A stretch of DNA of 33,832 nucleotides. Source: Desulfurococcaceae archaeon (GTDB lineage: Archaea > Thermoproteota > Thermoprotei_A > Sulfolobales > NBVN01). Under the pieces are notes generated by a model. It worked only from the letters and a program-made list of their open reading frames with translations, made no database searches and had not been told where the DNA came from. The DNA lies in contig JAJHQR010000012.1 in assembly GCA_020833255.1 (NCBI GenBank), positions 1-33,832 on the forward strand, written 5' to 3'. The translations under genes were made by a program, and so were the position numbers. Of the stretch, positions 1-33,832 are shown in pieces (the stretch's first letter is position 1; each line of letters starts with the position of its first letter).

Positions 1-127
1 TGCCCCCGAAAATTCTGGGAACCGCGACAACCCCGTCAAGAGGGTGGTAACATCCCTTAACCACCCATAAGCTACCATCACGTAATCTAACCATATCGCC
101 TTCAACAAGCTTCGAACACGGACTCAT
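1..127 (-). CDS. 5' end of an archaeal nucleotidyltransferase-like protein (partial)
   Basis: Leftward gene cut by the window edge; only the first 42 codons are visible. The ATG at 127 is preceded at nine bases by a good ribosome-binding site (GGTGAGG on the minus strand, 137-143), and a TATA box shared with the divergent gene lies at 184-192. The visible protein begins MSPCSKLVEGDMVRLRDG and continues with VKGCYHP and a VVAVPRI segment. From memory this resembles the N-terminus of crenarchaeal proteins annotated as polymerase-beta-like nucleotidyltransferases (EGDYVxxKEG...VKGxxHPxxxVIA). The catalytic region lies outside the window, so the family call is tentative; the reading frame itself is well supported by start signals and unbroken coding. 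Confidence 0.5.
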   Translation of the reverse strand, partial: MSPCSKLVEGDMVRLRDGSLWVVKGCYHPLDGVVAVPRIFGG

Positions 128-183
128 TGACAGAAACCTCACCAATGTTGCGGGATCACTGCCATTTATGGTGAGGGATAAGC

Positions 184-192
184 TTTTATAAA
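184..192. promoter_or_regulatory. Bidirectional TATA box
   Basis: TTTTATAAA reads as a TATA element on both strands. On the plus strand it would place transcription start near 214, about ten bases before GTG 224. On the minus strand it would give a leader of about 35 bases containing the ribosome-binding site of the gene starting at 127. Confidence 0.5.
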
Positions 193-223
193 TTCTTTAA
201 TCACGAACCCGCCCCTAACGTAG

Positions 224-769
224 GTGAGCTCGGCAGGAGTGTTTAACGATAATTTCTTTGATCGAGTGATTGAACACTCTATTTCAGTTAATGAACTTAT
301 ATGCAATGTGAGCGGGATGTGGTTGATGGTGTCTTTAATGAGGAGTAAGTACTTGATCGTGTCGGTTGTTTCTGTCTTGGTCGTGTTGATAGCGGCTTAC
401 GCGTACTTTACGTGGAGGCAAGCGAGGGAGCCTGCGGGCTGGTTATTCACGGTAGATGTCAATGGTGAGAGATTTAAGGTTTTGGTGAGGGACCCCTCCG
501 TAGCTGATGAATTGAGGAAGATGCTGAGAGGTGAGAGGAGAGGAATCGTTATCGGGGAACTCAGGAGTGGTGACGGGGGCTTCAACAAGCCTTGGAGCTG
601 GCATCTAGACCCTGACACGATATCGGTCGCTGACGTCGCGATAGAGTTGTGTGATGGGACTCCTTCATTCGTGGAGAGCGAGCTAGATTATTGGCTTAAC
701 GTAGTTAAGCGGTACTGCCCTTGGAATACCAAGATAGTTGCTGAAGAACCTTGGTTCAAACCTTCCTAA
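224..769 (+). CDS. Membrane-anchored BP74-domain protein
   Basis: 181 residues. A hydrophobic segment at about residues 43-62 is a signal anchor, followed by a soluble domain of about 115 residues. The domain matches the BP74 N-terminal domain family (first described in Dictyostelium; scattered bacterial members): an FTVDVNGERFKVLVRDPS strand, then NKPWSWHLDPDTIS, AIELCDGTPS and a late CPW motif (YCPWNTKIV). Those PWSWHLDP, CDxxPxxVE and CPW blocks are the family signature, so the domain call is fairly secure; its biochemical role is not known to me. The two conserved cysteines (in LCDG and YCPW) could form a disulfide outside the cell. Start is uncertain: GTG 224 lies about ten bases after the predicted transcription start, GTG 239 follows a GGTGAG, and ATG 326 or 338 would put the anchor right at the N-terminus. 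Confidence 0.72.
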   Translation: MSSAGVFNDNFFDRVIEHSISVNELICNVSGMWLMVSLMRSKYLIVSVVSVLVVLIAAYAYFTWRQAREPAGWLFTVDVNGERFKVLVRDPSVADELRKMLRGERRGIVIGELRSGDGGFNKPWSWHLDPDTISVADVAIELCDGTPSFVESELDYWLNVVKRYCPWNTKIVAEEPWFKPS

Positions 770-841
770 ATCTAAGGAAATAGTTTTTGCTTTAATCGGG
801 TCCTGGCTTCAGTAAGGAGCTTGTGGGGCAACGCGCGGGTT

Positions 842-1990
842 TTAACCGAATACAGCGCTTTCCTTAAGTAGCTTGCCTTCCTCAAATCTCTCCAGTCTTA
901 ATTCCCTGGTCTCGGGTAGCTTAGGCTTCCCCTCCAGGATTATGTTCTTGAGCTCCTCACCTATTATCGGGGCCATCATATATCCGTGACCGCTAAACCC
1001 TGTCGCGACAACTAGGTTCTCTAGATGCGGGATAACCCCCACTATGGGGTGATGGTCTGGCGTGACCTCGTAATACCCTATCCACACCCTGAGTAGGTTA
1101 GTGCTCAGTATTTGAGGGAAGTACCTAGACATTATAGTCACTGCTTTCCTCAGATACCCGTACCTGAGGGTAGTGTCTTCCTCCGGTACGGGGAATTCCG
1201 TACCTATCAAGAGACTTCCCGTCTCGTGCTGAACTATGTAAGAACCTGTCTCCTTATGTATGACTAAGGGCTTAATGAACTGCACGTATTTTTCGGTGAC
1301 TAGCAAGTGGTGTGGGTCTTTCTTAAGCGGTATCTTAACACCTATCCTTTCCAGAATATCCTTACACCACACGCCGGCCGCCACTACTACGTGCCCACCT
1401 ACCTCAACATCTTTCGATTCGTTAATGGTTATGGATCGTGCCCTGCCACCAGATACTCTCACGTTAGTGACCGGGGTATACTCATGTATGGCGACCCCCA
1501 ACTCCCTCAACTTCCTCCTCACAGACCACAAAAACTTTAGCGGGGACGCTTTCCCCGCCATAGGGTCGTAGAGCGCTGCCAAGATATCGTTTAATTCTAT
1601 GGGTACCATATCCCTGATCTCGTCTCTCTCGAGAATACGGGTTGGTACGCCCAGACTATTCTGATAAGCTGATAGCTTTTTATGAACCTCTACTAATTCC
1701 TCCGTAGTTAGTAGCCATAAATACCCGTCTTGAACGAATTCCAGCCCGCTGATCTCCTCCCTTAGAGATAACCACCTACTTATGGATTCCTTCATTAACT
1801 TCACGTGAACGTCTGACGCGAACGAAGCTCTAACACCGCCCGCACACCTACCCGTACTTCCGAAACCTAGGTACCTCCCCTCAAATATGTGTATGTCTTT
1901 AACGCCTTCCCTAGCCAAGTAGTAAGCAGTCATAAGACCTGTTGAGCCACCGCCTATTATGGCTACCTCAACGGATTGCTTAACAACCAA
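842..1990 (-). CDS. FAD-dependent amine/proline dehydrogenase beta subunit (PdhB-like)
   Basis: 382-residue DAO-family flavoprotein. The N-terminal FAD dinucleotide motif is GGGSTG at residues 13-18, followed by the GSTGRCAGGVR segment typical of sarcosine/proline/glycine oxidases; the C-terminal FAD/substrate segment reads FSGHGYMMAPIIGEELKNI. This is the catalytic oxidoreductase subunit, expected to oxidise L-proline or a related amine and pass electrons to the partner subunits. It is last in a four-gene leftward operon. The TTG start is chosen because GGTGAG, overlapping the stop of the preceding gene, lies seven bases upstream and no ATG exists near the N-terminus. Length (about 42 kDa) and order match PdhB of the Thermococcus four-subunit dye-linked L-proline dehydrogenase. 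Substrate is inferred; sarcosine-oxidase-like or HcnC-like activity is the alternative. Confidence 0.78.
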   Translation of the reverse strand: MVVKQSVEVAIIGGGSTGLMTAYYLAREGVKDIHIFEGRYLGFGSTGRCAGGVRASFASDVHVKLMKESISRWLSLREEISGLEFVQDGYLWLLTTEELVEVHKKLSAYQNSLGVPTRILERDEIRDMVPIELNDILAALYDPMAGKASPLKFLWSVRRKLRELGVAIHEYTPVTNVRVSGGRARSITINESKDVEVGGHVVVAAGVWCKDILERIGVKIPLKKDPHHLLVTEKYVQFIKPLVIHKETGSYIVQHETGSLLIGTEFPVPEEDTTLRYGYLRKAVTIMSRYFPQILSTNLLRVWIGYYEVTPDHHPIVGVIPHLENLVVATGFSGHGYMMAPIIGEELKNIILEGKPKLPETRELRLERFEEGKLLKESAVFG

Positions 1991-1998
1991 TCCTTAAC

Positions 1999-2277
1999 TC
2001 ACCTCTCCTTAAACGTGTATAGGGGTATCGGCTTCAGAGGAGGTCTTGATGGAGGAACGTTTAATTCTGTGTCACTCTTGCCTCTAGCGGTGTCTCCGAA
2101 GAGTTGCGGGTACATACGTAGTATTGTGTTTATGCAGTAACGACCGCCGCAAGGACCCATACCTATCCTAAGCCTCCTCTTAAGGGTTTCTATGTCCTTA
2201 ATCCCTTCTTCCTTAATTACTTTCTGGACTTCTTCTAAGGTTATTTCCTCGCAAATACAGAGGAGTTTAACCATCAC
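1999..2277 (-). CDS. BFD-like [2Fe-2S] subunit (PdhX-like)
   Basis: 92 residues. Cysteines C7, C9, C43 and C48 form the CxC...GPCGGRYC pattern of the bacterioferritin-associated-ferredoxin-like [2Fe-2S] domain, also found as a separate or fused domain in SoxA/HcnA/PdhX-type dehydrogenases. The roughly 10 kDa size fits the delta subunit of archaeal dye-linked L-proline dehydrogenase. The stop of the upstream gene is embedded in GTGATG, so either GTG 2277 or, more likely, ATG 2274 (TGATG overlap) starts translation. Role: intramolecular electron transfer between flavin centres; inferred from family and operon. Confidence 0.75.
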   Translation of the reverse strand: MMVKLLCICEEITLEEVQKVIKEEGIKDIETLKRRLRIGMGPCGGRYCINTILRMYPQLFGDTARGKSDTELNVPPSRPPLKPIPLYTFKER

Positions 2278-2768
2278 TTAATCACCCTAATAGCTCTCAC
2301 GACCATGACTAAATCCTTAGGGACTGAGAGCGTGACTACCCAGGACCTAGTTATCTTGTCTCTGTAGACCTTCGTTACAGTGCCCCTACCCACCTCCCTC
2401 CCCTCACGATCTAAGAGTAAAACCTCACTACCCTTCGAAGGAGCGGGAAGTAACTCGTGAGGTAGCGTGACATAACCCACGTCCCCCTCTCTTGAGACGT
2501 CTACGACGAATATGGCTAGCCCGGGACACCGCCCAACGCATACCCCGCAGCCAGTGCATTTACTGAAGTCTATCTTAGGTAGGTCAGTTATTTTGTTTTT
2601 GGTGACGGCGTTGAAGGGGCAGGAGAACACACACACGTTGCACGGGATTTCCTCAACGCACTCGTAGATAGCTACAGGTCCTCTACGTAATCGTTCCTCG
2701 CTCGGTACGTACCCCATCCTAGCTAGCGTGTCTAGATCAACCACTCCTGACTCCTTAAAGTGTGTCAA
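2274..2768 (-). CDS. Two-cluster ferredoxin subunit (PdhF-like)
   Basis: 164 residues. Two iron-sulfur motifs are visible: C37-x5-C43-x2-C46-x3-C50-P and C71-x2-C74-x2-C77-x3-C81-P, so two [4Fe-4S] clusters are likely. A C-terminal extension of about 75 residues has no motif I recognise. The start is TTG overlapping the stop of the upstream subunit as TTGA, a coupling that recurs in this window. Size (about 18 kDa) and position correspond to the gamma subunit of the four-subunit dye-linked proline dehydrogenase. Likely relays electrons from the flavin subunits to an acceptor. Confidence 0.77.
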   Translation of the reverse strand: MTHFKESGVVDLDTLARMGYVPSEERLRRGPVAIYECVEEIPCNVCVFSCPFNAVTKNKITDLPKIDFSKCTGCGVCVGRCPGLAIFVVDVSREGDVGYVTLPHELLPAPSKGSEVLLLDREGREVGRGTVTKVYRDKITRSWVVTLSVPKDLVMVVRAIRVIK

Positions 2769-4195
2769 GCATTCACACCCCCGCAGGGCAGGAGAGATAG
2801 TTGCCAGCTCCTCCTAATCTTCTCACTGACCGGAGCTGACCTATACTCATAAAGCATTCTCAGGAGGTTTTCCCTCTTAGTCAGGTACTCCTCCCTCTCG
2901 CCGCGAGCTTTAATCAGTATGGAATAACCGGCGATCCATCCCTCGATGAAGGCCGTGGTAGCTTCCTCGATCGCGGCTAGGTCTCCGGCAACGAAGACGT
3001 TCTCAACAGAGGTCTCCATATACGGGGTTTTCAAGGGGACTAAGCCCCCGAGGTCCGGTATGTACCTCGTAGCCGCCCCGAACTGCCTCACCAATTCCGT
3101 GTTAGGAGTTAACCCAACAGCTAACAACACCGTGTCTACCTTGACGAATCTCTCCGTACCTCCCACGACGTTCCAGTTCTCGTCGACGCGTGCTATGACG
3201 GCTTCCTCAACTCTCCGAGTACCGTTAACGCCTAGTATGGTGTGGCTCGTCAGTATCGGTACTCCGTACCTCCTTATCTTAGCCGCGTGAACGAACCAGC
3301 CCCCAATCCTCGGCAGAGCCTCAACGACTGCCTTGACCTCAGCCCCTGCTTGAAGTAGTTGGTACGATATTATCAACCCGACGTTGCCTGAACCCACTAC
3401 TAAGACTTCGTTGCCTGGCTTAACGCCCCAGACATTCATTAACGTCTGCGCGCCTCCAGCCCCCATAACCCCCGGTAAGTCGTTGTTCTCGAACACTAAG
3501 TGGTTTTCGTACGCGCCGGTCGCTATCACCACATACTTAGGTCTTATTAAGTACTTTGCTTCGTCGCTGACGGCTAGAACGCCTTCCTTAAAAACCCCTA
3601 CCACGGTAGCCCCGCTTATTATTCTCATGTTAGAGCACTTACTCAGCTTACTGGAGTATTCCTCAGCTATTTCAAAACCTCTCCTGCCAGCGAATAACTC
3701 CTTAGAGCCGAAGAAGATATGTGTTTGCTTTATTAGCTGACCGCCAAGTCTTATCTGATCATCCACGAGCACCACGTTAAGGTCCGTATTACATAATACC
3801 TCGGCTGAAGCCATCCCGGCAGGCCCTCCACCAACGATTAACACGTCAGTAGTTATCTCCTCACTAACTAATCTCTTCTCGTACTTACTGGCTTCAGGGA
3901 GGTCGTTAATCCTCTCAACCCTCATACCATCCTCAGCCGGCGTAATACATGAGCGTGTCGGGATCCCATTAACTCTAACCATGCATGAACCGCACTTACC
4001 GACCATGCAGAAAACAGCTCTAGGTCTTTTTAAGGTCGGCGATAACCTGAACACGTCTATCCCTGCAGCGTAGATCGCGGCGGCTAAAGACTCCCCCTCG
4101 AAAGCTCTCAGAGGCTCTCCCTCAAAAAATATGGTTATCTCCCTGCCGCGCTTAAACTCAAGTATTGGGTGTGAGCGTATCCTCCTATCCCCCAA
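2765..4195 (-). CDS. NAD(P)/FAD-binding alpha subunit with N-terminal [2Fe-2S] domain (PdhA/SoxA/HcnAB-like)
   Basis: 476 residues. The N-terminal ferredoxin-like domain carries C63-x4-C68-x2-C71-x11-C83 for a [2Fe-2S] cluster. It is followed by a pyridine-nucleotide-disulfide-oxidoreductase fold with VLIVGGGPAGMASA near residues 118-131 (FAD) and VLVVGSGNVGL in the middle (second nucleotide), and VFVAGDLAAIEEATTAF near the end. This arrangement is shared by sarcosine oxidase alpha, HcnA/B and PdhA. First gene of the operon; the size (about 52 kDa) and the A-F-X-B order match dye-linked L-proline dehydrogenase. The start is TTG 4195: an in-frame stop lies three codons upstream and no ATG or GTG is in frame. 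A TATA-like stretch near 4231-4250 suggests a short-leader transcript. Confidence 0.76.
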   Translation of the reverse strand: MGDRRIRSHPILEFKRGREITIFFEGEPLRAFEGESLAAAIYAAGIDVFRLSPTLKRPRAVFCMVGKCGSCMVRVNGIPTRSCITPAEDGMRVERINDLPEASKYEKRLVSEEITTDVLIVGGGPAGMASAEVLCNTDLNVVLVDDQIRLGGQLIKQTHIFFGSKELFAGRRGFEIAEEYSSKLSKCSNMRIISGATVVGVFKEGVLAVSDEAKYLIRPKYVVIATGAYENHLVFENNDLPGVMGAGGAQTLMNVWGVKPGNEVLVVGSGNVGLIISYQLLQAGAEVKAVVEALPRIGGWFVHAAKIRRYGVPILTSHTILGVNGTRRVEEAVIARVDENWNVVGGTERFVKVDTVLLAVGLTPNTELVRQFGAATRYIPDLGGLVPLKTPYMETSVENVFVAGDLAAIEEATTAFIEGWIAGYSILIKARGEREEYLTKRENLLRMLYEYRSAPVSEKIRRSWQLSLLPCGGVNA

Positions 4196-4230
4196 AACAC
4201 ATCAACCAATAAGGTAAATTTTCTGAGGAA

Positions 4231-4250
4231 ATAAAAAATATTTTAATTAT
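4231..4250. promoter_or_regulatory. AT-rich divergent promoter between the dehydrogenase operon and the CoA-ligase gene
   Basis: The run around 4231-4250 contains AAAAATATTTTAAT, which reads as a TATA element on either strand. Leftward it lies about 40 bases before the TTG start at 4195. Rightward it would place a transcript start near 4270, next to GGTGAGG at 4268-4274. Confidence 0.45.
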
Positions 4251-4335
4251 CCCTCAAAAGAAGATGTGGTGAGGTACTACGCGGTTAGGGGATGCAGGAA
4301 TATCTGACCTAACATATTTTTTCAAGCCCAGGTCT

Positions 4336-5712
4336 GTGGCCGTGGTAGGCGCGTCCACCGCTGAGGGCACCGTAGGTAAGGCGATAATGGTTAACCTAGT
4401 AAGTGAGTTTAAGGGCGTGATATACCCGGTCAACCCTAAATACGAGGAAGTCTTCGGTCTGAAAGCCTACAAATCTTGTAAGGACCTCCCGGAAGCGCCG
4501 GACCTAGCGGTGATTGCCGTGCCAGCTAAGATAGTGCCTCAAGTACTTGACGAGTGCGGGGGTAAGGGGACTAAAGCAGCCATAGTTATAAGCGCTGGTT
4601 TTAAGGAGGTAGGTCCTGAGGGTGAGAAACTAGAGAAGATGTTGGTTGAGGTAGCTAGGAAGCGGGGGGTTAGGGTAATAGGACCTAACTGTCTAGGAGT
4701 CTACGACGCTCACTCAAGACTCAACACGATATTCAACCCGCCGGACAGGCAGAAGACGCCGCCGCCAGGCAACGTAGCGTTCTTATCTCAGTCAGGAGCG
4801 TTGGGCGCCGCTATCCTGGACTGGCTAGCAGAGTATAACATCGGTATGAGTAAGTTCGTGAGTTACGGGAACGCGGCCGACGTAAAGGAATGGGAACTCA
4901 TAGAATACTTGATTGAGGATCCTGAAACCAAGGTCATAATGATGTATATAGAGGGTGTTGAAGACGGGAGGAGCTTGCTTAGAGCTGTGAGGAGAGCCAC
5001 GTTGGCTGGGAAGCCTGTCATAGTGTTGAAGGCCGGTAAGTCTGAGAGAGGTATTAGAGCGGTGTCGTCGCACACAGGATCTCTCGCAGGCTCCTACAAG
5101 GTTTATGAAGCCGGGCTAACGCAGAACGGCGCCTTAGTAGTTAACGAGTTAGACGAGTTCATACTAGCTACTAAAGCGCTAAGCTGGTTACCGGCCCCGC
5201 AAGGCGATAGGGTAGCTATAGTGACGAACGGCGGCGGCGCCGGGGTTTTAACAACCGATGCGGTGGAGCTCCTCGGCCTGCGACTCGCTGAATTATCTGA
5301 GGAAACAAGAAATTATTTGAGGAGTAGGTTACCTCCAGCAGCCTCACTAAACAACCCTGTGGACATACTTGGTGACGCGCCGCCGGAAAGATATGAGATA
5401 GCTATGGAGGCGGTGATGAGAGACGAGAACGTTGACTTAATAATAGTTATAGGGATAATGCAATCACCGGCGTTCAAGCCCGTGGACGTGCTCGCGAGCA
5501 TGAAGAGGTTGTTGAGGGAGTATGGGAAGCCGATAATCTTCGTAGCTCCCGGCGGCGAGTACACCGTGAGCAACTTAAAGAAGATAGAGTCTGAGGCTAG
5601 GATACCCACGTTTAAGTCTCCTGAAGAAGCTGCTAAGGCTTACTACTTCCTCACAAGCTGGTATAAGAGTTATAGAACCCTGAAAACGCTGTCCGAGGGT
5701 AGCTCAGGATAA
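4336..5712 (+). CDS. ADP-forming acyl/acetate-CoA ligase, alpha-type subunit
   Basis: 458 residues from the first canonical start (GTG 4336). An N-terminal CoA-binding Rossmann segment (VAVVGAS...G), succinyl-CoA-synthetase-alpha-like domains, and the phospho-histidine motif SSHTGSLAGS with His at codon 5071-5073 are present. It interconverts acyl-CoA + ADP + Pi and acid + ATP + CoA, and normally needs an ATP-grasp beta subunit, which is not in this window. The true N-terminus is upstream: in-frame codons 4300-4335 encode SDLTYFFKPRS, matching the family's usual start, but there is no ATG, GTG or TTG between the in-frame stop at 4270 and 4336. Counting from ATA 4300 puts the catalytic His at 258, close to the position I recall for characterised alpha subunits (about 257). 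Acetate versus branched or aryl acid specificity is not readable. Confidence 0.85.
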   Translation: MAVVGASTAEGTVGKAIMVNLVSEFKGVIYPVNPKYEEVFGLKAYKSCKDLPEAPDLAVIAVPAKIVPQVLDECGGKGTKAAIVISAGFKEVGPEGEKLEKMLVEVARKRGVRVIGPNCLGVYDAHSRLNTIFNPPDRQKTPPPGNVAFLSQSGALGAAILDWLAEYNIGMSKFVSYGNAADVKEWELIEYLIEDPETKVIMMYIEGVEDGRSLLRAVRRATLAGKPVIVLKAGKSERGIRAVSSHTGSLAGSYKVYEAGLTQNGALVVNELDEFILATKALSWLPAPQGDRVAIVTNGGGAGVLTTDAVELLGLRLAELSEETRNYLRSRLPPAASLNNPVDILGDAPPERYEIAMEAVMRDENVDLIIVIGIMQSPAFKPVDVLASMKRLLREYGKPIIFVAPGGEYTVSNLKKIESEARIPTFKSPEEAAKAYYFLTSWYKSYRTLKTLSEGSSG

Positions 5713-5733
5713 CTTGGTGTAGGTATTCATCAA

Positions 5734-6447
5734 ATGATGATTCAAGGAGATCTACACATCCACTCCTACGTGAGCGACGGGGAAGCAACCCCGGAAGAAA
5801 TCGTTAAGTATTCTATCAAGAAAGGCCTCAACACCATTTCGATAACGGATCACAACACTTTCTCAGGGTCTTTACTAGCTATGCATAAAGCCAAGGACAT
5901 CAAGAAGTTGCTCGTCATACCTGGAGCTGAGGTCAGGACTTTCTGGGGTGATGTGCTAGTTCTGTGTCAAGCACCTATTAGGATCTCGGTAAATCCGGTG
6001 AGGCTTTGGGAGGAGGCTAGGAAGAACCACTGCTTGCTAATACCTGCACACCCCTTCGATATCTTGAGGTTGGGCATAGGTGCTAGGTCTAGGTATGTCT
6101 CGTTATGGGATGCTTACGAGGTATTCAATTCCTCATCAGACCCGCTAACGAACCTGATCTCATTTCTCTACTTGAGGGATTTAGGTAAGCCAATGCTTTC
6201 TAACTCAGACGCTCACACGCTGGAAGGGATCGGGTCGTCGAGGAATATCTTCGAGGTAGGTGAGCTTAGCGTGGAGAGCGTGCTTGAAGCAATCCTCAAG
6301 AATTCCGTGAGGTTAGTGCCTACCTACTCCATCCCCTCAACTATAGCTAAACTGAGATGGGGTGCGAGAATCAGGCGTTTCTCGAAGAACCTGAGAGAAC
6401 GCTACGAGCTCTATCTGAGGTTAGGAGGATTACCCCCTCACCCCTAA
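5734..6447 (+). CDS. PHP-domain metal-dependent phosphoesterase
   Basis: 237 residues. The PHP motifs are all visible: GDLHIHSYVSDG (metal-binding His pair and Asp), ITDHNTFSG, IPGAEVRT, PAHPFD and SNSDAHTLEGIG. The family includes TrpH-like 3'-5' nucleotidases and histidinol-phosphate-type phosphatases; the substrate cannot be assigned. Two consecutive ATGs (5734, 5737) follow a weak GGTGTAGG. It is rightward, 21 bases after the CoA-ligase gene and probably co-transcribed with it. Its last 77 bases overlap, antisense, the 3' end of the radical SAM gene. Confidence 0.8.
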   Translation: MMIQGDLHIHSYVSDGEATPEEIVKYSIKKGLNTISITDHNTFSGSLLAMHKAKDIKKLLVIPGAEVRTFWGDVLVLCQAPIRISVNPVRLWEEARKNHCLLIPAHPFDILRLGIGARSRYVSLWDAYEVFNSSSDPLTNLISFLYLRDLGKPMLSNSDAHTLEGIGSSRNIFEVGELSVESVLEAILKNSVRLVPTYSIPSTIAKLRWGARIRRFSKNLRERYELYLRLGGLPPHP

Positions 6448-7690
6448 GCCTCAGCAATTCCCTCACAGCTCTCTCCTGACTTAACCAGTTCCCGCGCGCT
6501 TTACCGCTACCGATCAACTTCATCAACTCAATCCTTAACCATTGCGGGACTTCCGAGGGGTTCCTCAGCGCGTACGGCGTCCCCGGCAAAGGTATGAAGT
6601 AGTGGATGCGGATCTTCCCACCCATGCTGATCACTTTCCTCATATGCTCGATCGTTAACTGCTTATCCTCTAAGGTCTCGTCCGGCAACCCGATTATGTA
6701 ATCGACTTCAGCTGTTAATCCAGCGCTCCTAAGTGCTTCTAAGGCGTTCAAGACGTCTTCTGATGAGTGGCCTCTCTTAATTTTCTTCAGTAACTCGTCA
6801 GAACCTGATTGAGCCCCTATATTAACTCTTTCGTTGTCGACGTGTGTCTTCAAGAACCTAGCTACCTCGCGATCAATTCTCTCAGGCCTTATCTCTGACG
6901 GGAAGGTGCCGAAGTATACCCTCCCACCTAAGCGTCTTAAATTATTTAACTCGGTCAAGAGCTCGACGAAGCTTTGGCCCGTTCCAGGATCTCTGTAGGA
7001 AAGAGCGTCAGGGGTTATGAATCTCAAGTCCTTAATCTTCCTGTTTAGTAGGTACCTACACCAGAACGTTATGTTCTCCACACTCCTATGCCTGGTTCTC
7101 ACGGTATGTATGTAGCTGACTTGGCAAAAACTGCATGAGTGGAGGCAACCCCTAGTTATTTCTATAGGGTTGAATAAGCCGAGTCTTGGTGAGAAGGGTG
7201 GGTACTTATCTAGATCGCTAGTAAATCCTCTACCCCTAAACACGAATTTACCGGAGTCGAGGTAGAAAACTCCGGTGACGCTTGAAGGATCTCTCTCATT
7301 AAACCCTAACTCAATTATTTGCGGGAGCGCGTCCTCCGCCTCACCTAAGAAGGCATACTTAAAACCTAGCGAGATCACCGTGCCGAACGGGTCCCCCGTC
7401 GCGTGAGGACCTCCCGCAATACTCACGACGCCTAAGTCACGCAGTTTTTTATTGATTTCAGTGATTTTCCTGTGCTTCGTTAAGAGATCCGTAGTCAGTA
7501 GTGTCTGTATGTAAGCGATCCTCGAGTACTTGACTTTAAGCTCGTTAACGGTGTTCAGTAAGTTGTCTAGCGGGACCAGATAGAAATCCGCTTCTTTGAG
7601 TAATTCGTGCTTTTCTGCAGCACCCAATAATACGTGCACGCTATACTTAACGTCTCTCCAATACCCCACTACTACGGCTTTCCCCCTCAT
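6371..7690 (-). CDS. B12-binding / radical SAM protein (MJ1487 family)
   Basis: About 440 residues. The N-terminal half is a B12-binding-type Rossmann domain (GGPHATGDP near residue 103). The radical SAM core begins with CLHSCSFC, cysteines 184, 188 and 191 counted from the TTG at 7696, and later contains IGAQSGSDELLKKIKRGH and DYIIGLPDET, typical of elongator-like radical SAM barrels. It matches, from memory, the TIGR04013-type B12/radical SAM group known from methanogens and crenarchaea, whose reaction is not established. I place the start at ATG 7690; a TTG two codons earlier (7696) is possible. The 3' end overlaps the convergent PHP gene by 77 bases. Confidence 0.75.
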   Translation of the reverse strand: MRGKAVVVGYWRDVKYSVHVLLGAAEKHELLKEADFYLVPLDNLLNTVNELKVKYSRIAYIQTLLTTDLLTKHRKITEINKKLRDLGVVSIAGGPHATGDPFGTVISLGFKYAFLGEAEDALPQIIELGFNERDPSSVTGVFYLDSGKFVFRGRGFTSDLDKYPPFSPRLGLFNPIEITRGCLHSCSFCQVSYIHTVRTRHRSVENITFWCRYLLNRKIKDLRFITPDALSYRDPGTGQSFVELLTELNNLRRLGGRVYFGTFPSEIRPERIDREVARFLKTHVDNERVNIGAQSGSDELLKKIKRGHSSEDVLNALEALRSAGLTAEVDYIIGLPDETLEDKQLTIEHMRKVISMGGKIRIHYFIPLPGTPYALRNPSEVPQWLRIELMKLIGSGKARGNWLSQERAVRELLRLRGEGVILLTSDRARSVLSGSSRNA

Positions 7691-7762
7691 TTCCAAGAAC
7701 CTGTCACACCGCGCGTGATCCCTGCGGATCTCTGGCGTCTAGCACCATTATTTAGTTATTTA

Positions 7763-7772
7763 GATCTTTTAA
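7763..7772 (+). promoter_or_regulatory. TATA box of the Hel308 gene
   Basis: CTTTTAAGTA lies about 28 bases before TTG 7796. GGATGAG at 7784-7790 could act as a ribosome-binding site five bases before the TTG. Confidence 0.4.
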
Positions 7773-7795
7773 GTATTAGAGTAAGGATGAGTTAA

Positions 7796-9916
7796 TTGCG
7801 TGTCGAGGAATTGAGGCTCCCTGATGACGTCGTAGAAGCTTTGAAGAAGAGAGGAATAACCACGCTCACACCCCCTCAAGCAGAGGCTGTTAAGAAGGGC
7901 TTGCTTGAGGGGCGTTCAATAGTGGTGGTAGCTCCTACAGCTAGCGGTAAAACACTTGTCGGGGAATTAGCGTTGATTAATACGTGGCTTAACGGGGGTA
8001 AGGGGGTTTACGTATCGCCTTTGAAAGCACTAGCGGAGGAGAAATACGAGGAGTTCAGGTTTTGGAGTAGCTTAGGGGTTAAGGTAGGTATAACTACGGG
8101 TGATTACGACAACCCGGGCGAGGAGCTCAGGCGGTATGACTGGATAGTAGCTACTTACGAGAGGATGGACTCTATCTTCAGGCTTAAGCCTTCCTGGCTT
8201 AGCGAGGTGAGGACTATCGTGATAGACGAGTTACACATGGTGGGTGACGAGGACAGAGGACCTATAGTTGAGTTGCTGGCTGTCAGGTCACTCCTCGATA
8301 ACTTACAGATCGTGGGGCTCTCTGCGACGGTGGGGGAACCTCAAATACTTAGTGAGTGGTTGGGGTCTGAGCTGGTCGTCAGTGATTGGCGCCCGGTAAA
8401 GCTCGTTGAGGGTTTCTACTTATCCAGGAAAAACCTCATAGTTTTTTCTGACGGACGCTTAGAGGAGGTGCCGAAGAAGCAGACCCTACCGCAACACTGC
8501 TACATGAAAGCTATAAACGAGAATTACCAGTTATTAATCTTCGTGCAGGCTAGGAAGAAAGCCGAGGAGCTTTCATCAAAGCTTGCCTCACTAAACTTAG
8601 AGGAAATACCTGAGGCTAAAGACTTGGTGAGGGAGCTGGAGTCTTCCGAGGCCCCCCGAACAGAGGTTGAGTCCTTATCTAAGGTGGTTTCGAGGGGGCT
8701 CGCATACCATCACGCAGGACTCTCCCTAGCTTCCAGGAAAATAATAGAGAGGGGGTTTAGGAACAGGGTTCTCAGAGCGGTCGTAGCCACACCGACTTTA
8801 GCGGCCGGCATAAACCTCCCTGCTAGGAGGGTAGTGGTTTATACTAGGAGGTTTGAGGGGTTCCTCAAGCCTATCACGGTAGCGGAATTCAAGCAGATGG
8901 CTGGGAGAGCCGGGAGACCCCAGTACGATCCTTACGGGGAAGCTATAGTGGCTGACGTGTCCTCGGAGGAGGAAGGGTGGGGTTACGTGTTAGGTAGGCC
9001 GGAACCCGTCGAGTCCGCACTACTGCAGGATAGGGCTGTGAGAATCAGTACCCTAGCTTTGATAGCTTCAGGGGATGCGAGAACCCCTGAAGACCTCGTC
9101 AACATCTTTGAGAGGACTCTGGCGTGCTTTATGAAGGGTAGGAAACTCAGCGTTAACATGGTTCGCTACGGGTTGAGGTTGCTGAGTGATGAAGGGATGA
9201 TTGAGGAGAGCGGTTCCCTACTAAGAGCTACTAAGTTGGGAGCCACCGTGTCGAGGATGTACATAGACCCGCTCTCAGCGATCATAATACTCAACGACTT
9301 AAGGAAAATCATAACCGCTAAACCCCTTTACTACCTAACGTTAATAGCCTTAACCCCGGACTTCGGCAGGGCTAGGATAACGAATTACCGGGTGTATTCC
9401 GCTGAAGCACGTTCCTCACTCACTATGGGTTTAATTCCTGAACCTCCTGAAGACGTGGAGGAGATAGGGTATTATGATTGGCTACGTGCTTACAAGATAG
9501 GCAAGATACTCAACGAGTGGATTGAGGAAGTTCCTGAGGACGAGATCCTGCATAAGTACGGTATCGGGTCCGGAGACTTGAGGGTGTTGGTGGAGACTGC
9601 TGAGTGGCTGACCTACGCCGCATCAAAGGTGTGCGACGTGGTCGGTTTAAGAGAGCATTCCAAGAAGCTTGAGGTATTGAGTGCTAGGGTGAGTCACGGG
9701 ATCAAAGAAGAATTACTTGATTTAGTTCGTGTTAGGGGTGTTGGGAGGGTGAGAGCACGGATTCTCTACGATCACGGAATTAAGACTGTTGAGGAGCTTG
9801 CCTCCACAGACCCCTCTAAGATAGCTAATCTTAAGAGCTTCGGACCTAAGGTAGCAAGCAACGTAGTTGAGGAAGCTAGGAAATTGGTGGGTTCACGTAG
9901 AGAGCTTAGAGAATAA
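7796..9916 (+). CDS. hel308: Hel308 (Hjm) superfamily 2 DNA helicase
   Basis: 706 residues, the usual Hel308 length. Visible motifs: Q-motif region TLTPPQAEAV, Walker A APTASGKT, motif II DELH, motif III SAT, motif IV/V region ATPTLAAGINLPARRVVVY and motif VI QMAGRAGRPQYD. The C-terminal helix-hairpin-helix (LVRVRGVGRVRARILYDHGI) completes the ratchet/HhH part. Function: ATP-dependent 3'-5' helicase acting on stalled forks and D-loops in archaea. The start is TTG 7796; the earlier ATG at 7787 runs into a stop. The last 24 bases overlap the convergent pheT. There is no recombination gene next to it here. Confidence 0.93.
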   Translation: MRVEELRLPDDVVEALKKRGITTLTPPQAEAVKKGLLEGRSIVVVAPTASGKTLVGELALINTWLNGGKGVYVSPLKALAEEKYEEFRFWSSLGVKVGITTGDYDNPGEELRRYDWIVATYERMDSIFRLKPSWLSEVRTIVIDELHMVGDEDRGPIVELLAVRSLLDNLQIVGLSATVGEPQILSEWLGSELVVSDWRPVKLVEGFYLSRKNLIVFSDGRLEEVPKKQTLPQHCYMKAINENYQLLIFVQARKKAEELSSKLASLNLEEIPEAKDLVRELESSEAPRTEVESLSKVVSRGLAYHHAGLSLASRKIIERGFRNRVLRAVVATPTLAAGINLPARRVVVYTRRFEGFLKPITVAEFKQMAGRAGRPQYDPYGEAIVADVSSEEEGWGYVLGRPEPVESALLQDRAVRISTLALIASGDARTPEDLVNIFERTLACFMKGRKLSVNMVRYGLRLLSDEGMIEESGSLLRATKLGATVSRMYIDPLSAIIILNDLRKIITAKPLYYLTLIALTPDFGRARITNYRVYSAEARSSLTMGLIPEPPEDVEEIGYYDWLRAYKIGKILNEWIEEVPEDEILHKYGIGSGDLRVLVETAEWLTYAASKVCDVVGLREHSKKLEVLSARVSHGIKEELLDLVRVRGVGRVRARILYDHGIKTVEELASTDPSKIANLKSFGPKVASNVVEEARKLVGSRRELRE

Positions 9917-11536
9917 CTTCACTATGTCTACCTCGGCTACCGTGGTGGGGATGTATATGCTTAAGTTAATCAATACCTCAGGACTCACCTCCCCCACAAC
10001 CCCTACCGACTCACCGTTGACTAATATCTCGGCAGCCCTACCCTCTATTAGTAGTTTCCTCGAAGTCTTCCTTAGCTCGTAGCTAGCCCCGATAGTCTTC
10101 ATCAGCGACTTAAGCACTACTAACCCGTCAGTTAAGGTGTAGCCATCGCCGGCCAGCCCGTAAGCGAGTTTCTTCGCATACTTCGGCAACGTGTTTTCCT
10201 CAAGCCTTACCACGTCACCTATCTCAAATATCTCCAACCTCCTTCTCTTAGAGCTGTTCGTCTTCACGGAGGTGAGTATGGTGGGTAGTAAGGAATTCCT
10301 CACCGCCGAATAAGTCTTCATCTTAGGATTCCTCACCCTCACGAACCCCTCCTCACTAGTTAAGGCTAGTATCTCAGGATCCGTCAACATGAAGTTCAGC
10401 ACTTCCTGCAAGCCCAGACCTAACATGATCTCCCTCAAGTACTCTGAAAACCTCTCTAACGGGTTTATCCTGCCGAAATGCGGTGGGTTAGAGATCTCGC
10501 CGCCAAGCTCGTTATACCCGTAAGATATGGCTAGATCTTCTATGACGTCAACGTATGAGAGCACGTCCACCCTGTAGGGAGGGACCTTAACTACCACGCG
10601 ATCCTCACTCAAGCTCTGAATCCAGTAACCCATGGATTCAAGTAGTCGCGGGCCCTTAACCTGGATAGGATCTATACCCAGTAGTGAGGTTACGTGGCCC
10701 CTCCCAACCTCCACAACGGTCTCCTCCAACACCGGGCTGTAAGGGAAGGGTGAGGAACCCTTAATGCTAACCTTCCTAATCACCGGGTTCCTCGACCTCT
10801 CACTAACGGATGTGGTTATGACGTTCAACATCTTCATCATCAGGTAGGGCTCGGTCCCCGTCACGTCTATGACCGCCCTGCGCGTCTCCTCAGTGACTTT
10901 ATTGTCTTCCGCGTTAAGTATTGGAGGGAATGAAAGCACCTGACCCTCAGAATCTATTAAGAGTGGGTAGCGGCGATGGCGTACTAGGTGAGCGTATTTA
11001 AGTCCTTTCTCAGTCGTACGTAGTATCTCGTCTAAGCTCATGACGTTCTCGTAGCCTAACGGTCTGTAACTAGCGTTCTCTACCTCAACGTACTTTATAG
11101 GCGGCTTCACCTTATCTAGGTCGTAAAGACCTATCGAAACAAGCTCTCTGTCGCCGCAGTACGTGGCGTGGAGCTTCTCCTGTAGCTGAAATATTTGCCT
11201 AACCGCTTCCTCATCTAGTTCTAGGTTCTCCACTATAGCTAAGAATGCGTACGGCCTGTACTCAGGGGCCTCACTAACGTCTAGATATGTTGGGGAATCC
11301 TCAACCACGTACTTGATCGGTTTCCTAGAACCTTTGTAGACACCTACCGATCTGCCGAGACCTTCAGCGGAGAACATGTCAGGCCTGTCGTGGCTAGCTT
11401 CATAAACTATGGTATCACCCCTCACCTCCTCTAAATCACACTTCAAAGTTTCCAGTATCCTCGCTAACTCCTCTAGGGATAGCGGTGTCTCCGCTACCCT
11501 CTCAACGTCCCACAACTTTACCTCAACTTTAGGCAT
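9893..11536 (-). CDS. pheT: Phenylalanyl-tRNA synthetase beta subunit
   Basis: 547 residues, the archaeal/eukaryotic-type length. It has the B3/4 tRNA-editing-type domain (ISYGYNELGG...NPLERFSEYLREIMLGLGLQEVLNFMLT region in the C-terminal half belongs to the B5/core) and ends with the catalytic-like fold SSKRRRLEIFEIGDVV. It forms a heterotetramer with PheS for tRNA-Phe charging. Start ATG 11536 overlaps the end of pheS by eight bases, so translational coupling is likely. The 3' end overlaps Hel308 by 24 bases on the opposite strand. Confidence 0.93.
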   Translation of the reverse strand: MPKVEVKLWDVERVAETPLSLEELARILETLKCDLEEVRGDTIVYEASHDRPDMFSAEGLGRSVGVYKGSRKPIKYVVEDSPTYLDVSEAPEYRPYAFLAIVENLELDEEAVRQIFQLQEKLHATYCGDRELVSIGLYDLDKVKPPIKYVEVENASYRPLGYENVMSLDEILRTTEKGLKYAHLVRHRRYPLLIDSEGQVLSFPPILNAEDNKVTEETRRAVIDVTGTEPYLMMKMLNVITTSVSERSRNPVIRKVSIKGSSPFPYSPVLEETVVEVGRGHVTSLLGIDPIQVKGPRLLESMGYWIQSLSEDRVVVKVPPYRVDVLSYVDVIEDLAISYGYNELGGEISNPPHFGRINPLERFSEYLREIMLGLGLQEVLNFMLTDPEILALTSEEGFVRVRNPKMKTYSAVRNSLLPTILTSVKTNSSKRRRLEIFEIGDVVRLEENTLPKYAKKLAYGLAGDGYTLTDGLVVLKSLMKTIGASYELRKTSRKLLIEGRAAEILVNGESVGVVGEVSPEVLINLSIYIPTTVAEVDIVKLFSKLST

Positions 11537-13046
11537 TCTTTAAAATCACCCCAGGTATTTTCGTCGATTCTATGACGTCTAAATCACACGAGTAAAGGTT
11601 TCTTATGTCGTCAAACCCTAGAACTATCATAGCGAGCCTGTCTATCCCTATCCCCCAAGCAGCTACCTTGTAGTCTGTGGGTAGGGCCACACTAGCTAGT
11701 ACTTCAGGCCTGAACATTCCTCCCGGGAAGACCTCGATCCACCCTAGCTTAGGATGCTTCACGAATCCCTCGACGCTTGGTTCCGTGAAGGGGAAGTAAG
11801 CTGGCTTGAACCTAACTTCCTCCATGCCTAAGCGCTTAGCGAGTTCCTTGAAGAAACCTAGTAGTTCCCTGAAGGTCACTCTCCTACCTACTATGATGCC
11901 CTCCAGCTGGTGGAACTCCATCAGGTGTGTAGGGTCCGGCGTGTCAGGCCTGAAGACCCTGTCGAAGGAGAACACCCTGTACTCCCCGGCACCACGCTCG
12001 TATATGGTCCTCAAAGACACGGGGGTCGTGTGAGTTCTGAGGACAGTCATTCGAGCGACGTCCTCTCTCCAACAATACTTCCAAACCTCAGTGTGGACCT
12101 TCTTAGTCCTCTCAAGCACGTCAACTTCCTTAACTTCTGCTCGAGCGTTATCAACGTAGTAAACATCCGTTTCTTTTCTTGAGGGATGGTATTGAGGAAC
12201 GAATAAAGCGTCGAAATTCCAGAGGCAGCTCTCCACGTAAGGACCCCTAACCTCCTCAAACCCCATCTCAACCAGTATTTCCTTAACGTACTTCATGAAC
12301 AGCGTGTAAGGATGTCTCAACCTAGGCGTGCGCGCGGGTACCTCGACCCCCACATCGAATTCCTTGAATATGGCTTTCTTCCACGTCCCGGTAACGAGAG
12401 CCTCGGAAGTTAAGTTAGTTATCAGCACTCCCTCAACCACCCTCCCCTCACTCAATAACTTGAGTAAGTCTTGCGTTGGGTAAACCTTAATGATCTTAAC
12501 GTCGTCTACGTCCACGAACCCCCTGCGTTTAAGGTCCGCGACCCAATCCGGTAGGTTATCGTAGGACACGGGTTTCACGTGATTCCTCAATATTTCCTTA
12601 ACCCTACCTACCTCACCTAGGAAATCGCTTAACGCCCCCTCAGCCAGAAACACTAAACCACTCTCAAGCTTAATTAGTCCATACCTCCTTAAACGACCCA
12701 GAGAAGCTCTTAATTCATCCTCGTTTAAGCCTGCGGAAGCTAACTCTTCTAAGCGTGCTCTCCCGTTATTAGCTATCAAGTACCTCAACACCCTCTCTTC
12801 AGGGAGTCCTAACTCAAGATACTTAAGCCCTAACTCACTCGTCTTAACTAAGTACCTCAAAGTCTTCTCCAGTCTTATCAACCGCTTACTCTCTAACTCC
12901 GCGAGATCCCTCATCAAATCAGATTCTTTAAACCCTAGAGAATTACTGACTTCGCTGACGTCAGCGCCCTCACGCACCTCACCCAAATACTTAACGATCC
13001 TGAACTGCCTCGGAGGCAACACCAAGCTTTCGAGCACTCTCAACAC
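11529..13046 (-). CDS. pheS: Phenylalanyl-tRNA synthetase alpha subunit
   Basis: 505 residues. N-terminal winged-helix repeats (about residues 10-160), then the class II catalytic core: motif 2 VFSFDRVFRPD followed by THLMEFHQLEG, FPGGMFRPEVL, and motif 3 GIGIDRLAM. It charges tRNA-Phe with PheT. The start is GTG 13046, with TTG and GTG codons immediately following as alternatives; the upstream region is AT-rich (TTTTATTAG and CTTAAATAC on the minus strand) and shows no strong ribosome-binding site, consistent with a short or absent leader. First gene of a pheS-pheT operon. Confidence 0.93.
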   Translation of the reverse strand: MLRVLESLVLPPRQFRIVKYLGEVREGADVSEVSNSLGFKESDLMRDLAELESKRLIRLEKTLRYLVKTSELGLKYLELGLPEERVLRYLIANNGRARLEELASAGLNEDELRASLGRLRRYGLIKLESGLVFLAEGALSDFLGEVGRVKEILRNHVKPVSYDNLPDWVADLKRRGFVDVDDVKIIKVYPTQDLLKLLSEGRVVEGVLITNLTSEALVTGTWKKAIFKEFDVGVEVPARTPRLRHPYTLFMKYVKEILVEMGFEEVRGPYVESCLWNFDALFVPQYHPSRKETDVYYVDNARAEVKEVDVLERTKKVHTEVWKYCWREDVARMTVLRTHTTPVSLRTIYERGAGEYRVFSFDRVFRPDTPDPTHLMEFHQLEGIIVGRRVTFRELLGFFKELAKRLGMEEVRFKPAYFPFTEPSVEGFVKHPKLGWIEVFPGGMFRPEVLASVALPTDYKVAAWGIGIDRLAMIVLGFDDIRNLYSCDLDVIESTKIPGVILKNA

Positions 13047-13119
13047 CGCTACATGAGTATTTAAGGAAAACTAATAAAATTATTAAGTTAGGTGCTCATA
13101 CGTTTTAGGAGGGGATGGA

Positions 13120-13755
13120 GTGTCCTTCATCGAAGCATACCCTAAAAAAGATGAGGGAGTGCTTGTCTGGTTTCCTGTCGCTATAGCGGAATTCCGAGAG
13201 TGTAATCCCCGTGGTGATAGACTGGTCTTCGAGTGTTACTTAAGCAGTGTTCTCGAAAACCCGTTAATCAGGTTCCTCACGATAAGGAAGTTGAATAGGA
13301 ACACGAAAGTCTTAACCTACCCGAGCGTCAACGCGGTGAAGCTAGCTCACACCACGTGCAGCGAGTACGAGTTATTCAAAGACGTTGAAGCAACTGAGGA
13401 AATCTTAAGGGACGAGGAGAAAGCCAGGAAATTCTTTAGCGACTTAATATCCGGTGAAGCACCTCAACAGAGGGCTAGGAGGTGGTGGAACCTGGAGTTA
13501 TTTAGGCCTCCCAAGATAGATATGCGTGAGATACTCCTCAAGAGTAATATAGCCATAGTTAAGGAAATCCTTAAGAATCTATGCCTAGATAAGCGGGTGA
13601 AGCCTTCTTACTGGGCCCCCGGATATCTCTTAATGAGGGTGAGTCGAAGGTCCGGTCAGGTCTCGATAATAGAGAGGGACAGGGAAGAAATCTCCAAGAT
13701 ATACTCGAGACTCCTCATGCACGAGAAGCTCGCGAAAATCTTTGAAGGTTTGTGA
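13120..13755 (+). CDS. Hypothetical protein, unrecognised family
   Basis: 211 residues, soluble, no signal peptide or membrane segment. I recognise no catalytic motif. Charged, helix-rich second half with a WWNLELFRPP segment near the middle. The start is well supported: GTG 13120 follows AGGAGGGGA (13107-13115) at good spacing, and AATAAAATTATTAAG upstream can serve as TATA. Divergent from pheS with a 73-base gap and convergent with moaB. Coding quality (codon use, strong ribosome-binding site) says it is a real gene; function unknown. Confidence 0.7.
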   Translation: MSFIEAYPKKDEGVLVWFPVAIAEFRECNPRGDRLVFECYLSSVLENPLIRFLTIRKLNRNTKVLTYPSVNAVKLAHTTCSEYELFKDVEATEEILRDEEKARKFFSDLISGEAPQQRARRWWNLELFRPPKIDMREILLKSNIAIVKEILKNLCLDKRVKPSYWAPGYLLMRVSRRSGQVSIIERDREEISKIYSRLLMHEKLAKIFEGL

Positions 13756-13764
13756 GAAGAGTCG

Positions 13765-14274
13765 TTAAGTCTTCTTAAGCTCGTAAAGTAGGTGGCGTGC
13801 TTCAGGCATTATTAGTTTTCTTAAAGCTAACTCGACAGCGTCCGGCGATCCGGGCAGCACGAATAGTAGGGTATTCCCTGAGACACACGCGAAGCTCCTC
13901 GAAGCTATCGCCGCGGACCCGTGCTTCGTGAACGTTAGGTACCTGAAGAGCTCGCCGAAGCCTGGCATGTCCTTACCGCAGTAACTCTTGAGAGTATCTA
14001 CCGTGATGTCCCTAGGACTTACTCCGGTACCCCCGGTGACTACGATGACGTTGCATGAACCCAGCAAATCCTCGAAAGCCTTCCTGATTTCCTCTTCTTT
14101 GTTAGGGACGAGACGCCTGCTCCTCAACGTCGCTCGGTAATCCTCACACACCCTCTCCACTATGGGAGTGATCTCGTCTTTCTTAACCCCTCTCAAAATA
14201 GAGTCGCTAGTTATGATTAACCCGAGGTTGATTTCCAAGCCCTCAGCTTCTCTCCTATGCTCCTCGACCGGCAT
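13765..14274 (-). CDS. moaB: MoaB/MogA-type molybdopterin-biosynthesis domain protein
   Basis: 169 residues, a single MoCF-binding domain. Motifs: LIITSDS, VVTGGTGVSPRDITVD (pterin-phosphate site), and LFVLPGSPDAVELAL. The family adenylylates molybdopterin in moco/tungsten cofactor synthesis; archaeal MoaB proteins serve this role. Last of a leftward cluster, with ATG 14274 four bases after the DUF59 stop. No other moco gene is next to it in the window. Confidence 0.85.
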   Translation of the reverse strand: MPVEEHRREAEGLEINLGLIITSDSILRGVKKDEITPIVERVCEDYRATLRSRRLVPNKEEEIRKAFEDLLGSCNVIVVTGGTGVSPRDITVDTLKSYCGKDMPGFGELFRYLTFTKHGSAAIASRSFACVSGNTLLFVLPGSPDAVELALRKLIMPEARHLLYELKKT

Positions 14275-14278
14275 GACA

Positions 14279-14647
14279 CTAACCCCTAATCTTACCGCTC
14301 TTCACAGCTTCCAAATACCTCTCAACTATGTCATACCCGTACTTCGACTCAAACCTTCTCCTACCTTCCTGAGTCATTCTTAAGGGGGTCCACCTAGGGT
14401 CGAGAACCACGTCAACGCGTACGTCCCTCACACCCTCAATAACCGTCAGTTTCTTGTATATCTCGAATAGTATGTAGGTGCTGGCCGGACATCCAGGAGC
14501 CGTGAAAGTCATCTTTATTAAGACGTCACCAACCTCGTTAACGGTGACCTCGTATATTAGTCCAAGGTTCCACACGTCAATACCTAGTTCAGGATCCTCC
14601 ACGGTCTTCAGAGCTTCTATGACTTTACTCTTAAGCGTCTCCGACAT
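14279..14647 (-). CDS. MIP18/DUF59-family iron-sulfur assembly protein
   Basis: 122 residues. DPELGIDVWNLGLIY and the TAPGCPAS cysteine motif define the DUF59/MIP18 (PaaD/SufT-like) family, which assists Fe-S cluster maturation. A C-terminal extension of about 30 residues contains RRRFESKYGYDIV. ATG 14647 is preceded by GGGCTTAGG. It sits between the flippase-like gene (37-base gap) and moaB (four-base gap), so it is probably co-transcribed with moaB. Confidence 0.85.
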   Translation of the reverse strand: MSETLKSKVIEALKTVEDPELGIDVWNLGLIYEVTVNEVGDVLIKMTFTAPGCPASTYILFEIYKKLTVIEGVRDVRVDVVLDPRWTPLRMTQEGRRRFESKYGYDIVERYLEAVKSGKIRG

Positions 14648-14684
14648 TTCCTAAGCCCTCTACGTTAATACCGCACCGTCTTTA

Positions 14685-15707
14685 TTAAGGATTTGAGGAA
14701 CCCTTACTCCAGTCTTTAACTAGCTTAGATAGGTTCTTAACGCTCAACCCGAAACTTACGGCCGCCGCAAGGAATAGCGGGTACTCACCTAACATTATGA
14801 ACACCCTAGTTAACACGCTTAGTAAGGCCGCCATACCCTTACTAACCCCGACCAGGCTCAGAATACCGGTCTGCGTTAGCTCATAGATCCCTACATTACC
14901 TGGCGTGACTATGGGGAGGAGCCAGATTATCATGTAGATGGTGTCGAATCCTATGATGAGTTGCCATAGACTTAGCTTAAGCCCTACTAGGAGGGCTAGC
15001 GCGTAACCGTGAGCGACGTTAGACAACCTCTCCAACACTGAGAGTAGGGTGGCTAACAACACGTAATTATAGCGCTTAGTTAAGCTAGTGAAATCCACTA
15101 CGTACTCTTCACGAAGTCTTATGCTGGTGTCCTTACCGAGCTTACGGTAGAGTTTATTTACTAGAGACTCGAGAGCCTTACTCCTAGGCATTAAGAAAAG
15201 GAGTGAGTTGATCAGGATTAAGGCAGCGGCAGGCACTATCAAGACTAGAGCGCGTGAAACAGGCATGTGCAGCCCTACCACAGATAATAGTAGGAAAGCC
15301 AGCATAGTTAAGGTGGTTATAAGTCTATGGGAAGTTATCCCTAATAAGGTCTTGCTAGCGCTCATGGAGGGATTCCTAGTTAATAACGCGAATTTAACGA
15401 CTTCCGTAACCCCTCCTAACGGAACAATCAACTCAGCGAACACAGACACGTAAGTCACTTTAACAACTTCAGATAACCTAACCCTCTCCACAGCCCTCAA
15501 CAATATGAAGAACGTTAGCGCGTGGAAAGTGACTGAAGAGATTCTCGTGAGTAGAGCTAAAGAAACGTAGCCAAAACTCTCACTCCTTGTGAGGAGAGTG
15601 AGGACGTCGCCGATGTTGTTGGTGTATATGAACGCGAACAATAAAGTATAGGAGGCGATAGCGAGCGACAACGTTATCGCCAGCGTCTTATTCAGCCTCA
15701 TCTTCAC
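14685..15707 (-). CDS. Multi-pass membrane protein of the LPG-synthase TM/UPF0104 (flippase-like) family
   Basis: 340 residues with about eight hydrophobic spans. It matches the PF03706-type family by its pattern: LIVPLGGVTEVVKFALLTRNPSMSASKTLLGITSHRL-type region with conserved Gly/Glu, and LLPIVTPGNVGIYELTQTGILSL near the C-terminus. Such proteins are thought to flip or handle polar lipids or lipid-linked intermediates. The start is GTG 15707 or ATG 15701; TATTTAAAG on the minus strand about 25 bases upstream favours a leaderless GTG start. Substrate unknown. Confidence 0.75.
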   Translation of the reverse strand: MKMRLNKTLAITLSLAIASYTLLFAFIYTNNIGDVLTLLTRSESFGYVSLALLTRISSVTFHALTFFILLRAVERVRLSEVVKVTYVSVFAELIVPLGGVTEVVKFALLTRNPSMSASKTLLGITSHRLITTLTMLAFLLLSVVGLHMPVSRALVLIVPAAALILINSLLFLMPRSKALESLVNKLYRKLGKDTSIRLREEYVVDFTSLTKRYNYVLLATLLSVLERLSNVAHGYALALLVGLKLSLWQLIIGFDTIYMIIWLLPIVTPGNVGIYELTQTGILSLVGVSKGMAALLSVLTRVFIMLGEYPLFLAAAVSFGLSVKNLSKLVKDWSKGSSNP

Positions 15708-15727
15708 AACCCTTACTACGAAGTCTT

Positions 15728-15738
15728 TAAATACATGG
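15728..15738 (-). promoter_or_regulatory. TATA box of the flippase-like gene
   Basis: TATTTAAAG on the minus strand is centred about 25 bases before GTG 15707, the spacing expected for a leaderless crenarchaeal transcript. Confidence 0.4.
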
Positions 15739-15834
15739 AAATATAAGTCTGAGGTCTTCGCTGTTTAGACAATTGATTGATGCGGACTTAAACAATAAAA
15801 GAAGAACCCGGTAATTATTCTTTCAGGTGAGTGG

Positions 15835-16608
15835 GTGGTGCCGGCCTTAAGAGAGTGGAGGAGTTACACGCCGTCCACGATAGATGAGGAAACTAAGTTA
15901 CCTATCCCTAGCCGAGACGAGGACGAGATAACTATGTCTTACGAAACCTTAAGTAAGTTAAGTTTGGTGGGTGATGGCACGTACGTCTTCGTTTGCGATT
16001 CCTGCGAGGATGTAGACTTCCACGTAGTTCTTGATTTGCTGGACGTTCGGGGTGCGTCTGTAGTAGTATTCAAGTCCGTTAGTGAGGGGCTTTACTACAG
16101 CTTGAAGAACGCGCCCTCAGTCCTCACGGTAGTGAGTAGTAAGCCTCCTGCAGGCGCGGTGAGCATGGTTCTCAATAGTAAGGGTAGGGTGCAGATAACT
16201 AAGTATGAGTTAAGGAAAGAATTTCTCGGTTTCCTGAAGTCAAGCATAGTTGATGAGAGAGCGTTGAACGAGCTTATAGCGGAAGCCTCAGCAACTACTA
16301 CTGTTAAGGTACTTTCTAGGCTGGCTAAGCGTAGGGATGTGAGGAACGGGCATGTGAGCGTGGTGAACGGCTTTATCCGAAATCCGAGATTGTTGGAGAG
16401 GGTTTTTTCTTCTCTTAAGCTTAAGAGAGCTGACTCCTCAATAGCTGACGAGCTTAGGAAGCAAGGCTACGACATAAACTTAGGCACCGCGATAGCTTTG
16501 ACTAAGATCGCCGAGAAGTGCTCTGCTAACGAGAAGGTTGTTTTCGTGGGTGGCACGGTCTCTGAGGGCGTGATAATACTTCACATGAAGTGTGGTGGCT
16601 TGAGTTGA
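15835..16608 (+). CDS. Degenerate HMG-CoA-synthase-like (thiolase-fold) protein lacking catalytic motifs
   Basis: 257 residues against about 350 for archaeal HMG-CoA synthase. The protein appears colinear with that enzyme: LPIPSRDEDEITMSYE aligns with the usual VPxPDEDxxTxAVEA block; PPAGAVSMVLNSKG with the AGGAAFxIG region; HVSVVNGFIRNPRLLERVF with the FHQPNGKFPxxAA region; and YDINLGTAIALTKIAEKCSANEKVVFVGGTVSEG with NTYSGxxxLGLAxVLD...ILxVSFGSGAG. The catalytic Cys block (ACKAGT) and catalytic His (HQPNG) have no equivalents, so this looks like a pseudoenzyme. It precedes thiolase and DUF35 genes exactly where catalytic HMGS sits in the archaeal three-gene cluster. GTG 15835 or 15838 follows GGTGAG. 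The alignment is by eye; confidence is moderate. Confidence 0.55.
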   Translation: MVPALREWRSYTPSTIDEETKLPIPSRDEDEITMSYETLSKLSLVGDGTYVFVCDSCEDVDFHVVLDLLDVRGASVVVFKSVSEGLYYSLKNAPSVLTVVSSKPPAGAVSMVLNSKGRVQITKYELRKEFLGFLKSSIVDERALNELIAEASATTTVKVLSRLAKRRDVRNGHVSVVNGFIRNPRLLERVFSSLKLKRADSSIADELRKQGYDINLGTAIALTKIAEKCSANEKVVFVGGTVSEGVIILHMKCGGLS

Positions 16609-17747
16609 GGAGAGTCTACGTGGCCGGGGTAGGAATGGTTAACGTGGGTAAGCACGTTGATAAATCGCTGAGGGATTTAGCCGGTCAAGCAGCTCTTAAG
16701 GCTATGGAGGAGGCCGGGAACGAAGTGCCTGAAGCGCTCGTGGTAGGTAACATGCTGAGTTCTTTGGTGGAGCAGGAGAACCTCGCGTCACTCATAGGGG
16801 ATCACATAGGTCTCAGAGGCGCTTGCGGGCTTAAGGTCGAGGGTGCTTGCGGGTCAGGAGGCCTAGCCTTGATGACCGGGTACTCGTTAGTTGCTTCAGG
16901 ACTCTTCAATAAGGTGCTCGTGGTAGGTGTGGAGAAGCTTTTCGAGAGGCCGTCCGCTGACGTGATTAGGGGGCTGGCTTACGCGGCCGACGCAGACTAC
17001 GAGTTAATTTACGGGGTTACCTTCTCCGGGTTAAACGCTCTCTTAATGCGCTACTACATGAGTAAGTACGGGGTTAGGTATGAGGAGCTAGCTTACTGGT
17101 CGGTCTTAATGCATAAGAATGGCTCCAGAAACCCCTACGCTCAGTTAAGGAATGAAATAACGTTAGATGACGTCATGAAGTCCCCGGTAATAGCTGACCC
17201 GATAAGACTCTACGACTCATGCCCGCTAAGCGATGGCGCGGCGGCCGTATTCCTAGTCAGTGAGGACATTAAGAAACTCACGGACACCCCCGTCACCGTG
17301 GCCGGCGTGAGTAACTCTATAGATAGCACGGACCTCTCCTCAAGACTGGAGCTCGACTACTTACTAGCTTCTAGCACTTCCGCGAGGAACTCTTTAAAAA
17401 TGGCTAAGGTAGACTTAAGAGAGGTAGGTGTTGCAGAGATACATGACGCTTACACAATCACGGCGGCCTTAAGTATAGAGTCGATAGGGTTTGCCGAGAG
17501 GGGTAAAGCGCCTAAAGCTTGGAGTGAGGGGCGTTTTAGTCCGGGCGATAAGCCCTCCATAAACCTCTCCGGGGGTCTGAAGTCGAGAGGGCATCCGGTA
17601 GGCGCTACCGGGGTTTACCAAGTAGCTGAGGTAGTGATGCAGTTGAGGGGGGATTTCCCTGGGATTTCGGTGCCGGCTGAGGTAGGCTTAACCCAGAATA
17701 TAGGGGGTGCGGGATCTAACGTCACCACAGTAGTGTTGAGGAGGTGA
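16605..17747 (+). CDS. Archaeal acetyl-CoA acetyltransferase (thiolase, SCP-x-like)
   Basis: About 380 residues. Nucleophilic Cys in VEGACGSGGLAL (C82 from TTG 16605), the EIHDAYTIT motif and the second His in SRGHPVGATG are all present, as is a QNIGGAGSN C-terminus. Archaeal thiolases of this group make acetoacetyl-CoA for the mevalonate pathway, in complex with HMG-CoA synthase and a DUF35 scaffold. I prefer TTG 16605, which overlaps the upstream stop as TTGA and follows GGTGG; GTG 16590 would overlap 19 bases and add five residues with no homology sense. The neighbour that should be HMGS is degenerate here, so the true partner may lie elsewhere. Confidence 0.85.
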   Translation: MRRVYVAGVGMVNVGKHVDKSLRDLAGQAALKAMEEAGNEVPEALVVGNMLSSLVEQENLASLIGDHIGLRGACGLKVEGACGSGGLALMTGYSLVASGLFNKVLVVGVEKLFERPSADVIRGLAYAADADYELIYGVTFSGLNALLMRYYMSKYGVRYEELAYWSVLMHKNGSRNPYAQLRNEITLDDVMKSPVIADPIRLYDSCPLSDGAAAVFLVSEDIKKLTDTPVTVAGVSNSIDSTDLSSRLELDYLLASSTSARNSLKMAKVDLREVGVAEIHDAYTITAALSIESIGFAERGKAPKAWSEGRFSPGDKPSINLSGGLKSRGHPVGATGVYQVAEVVMQLRGDFPGISVPAEVGLTQNIGGAGSNVTTVVLRR

Positions 17748-17753
17748 CGTGCT

Positions 17754-18146
17754 TTGACGACTATTCAGAGGGTGTGGAGATTAAAGAACACGCTACTCAA
17801 CCTTCTCGCGAGCAGGTGTTCTGTGTGCGGCCACGTCACGTACCCCCCGAAGATGAGGTGCCCTGTCTGCGGTTCCAGGGAGTTGAGGGAGGAGAGCCTG
17901 CCTCGTGAGGGTGAGGTACTGAGTTACACAATCATTCGAGTACCTGCGAAGGGATTCGAAGACTTCACACCACTAATAATAGCCCTCATCAAGCTCGGCG
18001 ACGCCAAAGTCTTGGCCGAGGTCGTTGACGTGAAGCCTGAGGAAGTGAGTGTCGGTATGCGGGTCGTCGCCACGGTCAGGAGAACGGCACAAACAATCGA
18101 TGGTGGAGTACCTTACGTGATTAAGTTCAAGCCGCTTAGGTCGTGA
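17754..18146 (+). CDS. DUF35 Zn-ribbon/OB-fold acyl-CoA-binding protein
   Basis: 130 residues. An N-terminal rubredoxin-like zinc ribbon (CSVCGHVTYPPKMRCPVCGS) precedes an OB-fold with GEVLSYTII and ADAKVL-type strands. In archaea this partner bridges thiolase and HMG-CoA synthase and holds the CoA substrate. TTG 17754 follows GAGGTGA, which overlaps the thiolase stop, at six bases. Third gene of the trio. Confidence 0.85.
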   Translation: MTTIQRVWRLKNTLLNLLASRCSVCGHVTYPPKMRCPVCGSRELREESLPREGEVLSYTIIRVPAKGFEDFTPLIIALIKLGDAKVLAEVVDVKPEEVSVGMRVVATVRRTAQTIDGGVPYVIKFKPLRS

Positions 18147-18167
18147 ACCGTACCGAACAGCACGGTT
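18146..18167 (+). terminator. Possible hairpin terminator after the DUF35 gene
   Basis: A perfect six-base stem AACCGT (18146-18151) / ACGGTT (18162-18167) with a ten-base loop is followed by TTTC. It begins at the last base of the DUF35 stop codon. The T-run is short, so termination is only a suggestion. Confidence 0.25.
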
Positions 18168-18171
18168 TTCA

Positions 18172-18180
18172 GTTATAAAC
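18172..18180 (+). promoter_or_regulatory. TATA box of the tRNA-binding protein gene
   Basis: GTTATAAAC is centred about 22 bases before ATG 18198 and overlaps the region before GTG 18183. This supports ATG 18198 as a leaderless start. Confidence 0.45.
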
Positions 18181-18197
18181 CCGTGGCGCTAGTTTTT

Positions 18198-18557
18198 ATG
18201 TTGGTGGTTAAAACGAGTTCGTCCGAGTACGTGGATTTCTCGGATTTCCAGAAACTTGATTTAAGGGTTGGCTTGGTTGAGAGTGCTGAGAGGATTCCGG
18301 GCTCTAAGAAGTTAATCAGGTTGATAGTTAACCTGGGTGAGAAGGGGAGGAGGCAGTTAATAGCGGGTCTTGCCGAATGGTACAAACCCGAAGATCTGGT
18401 AGGGAAGTATATCGTGGTAGTCTCTAACCTAAAACCTAAGAAGATGATGGGGTTTGAATCGCAAGGCATGTTATTAGCTGCAGGGTGTGGTGAGGGGGAG
18501 GTACCGGTAATCTTAACGGTTGAGAAACCGGTGAGTCCGGGCACCAGGATTTGCTGA
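18198..18557 (+). CDS. Stand-alone tRNA-binding OB-fold protein (MetRS-beta/Trbp111-like)
   Basis: 119 residues from ATG 18198. The EMAP/tRNA-binding domain signature is complete: FSDFQKLDLRVGLVESAERI, KLIRLIVNLG, RQLIAGLAEWYKPEDLVGK, VVVSNLKPKKMMGFESQGM, LLAA. In archaea such proteins act in trans as a MetRS beta subunit or general tRNA-binding cofactor. It is monocistronic between DUF35 and the convergent PPDK gene. The TATA at 18172 favours ATG 18198 over GTG 18183. Confidence 0.85.
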   Translation: MLVVKTSSSEYVDFSDFQKLDLRVGLVESAERIPGSKKLIRLIVNLGEKGRRQLIAGLAEWYKPEDLVGKYIVVVSNLKPKKMMGFESQGMLLAAGCGEGEVPVILTVEKPVSPGTRIC

Positions 18558-18577
18558 AGATTAAAATTTCCTGTGTT

Positions 18578-21505
18578 TTAGTCTGAAGTACCGACCTTAC
18601 CTAACTTCTCCGCAACAGCTGCTTGAGCTGCCGCTAGCCTGGCCACGACTATTCTGAAAGGTGACGCGCTCACGTAATCTAAGCCGGCCTTATGCAGGAA
18701 CATTATGGATTCTGGGTCGCCGCCGTGCTCCCCGCATATACCTACCTCAAGGCTTGGATTAGCTTTCTTACCCTCCCTAGTACCAAGCTCTACTAAAGCC
18801 CCAACACCCACAACGTCTATCGTCTGGAACGGGTTCTCGGGCAGTATCTCGTATTCTAGGTACTGAGGCATGAACTTATTCTCGACATCGTCTCTGCTGA
18901 AGCTGAACGTGGCTTGAGTTAAGTCGTTCGTGCCGAAGCTGAAGAAGTCTACTTCCTTAGCTATCTCGCCGGCGGTCAAGCAAGCCCTGACCGTCTCGAT
19001 CATAGTACCTATCTTCACGTCGCTTAAGTCAATACCGTACTCCCTCTCCACGTCTTTTATCGCCGGTATTATTGCTCTCTGCTTCACGAACTTGACCTCG
19101 TTGACGTGAGCTACCTGAGGTATCATTATCTCTAGGACCGGCTTATAACCCTCTTTCTTAAGTTCGGCGGCTGCCTCAAGCATGGCTCTCGATAGGTAGT
19201 AGTAGAATTCAGGGTATGTCACGCCAACCCTAACGCCTCTGTGACCCATCATCGGGTTATGCTCCTTAAGTACGGACACCCTCTTATATAGCGCCTCAAG
19301 CTTCTTCACCCTGTCCTCAAGCTCCTTAAGAACGTTCGGGGTTAGGTCCTTAGCTACCTGAGAGTTAGCTAGCTCCAGATACGCTGTCTTAACCTCGTAG
19401 AGCTCCTTCAACACCTCCTCCGGCGCGGGCAGGAACTCATGTAGTGGCGGGTCGATCAGCCTTATCACTACGGGGAGTCCGTCCATTATCTTAAGCATTT
19501 CCTTGAAGTCCGGCTTAATCATCTCAACCAGTTTCTTCAGGTGTTCTTCTCTAGCCTCCCTAGACTCAGAGAGTATCACGTTCCTGAGAGCTTCAAGCCT
19601 CTCCGGCTTCCTAAACATCCTCTCAATCCTCAGCAACCCTATGCCCTCAGCGCCGAATTTCCTAGCTATTAACGCGTCCTCCGGCACGTCCGCGTTAGCT
19701 CTAACACCTAACTTCCTGACGCTGTCAGCCCACTTAAGAAGCTTGTCTAGCTCAGGTATTATCTCAGGTTCCACGGTCGGTACCCTGCCAACGTAGACGT
19801 TACCTGTATTCCCGTCAATCGTTATCCAATCACCCTCCCTCACTACCCTGCCGTTAACCTCAAACACTTTCTTCTCGTAGTCTATCTTAATCGCCTCAGC
19901 ACCGACTACGGCTGGCTTACCGATCCCTCTAGCAACTACCGCCGCGTGTGAGGTCATGCCTCCCTTAGAGGTCAGTATCCCTACTGCGGCGTAGAACCCG
20001 TGCACGTCGTCAGGCTTTGTCTCAACCCTGACTAAAATGACTTTCTTACCTTCCCTCGCTTTAAGAACTGCCGTGTCAGGATCGAAAACAACCTCACCGC
20101 TAACTGCTCCCGGCGATGCCGGCAACCCCTTAGCCACGGGCTCCGCCTTAGCTTTAGGATCTACTCTCGGGTAGAGCAGTTTCAGCACTATGTCTGGCGA
20201 AACCCTCATTATAGCTTCTTCCTTACTTATTATGCCTTCCTCAGCTAACTCAACAGCTGTCTTAACCCTGGCTACGGGAGTCATCTTAGCTACTCTATTC
20301 TGGAGGAAGTATAGCTTGCCCCTCTCTATAGTAAACTCTATATCCATCACGTCCTTATTCAGTTTCTCGAGTAGTTTGCCGGCTCTTATCAATTCCTCAT
20401 ATATTTCCGGCATCCTCTCCTTAAGCTCCTCCAAGCTTAGGGGTGTCCTAATACCTGCTACCACGTCCTCTCCTTGAGCGTTAGGCAGGAACTCTCCGTA
20501 AGGCTTGTTCTCGCCGGTAGCGACGTCTCTGGTGAAGTACACGCCAGTGCCTGAGTCCCAACCCATATTACCGAAGACCATGGTCACGATATTGACGGCT
20601 GTGCAGTCAGCTATGTCCGGGGTTATGTTGTTAGCCATCCTATAGAATATCGCTCGCGGGTTCATCCAAGACCTGAAGACAGCCTTTATCGATAGCTCCA
20701 GCTGCTTCCACGGGTCTTGCGGGAACTCACCCCAATTCTTCCTGATGACCTCCTTATATTCCTCGACAACCCTCTTCAAGTACTCAACCGAGAGCTTCCA
20801 CAGACCCGGCGCCACGTCCGCCGGCGGCTGCGCGTCAAGCCTTAAAGTATATTTAGGATACCTAGACTTAACGGCTTCTAACTCGCTCGCGTAGAGCTTC
20901 TCAGCCTGCTTCTTAAACTCCTCCTCATACTTATCGAAGACCTCATTAAATAGCTCCTCGTTAATCTCGAGAACTATCCTACCAAACATCGCTAGGAATC
21001 TCCTATAAGCGTCGTAAGCAAACCACTCGTTCCCGGTTAGTCTTGCAAGACCCTTAACTACCTCATCATTTATTCCTAGGTTGAGGACTGTGTCCATCAT
21101 GCCTGGCATTGAGACCGCGGCACCGGACCTAACGGATACCAGCAACGGGTTCTCAGGAGAGCCGAAGACCTTGCCGGTCTTCTCCTCCAGCTTCCTCATG
21201 TAGTCACGAACCTGCGTCATCAACCCGTCAGGCAGTTCCATACCTCTTATTATGTCCCATATCTTCTTGATTAGCTGGTCCCTGACCTGCGGCGGCGGGT
21301 TTCTCTCAAGTTCCTTAACGATAGCGTCAATCTCCTCACGTCTGCAGACGTAGAATTCCCTGCACGCTTGAGTAGTTATTATGAAGCCCGGAGGTACTGG
21401 AAGACCTAGCTGAGTCATCTGAGCTAAGGAAGCGCCCTTACCCCCCAACAACTTCTTATCTTTCCAATTAGCTTCCTCAAAACTGTAGACGTACTTCACA
21501 CCCAT
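18578..21505 (-). CDS. ppdK: Pyruvate, phosphate dikinase
   Basis: 975 residues. N-terminal ATP-grasp domain (GGKGASLAQMTQLGLPVPPGF...), central phospho-His domain with GGMTSHAAVVARG (His about 520) and C-terminal PEP/pyruvate barrel (GAEGIGLLRIERMF, GHRGVRVG, SFGTNDLTQATFSFSRDD, catalytic Cys in GICGEHGGDP near residue 924). The domain order is that of PPDK rather than PEP synthase. It is somewhat longer than the usual 870-900 residues because of a charged helical stretch (about residues 700-760) in the C-terminal domain. It interconverts pyruvate + ATP + Pi and PEP + AMP + PPi. Start ATG 21505, with a TATA (TTTAAAAG, minus strand, 21542-21549) upstream. Confidence 0.93.
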   Translation of the reverse strand: MGVKYVYSFEEANWKDKKLLGGKGASLAQMTQLGLPVPPGFIITTQACREFYVCRREEIDAIVKELERNPPPQVRDQLIKKIWDIIRGMELPDGLMTQVRDYMRKLEEKTGKVFGSPENPLLVSVRSGAAVSMPGMMDTVLNLGINDEVVKGLARLTGNEWFAYDAYRRFLAMFGRIVLEINEELFNEVFDKYEEEFKKQAEKLYASELEAVKSRYPKYTLRLDAQPPADVAPGLWKLSVEYLKRVVEEYKEVIRKNWGEFPQDPWKQLELSIKAVFRSWMNPRAIFYRMANNITPDIADCTAVNIVTMVFGNMGWDSGTGVYFTRDVATGENKPYGEFLPNAQGEDVVAGIRTPLSLEELKERMPEIYEELIRAGKLLEKLNKDVMDIEFTIERGKLYFLQNRVAKMTPVARVKTAVELAEEGIISKEEAIMRVSPDIVLKLLYPRVDPKAKAEPVAKGLPASPGAVSGEVVFDPDTAVLKAREGKKVILVRVETKPDDVHGFYAAVGILTSKGGMTSHAAVVARGIGKPAVVGAEAIKIDYEKKVFEVNGRVVREGDWITIDGNTGNVYVGRVPTVEPEIIPELDKLLKWADSVRKLGVRANADVPEDALIARKFGAEGIGLLRIERMFRKPERLEALRNVILSESREAREEHLKKLVEMIKPDFKEMLKIMDGLPVVIRLIDPPLHEFLPAPEEVLKELYEVKTAYLELANSQVAKDLTPNVLKELEDRVKKLEALYKRVSVLKEHNPMMGHRGVRVGVTYPEFYYYLSRAMLEAAAELKKEGYKPVLEIMIPQVAHVNEVKFVKQRAIIPAIKDVEREYGIDLSDVKIGTMIETVRACLTAGEIAKEVDFFSFGTNDLTQATFSFSRDDVENKFMPQYLEYEILPENPFQTIDVVGVGALVELGTREGKKANPSLEVGICGEHGGDPESIMFLHKAGLDYVSASPFRIVVARLAAAQAAVAEKLGKVGTSD

Positions 21506-21541
21506 ACCACATCACTCTCGTGTAATAAGATTGAATAAGGC

Positions 21542-21549
21542 TTTTAAAT
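21542..21549 (-). promoter_or_regulatory. TATA box of ppdK
   Basis: ATTTAAAA on the minus strand is centred about 40 bases before ATG 21505, predicting a transcript start near 21519 and a leader of about 14 bases. Confidence 0.4.
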
Positions 21550-21620
21550 CAAATTCCCTGCGTTACCGGAACCCTCCATAACCTGAAGGGTGGGTCCCTT
21601 AACCTCATAGATAGCTTAGA
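21550..21620. other. Non-coding spacer with a short perfect hairpin
   Basis: Between the ppdK promoter and the tRNA half. It contains the perfect stem AAGGG (21586-21590) / CCCTT (21596-21600) with loop TGGGT. No T-arm, acceptor 3' strand or box C/D pair is recognisable on either strand, and I see no coding potential. It could be the 3' part of the tRNA-half transcript. Confidence 0.3.
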
Positions 21621-21650
21621 AGTGGTGGGGGGCGGGTCTACTGAGGGCGA
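21621..21650 (-). ncRNA. Putative GC-rich trans-pairing extension of the tRNA 5' half
   Basis: Directly follows tRNA position 37 on the minus strand and begins TCGCCCTCAGTAGACCCG, continuing C-rich. Published split tRNAs carry such a GC-rich extension, complementary to one in front of the 3' half, so that the two form a bulge-helix-bulge splice substrate. The complement is not in this window. Its C-rich end also pairs imperfectly with the tRNA's own 5' strand, so a self-folded form is possible. Confidence 0.4.
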
Positions 21651-21689
21651 TATGAGCCCCGCGGGCTAACCTGGCTACCCCACCCCGCT
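21651..21689 (-). tRNA. 5' half (positions 1-37) of initiator tRNA-Met(CAU), 3' half absent
   Basis: Minus strand from 21689: acceptor strand AGCGGGG (A1, as in archaeal initiators), T8 G9, D-arm GGGT / GCCC with A14, G15, G18 G19 and A21 in place, then anticodon stem CGGGG with the initiator G29-G30-G31 run, and loop CTCATA with C32, T33, anticodon CAT and A37. The match stops exactly at 37, the canonical archaeal intron/split site. The expected continuation (CCCCG, T-arm, CCCCGCT acceptor) is not found downstream as far as ppdK, nor upstream as in permuted genes. Most likely a split tRNA gene; an orphan fragment left by an integration event is the alternative. Confidence 0.72.
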
Positions 21690-21725
21690 ACTCCGTCCCC
21701 CCATTCATTATTCAACATTACGAGG

Positions 21726-21733
21726 TTTTTAAG
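21726..21733 (-). promoter_or_regulatory. Possible TATA box for the tRNA 5' half
   Basis: CTTAAAAA on the minus strand, straddling the stop of the DUF1152 gene, is centred 41 bases before tRNA position 1. It would start a transcript about 15 bases upstream of the mature 5' end. Confidence 0.35.
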
Positions 21734-22727
21734 CATTAGATGATTTCTTAACAAGGGACCTGAGCAGTCCCCACTCAGGACTTGTTTCAGGGCCTACACC
21801 GTAGATTTTCGAAGCCATTATCTCCAGGTCTAGCTCCGTCGGTATGCCTAGCTTCTTAGAAATGCTCCACGCCTCAGCCAGTGAGTTGGTTCTGCATATC
21901 ATTTGAGCCAGCTTATTTACCTTCATGACGTCCTCACTCTTAAGAAGGAATGTGACGAGGGTTAACGCGTTTATCTCTATGGTTCTGCTACCCCCTCTTA
22001 TAGCTTTACTCCCTACGTAACCCTTAAGCGCTAGGTAGGGTGCTCTACTAGCTTCCGTCTTAACACGATCTATTAAGCCCTCGTAGAGGTCTACGTGGTG
22101 TTCCCAGAAACCTACGACACCTACGTAACCCCCCATACTAATCAACTCACTCACCTTCCTCAAGACTTGGTCTTGAGGGAGTTCCCCGTCAGCACCTAAC
22201 GCGGCCACGCCGACAAGCCCTCCAACCCTCGCCGTAGCCGCCAGAGTTATTGAGTCTGTTAGGGGAGACCATAGATTATCTTCCCAGCCTTCAGCGAGGA
22301 TATCGCCGCCTACATCTAGATCGATTAAGACGTTCTCCCCACCCCCAACCAACTCATTAAAACACTCGTAAACCCCGCTAACACTCCTCTCAAGAGTTAC
22401 TGCAGGAACCTCTTTCTTGAGCTTCCCTGCCACGTAAGCTGTGTGCGGCTTGAAAGAATACCTACCGCGTACGACGTAAGTATCTTCATTAACCCACACG
22501 CACTTACCGAACCTCGCGTTCCTGATATTAGCTACGGGCACAGGGCCTGGGTATGGGTCAACAACCCATCTCTCCCATAAGACTCCCAGAGGGCGGCACT
22601 CACGAACACCTACGAGTTCTTCAAGAACCTTACAGAAAACGAAAGCTGATATCACGTCCCCTCCGCCGCCGGCACCCACAACCACTACTTCCTCAGCTTC
22701 ACGCAACCTAGCGAGGTAATTACTCAA
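21729..22727 (-). CDS. DUF1152 family protein
   Basis: 332 residues. The N-terminal GAGGGGDVISA loop near residue 18 looks like a nucleotide- or phosphate-binding turn and is typical of DUF1152 (COG4034), an archaea-rich family with no assigned reaction as far as I know. A DVGGDILAEGWEDNLWSPLTDS segment is also conserved. Start TTG 22727 follows GGGATGAT on the minus strand; a T-rich TATA-like stretch lies about 35 bases upstream. It is leftward, downstream of the nucleotidyltransferase gene with a 78-base gap containing a hairpin. Confidence 0.75.
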   Translation of the reverse strand: MSNYLARLREAEEVVVVGAGGGGDVISAFVFCKVLEELVGVRECRPLGVLWERWVVDPYPGPVPVANIRNARFGKCVWVNEDTYVVRGRYSFKPHTAYVAGKLKKEVPAVTLERSVSGVYECFNELVGGGENVLIDLDVGGDILAEGWEDNLWSPLTDSITLAATARVGGLVGVAALGADGELPQDQVLRKVSELISMGGYVGVVGFWEHHVDLYEGLIDRVKTEASRAPYLALKGYVGSKAIRGGSRTIEINALTLVTFLLKSEDVMKVNKLAQMICRTNSLAEAWSISKKLGIPTELDLEIMASKIYGVGPETSPEWGLLRSLVKKSSNA

Positions 22728-22760
22728 CTATCATCCCTAAACCTGCTACACGTCAAGATT

Positions 22761-22805
22761 AAAAACCGGTTGCCCCTTGCTCAGGGCGCTGGTTCCGTCC
22801 CCCGG
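22761..22805 (-). terminator. Hairpin plus T-run after the nucleotidyltransferase gene
   Basis: On the minus strand, directly after the TAG at 22806, a GC-rich hairpin (inner stem GCCC at 22784-22787 / GGGC at 22772-22775, with outer AACC/GGTT pairing) ends in a run of five T (22761-22765). This looks like an intrinsic terminator. The same T-run continues into TTTTTAAT, which could be the TATA of the DUF1152 gene. Confidence 0.4.
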
Positions 22806-23912
22806 CTAAAGTATTACCTTGCCTTCCTCTATTATGTCGTCGCTCAACTCCTTATGCGGGAGTATCGTCACGTCCTCCGTTATGAAGACTTCGTCGTAGA
22901 CCCTTACTTCATCGCCTAGCACCACGCCCGGGGATATGCGGACCCACCTACCTATGTGTGAGCCCGCGCCGACTATAGCTCCTTTCAGGTAGCAAGCAGA
23001 TTCAGTGACTACGTTATCTAGGAGTAGTGAGTTGACTATTCTGGCGTTGCTCCCCACTATCGTCGCCTTCCCTATCAACGCGTAGGGACCTATCACGGAG
23101 TTATCCCCTATCTTAGCGTTCTCGTCTATGAAAACAGGCTTGATTATCTCGACGTTATCACCTATTTCTGACGTGGGCGATATGAAGCCTTCAGGCATCA
23201 AGTATTTCAGAGCGCTTAAATTAGCTTTTAAGTAGTCTTTAGGAACCCCTATGTCGAGCCAGAGCCCCTCATGGATATACGCGCTTAAAAGACCGTCCTC
23301 CACCAGCTTAGGCAAGACGTCGACAGCTAGCTTGGAGGGCTTCTTCGCCGGGAAATACTTCATTAACTCGGGGCTGAATATGTAGAATCCGGCGTTTACT
23401 AGGTTGGAGGGCGGCTGTCCTTGAGGCTTCTCAACGAATTTTACGACCCTCCCGTCAGCACCTACTTGAGCGACGCCGTACCTAGAGGGGTTATCAACGC
23501 GTGTTAAGACTATTGAGGCGGTAGCACCCCTCTCCACGTGGAATTTTATGAAGGATTCTAAAGAAACGTCGCTGAACACGTCCCCGTAAACAACTAGGAA
23601 GGGCTCGTTAATGCTGAACTTCTCCACTATGAGTGGTATAGGACCTCCATCACCTAAGGGGCTTATCTCCTCCACGTACTCTATCTTGAGTCCGTAGTCC
23701 GACCCATCATTATACCTCTCCTTAATCATGTTGCTCATGTATCTCACGGAAACATACACTCTCTTAATGCCCGCGCTCCTCAAATTACTTAATATCCAGT
23801 CTAGTAAAGGCTTCCCTAGAATAGGGAGCAAAGCCTTAGGTCTCGTAAGCGTTAAAGGCCTCAACCTAGTGGCGTAACCACCGGCCAATATGATGGCCGT
23901 GTCTATACCCAC
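22806..23912 (-). CDS. Sugar-1-phosphate nucleotidyltransferase with left-handed beta-helix C-terminus
   Basis: About 368 residues. The nucleotidyltransferase core has the signature ILAGGYATRLRPLTLTRPKAL, PKALLPILGKPLLDWIL continuation, VVYGDVFSD metal site and FVEKP; the C-terminal part (from about residue 245) has hexapeptide-like repeats (IGDNVEI, IGDNSVIGPYALIG). This is the architecture of archaeal mannose-1-phosphate guanylyltransferase/GlmU-like enzymes; the nucleotide and sugar cannot be read from sequence. The open frame extends to ATG 23942, but TTTTATTA at 23946-23953 would start transcription near 23921, and homologues usually start just before DTAIILAGG, so GTG 23912 (or 23921) is preferred. 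It follows the ROK gene closely. Confidence 0.82.
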   Translation of the reverse strand: MGIDTAIILAGGYATRLRPLTLTRPKALLPILGKPLLDWILSNLRSAGIKRVYVSVRYMSNMIKERYNDGSDYGLKIEYVEEISPLGDGGPIPLIVEKFSINEPFLVVYGDVFSDVSLESFIKFHVERGATASIVLTRVDNPSRYGVAQVGADGRVVKFVEKPQGQPPSNLVNAGFYIFSPELMKYFPAKKPSKLAVDVLPKLVEDGLLSAYIHEGLWLDIGVPKDYLKANLSALKYLMPEGFISPTSEIGDNVEIIKPVFIDENAKIGDNSVIGPYALIGKATIVGSNARIVNSLLLDNVVTESACYLKGAIVGAGSHIGRWVRISPGVVLGDEVRVYDEVFITEDVTILPHKELSDDIIEEGKVIL

Positions 23913-23973
23913 TAACAGCACCGATAAATTCTCGATAATCATAATAAAAGCTTAAACTCTTGAACCGACGTGC

Positions 23974-24963
23974 TTACCTCAGCCGACCCTGAATCTCGAC
24001 TAATTCCTGGGGAGGTTTTAAAGCTATGAATGCTGCCCCGTAAACCACTACGTCATCCCCGAACCTCGTTATGGTGAATTCAGGCACTCTGTTGATTACG
24101 TAGTCTTTGACGAACTCCTGGATTACCTTAAGGAACTCAGGGTTGTTGAGGATTATTGAGCCGCCGAAGCTGATTACCTCAGGATCGTAGACGTTGATCA
24201 CCGACGCCACCCCGGCAGCGTTTATCCTAGCTAGTTCTTTGATTACGTAAGACGCGAATTCATCCCCTCTCTTCCAGTACTCGAAGAGCTTCGCGGCTGG
24301 TACAGGCCCCTCCGCGCTGATCTCATAGAGTTCTGAGGTGCCTCCCCACCTAACCCTAAGTTTTTCGATAAGCTTCCATAAGTTATTCCCTGAAGCCATG
24401 CCCTCCCAATGGCCTAAACCCCCGCAACCACACCTAATGTCTGAGTCGTAGGAGACCACTATATGCCCTACCTCATGCGCGTTCCCGTCCTTACCTAGGA
24501 GTAGGTGGCCGTCCACGATAACTCCAGCACCAATCCCTGAACTCAGCGTCAAGTAAACCACGTTCTTCTTGCCGAGTCCGGCTCCAGACAAGTACTCAGC
24601 GTACACGGCAGCTACACAATCATTAACAACGTATGTCGGGGCTCTGAAGTATTCCTGCAGAGGTTTCCTCAAGTCGAAACTCCCCAACTTGATGTTGGGG
24701 GAGTTGACGACTCGGCCCTCCCTAATATCTAGAGGCCCTATAGTCCCCACACCGACCGCCACCACCTCGTGTTCAGGGAGTCCCTCAACAAGGCTTCTGA
24801 AAGCCTTGATTATGGCGTTAGCTACGGCGTCCTCCCCTCCTTCCTGAGGCGTGCTGAAAACAGCTTTACCCACTAAGCCCACGTCAGCGGAATTGAATAA
24901 AGCTACTCGAGTCTTGGTAGCCCCGACGTCAGCCGCTACCACGATCCTCAATCCCGTCACCAA
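23974..24963 (-). CDS. ROK-family glucokinase/hexokinase
   Basis: 329 residues. ATP-binding ADVGATKTRVALF, second phosphate motif SSGIGAGVIVDG, catalytic/zinc region GNAHEVGHIVV followed by CGCGGLGHWEG. In most ROK proteins the zinc motif is CxCGxxGCxE; here the third Cys is His. It phosphorylates glucose or related hexoses. Start TTG 24963 or GTG 24960: CTAAAATAATTT on the minus strand is about 25 bases upstream, consistent with a leaderless transcript. Its 3' neighbour is a sugar-nucleotidyltransferase, suggesting a sugar-activation unit. Confidence 0.83.
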   Translation of the reverse strand: MVTGLRIVVAADVGATKTRVALFNSADVGLVGKAVFSTPQEGGEDAVANAIIKAFRSLVEGLPEHEVVAVGVGTIGPLDIREGRVVNSPNIKLGSFDLRKPLQEYFRAPTYVVNDCVAAVYAEYLSGAGLGKKNVVYLTLSSGIGAGVIVDGHLLLGKDGNAHEVGHIVVSYDSDIRCGCGGLGHWEGMASGNNLWKLIEKLRVRWGGTSELYEISAEGPVPAAKLFEYWKRGDEFASYVIKELARINAAGVASVINVYDPEVISFGGSIILNNPEFLKVIQEFVKDYVINRVPEFTITRFGDDVVVYGAAFIALKPPQELVEIQGRLR

Positions 24964-24981
24964 TCATAAGTTCGTGGAAAT

Positions 24982-24993
24982 TATTTTAGGGTT
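24982..24993 (-). promoter_or_regulatory. TATA box of the ROK kinase gene
   Basis: CTAAAATAATTT on the minus strand, centred about 25 bases before TTG 24963, the spacing of a leaderless promoter. Confidence 0.4.
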
Positions 24994-25015
24994 TTCCACG
25001 CGATTAACTCCGAGA

Positions 25016-25786
25016 CTAGACGTGGTAGTCGTGTATGTGCACGTGTTTCTCGTGGATTGTGATGGCTTCGCCGTACACCTCCCTAAGTATCTCTTCCCTC
25101 AACACGTTCTCCGGCTTGCCGAAGAACCACCTACCCCCACCGAGTAGTAGAAGGTTATCCGTGTCCTGCAGTAGTAGTGTTGGGTCGTGAGAACTCATTA
25201 TGACGGTGACTAACCTACCCTTAAGCAACTTAAGTATTGTTGACGCGAGCGAGACCCTGCCAGCAGGATCTATCGACGAGAAAGGCTCGTCTAAGATAAG
25301 TATTTTAGGGTCGTGAATTAAGGCTCTCGCTATCAAGACTCTCTGCCTCTCACCGCCCGAGAGTTTCCAGAAGCTCTTGGTCTTAATACTCTTATCGAGC
25401 TCCACCAACTCCAAGACCTCCTCAACCCTCTTCTTAACCTCACTACTAGAGAGCGTTCTAGGCCATCTCTTCCTGTAGAGGAGGTAGGAGGTCTCAACAA
25501 ACTCTTCCACGCTGACGGGGTACGGGAAGTAGGAGGGCGTGAAGATCTGGGGTACGTACCCCACGTACCTACCGACGCGTTCAGGAGATCCCGTGACCTC
25601 CTCATCATACAGGAAAACACTGCCTTTCAGAGGCTTGAGAAGACCTATGAGGGTCTTAATCAGTGTAGTCTTCCCCGAGCCGTTCGCTCCTATGATTTGA
25701 GTTAGCGTGTTCTCAGGGAATAACGCGTTTATCCCCTCAACGACTGGTCTCACGTAACCTACTGTTAAGTCAACTACTTTGAGCAT
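25016..25786 (-). CDS. Metal (Zn/Mn-type) ABC transporter ATP-binding protein
   Basis: 256 residues. Walker A GANGSGKTTLIK, Q-loop VPQIF, signature LSGGERQRVLIARAL, Walker B ILILDEPFSS and switch SSHD are all present. The C-terminus is His-rich (HEKHVHIHDYHV), fitting metal handling. It partners with the binding protein and permease transcribed divergently from the shared operator at 25799-25835. Start ATG 25786 is about 30 bases from the AT-rich core of that operator, so the transcript is nearly leaderless. Confidence 0.87.
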   Translation of the reverse strand: MLKVVDLTVGYVRPVVEGINALFPENTLTQIIGANGSGKTTLIKTLIGLLKPLKGSVFLYDEEVTGSPERVGRYVGYVPQIFTPSYFPYPVSVEEFVETSYLLYRKRWPRTLSSSEVKKRVEEVLELVELDKSIKTKSFWKLSGGERQRVLIARALIHDPKILILDEPFSSIDPAGRVSLASTILKLLKGRLVTVIMSSHDPTLLLQDTDNLLLLGGGRWFFGKPENVLREEILREVYGEAITIHEKHVHIHDYHV

Positions 25787-25798
25787 TCCCTCCCCCTA

Positions 25799-25835
25799 TG
25801 CACACATTAATTTAAAATTTATAAATTAGTGTGCA
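25799..25835. promoter_or_regulatory. Palindromic operator enclosing divergent TATA boxes of the metal transporter
   Basis: Half-sites TGCACAC (25799-25805) and GTGTGCA (25829-25835) are exact inverted repeats around 25817, with inner arms TAATTTA (25808-25814) and TAAATTA (25822-25828). The AT core serves as TATA for both directions. The centre is 31 bases from ATG 25786 and 31 from GTG 25848. A repressor bound here would block both promoters. The NikR-like protein encoded at the end of the rightward operon is the obvious candidate; this is inference. Confidence 0.7.
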
Positions 25836-25844
25836 CACTGAAGA

Positions 25845-26885
25845 GTGGTGTGGGGATTGACTCCCGCTAAGGTGTGGTATGTCGGCATACTCTTGATGTT
25901 AGTTAATCTCCTAACCCCCCTAATCAGTTATTCAAGTGGTTCCACGGGGTTAACGATTATAGCTACTTTCCCTAACCTAGTTGACGACATTAACTTGATT
26001 AAGTGCGACCTAGATAAGGCTTACTCCCTACTACCGCCTTCGGTAGATCCTCATGACTACTCCCTAACACCTGCGGACATTGAGTTGCTTAAGCAGGCAG
26101 ACTTAATAGTCTCCACATCACACACGCATTTCGAATCACGTATTAGTGAGTTGAGGAATCGGGGGGACATCAAAGCAGTGATTGTAGAGATACCTAAAAT
26201 ACCTGGAATCAGACTGTTGCAGAACCCGAGCACCGGGTTGCCTAACCTACACATGCCTATATACGACCCGAGCAACTACCTAATATTCTTGAGGAACCTC
26301 ACGGACACGCTCAAGCGTCTCAACCCTGCTTGCTCGGACGTTTACGAAGCTAAGTACGAGCTGGTGAGGGAGAACATCACTAAATTACTGAATAGCGTTG
26401 AGCGGCTGAGTCTTAGGGGCGTTGGAGTGAAACCCGTTGTTCAATACGCTGTTACGTGGGTCGGCATAAACATAACTAATCTCCTGGTACCTGAGGAGGG
26501 CGTTAGCCCAACACCTAAGGACGTGAGCGAGATAGATGAGTTGGTCAGGGGAGGGCGTGTTGACGTGATAGTCGTTACTGCTGAGGAAGACACGTACGTT
26601 AGCTACTTAAGAAGTCTCGGGACTCAGTACGGTGTGCCGGTATTGGTGGTCCCCCTACCTTTTACCGAGGGCTCCGTAATCAGTAAGTTAGAGGAGGTGG
26701 TTGAGCAACTCGCTAATCTCGAGGCCTCGTCAACCACTACTCAAAAACCCGGGACGTACTACCCTAACAACACACTCCTACTAGTCTTGCTAGGTTCCGC
26801 GTCCTCCCTACTCCTCGCTTTGCTAATCTATCGTGTCGTGCGCGTTAGGGGGATTAGCTCTCGTTCAGGAAGTGGGGGTGTGTAG
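25845..26885 (+). CDS. Metal-binding substrate-binding protein (ZnuA/TroA-like), membrane-anchored at both ends
   Basis: 346 residues. N-terminal signal/anchor at about residues 10-30, then a cluster A-I (SBP family 9) domain: SVDPHDYSL (H70), ADLIVSTSHTHFES (H93/H95), and a later SPTPKDVSEIDELV block. A second hydrophobic span at about residues 312-331 followed by a basic tail anchors the C-terminus, as is common in archaeal binding proteins. It captures Zn, Mn or a related ion outside the cell. The start is GTG 25845, GTG 25848 or TTG 25857; all lie close to the predicted transcript start. Confidence 0.85.
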   Translation: MVWGLTPAKVWYVGILLMLVNLLTPLISYSSGSTGLTIIATFPNLVDDINLIKCDLDKAYSLLPPSVDPHDYSLTPADIELLKQADLIVSTSHTHFESRISELRNRGDIKAVIVEIPKIPGIRLLQNPSTGLPNLHMPIYDPSNYLIFLRNLTDTLKRLNPACSDVYEAKYELVRENITKLLNSVERLSLRGVGVKPVVQYAVTWVGINITNLLVPEEGVSPTPKDVSEIDELVRGGRVDVIVVTAEEDTYVSYLRSLGTQYGVPVLVVPLPFTEGSVISKLEEVVEQLANLEASSTTTQKPGTYYPNNTLLLVLLGSASSLLLALLIYRVVRVRGISSRSGSGGV

Positions 26886-26887
26886 AC

Positions 26888-27760
26888 GTGCGTGATTTGA
26901 TAATACTCTATTCTTCCTTGATACTCGCGTTAATCACGGCAGGGATTCTCCTCGGGTTGGAGCCGAGATGGCTCTTGACCTTCGCTTCCCTAGGACTCAT
27001 CTTCGGTTTCTTAAGCCCCGTCATAGCTGCTAGGAGGCTCTATTACCTATCGGCCGCCGCACCACACTCAACCCTCTTCTCAGTGGCTCTCTCCATAATG
27101 GTAACTGGTGCTTCATGGTCTAGCAGCTACTATCTGGTAGCTGTGATTGTTTCGGTCTTGCTGATGCTCGGTGTTGGTTATATGGTGAGGTCGGGTCTAG
27201 ATCCTGACGTAGCTACCTCCGTGTTCGTCGCCGGCACCACGGCTTCCAGCGTCTTAATCCTCTACTACGTGTCCGTGAACTACAGGATGACATACTCTGT
27301 TAACGCGTTGATTCTGGGCGACCCGCTACTCATATCATATAATGAGTTAGTGGTGCTTTCCCTCACGCTAATCATGACGGCCGCCTTAGTCATTACTACG
27401 TTTAGGGAGAACGTGTGTGCCGGGGTGGATATAGACCTACTTAAGTTGAGTGGGGTTAAGTTGATTCTCTACGATTTAATGCCTTACTTCCTGCTAGGTT
27501 TTGCTTCAGTGGTTTTGTTAAGGCTTGTCGGATACGTCATGTCGCACGTGATGATATTACTGCCTTCACTCATATCGATGAATCTCAGTAAGAGAGCTTG
27601 CGTGACTCTAGCGCATAGTGTGGGGTTAAGCGCTTCCTCAGCTTTAAGCGGGCTCATACTATCTACATACCTAAACATATCGCCTTCAGGTAGTGTCGGC
27701 TTATTCCTAACCTTAATTTATTTAGGGACGTTTATTATGAGGAGGTACGGTCTTGAGTAG
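26888..27760 (+). CDS. Metal ABC transporter permease (ABC-3 family)
   Basis: 290 residues with about eight membrane spans. The SPVIAARRLYYLSAAAPHS region near the N-terminus and the SVNALILGDPLL and SHVMILLPSL segments are typical of ABC-3 (ZnuB-type) permeases. GTG 26888 starts two bases after the binding-protein stop. The last eight bases overlap the regulator gene. Confidence 0.85.
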   Translation: MRDLIILYSSLILALITAGILLGLEPRWLLTFASLGLIFGFLSPVIAARRLYYLSAAAPHSTLFSVALSIMVTGASWSSSYYLVAVIVSVLLMLGVGYMVRSGLDPDVATSVFVAGTTASSVLILYYVSVNYRMTYSVNALILGDPLLISYNELVVLSLTLIMTAALVITTFRENVCAGVDIDLLKLSGVKLILYDLMPYFLLGFASVVLLRLVGYVMSHVMILLPSLISMNLSKRACVTLAHSVGLSASSALSGLILSTYLNISPSGSVGLFLTLIYLGTFIMRRYGLE

Positions 27761-28154
27761 GAAGGAGAGATTCGGGATATCGATACCTGCGGAACTCTCA
27801 AGTAAGGTTAAGGACGTAGCTAGTAGGAGGGGTGTAACGAAGTCTAAGATTATTGAGGAGGTTTTGAGGAACTATATCACGGAGTCGACCCATGGGGAGA
27901 GCCCGCACCATTGCTCAGGCGTTATAGTGGTGGTTAAGGGGGAGGCAAGCCCGAGTCTAGAGACTTTATACGAGAATTATAAAGAGGTCATCGTCGGGTA
28001 TACGCATCAACACTTAGAGGGTGTATGTGTTAACGTGTTATTCGTTTCAGGAGCTTCTCAAGAGATTGAGAACCTTACGAGGAGTTTGAGTTCGTGCGGA
28101 TGTTTCACTAGGTTCATGCCCCTACACGTAAGGGAGTTTAAGAAGGGTACGTGA
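27753..28154 (+). CDS. NikR-like ribbon-helix-helix metal regulator
   Basis: 133 residues. N-terminal ribbon-helix-helix (RFGISIPAELSSKVKDVA..., GVTKSKIIEEVLRNYI), a His/Cys-rich linker (THGESPHHC, 46-54), and a C-terminal ferredoxin-like metal domain with H85, H87 and C92 in GYTHQHLEGVC. In classical NikR the HxH...C spacing is one residue longer and a further His is found about ten residues earlier; that His is not seen here. It is co-transcribed with the metal transporter (TTG overlapping the permease stop as TTGAGTAG, with GGAGG upstream), suggesting feedback control through the operator at 25799-25835. Confidence 0.8.
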   Translation: MSRKERFGISIPAELSSKVKDVASRRGVTKSKIIEEVLRNYITESTHGESPHHCSGVIVVVKGEASPSLETLYENYKEVIVGYTHQHLEGVCVNVLFVSGASQEIENLTRSLSSCGCFTRFMPLHVREFKKGT

Positions 28155-28165
28155 GTTCTCGACTT

Positions 28166-28840
28166 TCACGCTTTAATAACCCATTTCTTCCTACTCCTGT
28201 CGAAGTACGCTATCGCTGACTCAGCCATCTTCTTGAGTAGTGATGCTTCCTGCTTATCTAATACCTTAGCTATCTCCGAGTCCCTGTCCGTGGTCAGGGA
28301 CTCAACCTTGCTGACGAACTGGGTCCAGAACTCCTCGTCTACAGCTACCCTCTGATCTCTGAGGTTTAGGACTACCGCGCCCTCCCTCTCCAGCCTATCA
28401 AAGAAAGCGTCTCTATTCCTTATCTTCTTAGCTATGTCTGCCTCATATATTATCTTCTGCTTCTTAAGTATCTCTATGGCGGTGACCCTCTCTCTAGCCC
28501 TCTCCTGAACGGCCTCGGCAGGGGCTTGCTGTACCGTGATCTTGGAAGGGAGTTCATCGAGTTTAGAGCTTAACTCGTCGAGAACCTCACGTACCTCAAC
28601 CAACCTATCCCTAAGCTCCGTGAGGAGTGAGGAATACGTGTTTATGGTGTCCGTCGCGGACCTAAGCAACCTCTGAATACCGCTGAGCGCCTCATCCTGA
28701 ACCACCTGTTTTTGTGAGACCTTGCTTAAGTAATCCTCAAGCACTTTCTTGACTAAAGCTTCTGTCGCGAGTCCCGGATACATCTTCTTAAGAGAATTGA
28801 CGAGTTCCTCAGGCAGTTCGAGAACCACCTGAACCAACAC
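28166..28840 (-). CDS. Coiled-coil protein with RHH-like N-terminus, unknown function
   Basis: 224 residues. The first 40 residues (VVLELPEELVNSLKKMYPG..., ALVKKVLEDYLSK) resemble a ribbon-helix-helix DNA-binding unit. Residues about 50-105 form a heptad-rich coiled coil, followed by a Gln/Ala linker and a C-terminal domain that starts KKQKIIYEADIAKKI and ends FDRSRKKWVIKA. I do not recognise a named family. GTG 28840 directly follows GAGGGTGAT; TTG 28837 is an alternative. Leftward, next to ribB but with an 81-base gap. Confidence 0.65.
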   Translation of the reverse strand: MLVQVVLELPEELVNSLKKMYPGLATEALVKKVLEDYLSKVSQKQVVQDEALSGIQRLLRSATDTINTYSSLLTELRDRLVEVREVLDELSSKLDELPSKITVQQAPAEAVQERARERVTAIEILKKQKIIYEADIAKKIRNRDAFFDRLEREGAVVLNLRDQRVAVDEEFWTQFVSKVESLTTDRDSEIAKVLDKQEASLLKKMAESAIAYFDRSRKKWVIKA

Positions 28841-28921
28841 ATCACCCTCACTACAGATTAAGTTATGGAAGTTAATAACTAGAGCTATTACGACTGAAAG
28901 TCCTTTAGGGTGGGGAGGAGG

Positions 28922-29596
28922 TCAGTAAGCGCTTCCCCCCTCTAAAGCTGAGATTATCTCGTCCCCTCTAATCACTACGGTAGAGAATTTCTCGGCAAGT
29001 CTCCTGACCTCGCTGTAGGTGGCTGCGTCACCGTCGTTTAAGACCTCGGTGATTATTAGTGAGGGTCTTAAACCGCTTAACTCAGCTAACGCTAGACTAA
29101 GTTCCGTATGCCCTCTCCTAACCCTAACACCCCTACCCAGGAGTATCGGGAGGTGTCCCGGCGTCACGAACTCGGAGTAGAATTTCCTCACAGCTAGTGT
29201 GGTCTTCCCTTCCTCAGTGATTAAACGAGTCACCTCATCTAATTCCCTGACCGTCCTAGCCTTATCCGAGTCCCTGATCCCTGTCTTAACGCTCACGTGA
29301 TTCACCCATAAGCTGAAGTTTGGCGGGTCCCCGTAACCCAGCCTCTTACGCGTCAGCTCCCCGTAACCCAGCAACCGGAACACCTCCTCCAAGTACTGGA
29401 GGCCTAAGACGGACCCTACCTCCCTGCTGGTGACGTAGCAGGTTAAGCCGCCGGCGAATTTCCTGGAGATAGTTATTGCGTGGGTATTGACGGCGCCGGC
29501 AAAGAACACCATATCCGCCTCACTCTCCCTACTCTCGGAGTCGTATATGAAGACAGGCTTCCCAGCCCTCAACAGCTCTAGAGCCTTCCTCAGCAT
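28922..29596 (-). CDS. ribB: 3,4-dihydroxy-2-butanone 4-phosphate synthase
   Basis: 224 residues. YDSESRESEADMVFFA matches the acidic metal/substrate loop (DDExREGEGD in others), ISRKFAGGLTCYV the following strand, and FVTPGHLPILLGRGVRVRRGHTE the conserved TPGH...RRGHTE block. It converts ribulose 5-phosphate to the four-carbon riboflavin precursor. Start ATG 29596. A CTTTAAAAC box on the minus strand (29625-29633) lies about 33 bases upstream. Not accompanied by other rib genes here. Confidence 0.9.
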   Translation of the reverse strand: MLRKALELLRAGKPVFIYDSESRESEADMVFFAGAVNTHAITISRKFAGGLTCYVTSREVGSVLGLQYLEEVFRLLGYGELTRKRLGYGDPPNFSLWVNHVSVKTGIRDSDKARTVRELDEVTRLITEEGKTTLAVRKFYSEFVTPGHLPILLGRGVRVRRGHTELSLALAELSGLRPSLIITEVLNDGDAATYSEVRRLAEKFSTVVIRGDEIISALEGGSAY

Positions 29597-29624
29597 CCCG
29601 CATCACTAAAACAATGTGGTTGAG

Positions 29625-29633
29625 TGGTTTTAA
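29625..29633 (-). promoter_or_regulatory. TATA box of ribB
   Basis: CTTTAAAAC on the minus strand, about 33 bases before ATG 29596, leaves a leader of roughly ten bases. Confidence 0.4.
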
Positions 29634-29665
29634 AGGTTGTGTCCAGGTCCTGCGCCGAAGTCTAC

Positions 29666-30811
29666 TCAATCCTTGATTCTTAGCAGGTAGGTCATCAATA
29701 TGAGAGAACATGCTTCAGCTGCTAAGGTGTAGGGTATTAAGTAGGTTGGGTTCAGCGTATATATGGTTCCGGCTATCACGCCCCCGAACATCCAGGCAGC
29801 GCCGTAGACGAGTCCGTAAGTGCCGTAAGCGAGCGCTCTCCTATCAGGCTCTACCAGGTCTGGTATGGCGGCACGCATGTTCGTCTCATATATTGACATG
29901 ATAGCCCCCCAGATAGCGGCAACTAAGTACGCCGCGGTCTTAGTGTTGGTTAGGAGTAGTGAGGGTATCAGGGAAGCTAGCAACGGCGTCAGTATGAGTG
30001 ATTTCAGCCCTACCTTATCGTATAGGTAGCCTACCGGGAAAGCTATCAGAGCGTCAACACCCATCGCTAAAGCGTACATCAAGGAAATTTCAGGGTCGCT
30101 GAGTAAGCCGTACTCCTTCACGTGGTAGGATATCAGCGACCAAGCCAGGTAGCCGACAGTCATTAGTGAGAGGGAAGCCGAGAAGATATTGAATTTCTTG
30201 CCTAGACCGCGGCCCGCCACAGTCTTCCTCAAGCTAACGCTCCTTACCTTAGGGTACGTTGTGTAGGCCGTGAGCAAGCACGCGAGAGATATCGCGGCTG
30301 GGACGGCTAGAATAGAGAAAGCTAGTCTGTAGTCCTCCCCCGACGTGCTCAAAACGAGAGTTACTAGGAGGGGCCCTGAAACAGCCCCGACCTGATCCAT
30401 AACCTCGTGTAGTCCGAAACCCTTACCCCTACCTATCCCCTCAATAACCTCCGATAATATCACGTCTCTCACAGGAGTTCTCAATCCCTTACCCAACCTC
30501 TCGACGATGAAGAGCGCTAGAGCAACTTCCCACCTACCAGCTAAGGCAAGCGCCGGGACAGCCAGCAAGTTAATCAAGTATCCAGCCACGGTCAAACCCC
30601 ATAAAACCCTACTACTCCTCAACCTATCAGCTACGTACCCACTGAAAAACCTCATCAAATACCCTAAGAACTCCCCGATAGTCACGGCACCGGCCACCAA
30701 CGCCGTCCCCTCAAGAATCTTCAAGTAAGCTCCTGAAACACCCCTAGCACCCTCGTAAGTCATGTCAGCAAACAGCGAGACAAGACCTAATAAAACGAAG
30801 GTCAGAAGCAA
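29666..30811 (-). CDS. Major facilitator superfamily transporter
   Basis: 381 residues, about 11-12 hydrophobic spans. The FSGYVADRLRSSRVLWGLTV segment (loop 2-3) and FPVGYLYDKVGLKSLILTP in the second half are MFS signatures, with GLRTPVRDVILSEV in the middle. It resembles the fosmidomycin-resistance/YfkF-like MFS group, but substrate is unreadable. Start TTG 30811: the only start in frame before the stop at 30827; GAGGTGG lies about 18 bases upstream, an unusually long spacing. Divergent from the Cas4-like gene. Confidence 0.8.
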   Translation of the reverse strand: MLLTFVLLGLVSLFADMTYEGARGVSGAYLKILEGTALVAGAVTIGEFLGYLMRFFSGYVADRLRSSRVLWGLTVAGYLINLLAVPALALAGRWEVALALFIVERLGKGLRTPVRDVILSEVIEGIGRGKGFGLHEVMDQVGAVSGPLLVTLVLSTSGEDYRLAFSILAVPAAISLACLLTAYTTYPKVRSVSLRKTVAGRGLGKKFNIFSASLSLMTVGYLAWSLISYHVKEYGLLSDPEISLMYALAMGVDALIAFPVGYLYDKVGLKSLILTPLLASLIPSLLLTNTKTAAYLVAAIWGAIMSIYETNMRAAIPDLVEPDRRALAYGTYGLVYGAAWMFGGVIAGTIYTLNPTYLIPYTLAAEACSLILMTYLLRIKD

Positions 30812-30857
30812 CTTCTTGTTCGTCCCCTACCACCTCAAATACAGACCCAAGGGCACA

Positions 30858-30870
30858 CTAATAAATTTTC
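30858..30870. promoter_or_regulatory. Shared AT box between the MFS and Cas4-like genes
   Basis: The stretch ACTAATAAATTTT contains TATA-like elements in both directions. Rightward it is about 35 bases before GTG 30899; leftward it predicts a leader containing GAGGTGG before the MFS start. Confidence 0.35.
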
Positions 30871-30898
30871 CGATTACCAATAATATCGGTGTTGGGGC

Positions 30899-31528
30899 GT
30901 GGGTGAGGAACCTCTGCTAGACTTAGTCAACCTGTTATACGCTGTTAGCAAGGAAGAGAAAGAGAAGCATCCTAGGAAAGCGGACACGTACTGGGTCACG
31001 GATCTCGTGAGGTGCGCGCTTAAGAGAGAGTACGAGCTTAAGTATCCCGAGCTAGTTGAGAAAGAAATCTTCACCCCGGTCTTCATACTAGGCACCTTAG
31101 TTCACAGGGGGTTGCAGGAACTACTTAAGAGTATCATGGGTGAGGGGGTGTCCACGGAGGTTGAGGGGAGTCGCGAGGTTGTCTTACCTGACGGGAGGAA
31201 AGTGATTGTCGAGGGTAGGGCGGACATAGTGGTTAAGATAAGTGACGAGATGATCGGGGTGGAGATAAAGACGGCTAGAAGCGACTACGAACTACCTAAA
31301 CCTCAACACGTGGATCAAGCCAGAATATATAACTGGCTCTTCAACCTCAACCAAACAATACTGGTGTACATAACCCCGGAGAGAGTAACCCAATACCTCG
31401 TAAGCGATAAGGCCACCGAAGACGAGGTCGTGAGCAGGATAACGTCTAGGAAGATCCCCAGGTACGACTGGGAGTGCAAGTACTGCAGCTACTCAGTCAT
31501 GTGCCCCTACAAGGTGCCGAGCAAGTGA
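30899..31528 (+). CDS. Cas4/RecB-like [4Fe-4S] exonuclease, not CRISPR-linked
   Basis: 209 residues. The PD-(D/E)xK core is visible: H69 (GTLVHRGLQE), D109 (GRADIVV), E122 and K124 (GVEIKTA), and a QVDQARIYNWLF-type helix follows. Four cysteines C39, C193, C196 and C202 (CKYCSYSVMC) fit the Cas4-type iron-sulfur cluster. No cas gene or repeat array is nearby, so this is a stand-alone member probably used in general DNA repair or end processing. GTG 30899 start. Confidence 0.82.
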   Translation: MGEEPLLDLVNLLYAVSKEEKEKHPRKADTYWVTDLVRCALKREYELKYPELVEKEIFTPVFILGTLVHRGLQELLKSIMGEGVSTEVEGSREVVLPDGRKVIVEGRADIVVKISDEMIGVEIKTARSDYELPKPQHVDQARIYNWLFNLNQTILVYITPERVTQYLVSDKATEDEVVSRITSRKIPRYDWECKYCSYSVMCPYKVPSK

Positions 31529-31620
31529 GCCACCGTTTTCCGGCAGGCAGTTACTCATTAACATACCCCTCAACGACCACGCCCTTATTCGAGGATTTGA
31601 GTAGTGCTTGAGGAGGTAAG
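31529..31620. other. Convergent spacer
   Basis: 92 bases between the Cas4-like stop and the maltokinase-like stop. I see no tRNA, sRNA or repeat, only a weak CCGTTTTCCGG motif just after the Cas4-like stop. Confidence 0.3.
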
Positions 31621-32940
31621 CTAAGGGAGCTGACCCTCCCTCAGTAAGTACTCTAGCGGTACGTACACGTACCCGGTCCCGTAGTTTAGCTCGTAGAAAA
31701 GCTCGTATAAGGCTCTCTCCAGGGCCCAAGCCTTAAGAGAGTTTATGAATACTCCCTCATCATTAAGTCCTTGAATTTCCTGCAAGCTCGTGTTCCTTAA
31801 GTACTCTCTTAGTAGGGCGTTGAAGACCGTGTCCTGCCATTCGAGAGCCTCACTACCTAGCTCGCGTTCCTTGACGAATTCGTGGAAGACTTCCGCTAAG
31901 CTCTTCTTCCTCGCCTCCGCGTAAGCGAACATCGCCACGTAGTGGAGGGATCTTAACAAGCATGCGAGATCTCTCGACGCCGTCTCCAAGACAGACCTCC
32001 TCCGCCCTGTCCTGCCTGGTTCCCCCTCAAAATCTATTAATGTGAAGTTCTCGCCATCGTAGAGTGTTTGAGCTAGGTGTAGGTCTCCGTGAGTTCTAAT
32101 AAGCCTTAGACCACGCAACTCATTAAGACTCCTCTCCAGCCTGTCCAGCGAGTACTCTATAACGTGCGTCACGTCAACCCCTAACTCAACCCCCAGCTTC
32201 CTCAAGGATTCTCGAGCCTTAACTTCCTGGGATCTCAAGTCACTTAACCAAGCATCAACTACCTCGTCCGTCGCTTCCCTAGGAGAGCACCACTCCTCAT
32301 CACATAAACTCATGGCTTCGTGGAATAACGCGACCACCTTACCTAGCTCGCGCGCCTTAACCTCTATATCGTCTCTCACGCCCTCCCTGAAGTACCTGAG
32401 AGCGCTGAGGTAGAAAGGCATGCCGCCATCCCCCACAGACTCCACGTACCTAGTCATTACCGCGACCACCACACCCCCTAGCAAAACCTCTAAAGCTAGT
32501 TTAGGCGAGTAGGGGAACCCCCTCCTAGACAAATACCTGAGGAATCTGGGCTCACTTAACTCCGGGGAGAACGTCCTGTAGCCTTTCAAGACATACTTCC
32601 TACCACCTACCTCAACAACCGATATCACGTTAGTCCAGGCGGTGGGCAAGGCCTTAACCACTACCTGACCCTCCGGGAACTCATCGTATTTCCTGACCTC
32701 AAGCAACCCCCCACCACTAATCAAGTTCTTAACGTACTCGACCGTATACTCGCCCTCAACGTACTCGCCGCCCTTAATCGTCACAGGCGCGAAGACCTGC
32801 AACGACCTAACCTTTATTAGAAACCCTTTAAGACCCTCCCCTAGGTTGAGGGTGATTATCTCGTCCGGCGGCACCCCCTTGAGGGGGTACCACCTCCTAC
32901 CCAAAACCCACTCAACGACCTCGTCCCCGCAGCAAGCCAT
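31621..32940 (-). CDS. Maltokinase/aminoglycoside-phosphotransferase-fold kinase
   Basis: About 439 residues from ATG 32940. N-terminal maltokinase-type cap with WVLGRRWYPLKG, a middle segment with RFLRYLSRRGFPYSPKL, then the kinase catalytic loop RTHGDLHLAQTL and metal motif TLIDFEGEPGR. These are features of Mak1/Pep2-type maltokinases, which phosphorylate maltose to maltose 1-phosphate. The frame stays open to 33057, but the extra 39 residues are low-complexity (Ser/Pro/Thr) and lie over the divergent GH57 start, so ATG 32940, with TTATATTTC about 34 bases upstream, is preferred. Its divergent GH57 neighbour points to alpha-glucan metabolism. Confidence 0.78.
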   Translation of the reverse strand: MACCGDEVVEWVLGRRWYPLKGVPPDEIITLNLGEGLKGFLIKVRSLQVFAPVTIKGGEYVEGEYTVEYVKNLISGGGLLEVRKYDEFPEGQVVVKALPTAWTNVISVVEVGGRKYVLKGYRTFSPELSEPRFLRYLSRRGFPYSPKLALEVLLGGVVVAVMTRYVESVGDGGMPFYLSALRYFREGVRDDIEVKARELGKVVALFHEAMSLCDEEWCSPREATDEVVDAWLSDLRSQEVKARESLRKLGVELGVDVTHVIEYSLDRLERSLNELRGLRLIRTHGDLHLAQTLYDGENFTLIDFEGEPGRTGRRRSVLETASRDLACLLRSLHYVAMFAYAEARKKSLAEVFHEFVKERELGSEALEWQDTVFNALLREYLRNTSLQEIQGLNDEGVFINSLKAWALERALYELFYELNYGTGYVYVPLEYLLREGQLP

Positions 32941-32952
32941 CCACACACCACC

Positions 32953-32978
32953 TAATAAATTACGTCGTGAAATATAAT
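32953..32978. promoter_or_regulatory. Interleaved divergent promoters (maltokinase / GH57)
   Basis: Two AT boxes lie in a 50-base gap. TAATAAATTA (32953-32962) would drive GH57 rightward from near 32983. AAATATAAT (32970-32978), read leftward as ATTATATTT, would drive the kinase from near 32948. Each box lies on the far side of the other, so the two core promoters interlock and may compete. Confidence 0.4.
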
Positions 32979-32989
32979 CTGGTGTGTTG

Positions 32990-33832
32990 ATGTTGGGTGT
33001 GGACGGGCGTGAAGGGGTTGAGGACGCGTGCGTGTTGGGGAGGAAGCCTGTCTTCATATTCGTTATCCACTTCCACCAACCGGTAGGTCAGTTAGGTGAG
33101 GTTCTTGAGAGACTATTCGAGAACAGTTATAAGCCTTTAATGAACACGCTCATGAAGTACCGCGCGCCCGTAGCCCTACACTTCTCAGGCCCCCTACTCT
33201 TATACGCTAAAGAACACTACCCAGACTTCCTAGAACTCGTTAGGAAGTCCGGTGATTTAGGGTTTCCGGAATTCGTCGGAGGCGCTTACTCTGAAGCAAT
33301 ACTCCCGCTAATACCTATCGAGGACCGTGTCGAGCAAGTCAGGAAATACAAGGATCTTTTCAGGAAGTTAATCGGTGATTACCCGCTCAAAGGTTTCTGG
33401 CTGCCTGAGAGGTTCTGGGATCAAACAATACCTTCAGTGATAAGTAGGTTCGGGTACGAGTACGTCTTCGTCGACGACCAACTACTCTACTCGAAGGGCA
33501 TGAAGTGGGGTGATAGCAAGTATTTATGGGTAACTGAGGACTCGGGAAAGCCTATCAAGCTATTCTTCATAGATACTGAGATCAGGTATAAGCTGCCTTG
33601 GTCCCCGATACCTGAGGTAGTGGAGTACATAACCAGGATCTCAGGGCTTGAGGGACGTCCTTACGTCTTGTGGGGTAGTGACGCGGAGAAGTTCGGCGAG
33701 TGGAGGCCGTGGGACGTTACCGGCAGGTGGCTTGAGGAATTCCTTCAAATCTCGGCGAGGAACGACAAGTACTGTATTCTAAGACCTAAGGATTACTTAG
33801 GTCTGGGGGTCCCTAGAGGGCTTACTTACCTG
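32990..33832 (+). CDS. GH57 glycoside hydrolase (4-alpha-glucanotransferase/amylase type), 3' truncated by window edge
   Basis: 281 codons visible with no stop before the window end. GH57 regions: IHFHQPVGQ (region 1), HFSGPLLL and GGAYSEAILPLIP (region 2 area), GFWLPERFWDQ with the likely nucleophile Glu (region 3) and WGSDAEKFGEW with the likely acid/base Asp (region 4). This is the pattern of the Thermococcus 4-alpha-glucanotransferase branch of GH57. ATG 32990 follows GGTGTG; GTG 32999 and 32984 are alternatives. It acts on starch/glycogen-like alpha-1,4-glucans. Divergent from the maltokinase-like gene. Confidence 0.85.
   Translation, partial: MLGVDGREGVEDACVLGRKPVFIFVIHFHQPVGQLGEVLERLFENSYKPLMNTLMKYRAPVALHFSGPLLLYAKEHYPDFLELVRKSGDLGFPEFVGGAYSEAILPLIPIEDRVEQVRKYKDLFRKLIGDYPLKGFWLPERFWDQTIPSVISRFGYEYVFVDDQLLYSKGMKWGDSKYLWVTEDSGKPIKLFFIDTEIRYKLPWSPIPEVVEYITRISGLEGRPYVLWGSDAEKFGEWRPWDVTGRWLEEFLQISARNDKYCILRPKDYLGLGVPRGLTYL

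What the first reader, a model, noticed from the sequence alone, without database searches (positions are those of the whole stretch)
21621..21689. Isolated 5' half of initiator tRNA-Met: candidate split (trans-spliced) tRNA gene
On the minus strand, positions 1-37 of an archaeal initiator tRNA are perfect: A1, intact D-arm with all conserved bases, initiator GGG in the anticodon stem, CAT anticodon. The match ends exactly at 37, the canonical archaeal splice position. The next bases (TCGCCCTCAGTAGACC...) are not the expected CCCCG strand, and no T-arm or CCCCGCT acceptor strand exists between here and ppdK, upstream as in a permuted gene, or elsewhere that I could find in the window. Split tRNAs with 37/38 junctions and GC-rich pairing extensions are known from Nanoarchaeum equitans, Caldivirga and some Desulfurococcales. 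A split initiator tRNA would mean every protein start in the cell depends on trans-splicing. The C-rich extension is what the model predicts, although it can also pair imperfectly with the half itself.
Basis: partly seen in the sequence, partly recalled or inferred. Interest (0 to 1): 0.9.

Follow-up and report, generated by a model that had tools for sequence, protein, structure and literature searches.

The report
Split initiator tRNA in an archaeon
In this archaeon the one transfer RNA that starts every protein is not encoded as a single gene but as two half-genes on different contigs whose RNA tails can pair, so the halves must be stitched together, and close relatives show the steps by which the gene came apart.

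Summary
The window carries tRNA-iMet positions 1-37 (21651-21689, minus). The missing 3' half lies on another contig (G000:C14:9875-9913). Its leader has a 14-nt perfect complement to the 5' half's trailer; joined, they give a complete initiator tRNA (A1:U72, GGG/CCC anticodon stem, CCA). No intact initiator gene was found in this 99%-complete genome. All four congeners are split at the same 37/38 junction, with compensatory changes in the trans helix and a TATA-like box before each 3' half. In two congeners the halves sit in tandem (DUF1152 - 5' half - 3' half - TIM-barrel gene). In three, including this one, they are apart, each half keeping its own neighbour; a rearrangement between tandem halves is the simplest origin. 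The kind is known: N. equitans splits iMet at 37/38. New, as far as I could find: its presence in Thermoproteota; a graded series in the family (intact, cis-intron, LAGLIDADG-type genes at junctions, tandem, three-piece, dispersed); and an order-wide outer 7-bp stem + RCCA around iMet, whose 3' strand sits on the 5' half here. Nothing was shown at RNA level.

The parts
21651..21689 (-). 5' half of initiator tRNA-Met(CAU), positions 1-37 (A1, D-arm, C27-G31, CUCAUA)
   Evidence: 39/39 identity to positions 1-37 of the intact iMet of G005; only copy in the genome
21634..21648 (-). Trailer segment G-CCCUCAGUAGACCC that pairs in trans with the leader of the 3' half (G000:C14, GGGUCUACUGAGGG-U)
   Evidence: 14-nt perfect complement, longest in 15,000 random 32-mers was 12; three pairs with compensatory change over five genomes
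21623..21632 (-). CCCCCC-ACCA: 3' strand of the outer acceptor-like stem, on the 5'-half transcript
   Evidence: pairs with 21697-21702; the same element ends the 5' half in G001, G002, G003 and G004
21697..21702 (-). GGGGGG: 5' strand of the outer stem in the leader
   Evidence: conserved position, helix always 6 nt before A1 in 54 of 54 order-wide cases; in G000 itself only 6 bp
21724..21733 (-). TATA-like box CTTAAAAACC of the 5'-half gene (overlaps the DUF1152 stop codon)
   Evidence: same motif at the same place in G001-G005; motif only, no expression data
21729..22727 (-). DUF1152 gene, constant upstream neighbour of the iMet 5' half
   Evidence: PF06626 E=2.4e-79; next to the 5' half in G000-G005
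18578..21505 (-). ppdK (pyruvate phosphate dikinase), downstream neighbour; context only
   Evidence: ORF and relatives; this neighbour is specific to G000, other congeners have other genes downstream

Best explanation
This is the 5'-half gene of a split, trans-spliced initiator tRNA-Met(CAU). The 5' half (window, downstream of DUF1152) and the 3' half (G000:C14:9875-9913, upstream of a TIM-barrel gene) are each transcribed from their own TATA promoter. The GC-rich 3' trailer of the 5' half anneals to the 5' leader of the 3' half over 14 perfect pairs plus a wobble, bringing the halves together with a relaxed bulge-helix-bulge at 37/38. The two-subunit tRNA splicing endonuclease cuts after A37 and before A38, and RtcB joins the ends to give the only initiator tRNA found in this genome. 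The dispersed layout arose from tandem halves (the G002/G004 state) by a genome rearrangement that fell between them, each half keeping its flanking gene. Shown here: both halves, complementarity, covariation, synteny, no intact copy found. Inferred: transcription, cleavage, ligation and the order of steps.
For: 3' half found and 100% identical with the sister genus's intact gene. Joined tRNA has all initiator features and folds as a cloverleaf. 14-nt perfect complement against a null maximum of 12 in 15,000. Helix 98.6% paired over five genomes with 3 compensated pairs; slid controls 24-52%. All five congeners split at 37/38, none with an intact gene, including G002 with only 4 contigs. TTTATAAG at a constant place before every 3' half. 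Junction ends identical to a 37/38 cis intron in genus g8. Neighbours kept: DUF1152 with the 5' half, TIM-barrel gene with the 3' half, in tandem and dispersed genomes. Two endonuclease genes and one RtcB in the genome.
Against: No RNA data of any kind. The genome is a 77-contig draft at 99.1% completeness, so an intact gene in a gap is not strictly excluded. In G000, G001 and G003 the energy model prefers a nearly continuous helix over the strict BHB by 11-12 kcal/mol because of a U33xU mismatch. The covariation test rests on five related sequences; one of its measures (pairs with a change on both sides) was reached by 41 of 500 shuffles.
Confidence: 0.9

Rival explanations
1. Orphan fragment or integration remnant: the window piece is a scar of a mobile element, and a functional intact initiator tRNA lies in an unassembled gap.
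For: Archaeal tRNA genes are common integration sites and partial tRNA copies occur (PMC3218864); this genome itself has a stray 3' piece of tRNA-Ser at C21:1449-1518.
Against: Matching 3' half with a complementary leader; the same layout in four other genomes, none with an intact copy; compensatory changes. A scar would not keep complementarity with a distant locus.
Confidence: 0.03
2. Assembly artefact: one gene with a long intron was broken or misjoined in the draft assembly.
For: Draft assembly; in G002 and G004 the halves are on one contig, 235 and 147 nt apart.
Against: In G000 both halves lie well inside contigs with different flanking genes; G001 and G003, separate assemblies, show the same separation with the same neighbours.
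Confidence: 0.02
3. In the tandem relatives G002 and G004 (not the window) the halves are one transcript with a 147-235 nt cis intron, so that only the dispersed clade trans-splices.
For: Same strand, short distance; a low-level read-through product was seen for the tandem split tRNA-Asp of A. pernix (PMC3218864).
Against: TATA-like box before the 3' half at the same distance as in dispersed genomes; the 5' half already carries its own closing CCCCCC-RCCA; in A. pernix northern blots showed separate halves for this layout (PMC3218864).
Confidence: 0.25

Closest known systems
Split tRNA-iMet(CAU) of Nanoarchaeum equitans (37/38; Table 1 of Chan et al. 2011, PMC3218864)
   Same: Same tRNA, same junction, dispersed halves, half sizes alike (39 and 36 nt there, 39 and 39 nt here).
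   Different: Nanoarchaeota symbiont with a reduced genome; here Thermoproteota, in a lineage whose sister genus (G005) has an intact gene, so an independent origin is likely. The 5' half here also ends in an outer stem with ACCA.
[quoted passage not shown]
   Same: 37/38 junction, about 14-bp GC-rich stem, promoter between tandem halves: the layout of G002 and G004.
   Different: Other tRNA; there the halves are still adjacent, in the window they are on separate contigs.
Tri-split tRNA-Gly of Caldivirga maquilingensis (PMC4033280, PMC4090602)
   Same: tRNA made from three transcripts held by complementary tails, as inferred for iMet in relatives G008, G012, G023 and G026.
   Different: Gly there, with shared interchangeable pieces; single initiator here, junctions 30/31, 37/38 and 59/60. 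The window genus itself has two pieces.
Permuted tRNA-iMet of Thermofilum pendens (59/60; PMC3218864, PMC3978253)
   Same: Initiator tRNA disrupted in Thermoproteota; 59/60 is also a junction in relatives here.
   Different: One transcript with the 3' part first; here separate loci.
tRNA-Thr disruption in Caldiarchaeum subterraneum (PMC3293823)
   Same: Fragmentation of a tRNA gene linked with mobile DNA.
   Different: There a recombinase-bearing element; here LAGLIDADG-type genes at the junctions in relatives, none in the window genus.

Membership tests
Split (trans-spliced) archaeal tRNA gene | 5' and 3' parts of one tRNA at separate loci, no intact copy | tested here: met
   intact copy excluded only within a 99.1%-complete draft, but also absent in four congeners
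Split (trans-spliced) archaeal tRNA gene | Complementary GC-rich trailer and leader | tested here: met
   14-nt perfect complement, covariation
Split (trans-spliced) archaeal tRNA gene | Bulge-helix-bulge motif at the junction | tested here: inconclusive
   Canonical register near the minimum in G002 and G004; in G000, G001, G003 only a relaxed form with U33xU and 11-12 kcal/mol above the minimum
Split (trans-spliced) archaeal tRNA gene | Own promoter for each part | tested here: met
   TATA-like motifs conserved in five genomes; motif level only
Split (trans-spliced) archaeal tRNA gene | Splicing endonuclease and ligase in the genome | tested here: met
   two PF01974 genes, one RtcB
Split (trans-spliced) archaeal tRNA gene | Half transcripts and joined tRNA observed | not testable with these tools
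   no RNA data
Archaeal initiator tRNA-Met | A1:U72, three G:C pairs at the base of the anticodon stem, CAU anticodon | tested here: met
   joined sequence; 100% identity with intact G005 gene
Permuted tRNA gene | 3' part upstream of 5' part in one transcript | tested here: not met
   halves on different contigs

The most novel reading that the evidence does not exclude
In this archaeal order the initiator tRNA gene is a repeated target of LAGLIDADG-type mobile genes at three fixed positions (30/31, 37/38, 59/60). Their insertion turns cis introns into separate transcription units, giving two- and three-piece initiator tRNAs that later disperse by rearrangement, as in the window. The transcript carrying the 5' leader is closed by a second, outer 7-bp acceptor-like stem ending in RCCA, which protects or licenses it; in the window's genus the 3' strand of this stem came to lie on the 5' half.
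Probability: 0.5. Interest if true: 0.85.

Novelty: new variant of a known kind. Interest (0 to 1): 0.75.

Why it matters
If the halves are joined as the sequence suggests, every protein start in this organism depends on trans-splicing two RNAs. Whether split tRNAs are ancient relics or recent breakages is a long debate. Here one genus with an intact-gene sister shows the tandem and dispersed states side by side, so the recent direction can be tested directly. The family-wide series, with endonuclease-type genes sitting at the junctions, also offers a concrete candidate agent for tRNA gene fragmentation.

Tried and rejected
ARAGORN and Rfam on the window: no call, as expected for a half gene. 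Permuted gene: rejected, halves on different contigs. Integration scar, missing intact copy and misassembly: judged unlikely from five congeners, contig positions and covariation. Energy-only test of the trans duplex: the null pool contained the locus itself, so I relied on the exact-complement test. Strict BHB as the minimum-energy fold: not met in the window's own clade, so the motif is called relaxed. PDB sequence search with one 37/38 ORF: no hit; Pfam LAGLIDADG_3 is above its cut-off only for the two 59/60 ORFs, below it (E 0.002-0.008) for three ORFs of the other two sites, and absent in three. First tree attempt failed on a thread setting and was repeated. Literature searches found no paper on split initiator tRNA in Thermoproteota or on the outer stem, but only open-access PMC text was searched.

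Full report
WHAT IS THERE. On the minus strand the window holds AGCGGGGTGGGGTAGCCAGGTTAGCCCGCGGGGCTCATA at 21689-21651, exactly positions 1-37 of an archaeal initiator tRNA. It lies in the 223-nt gap between ppdK (18578-21505) and a DUF1152 gene (21729-22727; PF06626, E=2.4e-79). tRNA finders see nothing because half a tRNA is missing.

THE OTHER HALF. A T-arm plus acceptor pattern search of the own genome (1.33 Mb, 77 contigs, 99.1% complete) found an orphan T-arm at G000:C14:9889. Its context reads GATGGGTCTACTGAGGGTAGTGTGAG|ACCCCGAGGTCGGTGGTTCAAATCCACCCCCCGCTACCA. Joining at 37/38 gives a 78-nt tRNA with A1:U72, G29-31/C39-41, CAU anticodon and encoded CCA. It folds as a cloverleaf and is 100% identical to the intact iMet of the nearest sister genus, G005. 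A search with the joined tRNA finds the two halves at 100%; everything else is elongator tRNAs or short partial matches. The other CAU tRNAs I read have G1:C72 acceptors (read by eye). No intact initiator gene was found.

THE TAILS PAIR. The 5' half continues UCG-CCCUCAGUAGACCC; the leader of the 3' half contains GGGUCUACUGAGGG, a 14-nt perfect complement. Among 15,000 random 32-mers of this genome the longest complement was 12. Across the five genomes of the genus 98.6% of cells in the 15-bp trans helix are standard pairs and three pairs change on both sides (UA to CG, AU to GC, UA to CG). Sliding the partner by 1-3 columns drops pairing to 24-52%. With five related sequences this counts few independent events, but one of them separates G001 from G000 and G003, whose halves are all on different contigs.

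JUNCTION. In G002 and G004 a canonical bulge-helix-bulge register (3-nt bulges, central helix CUCA with UGGG or UGAG) lies within 2-4 kcal/mol of the minimum. In the window's own clade the same register has a U33xU mismatch, and the energy model prefers a nearly continuous helix by 11-12 kcal/mol. The ends CUCAUA|U...UGUGAG|ACCCC are the same as in the 37/38 cis intron of genus g8, so I treat the motif as relaxed rather than absent. The genome has two splicing-endonuclease genes (open frames of 213 and 171 aa), which fits the two-subunit type described as accepting relaxed motifs (PMC3978253), and one RtcB.

PROMOTERS. All five 3' halves have TTTATAAG about 50 nt before position 38, in otherwise diverged sequence. 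All 5' halves, and the intact G005 gene, have CTTAAAAACC upstream of the leader stem. This is conservation of a motif, not a measurement of transcription.

HOW IT SPLIT. In G002 and G004 the order is DUF1152 - 5' half - 3' half - TIM-barrel gene (PF01261 in the G000 copy), with 235 and 147 nt between the halves. In G000, G001 and G003 the 5' half still follows DUF1152 and the 3' half still precedes the TIM-barrel gene, but the two blocks are on different contigs. A ppdK tree puts G002+G004 together (99), the genus at 97, and intact G005 as its sister (100). The simplest account is that tandem halves existed first and a rearrangement fell between them. The comparison with G005 (TIM-barrel gene divergent from DUF1152, then iMet, then the proteasome gene) is compatible with an inversion of the DUF1152-iMet segment, but I did not reconstruct each step, and the direction is inferred from shared neighbours.

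WIDER SERIES. In the family (31 genomes) 27 have the initiator 5' end. The intact state was seen only in G005. Seven g8 genomes match as one place with about 16 extra nt; the three read fully (G025, G011 and L073=G029) show a 37/38 intron. G007, G009, G010 and G017 carry cis interruptions at 30/31, 37/38 and 59/60. Others are in separate pieces: G006 (59/60), G013 and G020 (30/31, pieces on opposite strands), G019 and G021 (37/38, more than 1 kb apart), and three pieces in G008 and G012 (30/31+59/60) and in G023 and G026 (37/38+59/60). I tested 13 such junctions, 11 in the family and two in other families of the order: the tails contain perfect complements of 9-18 nt and give duplexes of -33 to -45 kcal/mol. 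Pieces on opposite strands cannot be one cis intron. Between many pieces lie ORFs of roughly 190-395 aa with LAGLIDADG-like motifs; of eight tested, Pfam LAGLIDADG_3 is above its cut-off for the two of the 59/60 type (E 1e-13, 2e-7), below it for three of the other sites, and absent in three. In the order (214 genomes) 155 have the 5' end but only 85 have uninterrupted positions 1 to about 45. Exact patterns undercount divergent genes, notably family f11. Which same-strand layouts are split and which are long introns is not settled.

OUTER STEM. Across the order 54 of 72 iMet loci tested have a 7-bp helix (at most one wobble) between leader and trailer, always 6 nt before A1, in eight sequence types (e.g. 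GGCGGGG/CCCCGCC, GGGGGGC/GCCCCCC, GGAGGGT/ACCCTCC), directly followed by RCCA. Some loci of one genome family are near duplicates, so these are not 54 independent cases. None of 26 other tRNAs of G000 has it (several misses have the helix but no RCCA). In the window's genus the 3' strand plus RCCA sits at the end of the 5' half: 7 bp in G001, G002 and G004, 6 bp in G000, one mismatch in G003. It looks like a second acceptor stem; its role is unknown, and protection or a processing signal is a guess.

KNOWN OR NEW. Split iMet at 37/38 is known from N. equitans; tandem split tRNA-Asp with a 14-bp stem from Aeropyrum; three-piece tRNAs from Caldivirga; permuted iMet at 59/60 from Thermofilum (PMC3218864, PMC4033280, PMC4090602, PMC3978253). 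The window locus is therefore a member of a known kind. I call it a variant because of the outer stem on the 5' half, the traceable tandem-to-dispersed step, and the initiator-specific, endonuclease-associated series around it. No paper describing these was found in the open-access library; subscription papers and preprints were not searched.

HOSTS. 

Noticed in passing
L053-L079, L199-L237 and others; window 21697-21702 with 21623-21632: Order-wide outer 7-bp leader/trailer stem followed by RCCA around initiator tRNA genes, always 6 nt before A1 (54 of 72 loci; 0 of 26 other tRNAs of G000): a second, acceptor-like end of unknown role.
   Followed up: partly
L161, L164, L165, L166 (G008, G023, G026, G012); L215, L216 (G111, G113): Initiator tRNA apparently in three pieces, with complementary tails at the junctions tested in the first four genomes.
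   Followed up: partly
L139:2966-3823, L163:4798-5973, L166:69-1211 and 1398-2054, L214:3607-4719, L147:1456-2577, L215:4991-5569: LAGLIDADG-type ORFs lying between initiator tRNA pieces, apparently a different type for each junction.
   Followed up: partly
L166 compared with L164 and L165 (G012, G023, G026): Very closely related genomes use different first junctions, 30/31 in G012 and 37/38 in G023 and G026, pointing to fast turnover.
   Followed up: no
L053 / L151 (G005:C2:325722-325799): Intact intronless initiator gene in a family where it is otherwise interrupted; it keeps the leader GGGGGG but lacks the trailer strand of the outer stem. It might be a re-fused copy; not tested.
   Followed up: no
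G000:C21:1449-1518 (L034) and G000:C14:5758-5831 (L036): A stray 3' piece of tRNA-Ser(GCT) and a second tRNA-Ala(GGC)-like copy with a mismatched acceptor stem; possible integration scars or pseudogenes.
   Followed up: no
L154 and L155 (G007:C47 and C92): Two copies of a three-interruption initiator tRNA gene differing slightly in the 59/60 insert, one at a contig end; duplicate or strain variation.
   Followed up: no
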